From: Ochromonas danica
Taxonomy: Eukaryota > Sar > Chrysophyceae > Chromulinales > Chromulinaceae
Direction of reading: 5' to 3'
NCBI GenBank assembly: GCA_015146655.1
Contig: VKHL01000090.1
Coordinates: forward strand, 1 to 64,000
DNA length: 64,000 bases
The notes beneath the pieces are model-generated. The model searched no databases. It was not told where the DNA came from and worked only from the letters and a program-made list of their open reading frames with translations. How positions within the stretch are numbered: the stretch's first letter is position 1; each line of letters begins with the position of its first letter. Below are positions 1-64,000 of the stretch, in pieces. The translations under genes were made by a program, and so were the position numbers.

Positions 1-2
1 GT

Positions 3-239
3 CGCTCACAAAAAATGGCCGAATTAAAGACGGAAATTGCTGACCTGAAGGAAGAGATCAAGGGTCACAACAATCATTTGAAGGTCGCCACTTCTGTCCT
101 CTTTCCCTCCACTCCTTAGTTTAGAATCATTGCAAGCTCATCCCGCTATGTCAAGAAGTCTAACCGCTCTGATGATCCCTTTGACAACAAGTCTGTTAGA
201 TCCGGATCTGCCTCTCATGATCAGAGGAGTGATGCGTAG
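3..239 (+). CDS. 3' end of an unidentified gene (partial)
   Basis: The left edge starts inside an open frame that reads a charged, heptad-like helix (ELKTEIADLKEEIKG). A possible 36-bp intron (82-117, GT...AG) joins it to a second open stretch rich in Ser, Arg and Asp that ends at the TAG at 237-239. The product would be the C-terminal tail of a coiled-coil protein. No family is recognised, and the intron is shorter than others in this window, so the model is tentative. Confidence 0.3.
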
Positions 240-878
240 GCTGTGAAAAGAGGTGATGATACTGTTGTGAGTACAAACTATCTTGATGATCTTCTTCACG
301 TGACTTGTGACTTCTTCCCTTGTGATTTCCCTTAAAAAAGACACTCTGCTGCTGTAATGCAGTGTATTGTTGGCACTACACTTCATATACAGTGGAAGAG
401 TAGCTGCTATTTTTATCTCTCTTCCACGATCTATCACATCATCTCTTTTCTCGATTTATTGTTATGCTATTCTGCTTTGTTTTGTGATGTTGTATCATCT
501 CGTAGCAAAGAAGAAGATTAGAAGATACAGTAGCTGTAAACTTACTTCCGAATTGCACCACTTAGGGTTCTTTTTTAGGGTTAACTAAAGGCTAGCCACC
601 TACAGTACACACAGTACACTGTGCACTACTATTGTCCCCTATGATCTGGTCAAAGGAGATTTAACGCTTTTGATGTCTTAAATAGGCCAGACAGAAGTAA
701 CTTCCCACACATAACACCAATTGATCGATTTTACCAAGTTTGATCAAAATTTGCCAGGTTTTACCATACACGTCAGCCTTTTTGGAACAAGAACATGATG
801 ACATGATGAGAAGAGATGAGAATGTCCCCATCACCAGCACAATTCAATCCCCACCATCCTCTCCTCCTGGACTACTAG
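240..878. other. Intergenic, no gene seen
   Basis: This AT-rich stretch has only short ORFs in both strands without family resemblance. It probably holds the promoter and 5' UTR of the ADP-ribosylglycohydrolase-family gene that starts at 879. Confidence 0.5.
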
Positions 879-2141
879 ATGACAGTCTCGCTTCCTGTCT
901 TGTCCTCTCGTCTCCCTACAACTCTTCTTCTATCACTCTGCATCTTCTTCGCTTCTTCAATTTCTACCACTTCTGCTTGGCAACTACACTTGCAACGCTT
1001 TTCTCCTCCTCCTCTACCTCACAGCAGACAATTGAAAGGTCATAGGATTATTGCTATGAATACTCTTACTTCCTCCTCATCCTCTCCTCTTGCTAAGACT
1101 CCAACACTCTCTCGTACTGAGCGGAGTGCTGGAGCATTGCTGGGTCTCTACGTAGCTGATGCCACGGCTATGCCTGTCCATTGGATGTATAACCTAGCCC
1201 AACTCCGCCGTGATTATGGCACCATTCGTGGATTTGTCAAGCCTAAGGATACTTTTGAAGGTAGTATCATGAACTTGTCTAATACTGGCGGTGGTGGCCG
1301 TGGGTCTGACCATGGAGACATCATTGGTCAAGTAATTAATCACAATAAGAAACAATATTGGCGTCGTGGTGGGAATTACCATTATCACTTAGGATTGGAA
1401 GCAGGAGAGAATACACTTGAATGTCAATTATGTCGTTTATTAACACGATCCATTGTACAACAAGGTCATCAATTCTCCAAAGACGTTTTCTTAAACGAAT
1501 ATGTTCAATTTATGACTACACCAAGCTCTCATAATGATACTTACGCAAGTACTGCTCATCGTATGTTCTTTGCTAACTATATTCAAGGGAAAGAGAAAAG
1601 TCAATGTGCGGATAATGATGGACATAATGTCGATGCGATTGATGCCTTGACACTCACTGTGCCAGTCATTCTCACGTATCAATCCCACAATGCAGATGTG
1701 AGGAATATGAAGATCAGAGAGGTGATTAGTGCAACGAGGAAGTCAACAGTCTTGCAAACTTATGCTGAACATTTTGCGGATCTCTTAGTCAATGTACTGT
1801 CGGGAGAAGATTTGCGTCAAGCTTTGGATCGTGCTACACAAGGATCTATTCGTAAACAAGTAGCAGAGAGTCGAGGTCGTGATCCTATGACAGCATGCTA
1901 TATTGATTCTGCCTATCCTGCACTACTGCATTTCGCGTATAAATACGCGGAGTCTCCAGAGGAGGCAATCTTGGCAAATGCCAATGCAGGAGGAGAAAAT
2001 GTGGCTCGAGGAGCTTTGCTGGGTGCCTTATTGGGGGCTGCCCATGGGGTCCAAGGCTTTCCTAAATGGGCATTTGAACTAGAAGATTATGAAAAGATAC
2101 AAAGTGAGATTGATGCTTTGGTTTCCTCTTCCACTGCCTAA
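879..2141 (+). CDS. ADP-ribosylglycohydrolase family protein, probably plastid-targeted
   Basis: A single-exon ORF of 420 residues. Residues 1-33 form a signal peptide ending ...STTSA followed by W, then a Ser/Thr-rich stretch; an aromatic residue after the cleavage site is the bipartite plastid signal of ochrophytes. The ADP-ribosylglycohydrolase fold starts near residue 68 (GALLGLYVADATAMPVHW) and ends with NANAGGENVARGALLGALLG. Canonical members remove ADP-ribose from proteins using two metal ions held by Asp residues, including a C-terminal GGDTDT motif. Here that motif reads GGENVA and the N-terminal GD pair is absent, so classical catalysis is doubtful. It may act on another substrate or bind ligand only. 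Family call is firm; targeting is inferred; activity unknown. An internal ATG at 1056 would give a form without the signal peptide. Confidence 0.8.
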   Translation: MTVSLPVLSSRLPTTLLLSLCIFFASSISTTSAWQLHLQRFSPPPLPHSRQLKGHRIIAMNTLTSSSSSPLAKTPTLSRTERSAGALLGLYVADATAMPVHWMYNLAQLRRDYGTIRGFVKPKDTFEGSIMNLSNTGGGGRGSDHGDIIGQVINHNKKQYWRRGGNYHYHLGLEAGENTLECQLCRLLTRSIVQQGHQFSKDVFLNEYVQFMTTPSSHNDTYASTAHRMFFANYIQGKEKSQCADNDGHNVDAIDALTLTVPVILTYQSHNADVRNMKIREVISATRKSTVLQTYAEHFADLLVNVLSGEDLRQALDRATQGSIRKQVAESRGRDPMTACYIDSAYPALLHFAYKYAESPEEAILANANAGGENVARGALLGALLGAAHGVQGFPKWAFELEDYEKIQSEIDALVSSSTA

Positions 2142-2206
2142 CAATCTAAACTAAATTAAGTTAGTCTATCTGGTCTAGCCATGTCTTACATGTTAATTAA
2201 TTGTGA

Positions 2207-3198
2207 TTAAGTAGTCTTCTTATTCTTCTTAGTGAAGCCAAAGACACCTAACTTGTCTAGATCTTTCAGCGCTTGTTGTTGAAGATGTTCTGAGCAGATC
2301 AAAGGAGAGCTCACAAAGATCTCATACTTACACACCTAGACCCACACAAAGAGTGACAATGACATTGACAATTAGCAACACATTGAATAGAAACAAGAAG
2401 AAGGAAACCACTGCAAAAGAGACAATAATCCATCCATTAACCATTCTTACCTCAACTTCTTGAATGGAAGTAATACGATGTTCTGCACCACATTCCAAAT
2501 GAACTAATGTATTACGATATAGATCAGGTCGAATATGAAGACATCCAGTTCCAGAGGAATAGGTTTGAATAGAGTAATAACTATCTAATTCTTCACTGAC
2601 ATGTTCTTGGAAAGTCTTGATATTTGAATCACGACTGTCTGTTGTAGTAGTAGTAGTAGTCATAGTAGTGGATGAAAAGATATTATTTTGATGAAAGCTT
2701 TGATTCCAATTGATAAAACTCTCTTGGAAATGATCCAAATAAGAATGAATTGTTTGATTAAAATACTGAAAGATATTCGTATCTTCTATAGACTTTCTCT
2801 TCTTCTTCAGTTTCCCAGTACCAGTAGCAGTAGTGGTTGTTGTACTAGTTGAAGTTGAAGAAGAATAAGTGGAAGAAGGAGTCTTTTTCAGTCCAAAGAA
2901 TAATCGAAGCAAAAGATTCACTTGCTCTCTACACCATAAGAGATCATTCTCTCGAACTCCAAGATAATACATACCATGACCAAGAAGATAATTAGGTAAA
3001 GTTGATAATTGATAGAAGAAATCTAGGATACCATAATGATCCCATTCTTCTTCCCATGATTTCTTCTTTTGTTCTTGAATTTGTTGTGAGAGATATCGTT
3101 GAAGATATTGAAATTGTTTTAATCCTTTTCCTTCATATCCCCAATGATGGAAATATCCTAAAATATATTCTTCTTCTTCATGCTGATGATGTTGATCA

Positions 3199-3243
<45 letters not shown>

Positions 3244-5440
3244 GAGACTTTGCGTTGAGAAATATGATCAAAATAACAGAAAGTGTAATTATAAGATTGT
3301 ATGATAGTTGAAAAACACAAATCTGACACACTCTCCCATTCTCTTGATGGACCATAATCAATCAACATCTTGTTCACTTTCTTCCCTCCTCCTCCTTTAT
3401 CTACAAGAGAAGAAGAAGAAGAAAAAGGAGTAATAGACTGTAAGATACTTTGTTCTTGTTGTTGTGATAAGATCTTTTGAACTTCTTCATAATCTTTAAT
3501 CAATTGATTAAGTCGAATTAATTCTTTTTCAGCAAAGGCCATACCATTACGTAGAATACAAGCTTGTCGACGAGGTGGTAGATTATCAGCTTTACCACGT
3601 ACATAGTAGTCCCAGTAGAGCGAAGGGGTGTAGTAGAGTACTGTACCAGCCCAGAGTGGGTAACGCAATAGTACAGGACGAAGACGATCTTCAAGAGAGA
3701 CAAGCCAATCATAATGACGATAGTCTAAGTATTGGATAAAATTACGATATAAGGTACTTTCTTCATCTTGACTATCTAGGAGGAACTGACAAAATTGACC
3801 TGTTATCTCCTCTACTACCCACATGCCTCCTCCTCCTGCTGCTGCTTCCTCTCCCTCTAAGTACTCCTGCTGCTGATATTGCTTTTTCTTCTCAAGATAA
3901 ACGCGATGATATTCCTGGATAGCTTGCCATGTTCTCTCTCGTATCCAATCCATGACTACCTCAAGCCCCTGCCATAGCAAAGTGATAGGACTAACCACTA
4001 GCCCTACAAACTCATGTACTGTGACAGCTAGTAGACGATATCCTCTTTCTTCATCCGAAAAGTGACGATTAAAGAAGTTCCTCTCTGTTCTACTCTTCTT
4101 ATTCTGTCGCTCACGATAGGATCTCCCACCTTCACTCATCATGAACTGTAAGTAGTCCCCCACGGTCACAAAGATACGTGTGTCTTCATCTGGTAGGAGG
4201 TGTTCACGTTGACAAACAGATGCCTTTAACCTCGCCATACCTTCTTTCTTCTCTAATGTTTTTTGCTCTTCTGTGGAGGTGTACACGAATCTTTTGAGAG
4301 AGGGTTGACCCTCCTTTCCCTTAACACGGGACTTTGCATTTTGTTGTAAGGCTTCTAACTGTTCTCGTTGAAAGCCATAATCCATTAACTCCCATTCAGT
4401 CAGATAACCACTGTAGAACAGAACATTAACAAGAGATAGACAATTAGTAAGGCATCATACCAACATTACTGAATTTCACTGTCTGACAGAGCAATTTCAC
4501 TATTCAAAAGTCCAGTTAGTTTTGCATGAAAGGCTCACTTACTCATAAAAGAAGTCGCACATTTTCTCCTCTCCTTCAGCACAATGATATTGTCGATGTC
4601 GTAATAAAATCCATTGAAGATCTTGTTCAAAGAATTCTTCATAAGCTAAGAGGTACCTCATATTAGCAAGATAATTCAACACCTCTTGTCGATCGATCAC
4701 CACTTGTTGATAGGTCTTGCGCTCTTTGTCTTGTCGAAATTTCCACCTCTGAAGAATGGAAGAACGTGCACGTAGGCCTGCTTGAATGTTCTTGTAATAG
4801 TCCAGAGAGTGCTTGCGGAGTTGAAAGAGTGAGTCAGCGCAAGTGTCAGGGCAATGGATGGGGAAGGGAGTCCCCCCCTCATCGCTACCATCACAACAGT
4901 CACAAACACCTTGTCAAGCACGCACACACACAGACACACACAGACACAAACACGCAGATGGACAACAACACAACATCAGTAAATCGATTGGTGACCGTTG
5001 GTTAAGCGGTGGTGGTGAAGGAAGTGAGGGTGACAGAAATAAGAGATGACACAACGACTAAAGAGGGGGAAAGACCTCACTCGTACCATCATTTACTCGT
5101 GAAGTGGGGATGGTAATGACATCCACACCATTAGAAGAGCAGGCAAAGCGACCACCAGAGAGGTGCGAGCAAGCAGAGGTATTACGCTCATCGGACCCAT
5201 CAAGACAATCACAGTAGTTGTCATTACTCATACTCTTTACACACAGAGATAGAGTCAGTGTCTGAGGGGAAGAAAAGGAATAGACCAACTAGACTCACTC
5301 ACCTGAGCATGGCAGGATTCCATGGAATCAGACCACGTTACTCCAGAGGGTGCGACTATGATCTCACCATGAAGAAGTGGAAGAAGAAAGACCAGTAGCA
5401 GGTGACATGGTAACAAACTTGTACCAAGAGACCACCTCAT
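2207..5440 (-). CDS. Glucosidase II beta subunit (PRKCSH-like), five exons
   Basis: Model: exons 5303-5440, 5087-5261, 4543-4909, 2451-4410 and 2207-2335, giving 922 residues. The beta subunit acts in the ER lumen, holding the alpha catalytic subunit and binding N-glycan mannose so that glucose is trimmed during glycoprotein folding. Exon 1 gives a hydrophobic signal peptide. Exons 2-3 give the two Cys-rich LDLa-like repeats (NDNYCDCLDGSDE and NDGVCDCCDGSDE), the second formed across an intron. Coiled-coil and Lys/Glu-rich sequence follow. The C-terminal MRH lectin domain begins near residue 595 (YNYTFC) and ends with TLVHLECG and KYEIFVSSPLIC in the last two exons. About 190 residues are inserted inside the MRH domain, plus a poly-Ser run encoded by (ATG/CAT)n at 3199-3240. 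The exon 4 frame reads on past the GAG|GTAAG donor and mimics a transmembrane tail, which the splice model removes. No ER retention signal is obvious. Confidence 0.85.
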
Positions 5441-6101
5441 TTCTTTCTTTCTATTTCGATTTTTCTCTGCTGGATGATGTTCACTTAAGTTAACGAAATT
5501 ATGAAATTCCTCAATAATTACGAAACTGTCGAAACTCACCATGACAAGTGCAAAGCATCTATGAGGAGAGGAAATGAGTATTGTGTGCTCTGAAGATAAG
5601 AAATGACTGTTCTGTTTTATGAGTTGTCCAAGATAATATCCACCTACTGTTTTAATGTAGTGTTTGAATGTTCTTTTATCGCATCAAAAATAATCTAATA
5701 TCCGGATATTACACAATGACAATGAGATAATAATTGTAATACTAGACTGAAGTCAATTAAATATGAAGTACTTATTATAATGCTCCAATGCTTTGAGAAA
5801 TTTTACTTTTGTGTTGTGTGGTCAAGAATCGAAACTTACAGCAGCACTAGAGAGCAGTATCATTGAGGTTTTGATAGCTAAACGTGATCTAAAGCTTTTC
5901 TAACAGTAGTATTCGAGTTATATCTCTCATAATGAGGGTTATGAGGCTTAGCTCTACTGCACCGCCAGTGGACATATTGGATGACATCTTCTCACTCACT
6001 ACTCTATCAAATTGGATGACTGACTGACTGACTGGTGGCATCATCGAATTAAATCAAATCAAATCAAATCAAATCAAATCATACACGATAACAGAGGGAG
6101 G
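5441..6101. promoter_or_regulatory. Shared upstream region of two divergent genes
   Basis: The region lies between the starts of the glucosidase II beta gene (-) and the channel gene (+), so it must hold both promoters. It contains a GACT run (about 6019-6032) and an AAATC pentanucleotide run (about 6051-6080) just upstream of the channel ATG. No ORF of note is present. No specific promoter element can be identified. Confidence 0.4.
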
Positions 6102-8491
6102 ATGATGGGTCAAACCACTACTACTACCACTTCTTTGATTACCTATTCTCTCTTCTTCTTACTACTAGCTCTCTATGCTGCCATTACTACCGCCACTACT
6201 GGTCCACCTCCTTGTATTACCAATACCTCTGAGTTTGGATATGTCAATGATGCTTTATCTAGTACAAAGACTTTCATGAATTGTTTTGATAATATTCCTG
6301 ATCCTACTATGCCAGCTTCCTATTGGAACAATACTTCTAATGGAGTTGTAGACTATTCAGTAGCAATGACTTTGAGTAATTTGATTAAGGTAACTAGACT
6401 ACTGATTGAATAACTACCTGGTATACTAAAGATGGTGTAACCAATGCATGTGTGTGTATTGTGTATGTATGTGTGTGTGTACTATGTGTGTGTATGTATG
6501 TATGTGTGTGTGTGTGTGTGTGTGTGTTTGTATGTATGTGTGTTGTGTGCGTATGTGTATGTATGTGTGTGCGTATGTGTGTGTTGTGTGTGCGTGTTTT
6601 GGTGCATAGATTGATGAGGTAGAAGGAACTGTAGAGATGACTTTTAGCTTAGGTTTATCCTGGACTGATAATCGCTATGCAATGCCTTTATTCTGGGACT
6701 CAATTCCAGGTCGATCAGTAGATCTTACTGACCTTCTCAATGGGGATGATTCCATTAATATCTTCATGCCACAATTAATGTTTCCTGATGCACAAGATGT
6801 TGATGTACAGATTCAGGTGAGGTTGATCATCATTATTATCATCTAACTAACTAAATCATACAGAAGGAGATGCTAACTTGTGTTTGTATGTTATGTTATG
6901 CTATACTATACTATGCTAATGCTATACTGTGCTATGGTATGCTGTGCTATGCTACACTATGGTATGCTATATTGTGCTACACTATGCTATGCTTACTGTT
7001 TAGAATGTTGCATTAACACAAAAGAATATCTTCTTAGTCAAGTCTGCTTATACCGTAACTTTAGTTCAACCTGGATTTCAATTTAAGAAATATCCTGGTG
7101 ATAGTCAGACGTTAGTTGTTCGATTCTATGTCTATCCATTTAACAATGCTAGTGCAGTCTTACATATCTATGGTGATGGTATCTCCTTCTCTACCGATCA
7201 AAATGGTGATGATACTTTCAAATTAAATCCAATTTGGGAATATCAAAGTTATGAAGCAACAACTTATGATTCTAAAGGATCTTCAAGTTATACAAGTTAT
7301 GCCTTATTTAATATTAATGTTAAACGTAAAGGTTCAGGCATTGTATTACGTTTAATTGTTCCTTTGTTATTATTGGTCTTATTAGCTACCGTTAGTTTTT
7401 GGGTATATTATGAAGAACGAGTGAATGTCACATTAGCGATCCTCTTCTCTGTCTCAGCATTGTATATTGTCATTTTAGGCAATATCCCTCTTGTAGGTTA
7501 TCTTACTGATCTGGATCGCTTTGTCTTTTGGGTAAGCTTACCTCTTCTTCCTCCTCCTCCTCCTATGCTTTGCATGACCTAATGACATGTCTAATGATGA
7601 TGTTGATGATGGTTATGATAGATGTTCTTAATGTTAGTAATTGTTGTAGTTGTACATCAAATGTATGCTACAGTGATTGTCAAGAAAGAACGTTGGCCAT
7701 TACGTATCTTTCTTCTTCGTATATTAGAATTCTTTGGACGTGTTTGTATGCTTCCTATGATAGTCTTCTACTTTATAATTCAAATCCCATCAGCTACAGA
7801 TTCAACATCTCGTCAACAGATTATAGCCGTTACTATCACTCTCGTGATATTAGTTGGATTTAGAGAATTTGCTGGATTATATCAAGCATGGTTATTATCA
7901 TTAGAAGGATTAATTGAAAAGATTAATCAACCTGATTTAGCATTAAAAGATTTATCAAAAATTGAAATCTTTATTGCTAATCGTTGTTTCTTTCATATAT
8001 GGTCAATTTCACCAAAATATATTAGTCAATGTTTAGAATCTGGTAAAGGATTAGTTGTTGATATTCGATCAGGAGTACAAATGCGTCATGTTGTGAAAAT
8101 GACTGCTTTATTAAAGAATACTGGTGGTATTATTCCTGTAACAGCAGCTAATCAGAAAGATGGGATTCAAATGTCAATGTTTGAAGAGAATCATCATCGT
8201 CGTGGTGCATCACAGGATGATTTCCATCTTGATTTACAGTCTTCTATTTCTTTAAATCCTATGATGACCGATCCTTCTGCTACCAGTGTCAATAGTAGTA
8301 ATAGCAGTAATAACAATAACCTACAGAAGCAAAGCTCGACACTTGGTCATCATCAGACACAGTCTCAACCTCAGCAACAACAACAATCATCTCAATTGCC
8401 TTATCCTGCTAAGGTTGCCCAACAAAAGGATGGAGGAGAACCAAGAAGATCTACTGCCAAGCATGATAGTGATGATGAAGAAGCAGTTTAG
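6102..8491 (+). CDS. Pentameric ligand-gated ion channel (Cys-loop superfamily), four exons
   Basis: Exons 6102-6389, 6610-6816, 7004-7531 and 7622-8491, all phase 0, give 630 residues. A signal peptide is followed by an extracellular ligand-binding domain with the family motif LSWTDNR and the loop GFQFKKYPGDSQ. M1 has its conserved Pro (LRLIVPLLLLVLLATVSFW), M2 follows at RVNVTLAILFSVSALY, and M3 begins YLTDLDRFVFW, with the last intron falling inside M3. The short M3-M4 loop resembles that of prokaryotic channels. The two Cys residues of the eukaryotic Cys loop are absent, as in bacterial GLIC/ELIC-type channels. A further hydrophobic segment after M4 (IIAVTITLVILVGF) and a tail of about 190 residues rich in Ser, Asn and Gln are unusual. 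Ligand and ion selectivity cannot be read from the sequence. Confidence 0.85.
6450..6600. repeat. (GT)n / TATG-rich microsatellite in intron 1
   Basis: An imperfect GTGT and TATG repeat fills most of the first intron of the channel gene. The second intron holds a related degenerate CTATGCTATA-type repeat (about 6895-6990). Confidence 0.8.
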
Positions 8492-9460
8492 AAGGAAGGA
8501 ATGAAGGAAGGATAATAGGTCTTGGACATGTTACAGTTTTGTTGTTGTTTCGTTATGCTGTCAAATAGTTAGACTATGTTATGTTTTACGCACTTTGACT
8601 GAATATATTTAGCAAATTATAGTTTGAATTCAATTCAATAGAATAGCTAGCTTCTTCTCGCTTATTACTTCATTTATAGAATAGCATATGAAGCTTTATG
8701 AAAGCTAGCCTTCAATAAAGAATTGATTTTTTAGTTTTTTGTTTGTTTTCGTTGTTCTTCATGATGACATCATGACTTTTGTTCTTTAATAAGTAATGAA
8801 AGTATTATGTACAAGTGTTGTATGATATGATATGACAAGCCTCCTCTAGGCACACATCAATGTATTAGCAAAGGTTATGTATTCTTTCCTTCAATGAAGA
8901 AAGAACGCTTGTTTTTGAAGATGTACCAAGATAACAGTATTCCTAAGATGATGATGACAACCAAATTCTTCGATCTGTATTATGGTACAGGTACAGTATT
9001 ATTAATTTGATGAGGTTCTGTTGTTTACTGTAGGTCTAACCAAACTATACATTTTATCATCACCATTGTGAGGATATGGTCTAGTAGTTTGAATTGCAGT
9101 AAGATAGTTATGCATTCAGACAGGCTATTATAATTATATAGTTACAATAAGATCTACTGTTACATACCTCACCAACCAACAAGCAAGTAGGAAGGAAGGA
9201 GATATTCCAAAACAAACATAAAAATATGTTACATGGCCTACATTATGCCATTCATCTAAAATTGATATACAACAACAACAACAGCAACCACAACCACAAC
9301 AAACACTTCAAACTAGAAGGTCTGATCTTCTTTACACACTGACTGACTGACTGACTGACTAACACATATTAAACATAAATACACCCCTCAGAACTGCTGC
9401 TGTCACAATATAATGACCACCACTACCACTACTACCACGATCCATCCATACACGACCTTC
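8492..9460. other. Intergenic between two convergent genes
   Basis: This stretch is AT-rich and holds no supported ORF. It contains a CAA/CAACAG-rich stretch (about 9270-9302) and a GACT run (about 9340-9360). It should include the 3' UTRs of the channel gene and of the glycosyltransferase gene. Confidence 0.5.
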
Positions 9461-10279
9461 TTATCTCTGAAGCAAAGCATCATATTCACTACCTGCTGCT
9501 TTTTGAGTGACACCCAATGAAACCATATGATGAAATAATATCAATGCATTAGCATATGACAATGCCATATCATCAGGAGTAACATGATACATGTTTGTAA
9601 CATATTTGCATATAGCAACATAGATAGAAGTTCCTACACATTTTGCTACACTTATACTATCACATCCATTATTACTATCCATACTAGCAAAACATTTAGC
9701 AGAACGACCAGGTTTTGGACCATGGAAATGTAAAATAGCAGTTTTATTAGAATTCCCCCAATATGGTTTCCAATTAAAAGTTGGTGGAAGTAATTCAGCA
9801 AGATGAAGTTTATCATTAAAATAAGATATGATATATCCTTGATCATACGCATCAAAGGTAAAGTTAGCTTTCTTACCATGTTCAATAAATCCAGCACGAT
9901 ATTCATTCATAGCAGATATATTAATATAAAGTATACCAGAATTAGCTATTTCACTTTTTGTCATTTCACCTCCTAATGAGATTACTTTAGGTTTTGGTAG
10001 GTTATTAATATTAAAAGAAGGGTAGAATAAAACATCACTATCTGTATATAATACATAGTCAAAGTTAATTGTAGACTTTAGAGAAGGTGAAGGAAATGTC
10101 TTAGCTAACTTAGGTACGATAGTAGGAATATCTAAACGAAGGAAAGCAGGATGATTAAGAATAGGATATTTGTTGATGATCTCCTGATCAACAAATGTCA
10201 AATTACCATGAAGAATAAGAATCTTGTCAGATTCGACTAGTTTAGTCAACCAATCAGGTAGAGTAGCATGTTGATGATG

Positions 10280-10355
<76 letters not shown>

Positions 10356-10366
10356 NNNNNNNNNNG

Positions 10367-10447
<81 letters not shown>

Positions 10448-10654
10448 TAACATAAGGACAGGGTAGAGTTGATCAGAATGCCATAATAGTACAGATTTGA
10501 GTGCAGCTTTGACGAAAGAAAGGTATGAAGTATGAGTAGTATGTGTGGCCATAAACCATAGAGTCTTCTTCTTTCCTTCAAGAGATGATACTACTAGATG
10601 AGGTAGTAGTAGTAGAAGGAAGAAAGAAGAGAACAACCAAGTCAGCTTCTTCAT
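9461..10654 (-). CDS. Secreted/Golgi glycosyltransferase, GT8-like
   Basis: A single-exon ORF of about 397 residues, interrupted by ten Ns. Residues 1-24 are a signal peptide or anchor. The GT-A type fold shows a DxD motif that would bind the metal and the nucleotide sugar (YVLYTDSDVLF), a central GEMTKSEIANSGILYINIS stretch like that of glycogenin-type enzymes, and a C-terminal HFHGPKPG motif typical of GT8. A long poly-Ser run lies after residue 70, encoded on the minus strand by AGT triplets; its true length is unknown because the assembly gap sits inside it. The acceptor and product cannot be predicted. Assignment to GT8 rather than another GT-A family is by motif only. Confidence 0.7.
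10279..10442. repeat. (CTA)n triplet array with assembly gap
   Basis: Perfect CTA repeats on the plus strand (AGT, hence Ser, in the gene on the minus strand) flank a run of ten Ns at 10356-10365. The ten Ns look like a placeholder, so the array length is unresolved and the frame across it is not proven. Confidence 0.95.
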
Positions 10655-12701
10655 CTCTGTTTGGTAAATAATATGACTCTAGCCTAGGAAGGCAATGATT
10701 ACTCCCAGACCTGTCGTCTGTGTCTTCTTCTGCTTTACATCACCCCATCAAATTGTTCACACTATCTGCAGCATTGATCAAGCTTCTACCTTACACCGCC
10801 CCATCAAATTGCTCGTGCTATCAGTGTTGACTAAACTTTGGACCTCCACCTTGAACAGCTCCATCAAATCTATCGGCTTGCTGGGAGAGGTGCTTCGTTT
10901 TTGTTCACAGCAATATAAGAGTTATAACTCAATAAAAACTGGTTTCATAAAAACGCCTTAACTGTGTTGTTTTACGAACCCTTAAAATAAGATTTAAATC
11001 ACACACATCCCTCTCCCAAAAGTCTCATTTTGCTCACCCCCTTTTGCAAGCCGATGGAAATCGAAAATCCGCCGGCACCACTGTAGACACGAAATTCCGG
11101 AATTGCGGAATCGAAAACTCATTCCTATCGCGGTTTTGCAAAACTCGTATTAATCGAGTTGAAACACATATTGCTTCATTAGAAAGTTCAATATCCAGCT
11201 ATGGGCAACGAACGCTTCCTCTACCTGGTCTCGTTGACAACATGTCTGATATCCTCTGGCTAAAACCATGGCAGAACTACCTCTCCCTCCCTCTCTGCTT
11301 CCAAGTCTCCCAGATAGTGTTAGTTAGTGCCTGCTGAGTTGCTGAGAGTGGAGTCCACTTGCAACTTAATGAATTGGCAGAAGTGAAATGGACTTCAGCC
11401 TATAGTCCATTCGAAGACGATGCAGCACTCCTCGCCGCACATGCGCTCTTCTCAAGGGATGGCAAGCTTCTACCTTGCATGATTCTTCCAAGCAACAGGC
11501 AACCTTGTCCATACACTCACACTCATCAACTCGTAGGAACGACTGCTGCTGACAGTGTTGATGACATTTTGCCGGTGCTACCAGATGATGAACTACTTTG
11601 CTTAGCATGTAATGCATCGGAAGACTATGCTATAGACTATTGCATGCCATCGAATAAAAGATTTGCAGCACGACTGACACAATTCTATTTATCTAAGCTT
11701 TCCGAATGGGTTAATTTACTGTCACACTCGTCTCGTCGGATGTTTGCAATCTTGTTGAGGAGTCTTTGAAGTGCTGGGAGTTAACTGGGTTTGAGGGATT
11801 CTCCATTGCCAGGCGTGGCATGTTGTGTGCAATGCTGCAAGATGTGCAAGGCAGACGAACGGAGCCTGTAGCATAGTAACCGAATATTCGAAAGCTTAGA
11901 TCGACAGGTCTACTACTGGGCGATGACCTGCACAGCAACTCCAATTGGGAGTATGTACTGACTATGTTGGCAATAATAATGAAGTAAATGGATATAGACT
12001 AGACTCAAATGTGATGTAAATCAAAGGATGATATTTATGACATTTCCGGATTTGTTGATTCTGTATGCAATAATTCAATAATTCTGTCCATTTCTTCACT
12101 TCATTATCTTTATTTAAGGTTTGTGAAATTCCACAATCATTTTCATTGTTCAGAGGGAATGTTGTCTGTGTAGTAGTTTGGTTAAGACAGAGAGGATGAC
12201 CTCATAGAAGAGGACCATTTGAAGTGATGAAGAACATCTGAATGATATTTCTCTTTTGTTAGAATAGCATTGGCTTCTCTGTCTATCTCATGAAATGAAA
12301 GACAGCATTCTATTGTATCGGTATAGTTGCATTTGTCTATTTTTGTATTAGTATTGTGTTAGAAACACTACTTGTACACGTAAATTACAGTATCAAATGA
12401 AATGAATAGGAAAACAGTTGTTGGTGTGTTGTGTGAGGGATGGGTTAAAAGTACGAAAAGATGCTTTTCTTATGATAGAAGGTGGACTTTGTATAGCTCT
12501 GCTGGGTTGGTCGGGTGGCGGTCGGTGCAAAACACCACCACAGAGACAGACAACAATAACAACAATAGCGGCAAATAGCAATTAGATCAGATCATTTGAT
12601 TTGATTTGATTTGAGTTGAGTTGAGTTGCTTTTGTTGTTGAGAAAAAAGAGAGAGACAGTTTCCTCGCCAATATAAATAATTAAAACAAAAGAGAGTGAA
12701 A
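10655..12701. other. Intergenic region with degenerate repeat and a decayed ORF
   Basis: At about 10738-10880 a 50-60 bp unit containing CCCATCAAATT is repeated three times in diverged form. From 11044 to 11769 one plus-strand frame is open except for a single TGA at 11335-11337. The predicted protein has no recognised family, and the stretch is more GC-rich than its surroundings. Just upstream of the uS15m start is a (TTTGA)n-type run (about 12594-12627). Confidence 0.4.
11044..11769 (+). pseudogene. Unidentified ORF with one in-frame stop
   Basis: Two open stretches (11044-11337 and the following one to 11769) are in the same frame, separated by one TGA. Together they would encode about 240 residues of unremarkable composition, including a stretch rich in Leu, Asp and Ala (LPVLPDDELLCLACNASEDY). 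No ATG directly begins the second part. It may be a decayed gene, a gene with an unrecognised intron, or chance. No function is proposed. Confidence 0.2.
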
Positions 12702-14252
<1,551 letters not shown>

Positions 14253-14570
14253 GCTGTCTAACTAGGTTGGAGACTGTCTATGGGATGATTCAACCATTAG
14301 AGGGTAGATAGTTTGATTAGATGATCGATTCTAATGGTTTGTTTTGCTGTTGTTCTTCTTCTGGTTGTTGGTGTTACAAAGTCAACCTATACTGTAGAAG
14401 GGTCAGTTTAAATTAAGAACTGTTAGCATCGTTGAAGAGGAAGAATATGATACCTCATGCGGGTATAGACTACTGTAGATCGATGATCTAGTTAATAACA
14501 TGTTAATAGGATGTAGACTATAGTCAAGGGTGTACTGTAGGTATGGCTAGAGGAAGGGTATACAGTACTG

Positions 14571-17500
14571 CTAGAGTATATTATCTGCAATAATGTCTAG
14601 CAGTTCTTGAACTTCTTGGACAAGATCAGGTGATAAAGAAGGCAAAAACTCCAACAATTTCATCGCCTGGATAACAACATCAGACCAAACAGACCGTCAA
14701 GTCAAGTCATTAGCATAGAATAGAATAGGGTAGACTAGGTGATCTGATGACCTGGTCATAGAAAGGCGCTGCTAGTAAATCTTCTCCTCGTCTTTTGAGA
14801 TCTTCACCATGTTGAAGCATCTTCCTCGCCGTCTCAATTATCTCTCTACAATGACAACAATAGCAATATGATGAGATCACATATCATAATAGCTATACTA
14901 TAGTACACTAGCTATGCTATACTATGGGGGGGGGGTACCTCAGCTTGTCATCCATGTTAGCCTGCGCTTCACTACCACCACCTCTTGACTTGCTACTCTG
15001 CTGCTGCTGTTGGGATGATAGATGCTGTGGTTGTTGTTGTAGTGGGGAAGGGGTAGTAGGCCTGGAGACTACCCCTACCCCTGCACTGGTTCTACCACCA
15101 TATTCTTGAATAGGACTGAGCTCTTCAACAGAGAGGTTATTGTCATCCAGGAAGGAAGTAGGAGGTGGAGGAGGAGGAGTGGAAGGTGGAGGAGGTAGGG
15201 AGGACCGCCTCACTCGCACTACCTCGGTAGCGGGTAGTGCAGTGCCACCAGGATGGGTAGTCGCAGTCTCTTCTCCTTCCTCACGAGGAGAAAATAGAGC
15301 AGCGAGGCTTCGATTTGTACCCTGCCCTCCTCCTCCTCCTCCTACCACTGGTTGGGTAGTAGTAGTTGGTTGACGAGGCAGTTGTTGCTGTGGTGGTAGG
15401 GTAGTGGTAGGAGTGGGAGACATTGGCTGTCTCTCTCTTGGCTCTTTAGAAGAGCTAGCACTCCTTTTACCTCCTCCTCCTCCACCACTACTACTACTAG
15501 TGCTGCTACCATTGCCATTACCATGACTAGCAAAGGGAGTCCTGTTGGACTGCTTCAGACTCTTCAACAACTCATTCTACAAGACAGATCATCATCGTCA
15601 TCAACTGTAGCAGGAGGAGGAGGAGGAGGGGTAGACTAGTGTGTCACTGTACCTGTGTGTCTGTGATGTAGTCCAGCAGAGGTTCGAAGAGATTGTCAGC
15701 TAGTTGATGTTTCTCCATGAAGGCATAGGCTAACCACTACAACAACAAACACAATTAGTATATGATAGTGTTAGTATGTGTTAGTATGGGTAGTGATAGT
15801 GGTAGTAGATGTAGTGAAAGAGGTAGTGTTCGAGGTAGTGTAATATCGTATATTCGTACCATGGGGTTCTGGTGGGTACCAATGACGATTTCATCACTTC
15901 GACCTTCTCCTAGATCGATAGAGAGTAGCACACACACCTCCTCCTCCTCCTCCTGCTGCTGCTCCTCCACCAGACGATCACTATTATCCTCTTCATTATC
16001 ATCATCCAGTGGTAGCGGTTGTTCTTGCTGTTGTTGTTGTGGTCGGGGTGATCGAGTCTTCTTCTCATTCTCTTCCTCTAGAGCTGCTAGCAAGTCCTCC
16101 TCCTCCTCCTCCTCCTCCTGGTAGTCACTGTGCTGCTGGCTGCGGTTGAGGTAGACACCATCATTGGCTCGCCCTAGACTAATATCCAGCATCCTACTAC
16201 CGTTACCATACCCCTCCTCCTCCTCCTCCTGCTCCACTACCTCCTCCTCCTGGTCATCGTTAGAGAAGGAGGAGAGAGCTAATGCCTCTCGACTAGTACG
16301 AGAAGATGAAGCAGTGGTTGTAGTAGTGGCAGTAGCAGGAGGAGGAGAATGGTCGAAGAAGGCTCTACCACCACCACTACCTCCTCCTCCACCTCCCCCT
16401 GCACTACCCACTGCCGCCAATGATCGGGTAGTCGCTGCTGGTGTCTCAGGACGATGCCATTTCTTACGCTGCCCTCCCTTCCCATCCCCACTACTACCAC
16501 TACCTCGAACACTACTGTTGTGCAGGCGCAGGGCAGAGGGACTGGTAGGGGGTAAAGGGGGTACTCCCCCACCTCTCCTATTATCCCCCACCACCTCCTC
16601 CTCCTGCTCCTGCTCTAGTAGTAGCTGTTGTTGTTCGAAGGCTAGCAGGCGAGTCTCGAGGTCTTCTTGGACTTGTTGCGCTGCTTTGAGGTCAGCCTCG
16701 AGAGATTGTCTTAATTCTCGCTCACGAGACAAGGTAGCTCGTAAGTCAATCATCTACCATAGTTACCACATCATACAGTTAGTCACAGTCTACTTAGTAG
16801 GGGTAGTAGTATTGACAGTCTCTGTTCATATATGAAGGAAGGGAGATGTGTGTATATATACTACTATATACTATAGACTATATCTACTATATACTAGTAT
16901 ATACTATACTACTACTACTATATACTACTATACACTATATCTACAACTGTGTATTACCTGAGAGAGAAGTCTGTCTATATACAGTGTATACAGGTGTGTA
17001 TATATATATACTATATGTACTATCTATATACTATACTATACACTATACTATACACTATATCTACAACTGTGTATTACTATACCTGAGAGAGAAGTCTGTC
17101 TATATACAGTGTATACAGGTGTATATATATATATACTATATGTACTATCTATATACTATACACTATACTATACACTATACTACAACTGTCTACAGTGTAT
17201 TACTATACCTGAGAGAGAAGTCTGTCTATATACAGTGTATACAGGTGTATATATATATATATATACTATATGCACTATATATATACTATACACTATATAT
17301 ATACTATACTACAACTGTCTACAGTGTATTACCTGAGAGAGAAGTCTGTCTTTCTCTTCTCGCCATGCACTGCTTTGTACTTCTCGCACCTTCTCCTCCA
17401 TGCTACCCCTACTACCACTACCACCGTTACTGCCAGAGTGTTCCAAAGCTAGCAGAGTGTCTAGCAGGAGGTCAATCGCCTCTGGCTGGCGACTAGTCAG

Positions 17501-17905
17501 AGCTAGCACAGCACGGAGATGGCTCTGCTCGGTCAGACTCTCAGAGAGTAGCTGGGCAGTGGCTTGGAGCTTGCGGTGGAGGGCATCCACAGTAGAGGAA
17601 GGTCTTGATAGAGGAGGTTCGATAGAGGAGGAGGAGGAGGAGGAGGAGGTGGTAGTGGTAGTGGGGGAGGGCCTCAGCAGAGCTCGAGCCTTCTCATCCA
17701 CTGCCCCACCACCGCCACCACCTCCTCCTCCACCTCCTGTGCTGCTGTTACTGGAGACACTAGCAGCACTATCGAGGCTGGCAGTAGTGGTAGTAGCAGT
17801 AGGAGGAGGAGCAGGAGGAAGCACCCCCTTGTCCACCCCTTTGGGCCTCAGACTAGCCTCTCTGATTTGTCTGAGTTGAAGTATTCGATCACGATGAATC
17901 TCCAT
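14571..17905 (-). CDS. Coiled-coil protein with a ubiquitin-like/PFU-type motif, six exons
   Basis: Exons 17333-17905, 15860-16753, 15653-15736, 14939-15576, 14752-14845 and 14571-14666 give 792 residues. The N-terminal part is low-complexity (Pro, Thr, Gly, Ser) around a helical stretch. Exon 2 begins with a clear coiled coil (LRATLSRERELRQSLEAD) and has acidic tracts. The exon 2/3 junction restores a compact domain, LLSIDLGEGRSDEIVIG then WLAYAFMEKHQLADNLFEPL, resembling the 'DLGxGRxDxIxVxxGD' module seen next to coiled coils in many algal and protist cytoskeletal proteins. The C-terminus is helical. No enzyme motif is seen. A scaffolding or centrosomal role is possible but is inference. 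Homopolymeric tracts are encoded by triplet repeats. Confidence 0.72.
16850..17337. repeat. ~125-bp tandem repeat spanning an exon end and its 5' splice site
   Basis: Inside intron 1 of the coiled-coil gene a unit of about 125 bp is repeated. The motif CCTGAGAGAGAAGTCTGTCT occurs at 16957, 17082, 17208 and 17332. The last copy is the authentic exon 1 end and donor (CAG|GTA on the minus strand). The rest of each unit is TATA/CTATA-rich. Every intronic copy therefore carries a duplicate 5' splice site. Confidence 0.9.
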
Positions 17906-18297
17906 TCCTCCCTCACAGACTCACTGTGATTGATAATGACTGACTGATTGACTGTATTTGATTATGACTGACTCTATCTGATCCAATTCGATGACCGACA
18001 CTAACGGACAAAAACACGTTTTTCAGTTGACAAACGACTTCGACTTCAAAGGCTCATTTTCAATGTTTTCTCTTTGCTCTGGTGCAGTTTGGGAATTAGA
18101 AGTTCTGGAGTTGCTGCGGCAACTCGGAACCCATTCCATTTTGCCACGTTGAATTCAATTTATTCATTCATTGAGTCATTTAGCAGCAGGAGATCCACTT
18201 GTCATAGTTAGATAGAGTTTGATGTCTTAGTTGAGATTGAATAACTGAAACGTTCAACTTTTTCAGTTTGTTCTTCTTCTTCTTTTCCAATAGAGAA

Positions 18298-18657
18298 ATG
18301 AAGACTGTTTTTAGTCCAATAAAGAAGTATTTCAGTTTCCGTATCTTCTTTCTTTATATCTTTCAGTTTCTTCATGAAAATATTCAGTTTATGAATAAAG
18401 AATATGAAGAAGATCGTAAGAGAAGGAAGGCTTTCACTACCACTACCACCACTACCACTACTTGTACTAGTACTACTCCTAGTGAGGCAGGAGATGCAGG
18501 AGGGAGGAAGAGGTCTTCCCTAGCCACTCATCTGGCCTCTGACTGGGCCTCTGCCTCCTATAGGATGGCTTACCTCATGCTAGGCCTCTGTATGTTCTTC
18601 TCTATGGCAGGAATTCTTGCTTTACTCTTTTGTAAACCTGTCTATCAACTGCAATGA
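18298..18657 (+). CDS. Small single-pass membrane protein, unknown
   Basis: An ORF of 119 residues from the ATG at 18298. The N-terminal 30 residues are rich in Phe, Lys and Tyr. A charged segment (EYEEDRKRRK), a poly-Thr run from ACT/ACC triplets, a Ser/Ala-rich stretch and a C-terminal transmembrane helix (MAYLMLGLCMFFSMAGILAL) follow. The gene has non-repetitive codons around the helix, which supports real coding, but an upstream exon or internal intron cannot be excluded. No family is recognised. Confidence 0.4.
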   Translation: MKTVFSPIKKYFSFRIFFLYIFQFLHENIQFMNKEYEEDRKRRKAFTTTTTTTTTCTSTTPSEAGDAGGRKRSSLATHLASDWASASYRMAYLMLGLCMFFSMAGILALLFCKPVYQLQ

Positions 18658-19394
18658 ACCTCCACTCTTTCTCCTTTCCTTTCTTATTATATTATCATAT
18701 TATTATTATTATTTTCATTATTGCCATATTAATGTTGTTATTGTTATTGTTGTTGTTATTGTTGTTGTTACTAGTATTAGTGTTTTTCAATTCGTTGATT
18801 TTATTTTATTTTAGTATTGATACTCTACTACTGTAAGGTCTAGGTTTAGGCCTAGGTCAACTAGCTCTTCTAGTAGTGTTCCTAGTTATAGAGAGGAAGT
18901 GTGTGGTAGTAGGAGGTAGTACCTAGTCTAGTGGGAGAGAAGGAGAAGGTGATCTAGTTCCACTGTGTGCATTAGCATCACCATTTGCTGTTATCTCTCT
19001 CTTAGTGGTCATCTCGCGAAGCACTGTAATGACTGCATGGTCTGTTGGATGTGACTAGAGAGTATACAGTAGTGTTGATGTGGGTTGTGGGTTGTGGTAG
19101 TTGTTATTATAAGTCAGCAACATTAATAGTAGCAGTAGAAGTAGTTCATTTTCACTTGTAGAGATGCGCGCACAACCTCCCTCAGTCTAATTGAAAACAA
19201 ATAAAAACAAACAACAAACAAACAAATTGAAAATTTTGATGCCACTTATTTGAAATATGCATGGCAATCGGTCTTGACAGCACGTCTACTATCCAGAAAT
19301 GCAAAAAGGAAAAACAAACCCACCGCATTCGCTTGAATGGGATGAGAGTTGACCTACAGCCACAGTCTGACAGTTACATACTACAATGACACTT

Positions 19395-19531
<137 letters not shown>

Positions 19532-19571
19532 GCATGCACGACAAGGCAAAAACCTCTCAAGAGATATACTA

Positions 19572-19645
19572 CACAGTATATCTGTACAGTATATCTGTAC
19601 ACAGTATATCTGTACACAGTATATCTGTACAGTAGTACTGTACAG
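19572..19645. repeat. Palindromic ACAGTATATCTGTAC tandem repeats
   Basis: About four copies of a 13-16 bp unit, ACAGTATATCTGTAC, and then a GTACAGTAGTACTGTAC palindrome. Each unit can form a small hairpin. Confidence 0.8.
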
Positions 19646-19940
19646 TAATTCCAGTCTCTATTGTATTGGATAGTGGGTAGGGAAGAACATTAAAGTTCAA
19701 CCTCAACAGACATTCGCAAATGAAACATCTCTAGTGCTTTATAAAATTAACATCCAAAACATAACATCTTTTTCTACAGCCTTTAATAGAGATAATCCGA
19801 TATAGAGATTGACTGCATGCATGCATCATCCATCATGGAGAAAGACAGTGTTCGCACAGACAGCAGTTAGAGTTAGTCCAGACACACCTTTTCTTGTCGA
19901 TTGATACTTAGTATTGATATTAGGGTAATGAATTACATAG

Positions 19941-20067
19941 CTAATAGTCAAAAATATCCATCCAGGTAGCACATCGTAATGATAAAGCAGAATCAAGCAA
20001 ATGCATACATCGTCGAACATCTGCTAATTCATCATCAGCGTCATCATCATCACTGTTATTATTATTT

Positions 20068-20098
<31 letters not shown>

Positions 20099-21944
20099 CA
20101 TCATCATCATCATTTTCTACCACTACTGGAAGATGTAGTACCATCGAAGAAGTCTTCAGATCATCAAGAGAAGAAGAGTATTGCTGATGATGTTGATAAT
20201 CGTTGTGACGACGATAAGATCGATTATTATTATCATTATTATAGTTATTGTTGTTATTGTTGGGGTTATTGTTATAGGAGGTCAACAAGTCCAAGACAAT
20301 CTTCTCCATACCTGTTCCTTGTAAACGAATAGCATGAAGACGAGGACATTTAGCAAGAATGGTTGATAACATTCCCTCTCCTAATTTAGAACATTTCGTT
20401 AAATCTAATAATTCTAATTTAGGACAATTCTCTACAATATTTCGTACATCATGATCTGTCAAATCACCACATGCTTGACATGTTAATTCTCTTAATTGAC
20501 TACCATACTTAGTAACAGCTGACATAACTCCTGTACGATAGAAATAGACTTGATGAGGTGGTGCTTTAGCAAGGAAGCTAATAGTAGGGAAGAGATGTAA
20601 TGCTTGTAGTGAAGGACATTTATTAACAATACATAAGAGAGAGCTATCATTCATGGTAGGACTAGAGAAGATGAGTGTTTTTAGAGAGGGACCATACATA
20701 GTGACAACTTCTTCAATCACTTCATCAGGTAGATTTTGTGTATCAATCCATAAGGTAGCAGGATGAAGATGATGTAATAGTAAGAAAGCTCGTAAATCTT
20801 CTTCAATATTTTGAATGAAGATAGCTGGCATGGGTAGATGTCGTTGATGACGATAGCTACTAGCAGTAGTACTACTAGTAGTAGTAATAGCACTACCATA
20901 ACATGTCCCATCTCTACCCCCTGCTAGTATCCTTGATGATGACAAGGAGGAGATGAATGATGAGGTTGGTAAGTTTAAATACCCAAAACGTGAACCAATC
21001 TTTAACTTCCTCATTTGTTGAAATCTACCTTCATCTAATAGAAGATTTAACACGGTTAGAGTCACTTCATTACTATGTTCTAAGACTAAAGTATGTAGTC
21101 GAGGTGCTTTCTCAATCATCTCTATAACTTCTTCATTGGTAACATTACAACAATAAAGCTTCACTTCTTCAATTAATGGATTTGCTTCAATAATTTTCAG
21201 TATTGCCTCTGTAGGATACTGTGAAGCTTCATTATTCAGTTTTAAACTGTGAAGGAAGTGACAATATTGACTGATAGCAGTCAATGAATGAATTGAAAGA
21301 TCTTCAATGCCATGTGATAAGGATAGTCTCAATAGTTCTCTTCCATGTTGTTGAACAACTTGTATGACATGTTCATCAGTAATTCCTGATGAAGTTAGAA
21401 TACAATCCATAAAGGGAATAGAAGAGAAAGAAGTGAGAAGAGAAGTGATAGTAGAGGATGAGAGATGAGAAGAATCAATCTCTAATTTCTTTAGATGAAG
21501 AAAGAGAGAAAAGAAAAACTGAAAAGATTCTTCTTTTTCATTTTTTTCTTCATCATTATTATTATCATCTTCTTTTTCAGTTTCTTCAGAATCTTTCACA
21601 AGATGAGGAATGATAGTCTTCTTCTTATGGTACAACTTCAACTCTTGAACTTCTTCAAAGATTTCACAATAAGGACGAAGAAAAGAGACTTCCTTGATAT
21701 CTAATTCCAATGAAAATACACGTATCTTTCTTTTATAAATCCATGGAATATAATGAGCAAGATTATCATGAAGGAATTGAGTGGTGGATAAGGTCATGGA
21801 CATGGAATGAAAGACTTTCTCTAAGAAGATTTGATGTGGTTTAGAACAACAAGCCACTTCTAATCGTGATAGACTTCTTATATCAACAATCCATGTTGAT
21901 AAGATATGTCTACAAAGTTCTACTGTGAGATATTGAAGAAGCAT
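19941..21944 (-). CDS. Leucine-rich repeat protein with N-terminal F-box-like region
   Basis: A single-exon ORF of 667 residues. The start (MLLQYLTVELCRHILSTWIVDIRSLSRLEVACC) resembles a degenerate F-box. Residues about 75-560 hold AMN1-type leucine-rich repeats, for instance LRELTCQACGDLTDHDVRNI, LELLDLTKCSKLGEG and LHAIRLQGTG. The last 100 residues are an Asn/Asp-rich low-complexity tail from GAT/AAT triplets. F-box/LRR proteins select substrates for SCF ubiquitin ligases, but the F-box here is weak, so only the LRR assignment is firm. Confidence 0.72.
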
Positions 21945-22254
21945 TTTATTATAGGTTTGCCTTCCTTTTCAACAATAGCAGGTTGGAGTTGTTCTGCAGT
22001 TTGAGTACGAACTTGCCTTGTGTTAAGTTAATGTACGTTACGTAATTCCTTAAAGAACTCTGTATTTCGGTATTTTGGTATTTTGGTATTTCCGGATTAT
22101 ATCCGGAAAAACGAAACAACGAAAAGGTTGCAATCTTTGGAGTGCAACCTGTCTGTGTGTGTCGCTGTCACTGTGAGGGCAGCGGGCAGGCCGCAAGCTC
22201 TGAGTTCAAGCAAGACAAAGTAAATCTCCTCATTGATTAGAAATACTTACTAAG
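21945..22254. promoter_or_regulatory. Divergent promoter region upstream of psbW-like
   Basis: The interval separates the starts of the LRR protein gene (-) and the PsbW-like gene (+). It has a short TATTTTGG tandem repeat followed by a TTTCCGGATTATATCCGGAAA palindrome-like element (about 22068-22110). No ORF is supported. Confidence 0.4.
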
Positions 22255-22875
22255 ATGCGCTTCTTCCTCTTGATCTGCTTGGCTTTCATTGCTGTCTCTA
22301 TGGCTTTCATGCCATCTCGTGTCATGCGTGCTAAGACTAGCAACGCTATGGTAAGACAATCCTAACGCCGTTGACTGCTTGGTGTTGTGATCACTTCGTA
22401 CTGGATTGCAAACCTCTTCCCTGCCCTATCCTCTATCCCTTCCCTCCTGATTTAATCTGAACCATATAAGAATGAATTATCAAGCATTATTTGAATTATT
22501 TTCTAATTAATTTTGCATGAATTTAATTCATTCTTGTTTATTAATAATAATTCTATATATAGTCCATGAAGATGGAGATGCCCAAGTTGCAGAACATTAT
22601 CCCTGCTGCTCTCTTGCCTCTTGCTATGCCCATGGCTACCATTGCTGCTGAGGGAACTGGAAGAGTGAGTGTTTCCTTTACCTTCTTTATTGATGACCAC
22701 GAGGCAGTTCTGATGATCTTGTTTGCTTCAACAGGCTTTTGGCGTTGATGACAGCCGTCTGGTCTGGGCTGCTCTTCTTCCTTCTCTTATTATCTTCCCT
22801 CTGTACAGCAAATGGTCTTCTCAACAGGAGAAGGACGACTTCTTCGGTGGCTATGAGAAGAGACGCCAGGGTTAA
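22255..22875 (+). CDS. psbW: Photosystem II subunit PsbW-like, three exons
   Basis: Exons 22255-22350, 22563-22664 and 22735-22875 give 112 residues. PsbW is a small single-pass thylakoid protein of photosystem II. The leader is tripartite. A signal peptide (MRFFLLICLAFIAVSMA) is followed by F and a basic transit region, as in secondary red plastids. A second hydrophobic segment, AALLPLAMPMATIAA, then resembles a thylakoid transfer domain. The mature part starts with EGTGRAFGVDDSR, matching the EGTG start of plant PsbW. One membrane helix (LVWAALLPSLIIFPLY) and a charged C-terminus (EKDDFFGGYEKRRQG) follow. Exons mirror the targeting parts: signal and transit start, thylakoid signal, mature protein. 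Codons are more GC-rich than in neighbours, consistent with high expression. Another small PSII subunit is the main alternative. Confidence 0.72.
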
Positions 22876-23161
22876 ACACATCATCAGTGCTGTTGCTGCC
22901 CGCCAATCCACTGTAATGCCTTAACTACCATCCTCTCTTTCTCTAATGATGTTCCAATTAGCTTCCCGTGGAATGTTAACCTAACTCCTAATCGCAACAC
23001 TGCTGCTGCATTCGTTTTGTGTTTTCATTCTTTCTTCTCTTATCTTGTTAAGGGAGAGACAGTCAGTATGATCAACTCACTATGCTAGATATCTAATCTT
23101 ATGCAACTTACACAAAAAAAATAGTTTCATTCAATATACATATATACAATGGGGTAACAGT

Positions 23162-23821
23162 CTAGTAGAGCTTTTCCTTTCCTTTGAAAACCATATTCAA
23201 CATATTCACTGTCCAATACAAACTCAAAGCAGTCAGCATGACTTGAGCAGTCCAAGCTGGGATAACAAAGTTAACATAACTCCCAATACTCTCACTATAT
23301 CTGACATACTCATAGGTGATGAAGACACTCATAGTAGGATAGACAATAACTCGAACAAGAATCCAGGAGAGGTAGAAGAAGAGATTGGATAAGAAATAAG
23401 GCCAAGATCCTCTAGGAAGCATTCTCTTCATCGCTAGGAATATTGTAGTGAACTCAGCTGTCATTCCTATGGCAAGATGCCATGAGAATTGTGGGATAAA
23501 GAATGGTGTACTTGCTACCACTAAGGTGATAGCATGATGAATGAGAATCAAAGAAGGTGGTTGCATGGTACAAGTAGGAATGAGATAGATCCATAATGCA
23601 TCTATTAGGACATAGAGGAAGAAGGCATATTGGATTATCCAATATTCCTTTTGATAATTCTCTCCTATGTGAGATGTTCCTAGGAGAGACCAATCAGTTG
23701 CTATGGTTAAATATCTTACCACTAAGAAGACAACCACTACCAAGAAGAAGATATTGAAAAGATCGTGCCTTTTCACATCACGAGACTGAAATTTTTCATC
23801 TTTTGTATTGGACTTCTTCAT
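23162..23821 (-). CDS. TLC (TRAM/LAG1/CLN8) domain membrane protein
   Basis: A single-exon ORF of 219 residues with about six hydrophobic helices. The central HHAITLVVASTPFF, LAIGMTAEFTTIFLAMKRML and following helices match the TLC domain of the TLCD/TMEM56 group. These proteins sit in ER or plasma membrane and influence lipid composition. Ceramide synthase is less likely: there is no homeobox region and the protein is short. The C-terminus KGKEKLY is basic. The downstream gene starts about 160 bp from its 3' end. Confidence 0.75.
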   Translation of the reverse strand: MKKSNTKDEKFQSRDVKRHDLFNIFFLVVVVFLVVRYLTIATDWSLLGTSHIGENYQKEYWIIQYAFFLYVLIDALWIYLIPTCTMQPPSLILIHHAITLVVASTPFFIPQFSWHLAIGMTAEFTTIFLAMKRMLPRGSWPYFLSNLFFYLSWILVRVIVYPTMSVFITYEYVRYSESIGSYVNFVIPAWTAQVMLTALSLYWTVNMLNMVFKGKEKLY

Positions 23822-24356
23822 CTTTCATTTTAATTTTGCATTGTGTGAGAAGGAGTGTGTTGGTTATGTTTTCTCCCACACACCTTATTACACTGTGCGT
23901 GAGTGACATTTTCTCATCGACAATCCAATCTCCAAACGAATTAAATAGTTTAAATTAAAGAACACAATCACAGCGAAAGAAGGAAGGAGTAGTACTCTGT
24001 CGATTACGACACAGCAACCAAATGGCTTAGACCAGACAGAGCAATGGCATCAAGAAGCAGTTCTAAAACAAGCAAAGATTACAATAAAGGTTAGTTAGGC
24101 TATACCAAAGCAGAATAGACATTATCCAGATCAGTATATATATAACGTAACACAGCAAAAGTATAATAGAGGGGGTTATTCTCAGCATTCGTAAGGTTCT
24201 AATCACCGCGTCGTGATGCGCGCCAGTCAGCCAATGTAGATAAGGTTGAATGAAAGCCATCATAGAATATACTACTCCTCTATTTCTACTTCCTTATATA
24301 GAGGATCAGACAACAAAACACTATACAAGGCGAGCGCATTCTTACCTTCATCTTGG
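23822..24356. other. Intergenic, no gene seen
   Basis: AT-rich sequence between two minus-strand genes. It should include the promoter of the TLC gene and the 3' UTR of the proteasome-beta-like gene. Short ORFs lack family resemblance. Confidence 0.4.
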
Positions 24357-25046
24357 TTAGTTATCAGAAGATGATTTCCCTTTAATAAACAGAGTCTCGA
24401 CTTCCGAGTAGTCCACAGCACTGCGGTGGCGAATACTTTCCCAACAAAGCTTCACAGCATTATTTACATCCTCCTCAGTCACCAAGCCAGCAAAGCCTGT
24501 GCCATTCTTCTCCTTCCAAAGGCAGTTCTGACGATCCAGAAGGGAGAGAAGGAAAGGCAGCTCCAGGCCATGCGCACAGTACTGTGTCTCCTTCATAGAG
24601 CCAATCTCGTCTAGCCAGAAGAGAACAGGACGACTCTGTTGGGAGCATCGTCCTGCCACCACAAGATTGACTTGAAGAGGTCGTTTGCGCAAGTTCTTCA
24701 CGATGAGATGGCGGCAGTAGCTTGCAATCTCAGCGGTCGACAGGCTTGGGAAGGAAAAGGCATGGAGTTGGCAGGTTGACAGAACCTTCTCCATGAGATA
24801 TTCACAGTCACTAACATCACCACTCAATCCTATGACAGTGTTGTCGTCCACCTTGCGAAGCCAGGGGAATCGACCTTTCAAAACCAGCCCATTCCTTGAA
24901 TAGCTAGTGGAAGAGGTCAATGTAACACCATCTTTACTAGTGAAACCAAACAGGATGGAAGGTTTGACCCATCCAATACCCAACAGCCCCAAGAGAAGGA
25001 TCGCTGTCAGCCACATGTGAGACCACTGTCTTGTTTTCAATGCCAC
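24357..25046 (-). CDS. Proteasome subunit beta-like protein (PSMB2/beta4 type) with an N-terminal membrane segment
   Basis: An ORF of 229 residues. From about residue 31 (ILFGFTSKDGVTLTSSTSYS) it follows the Ntn-hydrolase fold of the non-catalytic beta4 subunit: DDNTVIGLSGDVSDCEYLME, IVKNLRKRPLQVNLVVAGRC, YCAHGLELPFLLSLLDR and a C-terminal helix. The normal beta4 starts directly at the first strand. Here a basic stretch and a hydrophobic helix (MWLTAILLLGLLGIGWV, about residues 11-27) come first. The active-site Thr of catalytic subunits is not present. The protein could be a paralogue anchored to a membrane or imported into a compartment rather than a standard 20S subunit. The fold is well supported; the role is not. 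Confidence 0.68.
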   Translation of the reverse strand: MALKTRQWSHMWLTAILLLGLLGIGWVKPSILFGFTSKDGVTLTSSTSYSRNGLVLKGRFPWLRKVDDNTVIGLSGDVSDCEYLMEKVLSTCQLHAFSFPSLSTAEIASYCRHLIVKNLRKRPLQVNLVVAGRCSQQSRPVLFWLDEIGSMKETQYCAHGLELPFLLSLLDRQNCLWKEKNGTGFAGLVTEEDVNNAVKLCWESIRHRSAVDYSEVETLFIKGKSSSDN

Positions 25047-25311
25047 AGGGATGAAAAGTCTGAATTATGGAGAAATAACTTGAAATAGCTTGGGAAAACG
25101 CCATCTATGATTAAACCTGTTTTTGGCTTTAAACCGATCGGAAAACGTTTCTTTTCCATCTCCCCGCAATGCCAGTTTAAAGGGAGGCTTGTATGAGAAT
25201 TTTATATGCTCGAAGAACTTTTGCTATTGATGGATAGTAATACAATCACCTTCTGATATTATTAACCTGTTTTTGCTTTAGTTTTTTATTGTGTTATTCC
25301 TATTTGTGAAG

Positions 25312-28198
25312 ATGGATGGTCGTCCCCCTGTGGGAAATCTTCAACGAACAAATACAAAGCGTGCAGTACTTATTCCTCAAAAGACTAACTTGCGCTTTGA
25401 TGGCCCTCCTCCACCAGATAGTGGAGATGCTAATGGTACCGATGGGGTTGGTCTGCGCAAACTCAGCAGCAATCGTCTTCTATCATCGAAACCTTCCTCT
25501 GCTCATCAACGACCAACCTCAAGTAGTAATTCTCTCATTGATCCTTTAAAAATCAATGGAGAAGTCTTTGATCGATTTTTAGAAAGTGTTCCACCTATTG
25601 GATTAAGCCGAGAAGATTCTAATATTATGCGTGCACGTGTTATAGAAGAAATGTATCGTATTCAAGAACGTGCTAATATTACTCCAGAAGAACGACAACG
25701 ATTATTTCAATTGGCTATGTCAATGGATGCCCCACGATTGGCAAGGAAGTTAGTCGCAGAAACTGAAGAGGGACGAGAGGATGGTGTGGTGGGGGCTTTC
25801 TTAACCGTATCCAAACTGAATAATTCTTCTTCTTCTTCAGTTTTATCAGGAGTATCTTCAAGAGACATGATGACAGGGAATCCATCCATTCCTTCTTCCT
25901 CTTCTTCTTCTTCAAGTGGTCATCATAATCAAATCCAAAGGAATACTAATCATTCATCACAAGGTCATTATTCAACAACTTCTCTAATTAATTCAAATGC
26001 TCAGAATGCTCAGAATCATAATAATAATGATGATAATGGTAATGATAGTGGTGGTGGAGAGGATGATGCCTTTTGTAAAGCCTTTGATGAAGTAGAAAGA
26101 ATACGTCAACGTATATTACAACGTGCAAGTGGTAATACTATTGGGAATGCCATCCCACCAACAGGGAGGATCTCATCCAACAACAGCAACCATCATTCTT
26201 CTGCTTCTGCCGATTCTAATAGTCACATGATCACCTTACCTCGAGAAAATAGCACGACGTCTTCTGAACAACATTCACGACGATCAAGTTATGAGTTACA
26301 TCCTATTCATGAGTTCACATTAACAGATCTTCCTGTTGGAGAAGGTGTAGTGGAGCATAAGGACACCATTCTATCACCTGATAAAGACCAAGGGCATAGT
26401 CGTCATCAAGTGGTAGTGGGTATGAATGAGAAGCCAGGTGAGGATGAAGGGAAAGAAGGAAATGAGGCGAATATTATCCAAAGTTTGGACATGCTCATTG
26501 ATAATGCAGATGACTTTGTTTCTATTTCTTCTGAACGAAAGACTGGTAGGTTTGATTAACTATGTTTCTTCATCTTGTTGATCACAGTCTCTTATGGTGG
26601 TCTTCTTCTTCTTCTTCATATTTGATTATAGTTGATCTAACAGCAGCACATAAAGGATTACTTCTATTACATGATAAACTCTCACAACAACCTTTGACAA
26701 GAACAATTCAATCAGAAGAAGATGAGGAAGCCTCTGCAAAAGGTGAAGTAGTTTAACTGTCTTCATTTCCCTGTATTTTACAAGCTTATTGTACAATGAA
26801 TGTCCTTTGCGTGTAGAACGACGGGACAAATTTCCTTCCTTTTCGTCTCAAAATGTAGATTACAGGAACCAACAGCCTCTGCGAGGAACATTGCAAAGTG
26901 TTGATAGTTCCGACTCTCATTTGTTCCAAGGAGTCATGGAGAATCATCATAACAATTCTTCTGGCAGTTATTCCAGCAGTCAGAGGGATAGGCGTTCTAT
27001 AAATGACAGCCGAGATACGAGCCGGAGTAACTGGACCGTTATGTTGACACAATCATCAGACGACAGCCATCAACCCAGACCAATGAGTGGAAAGCACACA
27101 GCAAGCGTGGATAGTATTCACATGAATGAAGGTGTGATACCTTCCATTAATGGGGGACAAACCAGTCTCCCTCCATTGGGTATGGAGCTACGACAAGCGA
27201 AAGCATTGCTATCGAGCCCTTTAACAGACTGGATTCGTATGGGAAAACAAATCTCCCATACACCTTTGTCGGTTGCTCCAATCACACCGGCAACATTGGG
27301 ACCACCAACAATGGAAGAAAAGGGCAAGACACCTTTAATATCGCCACGTCAGATGATTCCACCTCTATCTTCTAAGACTCATCAATCTACCGCAGTTGGA
27401 ACTGCGCCGTTAAGAAGAAGCAAGTTCTCTTTCGAGCCCTTTGCCAATAGTCCAGACGACGATCATAGTAAAGGGATGAATACGCATACCACCTCGACCA
27501 TTTCTACGAGCAGCGCGGCTTCCAGCCAGCCGAGTTCTTGTGAAAGGGATGTCGGCAACATGCAACATTGGGAGGACTCTCCAGAGATTAACGCGATTCT
27601 ACTGAACAAGGTTAAGCACTCCTTGCAGCTGCTTGGCGAACGAATGTCCTCTCCAACGAATGTTAACGGAAACACAAGCTCTCTTCCCCCAAGTTTGACC
27701 AACAACTACACTGCATTACCAGCCATTGATACAAAGATATCTCCACGGTCGGCATCAGCGACTACGATGACACCTTTGGTATCCCAATCGCTCTCTTCAA
27801 TGAAAATGCCAGCTGTGCAAGGCGCGCTTCATCTTAATCGGCCCACGACCATGGCGTCCTCGGTAACAACGAGCCCTACTCTATCTGAGAGAAGCTCTAG
27901 TGGTGCGATTCGTATGGCAGCTGAGTTGGCCCTTACAAAACAGGGAAGTGGGCGTGCAGTGCCTTTATCCAGAGACACCAGCAGTCACAGTTTATACGAT
28001 CAATCGTTTATCAATGGCCAGTATAACATGATTGGTACTCCTAACACTGCGCGGCAGGCTACTTTTCATAGCCAAGTGGCAGGTGGAGAGAGTGTGAAGA
28101 CAAGTCGAAGTAACAAACTTGCTTTGGCCGCAGCTTTGAGCGCTGGGGATGCTGTTGGCAAGCTCATGGCAGAAATGCTGACCAATCAAAAGAAGTAA
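25312..28198 (+). CDS. Large Ser-rich, mostly disordered protein, three exons
   Basis: Exons 25312-26545, 26632-26742 and 26817-28198 give 908 residues; the introns (86 and 74 bp) are phase 1. The start is taken at MDGRPPVGNL. A short conserved-looking helical region lies at about residues 75-150 (FDRFLESVPPIGLSREDSN and EEMYRIQERANITPEERQRL). The rest is Ser, Thr, Asn and Pro rich with many potential phosphorylation sites and a C-terminal helix ending LMAEMLTNQKK. No enzymatic domain or membrane segment is seen. The first exon is AT-rich and has triplet-repeat tracts, whereas the third is more balanced in composition. No family is recognised. Confidence 0.68.
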
Positions 28199-29088
28199 TC
28201 CTTTCCCAAGTTCTATTTCTTGTACGATCTTGCGCTATTTACAAGCAACAAGTTGTTCGTTCCCCCTTGGTGGCGTGTTTTGTTTCCATCTTTTGTTTAT
28301 TCTGTATAGTATTGCGTGTGGTACTGAGTTACTAAAGGGAGAACTATTTGTCGTAAACATACCAATGTAATGTGCGAAAGTGTTTGTGTTCATTGACTGC
28401 TCTCTCCTGTTGGAGATTTAAATAGATTTAATAGTTTGGTCAGGACCAGCTCTGTTGATGACCAGCTCTGTTGCTGATGAGTCTCATCAGCAGCTGTCTT
28501 CAAGATGTCTTAGGATGATGAGAGGCATCAGAACAAAAATCATTAAAACCAGCAAGCATGTTCTCATTCCCTGAAACACTGGGGCCATGCAGATTCTCTT
28601 CTTCTTCTCCCTTCCCAAACACATACAACTTCTTTAATCTGATCTAATCTGACCAATGATGACATAGTTAACACTAAGCTGGTTGAGGAATACCAGAGCT
28701 CAACACTTAGACGTGTTGACTTATAGATGTTTTCGAAGATATTAGTTGGCATCACTGCTGTCTAGTGCTAGATGATACATTTAACTCAGCGAACTTCAAC
28801 AAAACTCTTAAGTTGTTGACAATACCTATCATCAAGCAACAATCCCAAGCAAGGAAAACAAGCGGTAAGTTAAAATAAATTAATTTAATTTATAATCGAA
28901 GTCCATTAAATAATTATAAATCATAACATTCACAATAATTGTTGAAAACTATGCGTATGCTCTACATGTGCTTTAGCCATTTGGAAATATGCAGGTTGAT
29001 ACGTTTAAACCAACAACGAAACCTAATAGGTCCAAAACAAATCTAAACTGTAATAAACGACGTATCTATATAAAATTAAGACAGCTCC
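28199..29088. other. Intergenic with a short perfect palindrome
   Basis: 3' UTR of the Ser-rich protein gene, then sequence without a supported ORF. A direct repeat GACCAGCTCTGTTG (28444 and 28459) is followed by the inverted repeat GCTGATGAG-T-CTCATCAGC at 28473-28491. Further AT-rich sequence leads to the exostosin-like gene. Confidence 0.5.
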
Positions 29089-30247
29089 TTAGAAAAGCTG
29101 CCCTTCTTGATTACTGCCATGTGATAAAAGTAATCTGTTTCCATCAGAAATCATTGCCTGCAATGACAACAAAGACAAATGATACACACTTGGCCACTCC
29201 CTACGACCGTAGTCAAATAACATTGCATGCTTAGCCAGTGAAACATGCATCCTCTTCAACTCATCCACATTCCTACTCATATTATACATCGTCTCAACTA
29301 TACGATTGATCTTGTGAGGGTAGTTAATATCATCCTTATAGAAGATTAAAGAGAAAGAATACCAATCAATGAACTTATAGAAAGGAAGCTGGGCGGGATA
29401 GCTCACGAAGATGACGGGAATACAACCTCGGAAGATCGACTTATACACTTTAGACGTTGACGGAGTATCGCCAGGTAAGATCAGACAGAACAGAGATGTT
29501 TCCATACCCTTGTCAAACTCCGCTGGCTTCAGATTGTTGGAAATGAGTGCATTGTCGAGATTTAAGCTCTTTAGGTGATAATAGAGTCGAGTGCGGTAGA
29601 GACGGAAAGCCTCTGATTTGCCAGCAGCTTCGCGCAATGGAGCCATGAACACGTACTTGCGACGAACAAATAGATCGTGATTACTAGTGAGATTTCTTGA
29701 GTTTGCAGGAGGTACTACTACATAGGGAATAAATACATCACGACCATTCGGAGTGAGTATATGATCGCTCGTTGCACGACTTCACAATGAAGAACCCACT
29801 GGCCAATAATACCGAATTCAATCTCGATAAGACCTTCTGCGTAGACACCCATCCCTTGCTAACAGCGACCGTGCACCACATTGAAGGGCTTCGGTATGTG
29901 GAAGACATTCATCATTTCCAAACCGGTGGATGCTCATATGAACCAGTGACGTGGTAAAAGAAAAGATCGATTGTCTCATTCGTTGGGATGGTTTTGATTG
30001 CATGGGGATAATGATAGACAATGAAGCAATAGAAGAGAATATCATGGCTATGATCACGCATGTCGACAAATTTGTCACAGTCAGAAGAAGAATGGTGTTT
30101 TGCATGACGAGAAGGCAAGACAAAAACAGTGGGAACGATTTCGTCAGGGTTGACGGTCCAAATAGTTGAATTGGCTGAGCATGTTGTTGGCCAAGAAAAC
30201 AACAAGCGCAAGAACAACAACATGCAGAATGGCAATGTTACCATCAT
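29089..30247 (-). pseudogene. Exostosin-like glycosyltransferase (GT47), apparently broken
   Basis: The best preserved part is the C-terminal ORF (29089-29652 and in-frame sequence up to about 29785). It matches exostosin: a DVFIPYVVVPP strand, FRLYRTRLYYHLKSLNLD, then FCLILPGDTPSTSKVYKSIF and GCIPVIFVS before LPFYKFIDWYSFS. These are the hallmarks of GT47 catalytic domains. Upstream, 29912-30247 encodes a signal anchor and a DLFFYHVTGSYEH stretch that resembles the N-terminal exostosin region. Between the two, the frame carries adjacent TGA codons and further stops and shifts (about 29780-29911) for which no convincing intron was found. It is either a decayed gene or one with introns I could not resolve. 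The intact product would be a Golgi type II membrane enzyme making polysaccharide or glycan. Confidence 0.5.
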
Positions 30248-30739
30248 CGTAGCTGCAATTCAAAGCAGAAGGCAAATGTTTGTCTGAACTGTCGAGAGTT
30301 GTGGTCTGCGATGATTTGCTCCTCCTCACCAAAAAGCGAACAGCAGCCGAACTGCTAAGGAGCAGCGGCAGGCACCTATGCTGACGGATGCGGATATTAT
30401 GCAAGCAACGTTCTTGTTGAACATGAAGCACTCCCCACTTCATTGGTCGCCAATAAAATGTTTGCCCCCAGCCGACCTAGGCTATTGTTACAGTGCCCCG
30501 AATGTTGTCTATCCCATATCTAACGTAGTAGTTTACACGGTAACTTGCGCCGCGGAAACTTGGCATTTTGGCCTCTGACAAGACCCAACAAGGCAGGAAA
30601 TTAATGTTCCGCTGTGAAACAAACGTTCCGCTCAAAAAAGAACGGGTTTATTGCCTGTTTTTGACCGAAAAACACCCATTTCCCGGCAAAATACTTCAGT
30701 TTAAAATCGAATAATGCGGTTTTGAATATCATTTCCTCA

Positions 30740-30740
<1 letters not shown>

Positions 30741-30818
<78 letters not shown>
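30741..30818. repeat. (GT)n microsatellite
   Basis: Perfect GT dinucleotide run of about 78 bp. Confidence 0.95.
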
Positions 30819-30819
<1 letters not shown>

Positions 30820-31063
30820 GGGCAGAATAATAATGTAGCTCATGTTACACTAATGAAAACTGATTCAATAGTCTACTAGACTTTATTTAGTCTATCTACA
30901 ATTCCTGTACAGTACAGTATAGTTCATTATTTAATGATTTATTGAAATATCTTTTAAAAAGGTCACTTGTACATCTTTTTCATGAGATCTTCCACCAACC
31001 ATTAGACAACCCAAACACACGTGGTTCTGGGTAACGTCAAGTCAAGAGTGTGTGTTAGTCTAT

Positions 31064-32016
31064 CCGAGACCTTTCGAGAGTATTACATTGCCTATTATAT
31101 ATATACTAGTATATACAGTATATAATCAAATCCATCAACTAGACCACCTACCAAAGCAAACTAACTCAAAAGCTCTTTACTTTTATATTAAACACCAACA
31201 ACAACACAGCAATACAAGAATGAACATGAAATAACATGATCTAATCTGATGATCTCTGCACCAGCAAGTCAGTCATTCAAGACAGAACAGAACAGAAAGG
31301 AACAGAACGGGAACCCTTACTACAGGACTCTATCGACATTACAAACCTACACTACACTTCACTACACTAGACTACTACACAACACCTTTCGTAATCTTAT
31401 TGATTATGGTGTAGATAGTGATTGAATAGAGCGACGCAACAAAACTGCAAAACAACAACAACAACGAAGAAGAAGAAGAAGAAGAAAGGCATTTTCATTC
31501 ACTCCATGCCAGACAGCAGCATAGTCTTGAGACTAAGAGACATATCTGATATCATGCTTTCTTTCATTGATGTGAACAATACAGAACAGTATACCATACA
31601 ATACAGTACAATGCAATGTGACAAAACCATCACATGGCATCTCAAACAAGAGCTGATTCCGTTAGTATCCACAGGAACCATCAAAATACACTCTTAATAC
31701 ATACCATTATATCAAACAAGCAAATATAACAACAAGAACTTCAACCAAAAAGTTATTTCAAATCTCTTCCTAGCAGTCAACACTCACTATGAAGGAGCAC
31801 TTAATCTCAATAGCACATTCTCAGTAGAACTGCTATCTGACAACCAGCTCTCATCATCAAGACCATTATAACCATTATCACCATCATCATCATCAATAAG
31901 ATCAGTATCATCCTTACCATTATCATCATCATTCATGGATCTTCTGGAAGTCGTTTTGGGTTATACCAGACAGTGGCCTCACTGATATTTTGCTCTTCTT
32001 CCTCCACCACACATTC
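31064..32016. repeat. Segmental duplication, copy A
   Basis: This stretch is a diverged duplicate of 32266-33070 with indels in the first half and near identity in the last 370 bp (offset 1118 bp). It includes the non-coding region downstream of the PSxQPS gene and the last coding part of that gene. Confidence 0.9.
31787..32016 (-). pseudogene. Truncated copy of the C-terminus of the PSxQPS protein gene
   Basis: 31787-31952 is almost identical to the final 55 codons of the gene at 32905-38775. At 31951-31953 the copy jumps to sequence matching 33701-33767, so about 630 bp present in the intact gene are deleted. The copy ends at 32016-32017 where GGTTAGGG repeats begin. It has no start and no upstream coding part, so it is a dead fragment. 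Confidence 0.88.
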
Positions 32017-32033
32017 GGTTAGGGTTAGGGTTA
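32017..32033. repeat. Interstitial telomere-like repeat
   Basis: GGTTAGGGTTAGGGTTA, about 2.7 units of TTAGGG, sits exactly at the breakpoint of the truncated gene copy. TTAGGG is the telomere repeat of many stramenopiles. A further single TAGGGTTAGG lies at about 32250-32259, close to where copy B begins. Confidence 0.8.
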
Positions 32034-32265
32034 CCCTTCTGAAGTAGGTTTTTCAAACGAACGCAATGACAGAAAAAGGTCGTCGTACGATTCGATTGGA
32101 AGGTGGTCGGTGGGTTGATGTTTGTGTCTTCGCGGCGTTGGTTGTAAAATTGTATTTGATTTTGTTCACCCTTCCAGCTTCTCTTCCCCAGCAGCTCTAA
32201 TCCCGTCATTGACACACTGGACTAGTTTAACACTAAGCTTAGTGAGAAATAGGGTTAGGATGATA

Positions 32266-33070
32266 CCCGAGACCTTTCAAGAGTATCACATTGCCTACAT
32301 AATCAAAAGGAATTAACTCAAAAGCTCTTTGCTTTTAAATTAAGAAAACAATGCAAGAATGAGCTGGAAGCAAGATATAATATGATCTCCGCAACAACAA
32401 CTCAATCAAGCCACAGCAAGAGAGAACCCTTACTAGAGGATTCTATCGACGCTACATACTTCCTTCCATTTACGCTAAACATTTAGTAATCTTACTGATT
32501 ACAGTGCAGACAGTGATTAATTAGAGCGAAGCAACCAACAACAACGAAGAAGAAAGACAGGCAGCATAGTCTTTGAGACTAAGCAATGGTCAAATCCACA
32601 TCATATAATGGAACATATGATATATATCGTAGATCATATGATATCTGATATCATCTTCGATGTCTGATATCATGCTTCCTTTCACTGGCGCGAACAATAC
32701 AGAACAGTATACCATACAATACAGTACAATGCAATGTGACAAAACCATCACATGGCATCTCAAACAAGAGCTGATTCCGTTAGTATCCACAGGAACCATC
32801 AAAATACACTCTTAATACATACCATTATATCAAACAAGCAAATATAACAACAAGAACTTCAACCAAAAAGTTATTTCAAATCTCTTCCTAGCAGTCAACA
32901 CTCACTATGAAGGAGCACTTAATCTCAATAGCACATTCTCAGTAGAACTGCTATCTGACAACCAGCTCTCATCATCAAGACCATTATAACCATTATCACC
33001 ATCATCATCATCAATAAGATCAGTATCATCCTTACCATTATCATCATCACTCATGGATCTTCTGGAAGTC
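32266..33070. repeat. Segmental duplication, copy B
   Basis: The counterpart of copy A, joined to the intact PSxQPS gene, so this is presumably the parental copy. It covers about 640 bp downstream of the stop codon and the last 55 codons. Confidence 0.9.
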
Positions 33071-36000
33071 ACTCTCACCAAAGTCTCCGTACCCTCATGA
33101 TCCAACATGTTAGTTGATATATATGTACCACTACCAATAGACGATGAAGAACAGGAAGAGAAGATGAAGGAAATCGACAAAGCATTGGAATCACTATCTT
33201 CATCCTCCTCATTGCTATTATCATAGGAGATGCTCTGGCTTTCCATTATTCTTGCCATCAAGGCATCCAATGACTCTCTTCCATCCAGACCTACGAAGCT
33301 GTTATCATCATCACTTTTCATCTGTCCTTCTCCCCAAACCTTCTCCCGAACAACACCTTCATCATCATCTGCTTCCTCCTTCTCTTCATCGTTATCCACC
33401 CTTGTAGTCTCCATCATTGCTTGAGATAACTGATAGGATGACAATGCCTTGTGTTGGTTGTAGATAGACATCCCCACGAACAACGAGGTCAGAATTAGAA
33501 TCAACAACACCATAAAGGCCTCAAACATAGACTCCAAGATCTTGTCCGTTTGTTTCAACTCAGACCACGCCAAGATCACTCCAGCCAACACAATGGGTGC
33601 CAAGAAACGTACAAGCAATCTTTGTTGTGGCATGGGTAGTCTTGTCAACAGCCAAAACCATATCGATCTTCCTTTTCTCTTCTCTCCTCCTTCAACCTCT
33701 TCGTTTGAGGTTACACCAGACAGGGGTCTCACTGATGGTTTGCTCTTCTTCCTCCACCACACGTTCGACAGAGATAGAGATCTGGTCACAGCTAATGCTG
33801 ATGTAGACATCTCATACTTTCTATCCCAGGGCTGTTCCTCCGAAACTGGAACTATTCTAGCAGAACGCATCGCTTCGACCTTGGCGTTATCTCGTCGATT
33901 CTCTCTTCCTTCTCTGCCAGCCTCCACCTTAGTCTTGACATCGCACAATATTAACAACATCATTGCTTCGGGAATGTCTTCACACACCTTTTGCCTCAAT
34001 AGCTTCTCCAAAGAGGAAGCAGTAAGTGCCTCCACTCCGTCACCTTCTCTTTCTCGTCCTCTCGCTGTCTTTCTCAGACAAATCCACATCTCATCCACTG
34101 CCTTCAACAACTCCGCATAACCCCCTAATAACACTTCCTCATACACCAACCCTGGGAAACCGAAGTCTACCCACAATATCTCTACTGTGGATACAAAGAC
34201 CACATCCATCGCCCATTGTATACAACATGCCTGCAAGAAATTGCTTTGCCATACACTGCCACGATTCAACCCTTTCAAGAAAATGAAGAATAATGCTCCC
34301 ATAACTGTCATGACTACCAAGAGACCAAACATCCATTGAACCACTCTTGACACTCTTGGAGGTGGTAGTCGATAACCCTTCCATATTGTCTGCCACAAGA
34401 TACTTGCTGCTTCTTTATCACCCAGACGATGATAGACAATACTGTAGAGATAGGCATGCAGTAAGGTCACTGCTTTACTATTGGAATCTACTGCATGATG
34501 CAACAGCTTATGTTGTAGCTCCAACAACTGATCGTGTTTGTTCAAAGACATAGACATCTTGAATACACTTTCTCTTCCCTCCTTAACCGGTAGTAAGGAC
34601 GCATCAACGCAGCTTCTTCCATCTAACGACTCCACTTGTCTGTCGCATACACTTACACTTTCCTCTTCGTCCCTCCTCTGTAGAAGATCGTTCTTGTCAT
34701 TGTAACCTTGGAATGATCTTCTCCCCTCTCGGTGCAGCCATATCTTATGATCCTCTTCTAGTTCATGAAATCGATTAATGAACACTTCTCGTGAATCTGA
34801 TATCATCTCGGAAACCCTGCACGTGGCTACACGACCCAACAAGTCCATTTCGAGCAACTCTCCCAGAAAGTACAAGCTTAATGTCCGCCATGATGCACCT
34901 TGCTGCTTCCCTTTCCCTCCTTCCTTATCATCACCATCGTTGTCGTCTTCCTCCACGCTTGGAGTAGTCATCATCGAAACCATTGCAGACACCATGTTTG
35001 TGACTACCGCAGAAATAAATGATACAATCACAGTCACCAACATTGTGGCCAACATAGATGCATTTTGTTCAGAATACTGACACTGTTGATGTAGCTCATC
35101 TTCTGTTAGAGTCGATGATATGATTGATGTGGATAATACAGTTCCATGCTTCGATTCCACTAATGTACCCGCTGACACAGCTGTAGCAGACGTCCAGGAA
35201 CAATAAGTTTGACTCGAATCTAAAGGAGATTTCCTCAGCAGACAAGTAGCTTTTGTAACATGCTGTGGACAGGATCCATCATCATCCGGGTATTGTAAGT
35301 CATATAACCATGCCAACAAAAAGCAAGACAATGTGAAGGATATCAACAAATTCATCACATCAAATGCTTTCTCCCATCCTTCACTTCCTTGCTTTGATTG
35401 CTGCTTATTATCCAGTTTTCTTTTCCTTTTCTCTTCGTCTCTACTAGCACTTTCTCGTTTCCCTCGACTATGCCATCGAATTACTGACACAATGAACTTC
35501 AAATACTCATGATCATCACAAAGCTCACTCCACAGTCGACTTAGCCAAGAAACAGGATGATAGACTTTGGGCAGGACTGCTGTGACATACCGTCTCCACT
35601 CATCTCTTAACTTTTCTCTCTCACTTCTCTGTCCTTCATTCAAGGGCATCACCGCCCACAGCTTTGCTCTCAAGGATGAAAACAGACCCATCACCTTGAG
35701 CACTACTGATGACCACCCAGAGAAGAAGTTCAAAGGCAAAAAGAAACTTGCCATCAAAAATATGCATATCAGCCATAGACCTCCAAAAGTTGCCAATACC
35801 GAGGTCGTGTCTTCCACTGTCGCCGAGGACATGCTTCCAACCACTGACACAGTCGCCGAGAAGTCACCTGCCACATACTCAGACGTTACCGCCACACTTA
35901 GCGAGCTTGTCGATGTGGGTGATGATGAAGGAGAGGATGTACCACTGCTACTGCTACTGCTACTATTGCTGTATCCGCATTTACATACCACGTAGGAACC

Positions 36001-38775
36001 AGACGACGAGACTACAGTGCAATAGTCACTGTCTGTTACACTGTAAGTGTTCATGTCAATTACGCTGCATTGGAGCTGAGAGACTGGACACTGTTGTTCC
36101 ACCCTTGCTGCTGCCTCGCCGGAGCAAGTCAAATTGTACAGCACATTGGCATCTGAACAGTTGAATGTTACCTGCTCTTTCTTATAGGCAGAGCAATTAT
36201 AATCAAAGACAGTCACTGACGAAATATTCGTAGGTGATGTCGATGATGTTGATACTGCAATAGTGGCAGTGAACTTGGTAGTACTGGAGGAATTCGAGAC
36301 CGTTACCGTCACCACACCAGACATCAACACCGATGCTAAGGCACTGGCATTAGCATTAGACGACGATGATGACACAGTTGTCACCGTTACTGTCGCCGTA
36401 GACGAAGAGCTCATTCCGCCGATACTTACTGATTGCCCTGACACACTGACAGTTGCCGTGCTACTATTTGAAGTAACCACGGTTGTCACTGATGATCCTA
36501 TCAGTCCTGTGGGATGACTTGTCGGCTGAGTTGTTGGAGCTGAACTCGGCTGGCTAGAGGGCCTAGACGATGGTTGCCATGTTGGTGCAGAGCTAGGTCG
36601 ACTATTAGGTTGCCTCGTAGGCTGGCTTGAAGGCTTTGAGGTGGGTTGTCGACTCGGTTGGCTGCTTGGCTGCTTGGTAGGTCGAGATGTGGGTTGGCCA
36701 GATGGTCCTGAAGAAGGTTGAACAGTTGGTTTGGACGATGGCTGACGGGAAGGAACAGCGGAAGGACTTCGGCTGGGTGTACTTGAGGGCTGACTTGTTG
36801 GTCTGCGCGAAGGTTGAGTGCTAGGTTGAGCAGTTGGTTGTCTACTGGGAGCGCTCGATGGTTGAGCGGTGGGCTGACGAGTTGGCCGGCTTGACGGCAG
36901 CGGACTTGGTCGCTGCGATGGCTCAGCAGTAGGATGACTCGAAGGTTCCTTAGAGGGCTGTGCCAAAGGCTTGCATGTCGGTTGACTACTTGGATAGCTT
37001 GATGGCTGAGAAGTGGGTTGTTTCGAAGGAGCAGAGCTTGGTTGTACGGATGGTTGACCAGACGGTTCGATCGAAGGCAGTCCAGAAGGTTGAGCTGTTG
37101 GCTTACCGCTTGGCTGATCAGACGGCTGACTGCTCGGCGTTCTCGAAGGCTGAGATGATGGTTTATTGCTTGGCTGAGATGACGGCTGATCAGATGGCTG
37201 ACTGCTCGGTGTGCTCGAAGGCTCAGTTGATGGCTTACCACTTGGCTGAGATGAAGGTTTGTCAGAGGGCTGGCCGCTCGGTGTGCTCGAAGGCTGAGCT
37301 GATGGTTTATTGCTCGGTTGAGATGACGGCTGATCAGATGGCTGACTGCTCGGTGTGCTCGAAGGCTCAGTTGATGGCTTACCACTTGGCTGAGATGAAG
37401 GTTTGTCAGAGGGCTGGCCGCTCGGTGTGCTCGAAGGCTGAGCTGATGGTTTATTGCTCGGTTGAGATGACGGCTGATCAGATGGCTGACTGCTCGGTGT
37501 GCTCGAAGGCTCAGTTGATGGCTTACCACTTGGCTGAGATGAAGGTTTGTCAGACGGCTGGCCGCTCGGTGAGCTCGAAGGCTGAGCTGATGGTTTATTG
37601 CTTGGTTGAGATGAAGGCTGACTGCTCGGTGTGCTCGAAGGCTGAGTTGATGGCTTACTACTTGGCTGAGCTGAAGGATTGTCAGACGGCTGGCCGCTCG
37701 GTGAGCTCGAAGGCTGAGCTGATGGTTTATTGCTTGGTTGAGATGAAGGCTGACTGCTCGGTGTGCTCGAAGGCTGAGTTGATGGCTTACTACTTGGCTG
37801 AGCTGAAGGATTGTCAGACGGCTGGCCGCTCGGTGAGCTCGAAGGCTGAGCTGATGGTTTATTGCTTGGTTGAGATGAAGGCTGACTGCTCGGTGTGCTC
37901 GAAGGCTGAGTTGATGGCTTACTACTTGGCTGAGCTGAAGGATTGTCAGACGGCTGACTGCTCGGTGAGCTCGAAGGCTGAGCTGACGGTTTATTGCTTG
38001 GTTGAGATGAAGGCTGATCAGATGGCTGACTGCTCGGTTTGCTCGAAGGCTGAGTTGATGGCTTACTACTTGGCTGAGATGAAGGTTTGTCAGACGGCTG
38101 ACTGCTCGGTGTGCTCGAAGGCTGAGCAGATGGTTTACCGCTCGGCTGAGATGAAGGTTTGTCAGAGGGCTGGCCGCTCGGTGAGCTTGAAGGCTGAGCT
38201 GATGGTTTATTGCTCGGTTGAGATGACGGTTGATCAGATGGCTGACTGCTCGGTGTGCTCGAAGGCTGAGCTGATGGTTTACCGCTTGGTTGGGAACTAG
38301 GTTGCCTTGTGGGTTGGGAGGTTGGATGAGGTGAAGGGGCTATGGTTGGAAAAACAGTTGGAGATGCTGTGGGGGTATAGTCCAGGTAGAGTGCTGGCTG
38401 ACCCCCACAACCTGTCGTCATTCCATAACAGCCTTCAGCTAAGTAGTATGTACCACATGATGAGGACGATGAAGCCACATACTGTCCATAGGAACAGGAT
38501 GAGGAGGAGGAGCAACCATCATCAATGGCCATCAAATTACTCTTGGAAGAATCCAAAACACGCACTAGAGTATTCCCCGTACAAGCCGACGCACCTCCCA
38601 CACCACATAGTGACACAGTGAGACGTTGATTGGGGCATAATGTAAATGAACACAACTGTGGGATATTCATTGTGGCATTTGCTGTGGTTAATGACACACT
38701 GTAGGAATTACATAACACCCAGCTATTCATTGATAAATTCACAGCATTGATCGTGGCAGAGGGGGAACTACCCAT
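32905..38775 (-). CDS. Giant PSxQPS-repeat surface protein with multi-pass C-terminal half
   Basis: A single intron-free ORF of 1956 residues. Residues 1-140 form a Cys-containing domain (FTLCPNQRLTVSLCGVGG and CGTYYLAEGCYGM), probably extracellular. About residues 145-760 are four-residue PSxQ/PSxK-type repeats, a composition common in stramenopile cell-surface proteins. A Ser/Thr/Val-rich region and a small Cys-rich block follow. The C-terminal half has about seven hydrophobic helices (for example LWLICIFLMASFFLPLNFF and LLVRFLAPIVLAGVILAW) separated by long charged cytoplasmic loops, and ends in an acidic Ser-rich tail. It looks like a large membrane receptor or adhesion-type protein. No transporter, kinase or channel motif was recognised and no signal peptide is obvious at the annotated start, so topology is inferred. 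Confidence 0.82.
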   Translation of the reverse strand: MGSSPSATINAVNLSMNSWVLCNSYSVSLTTANATMNIPQLCSFTLCPNQRLTVSLCGVGGASACTGNTLVRVLDSSKSNLMAIDDGCSSSSSCSYGQYVASSSSSCGTYYLAEGCYGMTTGCGGQPALYLDYTPTASPTVFPTIAPSPHPTSQPTRQPSSQPSGKPSAQPSSTPSSQPSDQPSSQPSNKPSAQPSSSPSGQPSDKPSSQPSGKPSAQPSSTPSSQPSDKPSSQPSSKPSTQPSSKPSSQPSDQPSSQPSNKPSAQPSSSPSSQPSDNPSAQPSSKPSTQPSSTPSSQPSSQPSNKPSAQPSSSPSGQPSDNPSAQPSSKPSTQPSSTPSSQPSSQPSNKPSAQPSSSPSGQPSDNPSAQPSSKPSTQPSSTPSSQPSSQPSNKPSAQPSSSPSGQPSDKPSSQPSGKPSTEPSSTPSSQPSDQPSSQPSNKPSAQPSSTPSGQPSDKPSSQPSGKPSTEPSSTPSSQPSDQPSSQPSNKPSAQPSSTPSGQPSDKPSSQPSGKPSTEPSSTPSSQPSDQPSSQPSNKPSSQPSRTPSSQPSDQPSGKPTAQPSGLPSIEPSGQPSVQPSSAPSKQPTSQPSSYPSSQPTCKPLAQPSKEPSSHPTAEPSQRPSPLPSSRPTRQPTAQPSSAPSRQPTAQPSTQPSRRPTSQPSSTPSRSPSAVPSRQPSSKPTVQPSSGPSGQPTSRPTKQPSSQPSRQPTSKPSSQPTRQPNSRPSSAPTWQPSSRPSSQPSSAPTTQPTSHPTGLIGSSVTTVVTSNSSTATVSVSGQSVSIGGMSSSSTATVTVTTVSSSSSNANASALASVLMSGVVTVTVSNSSSTTKFTATIAVSTSSTSPTNISSVTVFDYNCSAYKKEQVTFNCSDANVLYNLTCSGEAAARVEQQCPVSQLQCSVIDMNTYSVTDSDYCTVVSSSGSYVVCKCGYSNSSSSSSSGTSSPSSSPTSTSSLSVAVTSEYVAGDFSATVSVVGSMSSATVEDTTSVLATFGGLWLICIFLMASFFLPLNFFSGWSSVVLKVMGLFSSLRAKLWAVMPLNEGQRSEREKLRDEWRRYVTAVLPKVYHPVSWLSRLWSELCDDHEYLKFIVSVIRWHSRGKRESASRDEEKRKRKLDNKQQSKQGSEGWEKAFDVMNLLISFTLSCFLLAWLYDLQYPDDDGSCPQHVTKATCLLRKSPLDSSQTYCSWTSATAVSAGTLVESKHGTVLSTSIISSTLTEDELHQQCQYSEQNASMLATMLVTVIVSFISAVVTNMVSAMVSMMTTPSVEEDDNDGDDKEGGKGKQQGASWRTLSLYFLGELLEMDLLGRVATCRVSEMISDSREVFINRFHELEEDHKIWLHREGRRSFQGYNDKNDLLQRRDEEESVSVCDRQVESLDGRSCVDASLLPVKEGRESVFKMSMSLNKHDQLLELQHKLLHHAVDSNSKAVTLLHAYLYSIVYHRLGDKEAASILWQTIWKGYRLPPPRVSRVVQWMFGLLVVMTVMGALFFIFLKGLNRGSVWQSNFLQACCIQWAMDVVFVSTVEILWVDFGFPGLVYEEVLLGGYAELLKAVDEMWICLRKTARGREREGDGVEALTASSLEKLLRQKVCEDIPEAMMLLILCDVKTKVEAGREGRENRRDNAKVEAMRSARIVPVSEEQPWDRKYEMSTSALAVTRSLSLSNVWWRKKSKPSVRPLSGVTSNEEVEGGEKRKGRSIWFWLLTRLPMPQQRLLVRFLAPIVLAGVILAWSELKQTDKILESMFEAFMVLLILILTSLFVGMSIYNQHKALSSYQLSQAMMETTRVDNDEEKEEADDDEGVVREKVWGEGQMKSDDDNSFVGLDGRESLDALMARIMESQSISYDNSNEEDEDSDSNALSISFIFSSCSSSSIGSGTYISTNMLDHEGTETLVRVTSRRSMSDDDNGKDDTDLIDDDDGDNGYNGLDDESWLSDSSSTENVLLRLSAPS
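36500..38300. repeat. PSxQPS-coding tandem repeats with two higher-order units
   Basis: The 12-bp unit encodes PSxQ. Two higher-order repeats are visible: a 144-bp (48-residue) unit in three near-identical copies (about 37150-37580) and a 132-bp (44-residue) unit in three copies (about 37580-37980). The most N- and C-terminal parts of the array are diverged, as expected for unequal exchange in the centre. Confidence 0.88.
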
Positions 38776-38936
38776 GATTTGAGTTTAATGAATTATGCAA
38801 TGCTATTCTGCTACTACGTAGTATATTTTCATCTCATCATTTCTGCACAGATTGGATTGGGATTGGATGACAACACAGACGAGGGAGGTGGAAGCCTTTT
38901 GGGGTTTCGGGATTTCCGATTTTCGTTTGTCTTGAA
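38776..38936. promoter_or_regulatory. Narrow divergent intergenic space at left edge of the bacterial-like island
   Basis: Only 161 bp separate the start of the PSxQPS gene from that of the Ulp1-domain ORF. It must hold the host promoter and the left junction of the foreign DNA. No target-site duplication or mobile-element end was recognised. Confidence 0.4.
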
Positions 38937-41639
38937 ATGAAAAATCAGATCTGGGTCAACAAAGAAAATCAATGCGAGATGTCGAAAGGAAAGAAAGGAA
39001 CAGTAAAAATAGACTACACATATTGGTATGATTACAGTCATATAAATTCAATCTTAACTTTATATAGCAATGAAAGGCAAGATTATGAATTTGTAGAAGC
39101 GGCAAGCCAAGATGAATTACATTCTTTACAAAGAGTTAGCGAGGCTTGCACTAAACTGTCCGGTCAACAGGCGTTAAATGCGGTAGTTGTCCCAATTAAT
39201 TTGGGTGTTAATGTGAATGGACAGTATCAAGGTAAACATTGGGTTGCACTGGTAATTAGACGCGATGAAGAAAATAATTTAGTAGCTTTTTATAACGATT
39301 CTCTTGGGACTTCGATGGACTCGTCATTGCCAAAATTAAGACGGATGTTAACAAACCATGGTATTGACAAGATTACTGATTTCAAGAAGGCTCAACAAGT
39401 CAATGGTTATGATTGTGGTCCTTGGACTGTTCTGAATTCAGACAAATTAGCAAGAAAGGGGGAATTACCTAAAGTTACTGAAGCAGATATTAGACAGCAA
39501 AGAGAAGAATTGAGTAATCTCCAATCTAAAAAAGAAGAAGTGTTAGGTAGTGCAGAGCACTCTTCTCCTTCAGTAACTAGAAAGCTACGTTTTCCCGATA
39601 GTAGTAAGGAACAAGCAGTAGTCGTTCCCTGCAGTAATTATGAAATAGAAGGAGACGATTCATCTGATGAAGAAATAGAATCAGAAAACTACCACAAACC
39701 TTTATCAATTAAGCATTATGACTCACTAACAGAGAGTATTACATTTCACATAAAAAATTCAGCTTTACCAGGCAAACAGAAAAGAATTTTAAATAGCATA
39801 GTTGACGATATTAGCGAGATTGATGGTATATATAGTTCAGGAACTAAAATTTCACATGCTGTGAAAGTCAAATCAAACGTAACTAATATACTTAATAATA
39901 AGAAAAAAGATTCTCAAGATAAAAAAACAGTAAAAGAAGCTGTAAGAGTTGCTTACGATGTAAGTAAGAAGAAAGATCTAGACTACTTGAAAGATTATGC
40001 TACCAAAAGAATTTTAGAGTCTCAGCAAGGAAGCAATGTTAATACTATTAAATATGATTTGAAATGGTCATTTGTTTTCCAAGACCTTGGCATTAGATTG
40101 TTAACATCTGATGCTGTAAGAGAGCTATATTTTAAAAATAAGAAAATAATGGGTACTTTCAAAAATCTACCTAGGGATGAAGAAGTACGTGATTGCTTAG
40201 AAAAGGTGGTAAAAAAGACTTTAAAAAAGCATAAAGATAATATTCCCCTCATTTTACAGCATGAAAATTACAAGAAATTACTTACGGCAGTTTTAAAAGA
40301 TAAAAGGGAAATCTTTTATTTAATAAATCCGAATAGCAATTTAAAGGATCTGGTAGATAATCTTATCAAAACTATTAGCCAAGCTGCTGGACAACAATCT
40401 AGTTCAGCGGTAGATGCAATGTTTGATAGACGTTTAACGCTTGAAATAAAAGAATTAAAAGCGATATCAGGATTTGTTACCCCAGCAAGCGCTAAAGTGA
40501 GTGTAAGTCAGAAAGTAAAAAGTGCCGTTAAAGGTCATTTTCAAACGAATTCCAGCCCTTCTCTTGTTGTTGGAGCGCTAGAAATGGTTTACGATAGTTT
40601 AAAGTCACCTAGTCTTTCTGTCAGTGATTTTGTATATAACGCTAGAGAACAACTAAAAGAACTACAAAAAGAGCAAGAAGAAGAGCAAGAAGAAGAAGAA
40701 GAGTTTTCTTGGCGTGAAGGTTTTATTCATCATATGGGAATCGAAATATCAAAACTTCAAAAGAATTTAGTTCGTCCTGTTTTACCATATGCAATAAACT
40801 TATCAACAAGAGATTTTATAACTAATCATCAAGAATATGCAGGCGCAAAAGCATTGTTTTGTTTCATCAGACTAATTCATTGTTCAGCAAAAAGATTCAT
40901 TAAAAATGTAAAATCTATTGAGGATTTTGATGGTGCATTTTTCAGCAGAGGATGGCAATTTGATCCTGATAAAGCTTTAGCAGTTGTTGAAACTCAAACG
41001 CTTTCCAGTCAATTGTCTTTATCTAGTTTGGTTGGTTATTCACATAGTAGTAATTACTCTGAATTATATTCAAAACTAGAAGGTTTCAAGCAGAAAGCAG
41101 CAATTTTAGATATTGACATAGTAAACAGTATTAAATCGTTATTAAAAACTGGAAAGCTTCCTGAAGATTTAGGAATTGGCCAAGCTTTTGAACAGTTTTT
41201 AACAATTTTTACCTATCATTTATTTGGAACTGAAGTAGAAAGACATCCTGCAGCAGCTATACATAATATTATGGCATTAGATTTAGTAAAAACAAAAGGA
41301 TTTAAGTGGGCATTTGAACATTTACCTATGGCTCTTGAAGAAGCAGTTAGCGTTGTTAGAACAATTCAAACAGCATTACATAGAAAATTAAATATCCCGT
41401 ATCATTACGACAAAGCTCTTGCTAATGCTGCTTCTCCTGAATTAAAAGTTGTACAGGATTTTATCGTTTTAGAACATGAATTAGTATCTGCTTGGCTAGA
41501 GTCTAAAGGCTTAGATGTTGAACTAAACGATGACGTATTAACAGAAATAGATGGTTTATGTCAGGAGTTTTATGGGTTGAGTTTAGTCGGGGAAAGTAGC
41601 GACAGCGAGACTGCTAGCGATAGCGATGTGAGTTGTTAG
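38937..41639 (+). CDS. Ulp1/C48-type cysteine protease domain protein of bacterial character
   Basis: An intact intron-free ORF of 900 residues, clearly richer in A/T than neighbouring genes and without their triplet-repeat tracts. The first 165 residues form a Ulp1-like (SUMO/NEDD8/ubiquitin-specific) peptidase domain with the full catalytic set: His101 (QGKHWVALVI), Asp121 (FYNDSLG), Gln154 and Cys160 (NGYDCGPW). The GKHWV and NGYDCGPW forms are like Ulp1 domains of Rickettsiales and Legionella effectors rather than eukaryotic SENPs. The remaining 700 residues are mostly helical with an acidic linker (about residues 580-595) and are unrecognised. The start could also be Met15 at 38979 (MSKGKKG). 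A decayed bacterial-type nuclease ORF follows directly. Likely a lateral transfer from an intracellular bacterium; expression in the alga is unproven. Confidence 0.75.
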   Translation: MKNQIWVNKENQCEMSKGKKGTVKIDYTYWYDYSHINSILTLYSNERQDYEFVEAASQDELHSLQRVSEACTKLSGQQALNAVVVPINLGVNVNGQYQGKHWVALVIRRDEENNLVAFYNDSLGTSMDSSLPKLRRMLTNHGIDKITDFKKAQQVNGYDCGPWTVLNSDKLARKGELPKVTEADIRQQREELSNLQSKKEEVLGSAEHSSPSVTRKLRFPDSSKEQAVVVPCSNYEIEGDDSSDEEIESENYHKPLSIKHYDSLTESITFHIKNSALPGKQKRILNSIVDDISEIDGIYSSGTKISHAVKVKSNVTNILNNKKKDSQDKKTVKEAVRVAYDVSKKKDLDYLKDYATKRILESQQGSNVNTIKYDLKWSFVFQDLGIRLLTSDAVRELYFKNKKIMGTFKNLPRDEEVRDCLEKVVKKTLKKHKDNIPLILQHENYKKLLTAVLKDKREIFYLINPNSNLKDLVDNLIKTISQAAGQQSSSAVDAMFDRRLTLEIKELKAISGFVTPASAKVSVSQKVKSAVKGHFQTNSSPSLVVGALEMVYDSLKSPSLSVSDFVYNAREQLKELQKEQEEEQEEEEEFSWREGFIHHMGIEISKLQKNLVRPVLPYAINLSTRDFITNHQEYAGAKALFCFIRLIHCSAKRFIKNVKSIEDFDGAFFSRGWQFDPDKALAVVETQTLSSQLSLSSLVGYSHSSNYSELYSKLEGFKQKAAILDIDIVNSIKSLLKTGKLPEDLGIGQAFEQFLTIFTYHLFGTEVERHPAAAIHNIMALDLVKTKGFKWAFEHLPMALEEAVSVVRTIQTALHRKLNIPYHYDKALANAASPELKVVQDFIVLEHELVSAWLESKGLDVELNDDVLTEIDGLCQEFYGLSLVGESSDSETASDSDVSC

Positions 41640-41759
41640 GTAAGAAGTCTTCACGGGGAAATTATCCAATAAGCAATTGGATAATTTCGGATGATAATAA
41701 GGTAGACTAAGCGATTCAAAGGTGAAGAACAAGATCGTATGATACCAAATGGGACTGTA

Positions 41760-42095
41760 ATAAAAGATATTAAGGTTTGATATCACGAGCAAAGAATAAA
41801 GTAACATTCAATACTAATGCAGAAATGACATACTTATATTGGAATATAGGACAGAGAATCACTAAAGGAGTAATGAAAGCGGATAGAGCAGAATATGGAC
41901 TGCAGGTTATTAAAAGGCTCGCGTTCGTGTGTGAGAAGTACAGTATGTGGAGCAAGTCTTCTCCTTTGGTGTTTATCAGTCGAATATGTTCGAGGATTTT
42001 CTTATTCTGTACTGATAAGAATGGTGCGCTTTTAGTTTTTATGAGTGTTTTCCTGATAAACAAATTGTTACTACAGTATTAATTAAAATTAATCA
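41760..42095 (+). pseudogene. YhcG/DUF1016-family nuclease fragment, frameshifted
   Basis: The first open stretch reads RAKNKVTFNTNAEMTYLYWN then IGQRITKGVMKADRAEYGLQ, the hallmark N-terminal region of the bacterial YhcG (DUF1016, PDDEXK-type) family. After about 41925 the homology moves to another frame (EYVRGFSYSVLIRMVRF), and then shifts again (CFPDKQIVTTV) before it fades. At least two frame changes and a missing nuclease domain make it a pseudogene. The family is essentially bacterial, so it supports a bacterial source for the island. Confidence 0.75.
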
Positions 42096-42150
42096 ATAGT
42101 TTACACTTTCGCTAACAATACCATATACAACAAGAAGCGAGCAGTAAACT

Positions 42151-42281
42151 ACTACTAGATAGTATATATAGCCGTGGGTTCAAAGAAGAGAAAGAAGCCA
42201 ATTATTTATTTACAGTGGATAAAGATGGAAATATGAAAAATACAGCATTGTACTGTAAAGCAGAAATCAGTATTTGTTGAT
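42151..42281 (+). pseudogene. Short open fragment at right edge of the island
   Basis: An open frame without a start (DSIYSRGFKEEKEANYLFTV...) ends at a TGA four bases before the stop codon of the TTLL gene on the other strand. Its AT-rich composition resembles the preceding foreign ORFs. No family is recognised. It may be the remnant of a third bacterial gene. Confidence 0.3.
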
Positions 42282-42284
42282 CAA

Positions 42285-45200
42285 CTATCGCTGGAGTTGC
42301 TGAGATTTCATTCGCTTGTATTCAGCCAAGTAGAGTTGTCGATATTGACTATATGCATCAGCTACCGTATTTATCACATAATTACTTTCCTGGACATTAT
42401 GTTCTGTCTCTTCAATATCACTACTTTCCTGATTGTTGTAATCAGAATAACCACGACTATTATCCTTCTTATTACTATTTGCACTTTCTTCTTCTCTCAT
42501 CATCCATATACCATCATCATGTATGCTATCTTGAGATCTACTAGTATACTGTGTATTATCAACATCATTATTATCTCTGTAAAAGACAAATAAGGAATCA
42601 TTATTACTTTCATTTCCACTTTCACTATCATCACCTTCTTCTTCACCTTCCTCTCTGCCCACACCACCACCAACTTCTTCACCAAAAGAAGTATTATGTC
42701 GAAGAATATTAGCCATGGTCATAGATAATGTCTCATCTTTCATCTCTTCATTTTGACCTTGAGGAAGAATAAAATGTTTCATTCGTGTCTGACTATGAGG
42801 TGTATACTTAGGTTGATTAGCCATTGGTCGTTGTGGGGAGAAGGTCATTTGACGCTGTTGCTGGTCTTGCTTTTGTTGTTGTTGCTGTGTTAGCAGTTTG
42901 AGGTCATCCAATGAAGGTGTAGCAAGAGGAAAGACAGGCGAGGCATAGGATCTCATCTTTTCAATCGAATCAACAGAAACAGCTAACCGAGCATCTGACT
43001 GCAAGTGTTCTACAAACTGTTGACCAATCTTTGCTGTGTTATTATGACGTGGATATAATAGTGACTCTTGTTCTTGCCAATATCTTCTTGTCATCATTAA
43101 CTCTCGTTGTTGTATTTGTTCAAGATTTCCTTGTATTTCTTGTACATATCGTTTATTTAAAGAGTTGTAATATTCACAGAAATCAAAACTCGGTGGTATA
43201 GAAGCTTCAGTTAGTAGTCTATTCTTATTGACTTCACTGAAACTATTTGCTTCCTCATATCGCCTGCTGCTGCTGCTTGGACTGTCTCTACTATCAACTT
43301 TAGCATTAGAACTACCATCTATACAAGGCAGTGGTATTTGTGATGATGATGGTTCTTTCATACTACTAGTAGTTTGATGATCTATAGGAGTATGATCTGT
43401 TGTTATCTTGTCTTCTCTCTCTTCTACTGTACTACAGCTAAGCATAGACTGAGAGATAATAACAGGCAGCAGCACGCCCGAGTCAATGTCAACACTTTTA
43501 TTCTCCATGAAGGAACCAGAAGCACCGATTGATTGTTCTAGTTGATGATGATTACCACCTGATATCACTGAACGATGATAGAATGGAAGGGAGAGAAGGT
43601 GACTGTCATTGTCATTATCATTGTCATTATCCATGAGAATGGTAGTATTCTTTTTGTTTTTCTTCTTCTTGTTTTTGTTCGTCCTGTTGTTTGATTTCTG
43701 TTTTACCATCTGGTCATGGTAATAATCACAAATATAATCTTCATCCTCTAAACCATTTGCTACAAGAAACTCTTCATAAGAAGGTATAACACGTGTATTG
43801 CTATTCTGATTGAATGTTCGGGTTGTTGATGGTAGTAGTAACTGTCCTGAAGGAGGAAGATACTCTTCTATGAGGTGTAAGAGATACTGGTAGAAGGTTT
43901 GCCTATCAGCAGTTGGTTGATTAGCATAAACGTCTGCTGGATAGATTAGATCATAGTTCCCCAAAGCATCACTCTCATTGGCAAGATATGCTGACCAATA
44001 AGGGTCTATGTCTACCTTTTCCTCCTCCCCCGTTCTTCTTCTTCCCTTCTTGGTGGTCTTAGCCTGCTGACTCTGGACATAAGCCTTATACCTTCTTCGA
44101 AGATCATCTGATAAGACATCTCCATATAGTCTCATCTGTGTATTGATTGTAGAGGATAGTGTCTCTTTCTCCTTTTCTTCTTGATCAACATGGAGTAGAT
44201 GGAAAGTATCAATCATCAAACCTAGCTTGACTTGACTATCAAGTGATGACTGTGTAGAGAAAGAAGGCATATGATTTACTTCAAGTAAGATAGGTCGATA
44301 CTTGTCCGTGAGAATGATATCAAAACCAAGTAACTAGAACATCAACAAGATAACGATCAGTCTCTGTGATGATGAACAACGGTAAGTCATATACAGCAAT
44401 CTATTGTCTCACCTCAAAGCAGGTAAATGGACTCTTATTCTGTCCACCTAACTTACAATCTTGCATTGCACGACGTAAATTTCTCAAATTGGATAGAATA
44501 GTCTTGACAGCAAGATGACTAATCTCTGCGAATACCTGGTCATAGGAGACTCCTTTGGACTGTAGATAGTGTCGTAGCCAGGCCAATGATCGTTTAGAGG
44601 CAAACCTCTCATCATTATCATCATCTTCTTCTTCCTGTGACGACTCGTTAGCATTCCCTTTACGATCAATAGGTCTTTGTTGGTTATTATTATTATTCGG
44701 TACAAAAGCAGTATTATGTTTGTTAATCGAGTAATTTGTAAGATGCATGAAAGAGTTCTCGATATTCTCTGCTGTTGGTTTCGTATAAGGAGCTGTGCAG
44801 AAGCGACATAATCCTTCACGATAGATATAAATCCTTGGAGGATCACATGATGTGACAAGGACATAAATCCGAATGTCGAACTTGTATCCATCCACTATCA
44901 GCGGGTTAGCGAGGTAGGGCTGCACAATGTAACTTTCCAATGAAGATGAAAATAGATCAGTCGGATTCAAAGCAAGATGAATACCTCTTCCTTGAGCACC
45001 ACCAGCTGGCTTTAGAATGACACATCGTTTGCCTTTCCCCTGTCGCAGGTAGTTTGCTACCAATTCATAGTCTTGAGGCAAGTACCACGTGCATGGGGTG
45101 AAGTTGTAATCATGAGGACACAAGGATCTCATTCTTTGGATTGTTCGTGCTAATTTGTCTTTCCGGTAGAGCTCAACCATACCAGGGAAGTGATTGACTC

Positions 45201-45462
45201 GCTGGTAGGACTTCATCTCACGCACTACTCTGTCAACCCCTTGGCCAGCATCGATCCAGGCGATATCCCACCCGCCATCGCCTATCACCTGCTTCTTGTT
45301 GGACGTCTTCCAGTTTAGAACATTCGCAGCACAGGTAATGACTCCATATTTGGTGTGAGCAATGTTGACCACAATGTCTGCTTTGCTTTTACGATCTTTT
45401 GGTAGCCTTCTGATGCGAGAGGGGATTCCTTCCTGTGCATCATCACTAGAAGTACTATTCAT
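42285..45462 (-). CDS. Tubulin tyrosine ligase-like (polyglutamylase-type) protein, two exons
   Basis: Exons 44413-45462 and 42285-44333 (79-bp intron) give 1032 residues. TTLL enzymes add glutamate chains to tubulin, mainly in flagellar axonemes. The ATP-grasp TTL domain occupies about residues 30-390: WDIAWIDAGQGVDRVVREM, NHFPGMVELYRKDKL, the glycine-rich GGAQGRGIHLA, KFDIRIYVLVTSCDPPRIYI, the motif HLTNYSINKHN, and LLGFDIILTDKYRPILLEVN completed across the intron. This order is that of the TTLL4/5/6 glutamylase group. The C-terminal 600 residues are low-complexity with Gln and acidic tracts. The stop codon lies only a few bases from the bacterial-like island, so the gene's 3' UTR must use foreign sequence or the tail has been cut. 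Confidence 0.88.
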
Positions 45463-45721
45463 TGCTCTTCACACTTTCATTGATTGAGTTATGGATCGCA
45501 TGCGTCACTATGGTACAAACACGAACAAGACCTTCAAATCGCTTTTGTCTTTCGGTTGCAATCGACGCCGAGCAAAAGTCTAAAAATACGCTTTATAAGT
45601 CAGAAATTGAGACCATTCAAAACCTGTCACCAACGGAATCAATGGTGGAATTGTGGTGGAATTGTGGTGGAACTGTGATGGAATGGTGTGGAATGGTTTG
45701 GAAGGAATGGAAAAGAAATAA

Positions 45722-46961
45722 ATGGCTGCCTTTGAAGGAGAACGTTTTACTATTCCCGTTGAAGACGAGGAGGAGGAAGAAGAAGAAGTAGAGGAAGAAG
45801 AAGAAGGAAATTCTTCTTCCACTTCTCATGGAGGAAAAGGACCAATAGTCATCGTGGTTATTGGCATGGCAGGGTCAGGCAAAACCACTCTGATGCATCG
45901 CATTAACCTACAAATGGTGGAGGCAGGATTGAGAGGATATTATGTTAATCTAGACCCTGCTGTAAAGGATGTACCATTTGGTGCTAATATTGATATCCGA
46001 GATACAATTGATTATAAAGAAGTAATGAAACAATATGGTTTGGGACCTAATGGAGCTATCTTGACATCTTTAAATCTATTTGCTACACGATTTGATCAAG
46101 TTATTAATCTCATTGAAAAAAGATCATCTGAACTTGATTATATCTTCATTGATACACCAGGGCAAATTGAAACATTTACATGGAGTGCTGGTGGACAGAT
46201 TATTCTCGAATTACTCAGCACAACCTTGCCCACAACGATTATGTATGTTACAGATACTCCTCGATGTCAAAGTCCCACGACGTTTATGAGTAATATGCTC
46301 TATGCAAGTTCAGTCCTTTACAAGTCACAGTTACCTCTCATCTGTGTCTTCAACAAAGTAAGAAGTAGACCATTTCGAATTTATGTCATTCAGACATACT
46401 CATCTTGACTTAATTGTTTTATATTTAGACTGATGTAGTAAACTGTGACTTTGCTTTGAAATGGATGCAAGATTTTGAAGCTTATCAAGAGGCAGTTGAT
46501 AAGCAGAATAAAGGTTGTAATTCTCTTTCCTTCCTTTATTGCACATTGCATGACATGAGTGAAATGATGGTTTGATGTTCTTTCTTCATAGACGAATACA
46601 TGACCTCTCTCAATCGTTCGCTATCATTGGCCATGGATGAGTTCTACAGCAACATTCGTGCTGTTGGTGTTTCAGCCATGTCTGGGGAAGGCATAGAAGA
46701 GCTCTTCTCCGCCATCGATGCTGCAGGACAGGAGTTCACTGATGTATTTCTTCCTGAACTATTGAAGAGAATGGAGATTAAAGCTAAAAAGCAAACTGCT
46801 GAGCAGCAAGATAGCATGAAGCGTCTTCAGGAGGTTAGTTTTGTGTGCACTTAGATATGTGACTGCATTATGTGATATTCACTTCACGTGGTGTTGATTA
46901 GGATTTGCGCGCAACAAAAGGTGATAAGGTAGTTGTTGATGCTAAGCAGCCTTCTGTCTAA
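45722..46961 (+). CDS. GPN1: GPN-loop GTPase 1 (XPA-binding protein 1), four exons
   Basis: Exons 45722-46357, 46429-46513, 46592-46833 and 46902-46961 give 340 residues. GPN1 works with GPN3 in assembly and nuclear import of RNA polymerase II. After an acidic N-terminal tract from GAA/GAG triplets, the P-loop GMAGSGKTT, the switch region [20 protein letters not shown], the diagnostic GPN insert ([18 protein letters not shown]), the DTPGQIE motif and the FNKTDVVN base-recognition motif are all present. The last of these is split by intron 1. The C-terminal helix is short. Length and motif set fit the family well. The gene is convergent with CCB1, with 157 bp between the stops. Confidence 0.93.
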
Positions 46962-47118
46962 GAGTAATTTAGCGCGTCACCACTTAAGTGCATCACGCAC
47001 TGTTTTGAATTGTTGAAGGTTGATAGCTAAACTTCAGTTTGCGTTACTTTACTTCATCTTAGTGCTGTTATTGCTACATGATACTGGTAGTGATGGATGG
47101 GAAGTACGCATGCTCTCA

Positions 47119-48457
47119 TTAAGCGCGAGGCAAAGAATGCTCGCTTTTTAATTCGTTGTCAACTTCCAACGTTTGTGAGGAAGAAGAAGCAGCAGAATGT
47201 GACTGAGATTCCGTGGACGCGAGTAAGCTTGTAGAAGAAGTCGACGGTGTCACTCCGTCACTCCCACTTCTCCCCGAGGAAGTTTTAGCATCAGAGGAAG
47301 TGTTAGGGAGAGGACTTTCGCCATCTTCAAATATACCTTTCACATAGACTTTACCTCTCTCTGCCAATTTTAACGCCACAGCTAATCGATCCAATTCCTC
47401 TCTCTCGCCTGTGGCAATGAGAGAGGTTGTTTGATCATCATCTGACGTCTCCATCTTAACTGTCACAACATCTTCTCGCTGAGCATTCTTCCAATAATAA
47501 ATACCAGCATATGGAGACAATAACGTGATGTAATAAGCATTGTTTCCTACATCAGGTAAGAGAATAGAAAGGATTAATCCAGCACTTCCTAATGCAAGAA
47601 ACGTACAAAAGGTGAGAAAGAAAGCTTGAGAGTTGCTTCTTCCAATCACTCCTTTGAATGTAATCAGCTCTTCACTGATGGATGATTGATAATTGAGGGT
47701 CTTGAAGTAAGCCATCACTTCTCCAGCAAGTTGACGAAGAGGTTTGGCTGTTGGGTTTGCAGGGCCAGGCATGTCATAAATCTTCTGAACAGGCTACAAT
47801 ATATCCCCCAATACATGTTGTACAACAAAAACACAGCACAAACATTGTACAGGACCATAAGTTAAATAGCGATAGAATGGTCAAATAGCGATAGAATGGT
47901 CAAATAGAGAGTGCTCACCTTAGATTTAACTGAGCGTGATATAAGTGAAAACAATCCTGGTACGGAAAGAATGTAAAGAAAGAGAGTGAAATAGAGACTA
48001 AGATTAGAGTAGCCAATCACTTCCTGCTAGATGGCAAGACATGATGCATCACACAGTTAGTCAGAGTGAGAGGTTAGGACCAACTAGGATCACACCTACC
48101 TCTCCTCCTGTTCCCATAGCAGCTAGTAAAAGGTGATGATTGAAGGTTGTCATTGCAAAGTCACCACTGTGTGGGATGATAAGATTGCTGCTAATACTAC
48201 CCATGTCTTCAAGAGAAGACATAGCTAGACCTAGTAGAGACATTAGAACAAAATCAAACCATCAGTGATGAATCATCATCAATCATCATACCTTCAGTAG
48301 ACAGAGTGCTTCTTCCATGTCTTTGGTCAGACTTGGTCTGTATAGAACCAACTGATCTCAAAAATGCATTTTTATGCAAAGAAAACCCATAGGAATTGCC
48401 TGAGAACAATACTAAGACTAGAGTGAAGAGAAGTGAAAAGGAGTAATAGCACGACAT
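47119..48457 (-). CDS. CCB1: CCB1-like cytochrome b6f haem-attachment factor, four exons
   Basis: Exons 48292-48457, 48100-48230, 47919-48026 and 47119-47793 give 359 residues. CCB1 is part of the CCB machinery that attaches haem ci to cytochrome b6 in plastids. The leader is a signal peptide ending NSYG followed by F (FSLHKNAF), the bipartite plastid signal. The family core is clear: VPGLFSLISRSVKSK, then KPLRQLAGEVMAYF, SQAFFLTFCTFLALGSAGL, LPDVGNNAYYITLLSPYAGI and AERGKVYVKGIFE. Membrane helices lie at LYFTLFLYILSVPGLF and in the FLTFCTFLALGSAGLILSILL region. The C-terminal 55 residues are a Ser-rich extension. Confidence 0.87.
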
Positions 48458-48942
48458 GGTAGACTGGACCTAATGATTGGCCTAGCTTCTCATTGATGTG
48501 ATGATGATTCATTCCACTGACGCCTCCACTGCTGATTATTATTGCGTGGTGCAGAGCTAGAATCCTAAGCTAGATTGCCAGATTAAACTGAGGTCTAGTA
48601 CTCAGTAAGAGTAAAGGAGGAATAGTAAGATACATATTTTCTTAGAGGTTAGCAATCGTCATAGCTACAAGAAAAATCAATAAGAGGCTTGAAAGAGAAT
48701 TGAAAGAAAATCAACATAGCAATAGCGTTGACGTTGAGCAGAAGGATTTGATTTCTCCGCTTCACACTTCACACTATAGAACTCAGACATTAGACATCGC
48801 TCATTAGACTATATCAAAACAAGCAATAACTATATGGGGTCACTAACTAGCCTATCCCCCATACTATACTATAGACTACTACACTACACTACACTACACT
48901 ACATCATACAATAACTACTGTAAATATAATCATTTCATCTCA
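48458..48942. other. Intergenic, no gene seen
   Basis: Promoter side of CCB1 and 3' side of the methyltransferase gene. A short ACTAC/ACACT-type pentanucleotide run occurs at about 48880-48903. Confidence 0.5.
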
Positions 48943-50223
48943 TTAATAAACACCACTAGCAGTAGGATTCTTTTGACATGACCACAGCATATCCAACTTA
49001 TTCTCTTCTTTCTTACAATGAATTAAAGATTGATATTCCTTTGGTAAGACATCTTTAACCTCATCACAAGCCTTACCACCATCTTGATTATCAATGACTC
49101 CATTATAACATCCATGTCCTCCTATAAGATGACGATGTTGTGGTAAGGAGGCTACAAATGGATTAATAAAGACTTGCATTCCTCCTAAGTGTTGGGCTGT
49201 TATCCCTAGTACACTTCCTTCATCATCCACTTCTTTATGAATACGTTCTGTTAGTTCAGGTGAAAAGAGAAAGCCTTCTTTTAACATTCTTGCTCTCCAC
49301 CACCAAGGGGCATGCACTTCAACATGATGCCATCCACCCCATCCAGACGAGGTGATCATAATAATAGCAGCCTTATGGAAGGTTGCAAGATAGTTAGCCA
49401 TATACTGTCTACCAACATGCTCAACAAATTCAGTACTCCAGACAAGGTCATAGGTCTCCTCTGGCCACCAAGGCCCCAGAGAATAGTCATGCTGTATAAT
49501 AGTCTTCATAGGGAGAAGACTCTGTTGTACAGCATCTCGACTACCTTCCACACAGAGAACTTTAACTCCATGGTCATAGAAAAACTTTGAAGAAAATCCT
49601 TTACCACACCCAACATCAATCATTGACTTTACAGCAAATTCTGAGATGAGGAAATTCCATAAATTAGTTGAAATCGTGTCATTATCACGAGCAGTGAATC
49701 CTCCGAGATGGACAGGGTCATATTTACCACCATAGATGTCACGATGAATACGTTGTTCTTCTTCATGAGAGATCTTAGGAGGAATGAGAGGAGGAGGAGA
49801 TCGATGACGAAAAACTTCTTCACGGATTCCACGTGATCTTTCGAGTGGATGAGAAGAAGAATAAGATGGCCAGGGAGGATGAGCCCTCAAGGTAGTGGTG
49901 ATGGGAGGAGGAGGAGGAGGAGGAGGAGGAGGAGGAGTGCCAGGAGGTGAAGAGGCAGCAGTATTAGTAGTGGTAGTGGTAGTGGGGAAAAAGGCTGTGT
50001 CTGGGACAGCTGTCTGATGGGTAGCAATAGAGATAGGAGGAGGTAGATGATGAGATAGTTGAATTATCTGATACTGCAGCAGACAGCAATACAGAAATAA
50101 AATCAAAAATGAGGGAGAAAAGAAGGTTGCCAGGGACAAATTCGACATCCAATCAAGCGACAACAAATCACAGAGATAATCATCCAATCCCAAATCACAG
50201 AACAATCCCAGATGGCGAAACAT
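48943..50223 (-). CDS. Membrane-anchored SAM-dependent methyltransferase
   Basis: A single-exon ORF of 426 residues. An N-terminal hydrophobic anchor (FFSPSFLILFLYCCLLQY, about residues 34-51) suggests a type II Golgi or ER protein. A Thr/Pro-rich stem with a poly-Pro run is followed by the class I methyltransferase fold: SMIDVGCGKGFSSKFFYDHG (motif I), KVLCVEGSRDAV, YDLVWSTEFVEHVGR and IIMITSSGWGGWHHVEVH. The C-terminal Cys-containing region is unassigned. The substrate cannot be predicted; a glycan or cell-wall polysaccharide is plausible from the topology. Confidence 0.78.
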   Translation of the reverse strand: MFRHLGLFCDLGLDDYLCDLLSLDWMSNLSLATFFSPSFLILFLYCCLLQYQIIQLSHHLPPPISIATHQTAVPDTAFFPTTTTTTNTAASSPPGTPPPPPPPPPPPITTTLRAHPPWPSYSSSHPLERSRGIREEVFRHRSPPPLIPPKISHEEEQRIHRDIYGGKYDPVHLGGFTARDNDTISTNLWNFLISEFAVKSMIDVGCGKGFSSKFFYDHGVKVLCVEGSRDAVQQSLLPMKTIIQHDYSLGPWWPEETYDLVWSTEFVEHVGRQYMANYLATFHKAAIIMITSSGWGGWHHVEVHAPWWWRARMLKEGFLFSPELTERIHKEVDDEGSVLGITAQHLGGMQVFINPFVASLPQHRHLIGGHGCYNGVIDNQDGGKACDEVKDVLPKEYQSLIHCKKEENKLDMLWSCQKNPTASGVY

Positions 50224-50321
50224 GTTTTAACATGATTAAACATGGCAAATCATTTTGCGCTTGGCCAGCATCAGGGTTAAGTTAACTTGAAAACCGATTC
50301 AATTCCAAAAAGAAAGAAAGC

Positions 50322-51367
50322 ATGACATCTTTACAAGGTACATTCCATCGTCGTACTTTACCATCACCTGCTATTGGCTTCTCTACAGAAGAAGGTCGCA
50401 AAATATTTAATGAAGCCCTTTGTAGTGGTAATCTGGAAGGGTATTTTCCACTGGCCGAACATTTCACTACCCAAGGTCACTTGTCCCACCTACCCCATAA
50501 GCGAAATACCTTTCACTCATTCTTACTGTCTCTGTCTCTCTCTGTTTGTGTTGTACTCTACCTCTAGGTCATCCTTCCTTTTGTGGTCTAGGCTCTTTGT
50601 CTATGGCCTTGAATGCTCTTCTCATTGATCCTCATCGTATATGGAAAGGTGTTTGGAGATGGTTTGATGAGTCAATGTTAGACTGTTGTACCCCACTTGA
50701 AAAAGTTCAAATGGAAGGAATTACCTTAGGTAAAGTAGGTTGTCTAGCACGTTGTAATGGTGCAGAAGTCATCATGAGACATGGTGATACCGTCTCTCTA
50801 GAACAATTCCGAGAAGATGTCAAGACCGTCTGCTCTCTCACACAATCTACTATGAATGATCGACAAGTCATGATTGTCTCTTATTCAAGACGTAGTCTAG
50901 GTCAATCAGGTGATGGACATTTCTCACCAATTGGAGGATATCATCCTGAACGTGACTTAGTCTTAATTATGGATGTTGCTCGATTTAAATATCCTCCTCA
51001 TTGGGTTCCTCTTGTTGATCTCTATACTGCATTACAACCTATTGATAAGGCGACAGGGAAGAGTCGAGGATATCTACTACTAAAGGTTTCTGAAGAATCT
51101 CGTGAGGCTATTACAGGTTGTGCTTGTAGGAAAGGACAAGAGAAAAGTGAGAAAGTGGAGGTGCCAGCAGTAGCAGTAGCAACAGCAGCAGTATTACTAC
51201 CATCTCATATGCCTAATGATAGCTTGTCATTACCCACCACTACCACTACTAGTGCTGGTAGTGTAAGTGGAGATGACAATAATGGGGATGACAAAGCAGA
51301 GAGAAGTCAAGCAGCAGAGAGAATCTCTCAATTATGTCAACATCATTGCAAATACTGTGATGACTAA
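50322..51367 (+). CDS. Phytochelatin synthase, two exons
   Basis: Exons 50322-50475 and 50568-51367 give 317 residues. The enzyme is a cytosolic papain-like gamma-glutamylcysteine transpeptidase that makes phytochelatins from glutathione on exposure to cadmium and other metals. The catalytic triad is intact: Cys57 (HPSFCGLGSL), His169 (GDGHFSPIGGY) and Asp187 (IMDVARFKYPPHW). WKGVWRWFDESMLDCC is the usual family block. The C-terminal domain is short and contains CACRK and CQHHCKYC, Cys clusters that may sense metal. The intron splits Gly52 just before the catalytic Cys. Confidence 0.93.
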
Positions 51368-51851
51368 AAGATTTCTCTCTTGTACTTGTCAGATAGTCTA
51401 ATTTACTGCGATCTAATATACTGTAGCAAGAGAATAACTAAGAGATGATGAAGTAAATGAGCAGAGGGTCGTAGAGTACTGGCTATAGACAATTGGACAT
51501 TGTTGTATTAGCAATATAAATGTAAATTGATTGCCTCACTTATAAAGCTTGTTGGGAAATCAAGTGAACAATGGCATATTTACACACAATATCAACATCA
51601 TCAACATCAACACAGCATCACACACTACTAGTAGTTGTTTGCACTGTGGTTGTTTGCAGGTTGATTGAGTAGTCTAGTAGTGCAGTGCTTCAGTTGCCCA
51701 AGATCTTCTCCTTGTATTGGGAGGCATAGCAGAGACAGAGCATCAAGTTGTCTAGAGGTAACACTATTGAGGTATAAAGCACCCCTGACACGTACAGGGT
51801 CTGACTGCAGACAACACATGCTCTTCATAAGAGAATACTCATCCTCGTTCT
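51368..51851. other. Convergent intergenic region
   Basis: 3' regions of the phytochelatin synthase gene and the PRKCSH-like gene. CATCAACATCAACA repeats occur at about 51593-51617. No gene is seen. Confidence 0.5.
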
Positions 51852-52613
51852 TCACTGCTTACCACTTTTCCAACTAGTTCCAAGAGGTAAAGAAGAAGAT
51901 TTCCTATTACGAGATGATCGACCTCTACAGGATAAGAAGACCAAACAGGCGATAACCAGAGCGAGTAAGACCATCATCTGCAAGATAACCTCTAGACTGA
52001 CACCCAAGCCTTGACTAGAAGAGTGACTAGTGAGCGAGATAGTAGAGGTAATAGCAGAGGTGGAGGTGACGAGGTTAGTCCCTCGACGAAGGAAGACTGT
52101 TGTGTTGTTAGTCCTCGGAGAAGGATGAGCTGGTGGTGGACGGAGACAGTGATTAGTACATGTTCGAGAACTATAACGGGTATCCCATTCATCACTGCCA
52201 TCCCCACAATCGCATACTCCTAAAGGAAAGATTCAATTCATTCATTCTATTGGTTATGATCATCATGAGTGATTGTCTTACCGTCATTGACACGAGAGGT
52301 TGGGATAAGGACAGGTTGGCAATGTTTATCAAGACAGTGAAAGAAGACTTTCAAATAAGAACAAGCTGATGTTCCAGGTTCATCACTTCCATCAGGGAGA
52401 TCACAATAATCATCATTATAGATCTAGACAGAGAATGACATAGAGAAAGAGAAAGAGAGACAGAGATCGATTAGGAAGAGTACCCTATAGTGGAGAATAC
52501 AGTAGAGTTAGTAAACAAAAGGAACTAACCATAGATTTGCTCATCTCCTCATCATCGTTAATTTCACCAACTCTGTGGAACAAAATCTTTTCATCCCTGC
52601 GTATGGAATCCAT
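51852..52613 (-). CDS. Short PRKCSH-like membrane protein with two LDLa-type repeats, three exons
   Basis: Exons 52530-52613, 52282-52423 and 51852-52219 give 197 residues. The two Cys/Asp-rich repeats (NDDYCDLPDGSDEPGTSAC and NDGVCDCGDGSDE) and the intron phase between them match the N-terminal domain of the glucosidase II beta gene at 2.2-5.4 kb, including a KSM-type residue run before the first repeat. After them come a Ser/Thr-rich stem and one membrane helix (ILQMMVLLALVIACLVFL) with a basic tail. There is no coiled coil and no MRH lectin domain. No signal peptide is seen at the ATG chosen, so a further 5' exon may be missing. Function unknown; it may be a truncated relative used as a membrane-bound calcium-binding protein. 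Confidence 0.65.
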
Positions 52614-52780
52614 CGAAGGTTTCCATGGAACGATACCGTTGTGTGTGCGTGTGTGGTCTTTTTTATGGTTCAAAGTTTCAGAAACTCAGATTCTGGCAGA
52701 CGTGGTCCAGCCAGCCACAAACTCGTGGCGGCGCAGGGCTTGGCAGCAGAGCAACACTGAGATTAAAATAAAATAAAAGA

Positions 52781-54185
52781 ATGGCACGTGGAAAGAAGGT
52801 TCTCAAGATCCGCGCTCAAGCGAAGGTAGGTCATTCTTTATTAGAAGAAAGGGAAAGAGGCTGGTAGTGGTGGTTTGAGAAGTGTCATTGGTGGTGGGAG
52901 GAAGAGGATGTATTCATTCTCTATATGATGCTATGTGGAAGTGGTCCACTCTTCCCCCCACCCCCACCCCCACCCAGTTCCTACCCTTTCTCTAATCAAC
53001 TACATGCATAAGTCATTCATGATCGACTTGCTATTATTTCCCAACCATCAACCCACCACCCTAATGATGATTTTGTTTGTTTTTGTTTTCACAGAAATTC
53101 ACTTTCAAGTACCAGGATAACAAGGCTCCTGAGGGAGTGACTGGCAAGTACTATCCTGCTGAGGACGTTGTTGTCAAGAAGGGTCCTACCCCTGTCAGAA
53201 ACGCCCCTAAGATCCGCTCCACCATCACCCCTGGCACTGTCCTCATCCTCTTGGCTGGACGCTTCCAGGGCAAGCGTGTCGTTGCCCTCAAGGTCTTGTC
53301 CTCTGGACTCATCCTTGTCTCCGGTAAGTCTTATTCATTGAGAGGAAGAAGATGGTAGGAGGAAGAGGAGGTTCGATGATTTCAAACCTACCGGGCGAGA
53401 CCCGCGGAATGGTCTTTCTTCTCTGAGTTTATTGTTAGTTCATTGAGAGTAGTCATTGTCAAGGCTTCCTTGTGAAGCTTGCCTCTGTATTCCTATATGG
53501 GAAGAGAGGCTGTCGACTGCTCTCATAGACTCGCAGTGAATGACTGGGAAGGAAGAGTTTTCTCCTCATGATACCATTTACTATTGCCCTTCGTAGAGTT
53601 GTCTAGGATGTCATTGCTCTCACTGGAATAGAGGTGATTATTTGTGCAAACAGATAGTTCCTTTATTTTGGTGAGGGTATATTGGCTAGACATACTCTTG
53701 AAGGGGTCAGTTAGAGGTGGTGGATGGAGGAGAAGATGTCAATGAAGCCTTGGATTATGAGAGATGAGAACCTCTTTGCTTCCTCCTTTACCTTACTATG
53801 ATTGTTGATGATTCATATGTATGCTAATGATTTCTTGCTGTGTTTGTCAATAGGCCCTTATGGTGTCAACGGTGTTCCTCTCCGCCGTGTTAACCAGAAG
53901 TATGTCATCGCTACCTCCACCAAGGTCTCCCTTGATGGTGTCGATGTCTCCAAGGTTGATGATGCCTTCTTCGCTCGCAAGAAGGAGAAGAAGGTCAAGG
54001 GTGAGGAGGCTCTCTTCGCCACCAAGAAGCCTGTTGAGAGACTCAGCCCTGAGAAGAAGGCTTTGCAGGATGCTATTGATGCTAAGCTCAAGGCCAACAT
54101 CGACAAGGTCGAGCTCCTCGGTGCCTTCCTTGGTGCACGCTTCCGTCTCTCCAGAAATGACAAGCCTCATCTGATGGCTTTCTAA
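52781..54185 (+). CDS. RPL6: Ribosomal protein eL6, three exons
   Basis: Exons 52781-52825, 53095-53323 and 53854-54185 give 201 residues. eL6 is a component of the cytosolic large ribosomal subunit. [11 protein letters not shown] is followed by the KOW-like core: [37 protein letters not shown] and [20 protein letters not shown]. The C-terminal part, [20 protein letters not shown] onward, is the normal family ending. Codons are strongly biased to C- and G-ending forms, unlike most neighbours, as expected for a highly expressed gene. The second intron (530 bp) is long for this region. Confidence 0.95.
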
Positions 54186-54573
54186 ATCATATGTAGAGCT
54201 GAGCTGTGCTAGATAGTGTAACCCGTCCTCACACTCTCCCTGCCATTCACAACCACTTTGCTTTGCTTTATTCTTCTTCCACTGTCTCACTATATCATAA
54301 CAGAATGATATGATGTCATTTGAGAGAAACAAAGGGAGGTTCTTTGATGCCAGATAACATGAGAATGTTAAAAGAGATGAATTAACAGCACAGCAGTAAG
54401 ATATTCTACAACTGCTACTACTGTACAGTACAGTTGGTCTAGATCTACAGTAGAGGAGAGAAAGAAGAACAGTAGAGAGAACAGCAGGAATGGAACTAGT
54501 TCAACGATGTCAAACAGCACGTAGTAAGGTGAAAACAGAGCCAAAACATGGCAGCAGGTAGACCCACATTATG
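54186..54573. other. Convergent intergenic region
   Basis: 3' regions of eL6 and the MAPK15-like gene. No ORF is supported. Confidence 0.5.
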
Positions 54574-56298
54574 TTATCTCTGTTGACTGCGATTACTAGC
54601 ACCCCGCACACTACTTCCTCCTCCACTACCACCACCACCACCTCCTCCAGCCGCGATAGGACCATTGGTTGGCATAGAATAAACAGAGTTATTCAATGAA
54701 TTCGTTCCTGAATTCGTCCCACCATTAAGACTATTGCCACTACTACTATTATAATTATTACCAGTACTTGCCAAGCCATTACCTGATGCAGTTGGTGCAC
54801 CTGGTTGTCTACCTTGTGCTTGTGACTCTCTCCTCCTTGTCTCTCGTCTTCGATTCGTAATCTCTTGATATAACCTCTCTCGATATTGTGGTGCTGTTAA
54901 TTGCACATTATCATCAATAGGAAGTCTTAAAGGACCATAAGGATAATTAGGTTCTTCTTCTTCATTATGAAACTCAGCCACATAGACATGTTTCAATAGT
55001 TCTTCAGCTGATGGTCGCTTATGTGAATTAAAATGAAAAGAAACACGTATTAAATCAATTGCTTCTGAGGAAGCAGAAGGGAATTTCTCATCCAATGTCT
55101 TAAATGTCATTGCTGGTAAAGACTCTAACATGGTTGTAGCAAATGGAGAAGCAATCGCTTCAATATCATCACGATTAGGCATACCAAGCACTTCTAAGAC
55201 ACGTTCAACTTGATTTAAGACTGAAGTACCAGGGAAAACAGGTCGACCATTAATCATCTCTCCTAAGATAGCTCCTACAGCCCAAATATCCACACCTTTA
55301 GTATAGTTTGTTGATCCTAATAGAATCTCAGGAGCTCGATACCATCGTGTAGCAATATAATCAGTTAATACAGGATGAGGTCCAGAAGATTCTGCTACAC
55401 TACGACATAAACCAAAGTCACAAATCTTAATATGACAATCAGCATTTAATAAGATATTGGATGGTTTAATATCACGATGAAGAAGTTCAGCACTGTGTAG
55501 ATATTTTAATGCTTTTAATAATTGCCAAATGATATATTTCTTATGAATCTCTGCTAGAATACCTGCACGTATAACCGCATGTAGATCTAGTCATTAGCAG
55601 TCATTGTAGTGGTAATGAGTCACACAAGACAGAGATATATATAAGATGTCATATCCTACCTGTTTCCATATGATCAAAGGTTAGATAGATATCTAAATCA
55701 TTCTCTGCTTTGATAACATGTTGTAAACGAATGATATTCTCATGACCACTAAGAGCCTACAGAATCAAAATTACACACCATAACCGTTAACCTCGTTATT
55801 ACAGAGAAGTAAAGAGGGGGTTATAAACCAACTGACCTGTAGATACATAATCTCACGAAATGTTCGTTGTGCATCCACTGCATTACGAAAAGCTTCAAAA
55901 CATTTCTTTAAAGCTACTACAGCACGTGTACGTTTATCAATAGCTTTCCAAACAATTCCATAAGCCTAAAAGACAGTAAGTATACGTGATAAATCAGCAA
56001 TACATCCATCAGAGTCAAATATAGAGAATTATCATACAACCCCTTCCCCTATTATATAATGTTTGGAAATGTTTGGATATATCACCCATTAGAAGAAGAG
56101 AATGAGTGATTGAGTCATTGAAAATGCATAAGTCAGAAGGTTGTACAGAAGGGATGGGATGTGTGGATGTAGACATGTGGGTAGGTAGACAGAAATGAGG
56201 AGGAGTGTGATAGATGATAGAAAATGACTTACTCCTTTGCCAAGACGTTGACAAATTTCAAATTTACGAACAACATGTCTTTCAATCACTTCATTCAT
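54574..56298 (-). CDS. MAPK15/ERK7-like mitogen-activated protein kinase, four exons
   Basis: Exons 56233-56298, 55837-55965, 55660-55756 and 54574-55586 give 434 residues. ERK7/MAPK15 kinases regulate cilium and flagellum formation and protein turnover. Family features are [19 protein letters not shown] (Gly loop, split by intron 1), [38 protein letters not shown] and the MAPK insert [20 protein letters not shown]. The activation-loop dual phosphorylation motif reads TDY ([15 protein letters not shown]). The [16 protein letters not shown] stretch is characteristic of the MAPK15 branch. After the kinase domain comes an Arg/Glu-rich helix and a Gly/Ser/Asn low-complexity tail. Confidence 0.9.
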
Positions 56299-56813
56299 TT
56301 TCCTAATAGAGAAACCTTTTTAAAAATAGACTAATTATTTTGGAAATGAAGTAAGAAAGACCCGAAGGGTAGAATTGGTATATAGTTTGACAAGAAGATG
56401 ATGTCGTCGGGATGTTGTTTGCTCGGGCTGCAAAGCACGGGATGACGGAGAAGTTCTTCTTAAGTTAATGATCATTGGGGCGTTTCCATTTTTCCACACG
56501 TTTTACAACCATTTTTCCATTGTTTTACATTTGCAAGTTTTTGTCGTTGTTCCACACCTGGTCTCGATTATTAGCTTTTCCTTCTTTGTTAGTAATGAAG
56601 GATAATAATATCTGTGCTTTTTGATCCTTTGTATGGCGGTATTTATTGCAACATGAGAGCTAGCCAGCATATCTTAATTTTAATTCCTTTTATTAAATGA
56701 CTATAACTTCTAGCAGCGGTTACTTCACTGTGAATTCTTATCAACTCAAAACTGCTCCCCTCTCTCACTCACTCACCCATTACACCTACCTGACCACCTT
56801 ATCTTCTCTCCAT
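56299..56813. other. Intergenic, no gene seen
   Basis: Promoter of the MAPK15-like gene and 3' region of the threonyl-tRNA synthetase gene. It has T-rich stretches and repeated TTTTCCA/TTTTACA words around 56485-56560, without an ORF. Confidence 0.5.
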
Positions 56814-59182
56814 TTACTTATACTCCTTGGCCAGATCCTTGAACTTGGCAATGAGATCGACGACAGGGACATTACCTTGGACTTCATTCTCACGTGTGCG
56901 AACATTGACTCCTTTCGAGTCCACCTCTTGTTGTCCAACGACCAGGATGAAGTTATATTGATTCACTTCTGCTTCGCGGACCTTCTTATTTAGTGTGCGT
57001 GTAGAATCGTCAACATCGACATAGAAGCCTGCCTCATGGACAAGTTGTTGCACATCGTAAGCATATTCTACGAACTTGAGATCGACAGGGATGACAATGC
57101 ACTGTCTAGGAGAGAGCCAAAATGGCCACTTGCCACCAAAATGCTCCGTGAGAACAGCTGCCATGCGTTCGACAGATCCCAACATAGCACGATGGACCAT
57201 GACAGGGCGTTGGAAAGATTCTTCTCCTCCATCCGTGCTGCTCTTATACTCCAATCCAAAGCGAATAGGCAATTGGAAGTCTAACTGGACTGTAGCACAT
57301 TGATGAACACGCTCCAGAGCATCATAGACCTTGATATCGATCTTAGGACCATAAAAGGCACCATCGCCAGGATTAACGCGCCACTGGCCTTGACCAGCAA
57401 ACTCATCCAAAGCTTCAGCCAATTGTGCTTCTGCACGATTCCATAATTCGATATCACCCAAAGCTTTCTCAGGGCGTGTAGATAACTCCAACTTATAACT
57501 CATACCAAAGATATTATAGACAAAGCGCATGAAGTCCAATGCACCTAAGACTTCAGATTTAATTTGATCAGGACGACAGAAAATATGAGCATCATCTTGT
57601 TGGAAACGACGAACACGAGTCAATCCAGTCAAGGCACCCGACACCTCATTACGATGTAAGACACCAAAGTCAGCGACACGCAAAGGTAACTCACGATACG
57701 ATCTTAAGCGATGAGCAAACATTAAGCAGTGAGCAGGACAGTTCATTGGCTTCATACCCCACTCTGCTTCTTCCACATCAAACACAAACATATTCTCCTT
57801 ATAATGTTGTGCATGCCCTGAGATTTCCCATAATTGCAAGTTGAAGATATTAGGTGTAATAACTTCTTCATAACCACGCAACCAATACTGATAGCGAATG
57901 AAGTCAATCAACTTGTTATAGACTCTGGCACCATGAGGCAACCAAAAGGCACTACCAGGAGACAGTTGATGGAAGAAGAAAAGCTCCTGCTTGTTTCCAA
58001 CCAAACGATGATCTCTGGCCTTGGCAGCTTCTTGTAACTCTTGCCATTTCTTCAACAAGGCCTTGTCAGGATAGGAAATACCATAGATACGTTGTAAAGG
58101 GTCGTTATCAACAACACCTAACCAGTTAGTAGCAGAAGTCTTGACAGCAGCAAAGGCTTTAATACGACCTGTGTGAGGCAAATGAGGGCCCATGCAGAGA
58201 TCGATGAGAGGACCACAACGATAGACTGTCGTCTTCGATCCATCAGGAATCTTTGTGGAGATCAAGGCGACCTTAAAGGGGTTAGCACTGAAAATTTCCA
58301 AAGCTTCTTCTTTAGAGACGACAAGACGTTGGAAGACATGCTTAGCCTTGCAGACTTCTAATGCTTTCACTTCCACTTTCTTCAAGTCTTCATCACTGAT
58401 AGTATTCTCTCCCATATAGGAATCATAATAGAAACCTGAGGTTAAAGGGGGACCAATAGTAAGATGAGCACCATAGACAGCCTCAATAGCAGCACCTAGA
58501 ACATGTGCTGAAGAATGCCAAAACACAGTCTTGGCTTCATCTTCTTCAAACTTGAGTAATTGTAACTTACAATCACCAATTAAAGGACGATTTAAATCCC
58601 ATAATTCACCTTCTGTAGTATTACTAGCTGCTTCAGCTTTACTAGCTTTAGCTTCATCATCTTCATCACAAGCGACAATATTATCTTCTTCATATCGACT
58701 AGAATAGATAACTTTCGCTACCACTACATTATCAGCTAAACCTTGTGAGATAGACTTAGCAATTTCATAAGGAGTGGTCTTATGAGCCAACCCTGATTTG
58801 ACATCTCCATTAGGTAGAGTGATGGAAATAGGTTGGTCAGCCAAGCTGGCGATATTGGCCTGATAGGCTGACCATAAGCGATCAAAGACAGCACCACGAC
58901 TTGCCTGATAGGGAGGATTAGGGGTGATACGAAATTCACCACCTAAGAGACCACTCTGTTCACCTGAGATACGATCTCCACTGGCTTTGTTAGCTCTCGA
59001 TTGAGTACGTTTAGATAATGCTTTAACATGATCCACTAGGAAGAAAGTAAGATGAGAGACAAGAAGAACAATTCAAGATTAAAATCTATTGTAATTTTAC
59101 CTTTTACGGTGGTTAAGTCATGAACAGCAAATTTACTTGTTGCATTTAACTTTGTTTCTGATTTTTGATGATGATTACTCAT
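56814..59182 (-). CDS. Threonyl-tRNA synthetase, two exons
   Basis: Exons 59101-59182 and 56814-59035 give 767 residues. The enzyme charges tRNA-Thr. Domains in order are an N-terminal helical extension, the TGS domain (ISITLPNGDVKSGLAHKTTP), the editing domain with HSSAHVLGAAIEAVYG, and the class II catalytic core. The core shows MKPMNCPAHCLMFAHRLRS and motif 2 with LHRNEVSGALTGLTRVRRFQ. The anticodon-binding domain includes LSPRQCIVIPVDLKFVEYA. The protein is full length for a eukaryotic cytosolic enzyme. The first exon (MSNHHQKSETKLNATSKFAV) does not look like a strong organelle signal, so a cytosolic location is favoured. Dual targeting cannot be excluded. Confidence 0.94.
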
Positions 59183-59915
59183 GATGATGATAATGATGAT
59201 TTCTTCTGCTACTTCTATTAGGCTAATCTAAAAGTGACAAATCACCCACTACAGTAGTAGAAAGAAGAGTGAAAGAAGACTTGATGTAGAAGTTGATCAC
59301 AAAGGGATGACAGGATCGCTGAGAGCCTTTGCATTCGTGACCTCAAAACCACTCACACTTCCGACTGGCTGGGTTGCTCTTGCATTGAATTGGAGCAGTT
59401 TGCTAAGAGAGAAAGAAGAGTTAAATATCATAATCTAAGAGTTTGGTTTGCCAGCACTGCTGATAGCATTAACTTAAGAGGGATCGGTTCTGAATTGTAA
59501 AGGCACCTTTCTCGAGGGTAAGGGTAAAGATTATAACTACTTTATAAAAGAGCTCATGAACAAAAGGTTATGAAGGAAATGAACAAGATGCTCTTCCTTG
59601 ACGTCACATCTTGATAGGAACACCTCTTGCATTGGGGAAGGAGGAGACGAGGGCCAGCTTGGGTTCATTCGTCTACATAACTTTAAGACTTTCCTTACAG
59701 ATCAAGACTCAGAGCGTTTAAATGCACGTTGAAGAATACCATCCACTACATATCGTCATGTTTTGAATAGCAAGTTTCTCCTTTACCACCTTTCGTATGA
59801 AGTGTTGGTGTTACTTGGATTCCATTTGTTGTTGGCACCATATCACACATTGTGATCAACACCATACAAATAAAACATAGAGAACCAAATAGTCTAAAGG
59901 GTATTCAATGGTCTA
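59183..59915. other. Intergenic, no gene seen
   Basis: Promoter side of the threonyl-tRNA synthetase gene and 3' side of SLX1. No ORF, RNA gene or notable repeat was recognised. Confidence 0.5.
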
Positions 59916-60833
59916 CTAGGACGTGGGGATAGCGTAAACTGATGGGTTATCATCCACTTCTCCTTCCTCCTCTTCAGAAACTGACACATCTTCCTCATTC
60001 TCTTCATCTTCAATGTCATTATCTCCAAGGTCGGTAGTAGTACTAGCATTAGGTGTTGCTTTTCGATGCTGTTGTACAATTGCAGACCACATCAAACGAG
60101 TCCCACAGCCTTGACAAACACCTTGTCTTGGGACAAGGTCCACAACAGACTCAGTGGCAGTATTTACCATTGCAATCCCCAAGCAATGCAAGTGATGCAA
60201 AGAGGAACAAGAAGCACATTGCCAAACTTTCCAACTCCCTGCCTCTTCCTTACACAACAGACAACGTCCCTGAACTACTACATCTGCAGGACAGGATGTG
60301 GTAGTCGTGGTGGTAGTCGCAGGAGTAACAGAGGAGTTCAGCTGACTGATAATCAACGGGGTGGAGGGCATCAAGACGATTCGTCGATTATGACCTAAAA
60401 GTGTGAGAATCGTGGTATGACAGCTATCATCTACTATATGTACTCGCAAGCCAAGTTGTTGCCATAATGGCTGATCTAGTAAAAGCTTCAGAGTCTCAAG
60501 TTTCGCTTTATAACCATGATAACTCTTCCTTCTAGGTGGAGCGGTACTGCCACTACCACCAGCAACAATAGCACTGGTGTTACCAGTATGGCGGGATTTA
60601 TCAGGATGCTGCCACTGCCACTCAAACATTAACGCTGTGACTTTATTAGGGAATCCTTCAATAACGACAACATGGATCCAAGGACGTCGTTTGGAGGTGT
60701 GCCAAGCACCTGCTGAGACTTCCCCATTATGTTGACGTAAACGATGATGAGGATTAGTAGAAAAGCCAATATAGGAAGCACGAGAAGTTGGTGTGGCAAG
60801 AGAACGTAAGAGATAACAGTAATAAGCCACCAT
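59916..60833 (-). CDS. SLX1: Structure-specific endonuclease subunit SLX1
   Basis: A single-exon ORF of 305 residues. SLX1 is the catalytic partner of SLX4 that cuts branched DNA, including Holliday junctions, during repair in the nucleus. The GIY-YIG domain is at the N-terminus: YYCYLLRS, then ASYIGFSTNPHHRLRQHNGE with the conserved Arg, and FEWQWQHPDKS with the metal-binding Glu. A C-terminal RING/PHD-like zinc module (CLLCKEEAGSWKVWQCASCS, HHLHCLG and CQGCGTRLMW) follows, as in eukaryotic SLX1. The last 40 residues are an acidic tail. An insertion with poly-Thr separates the domains. Confidence 0.93.
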   Translation of the reverse strand: MVAYYCYLLRSLATPTSRASYIGFSTNPHHRLRQHNGEVSAGAWHTSKRRPWIHVVVIEGFPNKVTALMFEWQWQHPDKSRHTGNTSAIVAGGSGSTAPPRRKSYHGYKAKLETLKLLLDQPLWQQLGLRVHIVDDSCHTTILTLLGHNRRIVLMPSTPLIISQLNSSVTPATTTTTTTSCPADVVVQGRCLLCKEEAGSWKVWQCASCSSLHHLHCLGIAMVNTATESVVDLVPRQGVCQGCGTRLMWSAIVQQHRKATPNASTTTDLGDNDIEDEENEEDVSVSEEEEGEVDDNPSVYAIPTS

Positions 60834-60920
60834 GGCACTGGCACTGGCAGTGGCACTAGATGAGGAGAAATTCGAATTGAATCACAAATCCAAATCGAAA
60901 TCACGCCAGCAATTCAATGC

Positions 60921-60972
60921 AATTCCAGTGACCTCCAAAAATCCAGACACGCCAGATATGTGGACACCAACC
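60921..60972 (+). repeat. Inverted repeat, left copy
   Basis: 52 bp matching the reverse complement of 62986-63037. Similarity stops sharply on both sides. Confidence 0.92.
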
Positions 60973-61760
60973 AGAACATCATCAAAATCAAATTCTCTTC
61001 AATAGCATTTTTGTTGTTGATCCTTAACTGTTATTTGCACGAATTTTAAGCAGTTCATTAATTATTTTCTATATCTTTGTTGTAACGAAAGAAAATTCTG
61101 AATCGATGCATTATTTTGGTCGAATTCCATCTTGGAGCCCTTGGACCGACTCACTCGTTTCGGTGACCTGAACTAGATACCGAGGACATCAGATAACAAA
61201 ATAGCGAATCGTTCAGATGTGAATAACTAGTGGGATTTCCATGGGTCAGTTTTGTGAGGTCTGGCATTAAAAGAAAGGCACCTTGGGAGGATGGAACAGA
61301 AAGAACGGAGAATTGGAAGAAGCGACAATCGATCAATTTCATGAAAGAGGCTGTCTTCCTCCTCTCTTCAACAGGGAGGGTTTGTCTAACATTCATAAAA
61401 AGATGGTTGGTCAAGTTTGTCGGCGAATATCTATTCGCAAACGCGAGTTCTGTACGATTTGAGAGGAAGAGGCTGGACTGGACTGTGCCATGAACCTGTA
61501 CCATTTTCATTGTGCTGCCGGCTTTCCAGCTCCTCCTGTCTTCGTCAGCGTTGATTCTATGTTGAATAAGAATGGGTACGAAGCATGTAAGGTGCAAGAT
61601 CTTAGCAGAGGGGCTAGATTAGATGGTTATGGACAAGCCCACTCGTTGCTACCATGCTGAGTGTTATGAATGGTCTTCTGAGGCTATTGTGTTCCCATTT
61701 GTCGTCTAGATGAGGGTTATATATGAATGAAAGTTAAGAAAAAGGATCTTGATGGTCTAG

Positions 61761-62212
61761 ATGCAATTTAATATTCAAAACTCTGTTTTATTAGAGATTA
61801 TTGGAATCTGCATGGACGCCACATACAATCTGCAACAGATCGAGATTTTCCATAAAAAAATCAATGGCAAAGCAACTCTGGAAGGTTTAATCGATCTTGG
61901 AAAGACTCCAGCATCCTACATTGCGATTTGTGAAGCATTTGATGCGAGTCCTTTCTTCAGATCGGCGAAAAAGGCCCTGTCTTCAATCGAAGGCTCAGAA
62001 GGCCTTATCACAACGAAAAGATAGCTCAAACTCAGCGAGAACCATTCGACCCTACCAAGGATGCGAAAAGCGACACTGATCGATGGTTTACAGAAAATTG
62101 TCGCAGGAGTTCAACAAACGCTAACCTCCAAAATCATCCAGGAAGGCTATCTTGAAACTGGTCAATATCCTCTCAGCTTATGGCAGACCATGTCTAAAAG
62201 CAGAATTTAACT
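61761..62212 (+). pseudogene. ORF with one in-frame stop inside the inverted-repeat segment
   Basis: The frame starts at MQFNIQNSVLLEIIGICMDA and is open to 62210 except for one TAG at 62022-62024. It continues after it with DGLQKIVAGVQQTLTSKIIQ and ETGQYPLSLWQTMSKSRI. About 150 codons in total. The protein-like composition across the stop suggests recent decay. Position between inverted repeats suggests a transposase remnant, but no DDE motif or family was recognised. Confidence 0.35.
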
Positions 62213-62985
62213 TGCATTAGATGAGTTCAGCACGTTGGAAGATCATCGCTCACTTGATGTAATCTCCTTGTATGGAACGAAAGGGGAAGCCGCCAAGGAG
62301 GACTGTGACGTATTGGGAGTGATCAACATCGAGCCCTCCAATGACAGCAGGAAAGCCCCAAAGCTCAAAACGTTCACCCTCACCAAGGAGCAGTCTTGGT
62401 GAACAAGGAGGGGTCTTGATACCCAACAACTGAAGAAGGAACGGCAAGAAGATCGCGGACAAGAGCCAACTGGGAAGAAACAAAACTTAGAGGCCAAAAC
62501 GACTCAAGGCGGTGCAGATACGCTGGTTCCCAACTTCTTACCTAATGAAAAACAAACCGCAGCACGAAAAGGGACAGCTCGTCTGCCAAACTCCCTTCCA
62601 TTTGTGAGGTAGCCATTTCAGTAAATCTAAGTACAATTAAAAACATCAACAAAGTAGTTATCAATTTCATAGTTGCGTTCGATTAGACATGGATCTAGTC
62701 TTATTACCTGTGTCCTTCTGTGCTGGTCGCTTGGGATCATAGATTGGTGAACGAGAAGAAAGGGAAACCTATGAGAGATTCAGAGCCATGAAATTGTCAA
62801 CAAATTCGACATTTTCAGCTATTTTTCATTCACTGTTCAACATTACCTGGTAATATTATATATCATTCGATTCGTCTCATCGAGAGGAATTCAATGATAA
62901 TGGTCTTTTTGTATGAGAACGCAGGAAAACAAAGAAATTGCTCTTTGAAAACTCTGAAAAAGAATGTAAAAAACCGTTGGTTTTC

Positions 62986-63037
62986 GGTTGGTGTCCGCAT
63001 ATCTGGCGTGTCTGGATTTTTGGAGGTCACTGGAATT
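62986..63037 (-). repeat. Inverted repeat, right copy
   Basis: Reverse-complement partner of 60921-60972 with one mismatch in 52 bp. Confidence 0.92.
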
Positions 63038-64000
63038 CACTGACAAAAACGCAGAGCACTCAAAAAAGAGACTTTCAAATCTAAATATATGAGTTTTACG
63101 TGTGAGTTTGGCTGCTGTATTGGAAAAGTTGTACAATGGGGGTCCAAATAGTATAGGGATCTATTACAACCGAATTGTTTGAGGAGACCAAATTGCACAG
63201 GGGTCCATCACTGTATGCAGAATCGGTTAGCTTGTAGAAGTTTTGAATATCTCAAAATAAGTGGTAGTGAATGTTGTTTGATAAGAGTGATTTTACTAAC
63301 ACATACAAGTAGACAATGAGAAATGCGTATCATCTAGCATGAGTTTAGCTACTATGACTACTACTTCACTTCGACTACTAACATTAAACACATGAAAAGG
63401 AACTGAACTGACCAAAGGGTAAAAGGAGGACGGGAAGCGAGAAGCTTCTATCGTGGTACACACTATGACACGACATACTATGACATGATCAATACATGAC
63501 ATAATAGTGCTTCAGCACTTTTACCACCACCAAAGAACGAATGCATGAATGAATGATTGACAGTCATATCACATAGTATAGCCAAAGAACATATATTGTA
63601 TCATTGATATATTGCAATAAAAAGAGAAAGCAAAACTCCTTCTAAATTATAATCAGATAATTGAGAATGAGTCTTTCCACCTCTTGTCATCTAATCTCAA
63701 AATCACCGTTCTCGTGCATTATCTAGTCAAACACTACCATGACTCTATCTCTACCCTTGTCTAACGAAGACAAAGAAAGTATGAACCACCTGTTGGGACT
63801 CCCCCCAATCAACAAGCAAGCAACAGAAGCAGTTTGAATGAATGAGAACAATGACAAGAGAGAGATAGAAAAAGAACGAAATAGAGAGAACAAGGAATCG
63901 CCATGTAGTAGGTATAGAGTGTAGGGATATAGCATCATCATGATTGATTCACGATTGATTGTCAATGATACCTTTCTTGTTGTTTACTACTACTATACTA

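Follow-up and report, generated by a model that had tools for sequence, protein, structure and literature searches.

A Rickettsiales-type modular deubiquitinase-like gene probably captured by the nuclear genome of Ochromonas danica

The first 64 kb of the Ochromonas danica contig C90 (115,338 bp; the assembly comprises 31.2 Mb in 337 contigs), hereafter the window, contain an intact ORF that, on sequence grounds, appears to be a real and well-placed capture of a modular deubiquitinase gene of the Rickettsiales type (Table 1). Quite probably, a Rickettsiales gene of the modular effector type entered the nuclear genome together with bits of adjacent bacterial DNA. The candidate source is Rickettsiales, since both the best relative of the catalytic domain and the C-terminal module are rickettsialean, and capture from this group seems well supported by these comparisons. 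Thus the originally predicted lateral transfer from an intracellular bacterium is upheld and narrowed to Rickettsiales. Retention of the gene by selection in the host is plausible.

Table 1. Features of the inserted gene and its surroundings (positions in the window)
Feature	Position	Strand	Remarks
Host ORF, PT/PS-repeat protein	32905..38775	-	head-to-head with the 38937-41639 ORF
Modular Rickettsiales-type deubiquitinase-like effector gene	38937..41639	+	intact 900-codon ORF
Ulp1/C48 (RickCE-type) catalytic domain, aa 29-180	39021..39476	+	Pfam, PDB sequence and fold matches
Predicted catalytic His101 codon, Trp102 next	39237..39239	+	domain alignment
Predicted catalytic Asp121 codon	39297..39299	+	invariant in domain alignments; outside the columns of the identity table
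Predicted oxyanion-hole Gln154 codon	39396..39398	+	domain alignment
Predicted nucleophile Cys160 codon	39414..39416	+	domain alignment
Acidic-serine patch DDSSDEE, aa 240-246	39654..39674	+	type found ahead of the module in six Rickettsiales ORFs
C-terminal helical module, aa 371-887	40047..41597	+	common to Rickettsiales proteins; C245 carries a second copy
Conserved core of the module, motif LFGTExxRxP	40773..41585	+	alignment A6
Perfect 13-bp hairpin	41658..41688	+	18 bases past the stop codon; terminator-like, no T tail
DUF1016_N (PDDEXK nuclease) remnant, bacterial	41777..41923	+	49 residues, Pfam 8.6e-10
Open 50-codon piece, possibly a bacterial remnant	42128..42277	+	no match found
Host-type ORF, 661 aa	42285..44270	-	stop codon abuts the inserted DNA
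Host tubulin-tyrosine ligase-family ORF	44401..45462	-	Pfam 1.7e-56

The ORF runs from ATG to TAG as a single exon without internal stops, exactly as predicted, and the remaining five frames across it contain 43-108 stops. When the region 38901-42300 was shuffled 200 times, the longest open frame had 168 codons, and thus the length of the ORF is not due to chance. The GC content is 33.7%. The ORF is therefore AT-rich, as had been claimed; however, AT-richness is not diagnostic here: a second ORF of this contig, 19941-21944, equals it in GC and GC3. Equal GC and GC3 values were observed for some ORFs from host contigs.

The predicted setting among host genes was recovered on both sides. The start codons of the ORF and of the divergent PT/PS-repeat ORF are 161 bp apart. 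The further eukaryotic-type neighbours, besides the tubulin-tyrosine ligase-family ORF, are an ATP_bind_1 ORF, an SLX1-type GIY-YIG ORF and a class II tRNA synthetase with a TGS domain. A Pfam scan of the 661-aa ORF yielded nothing over the cut-off. The decayed bacterial neighbour, also predicted, is the DUF1016_N remnant. It is the one match to this domain found in the whole assembly, and a similar stretch is present in 128 plasmid records. The DUF1016 gene may have been broken already in the donor, before the transfer. The open 50-codon piece lies close to the stop codon of the 661-aa ORF; neither this piece nor, in a DNA search, the stretch 3' of the ORF had a match among the plasmids. Repeats at 38.5-42.6 kb are scattered and short, and none of them frames the insert in the way of mobile-element borders. 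The numbers of promoter-like and terminator-like sequences around the insert are at the level of shuffled sequences.

The N-terminal part of the protein is a candidate Ulp1-fold protease. The Pfam family RickCE_cat matches with 5.6e-15 (56 bits against a cut-off of 27) and Peptidase_C48 with 3.3e-6. The set of His, Asp, Gln and Cys is complete, as predicted, and a tryptophan follows the histidine. His101, Trp102, Gln154 and Cys160 are conserved across every tabulated bacterial domain row. According to a criterion given in an excerpt of PMC7214410, tryptophan after the histidine points to a protease rather than an acetyltransferase. OtDUB (6ups) is the top PDB sequence match to the domain (1.9e-10). 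An AlphaFold2 model of aa 21-220, built from a nine-row alignment, has moderate confidence (mean pLDDT 66.6). The first three Foldseek matches of this model are OtDUB chains (1.2e-8 to 4.4e-8), with TM scores of 0.59-0.63 by query length, and thus the domain is predicted to have the Ulp1 fold. Judging from the family, deubiquitinase activity of the protein is likely. In the parts of the papers drawn on here (PMC7214410, PMC4961225), CE-clan deubiquitinases of bacteria cut ubiquitin, many of them preferring K63 chains, and the NEDD8 activity of RickCE and OtDUB is weak.

The whole protein has matches in at least 90 of 343 Rickettsiales genomes, which is a lower bound, as few candidates were scored per genome. 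The closest Ulp1 domain is encoded in the rickettsialean genome G161 and is 52% identical (49-55% across comparisons and column sets). Identity to the window domain is 24-35% for the other Rickettsiales domains, 21-29% for rhizobial ones and 15-26% over 46-109 columns for the host's own ULPs, one piece of 17 columns reaching 47%. Hence domain identity is informative only through G161, since the ranges of the other Rickettsiales rows overlap those of the rhizobial domains and host ULPs. The host has four C48 loci besides that of the window. A scan of genome contigs with the catalytic domains produced eight loci, seven rhizobial and one from Megaira, and the same scan with the module copies gave no match.

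The rows of the domain tree were drawn from 31 chosen loci and the window (the best 20 of the 90 matching genomes and nine stretches taken by place); the near-copies L010, L019, L025 and L027 were excluded, and 31 of 33 rows were kept, two short L057 pieces being left out. In this tree, the window domain falls into a 20-row set with Rickettsiales (support 87/88), apart from the host's other ULPs, and its nearest row by path is G161; however, long branches meet in the tree, the window's side included. Approximately unbiased (AU) tests on the 151-column domain alignment did not reject grouping of the window with host ULPs (p 0.147; with L054 alone, p 0.36) or with rhizobial rows (p 0.253). Thus the tree that had been proposed as a check places the domain as expected but leaves these groupings standing, and it is G161, the module and the bacterial neighbour, rather than this tree, that carry the assignment to Rickettsiales.

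The 700 residues following the domain had been described as unrecognised. This was not borne out: about 520 of them belong to a module common to Rickettsiales proteins. The window protein matches L021 (2e-27) and L022 (1e-21) in BLASTP searches, which places it among the proteins with this module. Several Rickettsiales genomes match the C-terminal part only: G005 (aa 326-883, 6.5e-24), G129 (aa 626-881, 2.5e-17) and G188 (aa 603-898, 2.2e-12). Its arrangement in Rickettsiales varies: the module may stand by itself, follow N-termini of other kinds, or precede a RickCE domain. It is upstream of the RickCE domain in G080 (L046), behind a different N-terminus in G129 (L022), and after a short start carrying the acidic patch in G005 and G188. 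The deubiquitinase protein of G161 has a different C-terminus, and a weaker module match (1.6e-18) is found in another G161 ORF.

The alignment of the module core (A6) has 11 rows, the window included, and 12 invariant columns around LFGTExxRxP. The profile of this core matches 38 of 343 Rickettsiales genomes and none of 385 genomes sampled across Alphaproteobacteria; taken by itself the empty result would carry no weight, but the Rickettsiales matches demonstrate that the profile detects its targets. It matched no PDB chain. Neither the C-terminal part of the window protein nor L021 had a match among the plasmids at E up to 1. The lack of module matches in the alphaproteobacterial sample, the plasmids and PDB supports narrowing the source to Rickettsiales. 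Searches of the C-terminal part gave no Pfam family over the cut-off, no NCBIfam and no PHROG; betaPIX_CC (0.0063) and YBD (0.067) appear below the Pfam cut-offs. Likewise, no name for the module came from Pfam scans of two pieces and of six complete rickettsialean proteins carrying it, or from NCBIfam scans of the six. A single-sequence fold of the module had pLDDT 37.2 and was unusable. Identity with the Sca4/SWA domain (120_Rick_ant, PF12574) was considered and rejected. The window ORF has no PF12574 match, and although PF12574 is present in 67 of the 343 genomes, a comparison by hand of the 24 that match both PF12574 and the module showed that the two matches never share an ORF. Thus the analysis brings to light a Rickettsiales module without a Pfam or NCBIfam name that accompanies deubiquitinase domains and other N-termini. 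It is a candidate targeting unit in effectors.

The module of the window protein is preceded by an acidic-serine patch. The pattern D-[DES]-S-[STD]-[DES]-E, picked post hoc from these sequences, precedes the module in seven of 14 scanned ORFs and pieces (the window and six from Rickettsiales) and recurs zero to six times after 1000 shuffles per protein. It is absent from the other seven, of which L047 has a close variant. The pattern occurs in the G161 deubiquitinase protein as well. We take the patch to resemble a phosphorylatable acidic patch or a SUMO-interaction-like one.

A second copy of the module was found on contig C245 (27.4 kb). Equivalents of aa 371-491 and aa 513-887 lie at 154-513 and 606-1757 and are 50% and 54% identical to the window protein; an A-run separates the two pieces, and the frame changes from one to the other. 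The copy adjoins the contig end, and the assembled part contains no protease; within the assembly, RickCE matches the window ORF alone. Upstream of the copy and in frame with the first piece, a 69-base direct repeat is seen by eye in two copies, the second cut short; the repeat finder did not list it. Farther along, C245 contains host-type ORFs, also read by eye. In the module tree the window and C245 copies group at 100/100, with 62% identity in the core, whereas the other rows are 21-31% identical. Over 491 codons the two copies share 52.7% of residues, with dN 0.365 and dS 1.18 (Nei-Gojobori). Identity at four-fold sites is 41%, where composition predicts 33%. A dN/dS of about 0.31 at dS of about 1.2 suggests that both copies were constrained over their summed separate history.

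The codon usage of the window copy is closer to Rickettsiales (log-likelihood -0.954 per codon) than to ORFs of host contigs (-1.053), whereas that of the C245 copy is nearly even (-1.078 vs. -1.088); the reference sets are small, with four Rickettsiales homologues and ten long host-contig ORFs. The near-even usage of the C245 copy would fit an older stay in the host, without proving it.

Several other origins of the locus were considered. Misjoining of symbiont DNA to host contigs, that is, an assembly chimera or contamination, could be suspected from the position of the C245 copy at a contig end. It is nevertheless very improbable, since host-type genes flank the insert on both sides within a single 115-kb contig and a diverged second copy lies on a different contig carrying host-type ORFs. 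In addition, no symbiont genome is visible in the 31-Mb assembly: neither symbiont nor plastid 16S rRNA was found among the five scored of 276 SSU candidates, and VirB4 was not found in the assembly, the control matching in Caulobacter. The one bacterial-type SSU rRNA match is mitochondrial and lies on C214, a 39-kb mitochondrial contig with nad3, rps12, rps7, cox3 and atp6, as read by eye from translations. Still less credible is a native eukaryotic ULP/SENP gene that only resembles bacterial ones. The four other C48 loci of the host and the grouping with host ULPs that the domain tree does not reject would agree with it. However, the domain is far closer to that of G161 than to host ULPs, the module was found in Rickettsiales and nowhere else among the genomes and collections searched, and the adjoining DUF1016 remnant is bacterial. 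As to a viral or phage origin, it was rejected, as the protein had no match in a phage collection and two pattern scans of viral contigs gave no confirmed relative; this rejection is suggestive, since the pattern scans are weak.

A recent neutral insertion, open because little time has elapsed and without host function, is given somewhat less than even chances. It agrees with the Rickettsiales-like codon usage of the ORF and with the broken DUF1016 gene next to it, and the probability of a neutral frame staying open, with only point changes to stop codons counted, is 0.26-0.07 at 0.01-0.02 substitutions per site. This probability falls to 0.0012 at 0.05 substitutions per site and, for a split of the copies within the host, to about 5e-35 at 0.59. 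The second copy, by its dS and dN/dS, would indicate that the gene either evolved under constraint in the host for a long time or was transferred twice, and the codon usage of this copy, about even between host and Rickettsiales sets, also speaks against a recent neutral event. Two independent transfers from different Rickettsiales, instead of a single transfer followed by duplication within the host, would be compatible with the preferred explanation, and this too we rate a little short of an even chance. According to blastn, DNA homology of the two loci is confined to the gene and absent from the flanks, and the composition differs, GC3 being 0.274 in the C245 copy and 0.211 in the window ORF (0.189 in aa 371-900). 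On the other hand, the copies are each other's closest relatives by a wide gap in identity, although closer bacterial relatives may be unsampled. With two transfers, the observed constraint could date from the time in bacteria, and the window ORF might have stayed open neutrally for as much as about 0.02 substitutions per site (P 0.07). Thus the suggestion that selection kept the frame open agrees with the dN/dS between the copies but would lose this support in the case of two transfers.

The preferred explanation, capture of a Rickettsiales effector-type gene, suggests the following scheme, for which we infer activity, substrate, expression, secretion by the donor and retention by selection. 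The donor protein would combine an N-terminal cysteine protease with an OtDUB/RickCE-type Ulp1 fold, the acidic-serine patch and the long helical module. By analogy with the family, His101 and Asp121 would activate Cys160, and Gln154 would form part of the oxyanion hole. The protease would cut the C-terminal bond of ubiquitin, or perhaps NEDD8, on host proteins, and the module and the patch would position it on the target. In the host, the ORF and the divergent gene 161 bp off could use a common promoter. No secretion would be needed, as the protein would be made by the host cell itself, where it might trim the cell's ubiquitin signals or hamper effectors from related symbionts. A more elaborate reading, which we consider unlikely, assumes an old capture, duplication in the host and purifying selection on both forms, a protein with the deubiquitinase and the module and a module-bearing relative with a repeat in place of a recognised protease part. 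It would provide the host with its own ubiquitin editor or with a target-binding decoy blunting Rickettsiales infection. If true, this would amount to a nuclear "vaccination" of the host by a stolen effector.

A search of top-ranked open papers yielded no account of a eukaryotic genome with this gene or module. The closest known system is OtDUB (OTT_1962) of Orientia tsutsugamushi, where, as in the window gene, an N-terminal Ulp1-fold deubiquitinase belongs to a large Rickettsiales protein (PMC7214410, in part). His, Trp, Asp and Cys are conserved between the two, and OtDUB is the best PDB match to the window domain by both sequence and fold. However, the OtDUB gene resides in Orientia and the window gene in a eukaryotic genome, and OtDUB is described in an excerpt of PMC11077975 as having additional ubiquitin-binding, GEF and adaptor-binding regions. 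RickCE of Rickettsia bellii (PF22179) shares the catalytic domain family with the window ORF. It cleaves ubiquitin and, to a lesser extent, NEDD8, and the part crystallised, residues 420-691, contains the insertion VR-2, about 75 residues long (excerpts of PMC4961225). In contrast, the window domain is N-terminal and has only about 150 residues, and by its length is unlikely to contain a RickCE-like VR-2 arm.

The REM, cREM and SWAMP effectors are Rickettsiales proteins made by domain shuffling, like the window protein, but their Sca4-type SWA domain (120_Rick_ant) differs from the window module; the same source, as far as excerpted, notes a C-terminal domain that lacks annotation and is widespread in Rickettsia (PMC11077975). 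Symbiont effector genes in a nuclear genome are likewise represented by the Wolbachia cif insert of Liriomyza sativae, which differs in its insect host, its Wolbachia source and the genes involved (PMC12092117, in part). Its authors propose that the host suppresses the action of the symbiont, and so this insert may serve, by analogy, as a precedent for host interference with symbiont effectors. Finally, a gene transfer event has been described for eustigmatophyte algae, which are stramenopiles, and their Rickettsiales endosymbionts (PMC6092422, in part). Hosts are known to have received genes from Rickettsiales, but a retained effector open to testing is unusual, in our judgement rather than by count. 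Here the gene is intact and its active site can be read, the bacterial gene beside it has decayed and a diverged copy exists, so that it can be tested directly whether a symbiont weapon became a host gene.

The module encoded by the main gene is also present in a 971-residue rickettsialean protein, where it is preceded by a different N-terminal part of more than 200 residues that has no Pfam match. The start of contig C245 of the same assembly contains a 69-base direct repeat, spotted by eye. Its two in-frame copies occupy the expected position of the protease and precede the module's second copy. The contig end falls within these repeat copies, and thus the assembly may have collapsed at the repeat.

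The short contigs C300 and C307 carry two large ORFs (L055 and L056) whose C48 domains are diverged. In contrast to the stronger C48 match on contig C21, these ORFs possibly encode transposon-type or lineage-specific proteases.

Within the window, one stretch has an extreme strand bias, and both its strands hold long open frames. It is probably a low-complexity region rich in G/T.

Coordinates of the additional features
Feature	Position	Details
ADP-ribosylglycohydrolase ORF	window 879-2138	match 1.7e-36; close to contig start
Strand-biased stretch	window 13001-14000	GC skew 0.81, AT skew -0.75
Direct repeat, C245 start	L004:1-150
Rickettsialean module protein	L022:754-3666
G161 DUB protein	L048:111-3113
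Plasmid-borne relative	AP017965.1:97196-98662	37% identity

Residues 323-821 of the DUB protein from the Rickettsiales genome G161 have a relative on a plasmid of Candidatus Megaera polyxenophila; they are a further unnamed part common to both proteins. Megaera plasmids also encode RickCE-type domains within proteins annotated as autotransporter-domain (L007, L008, L010), with conjugation (Tra) genes nearby.
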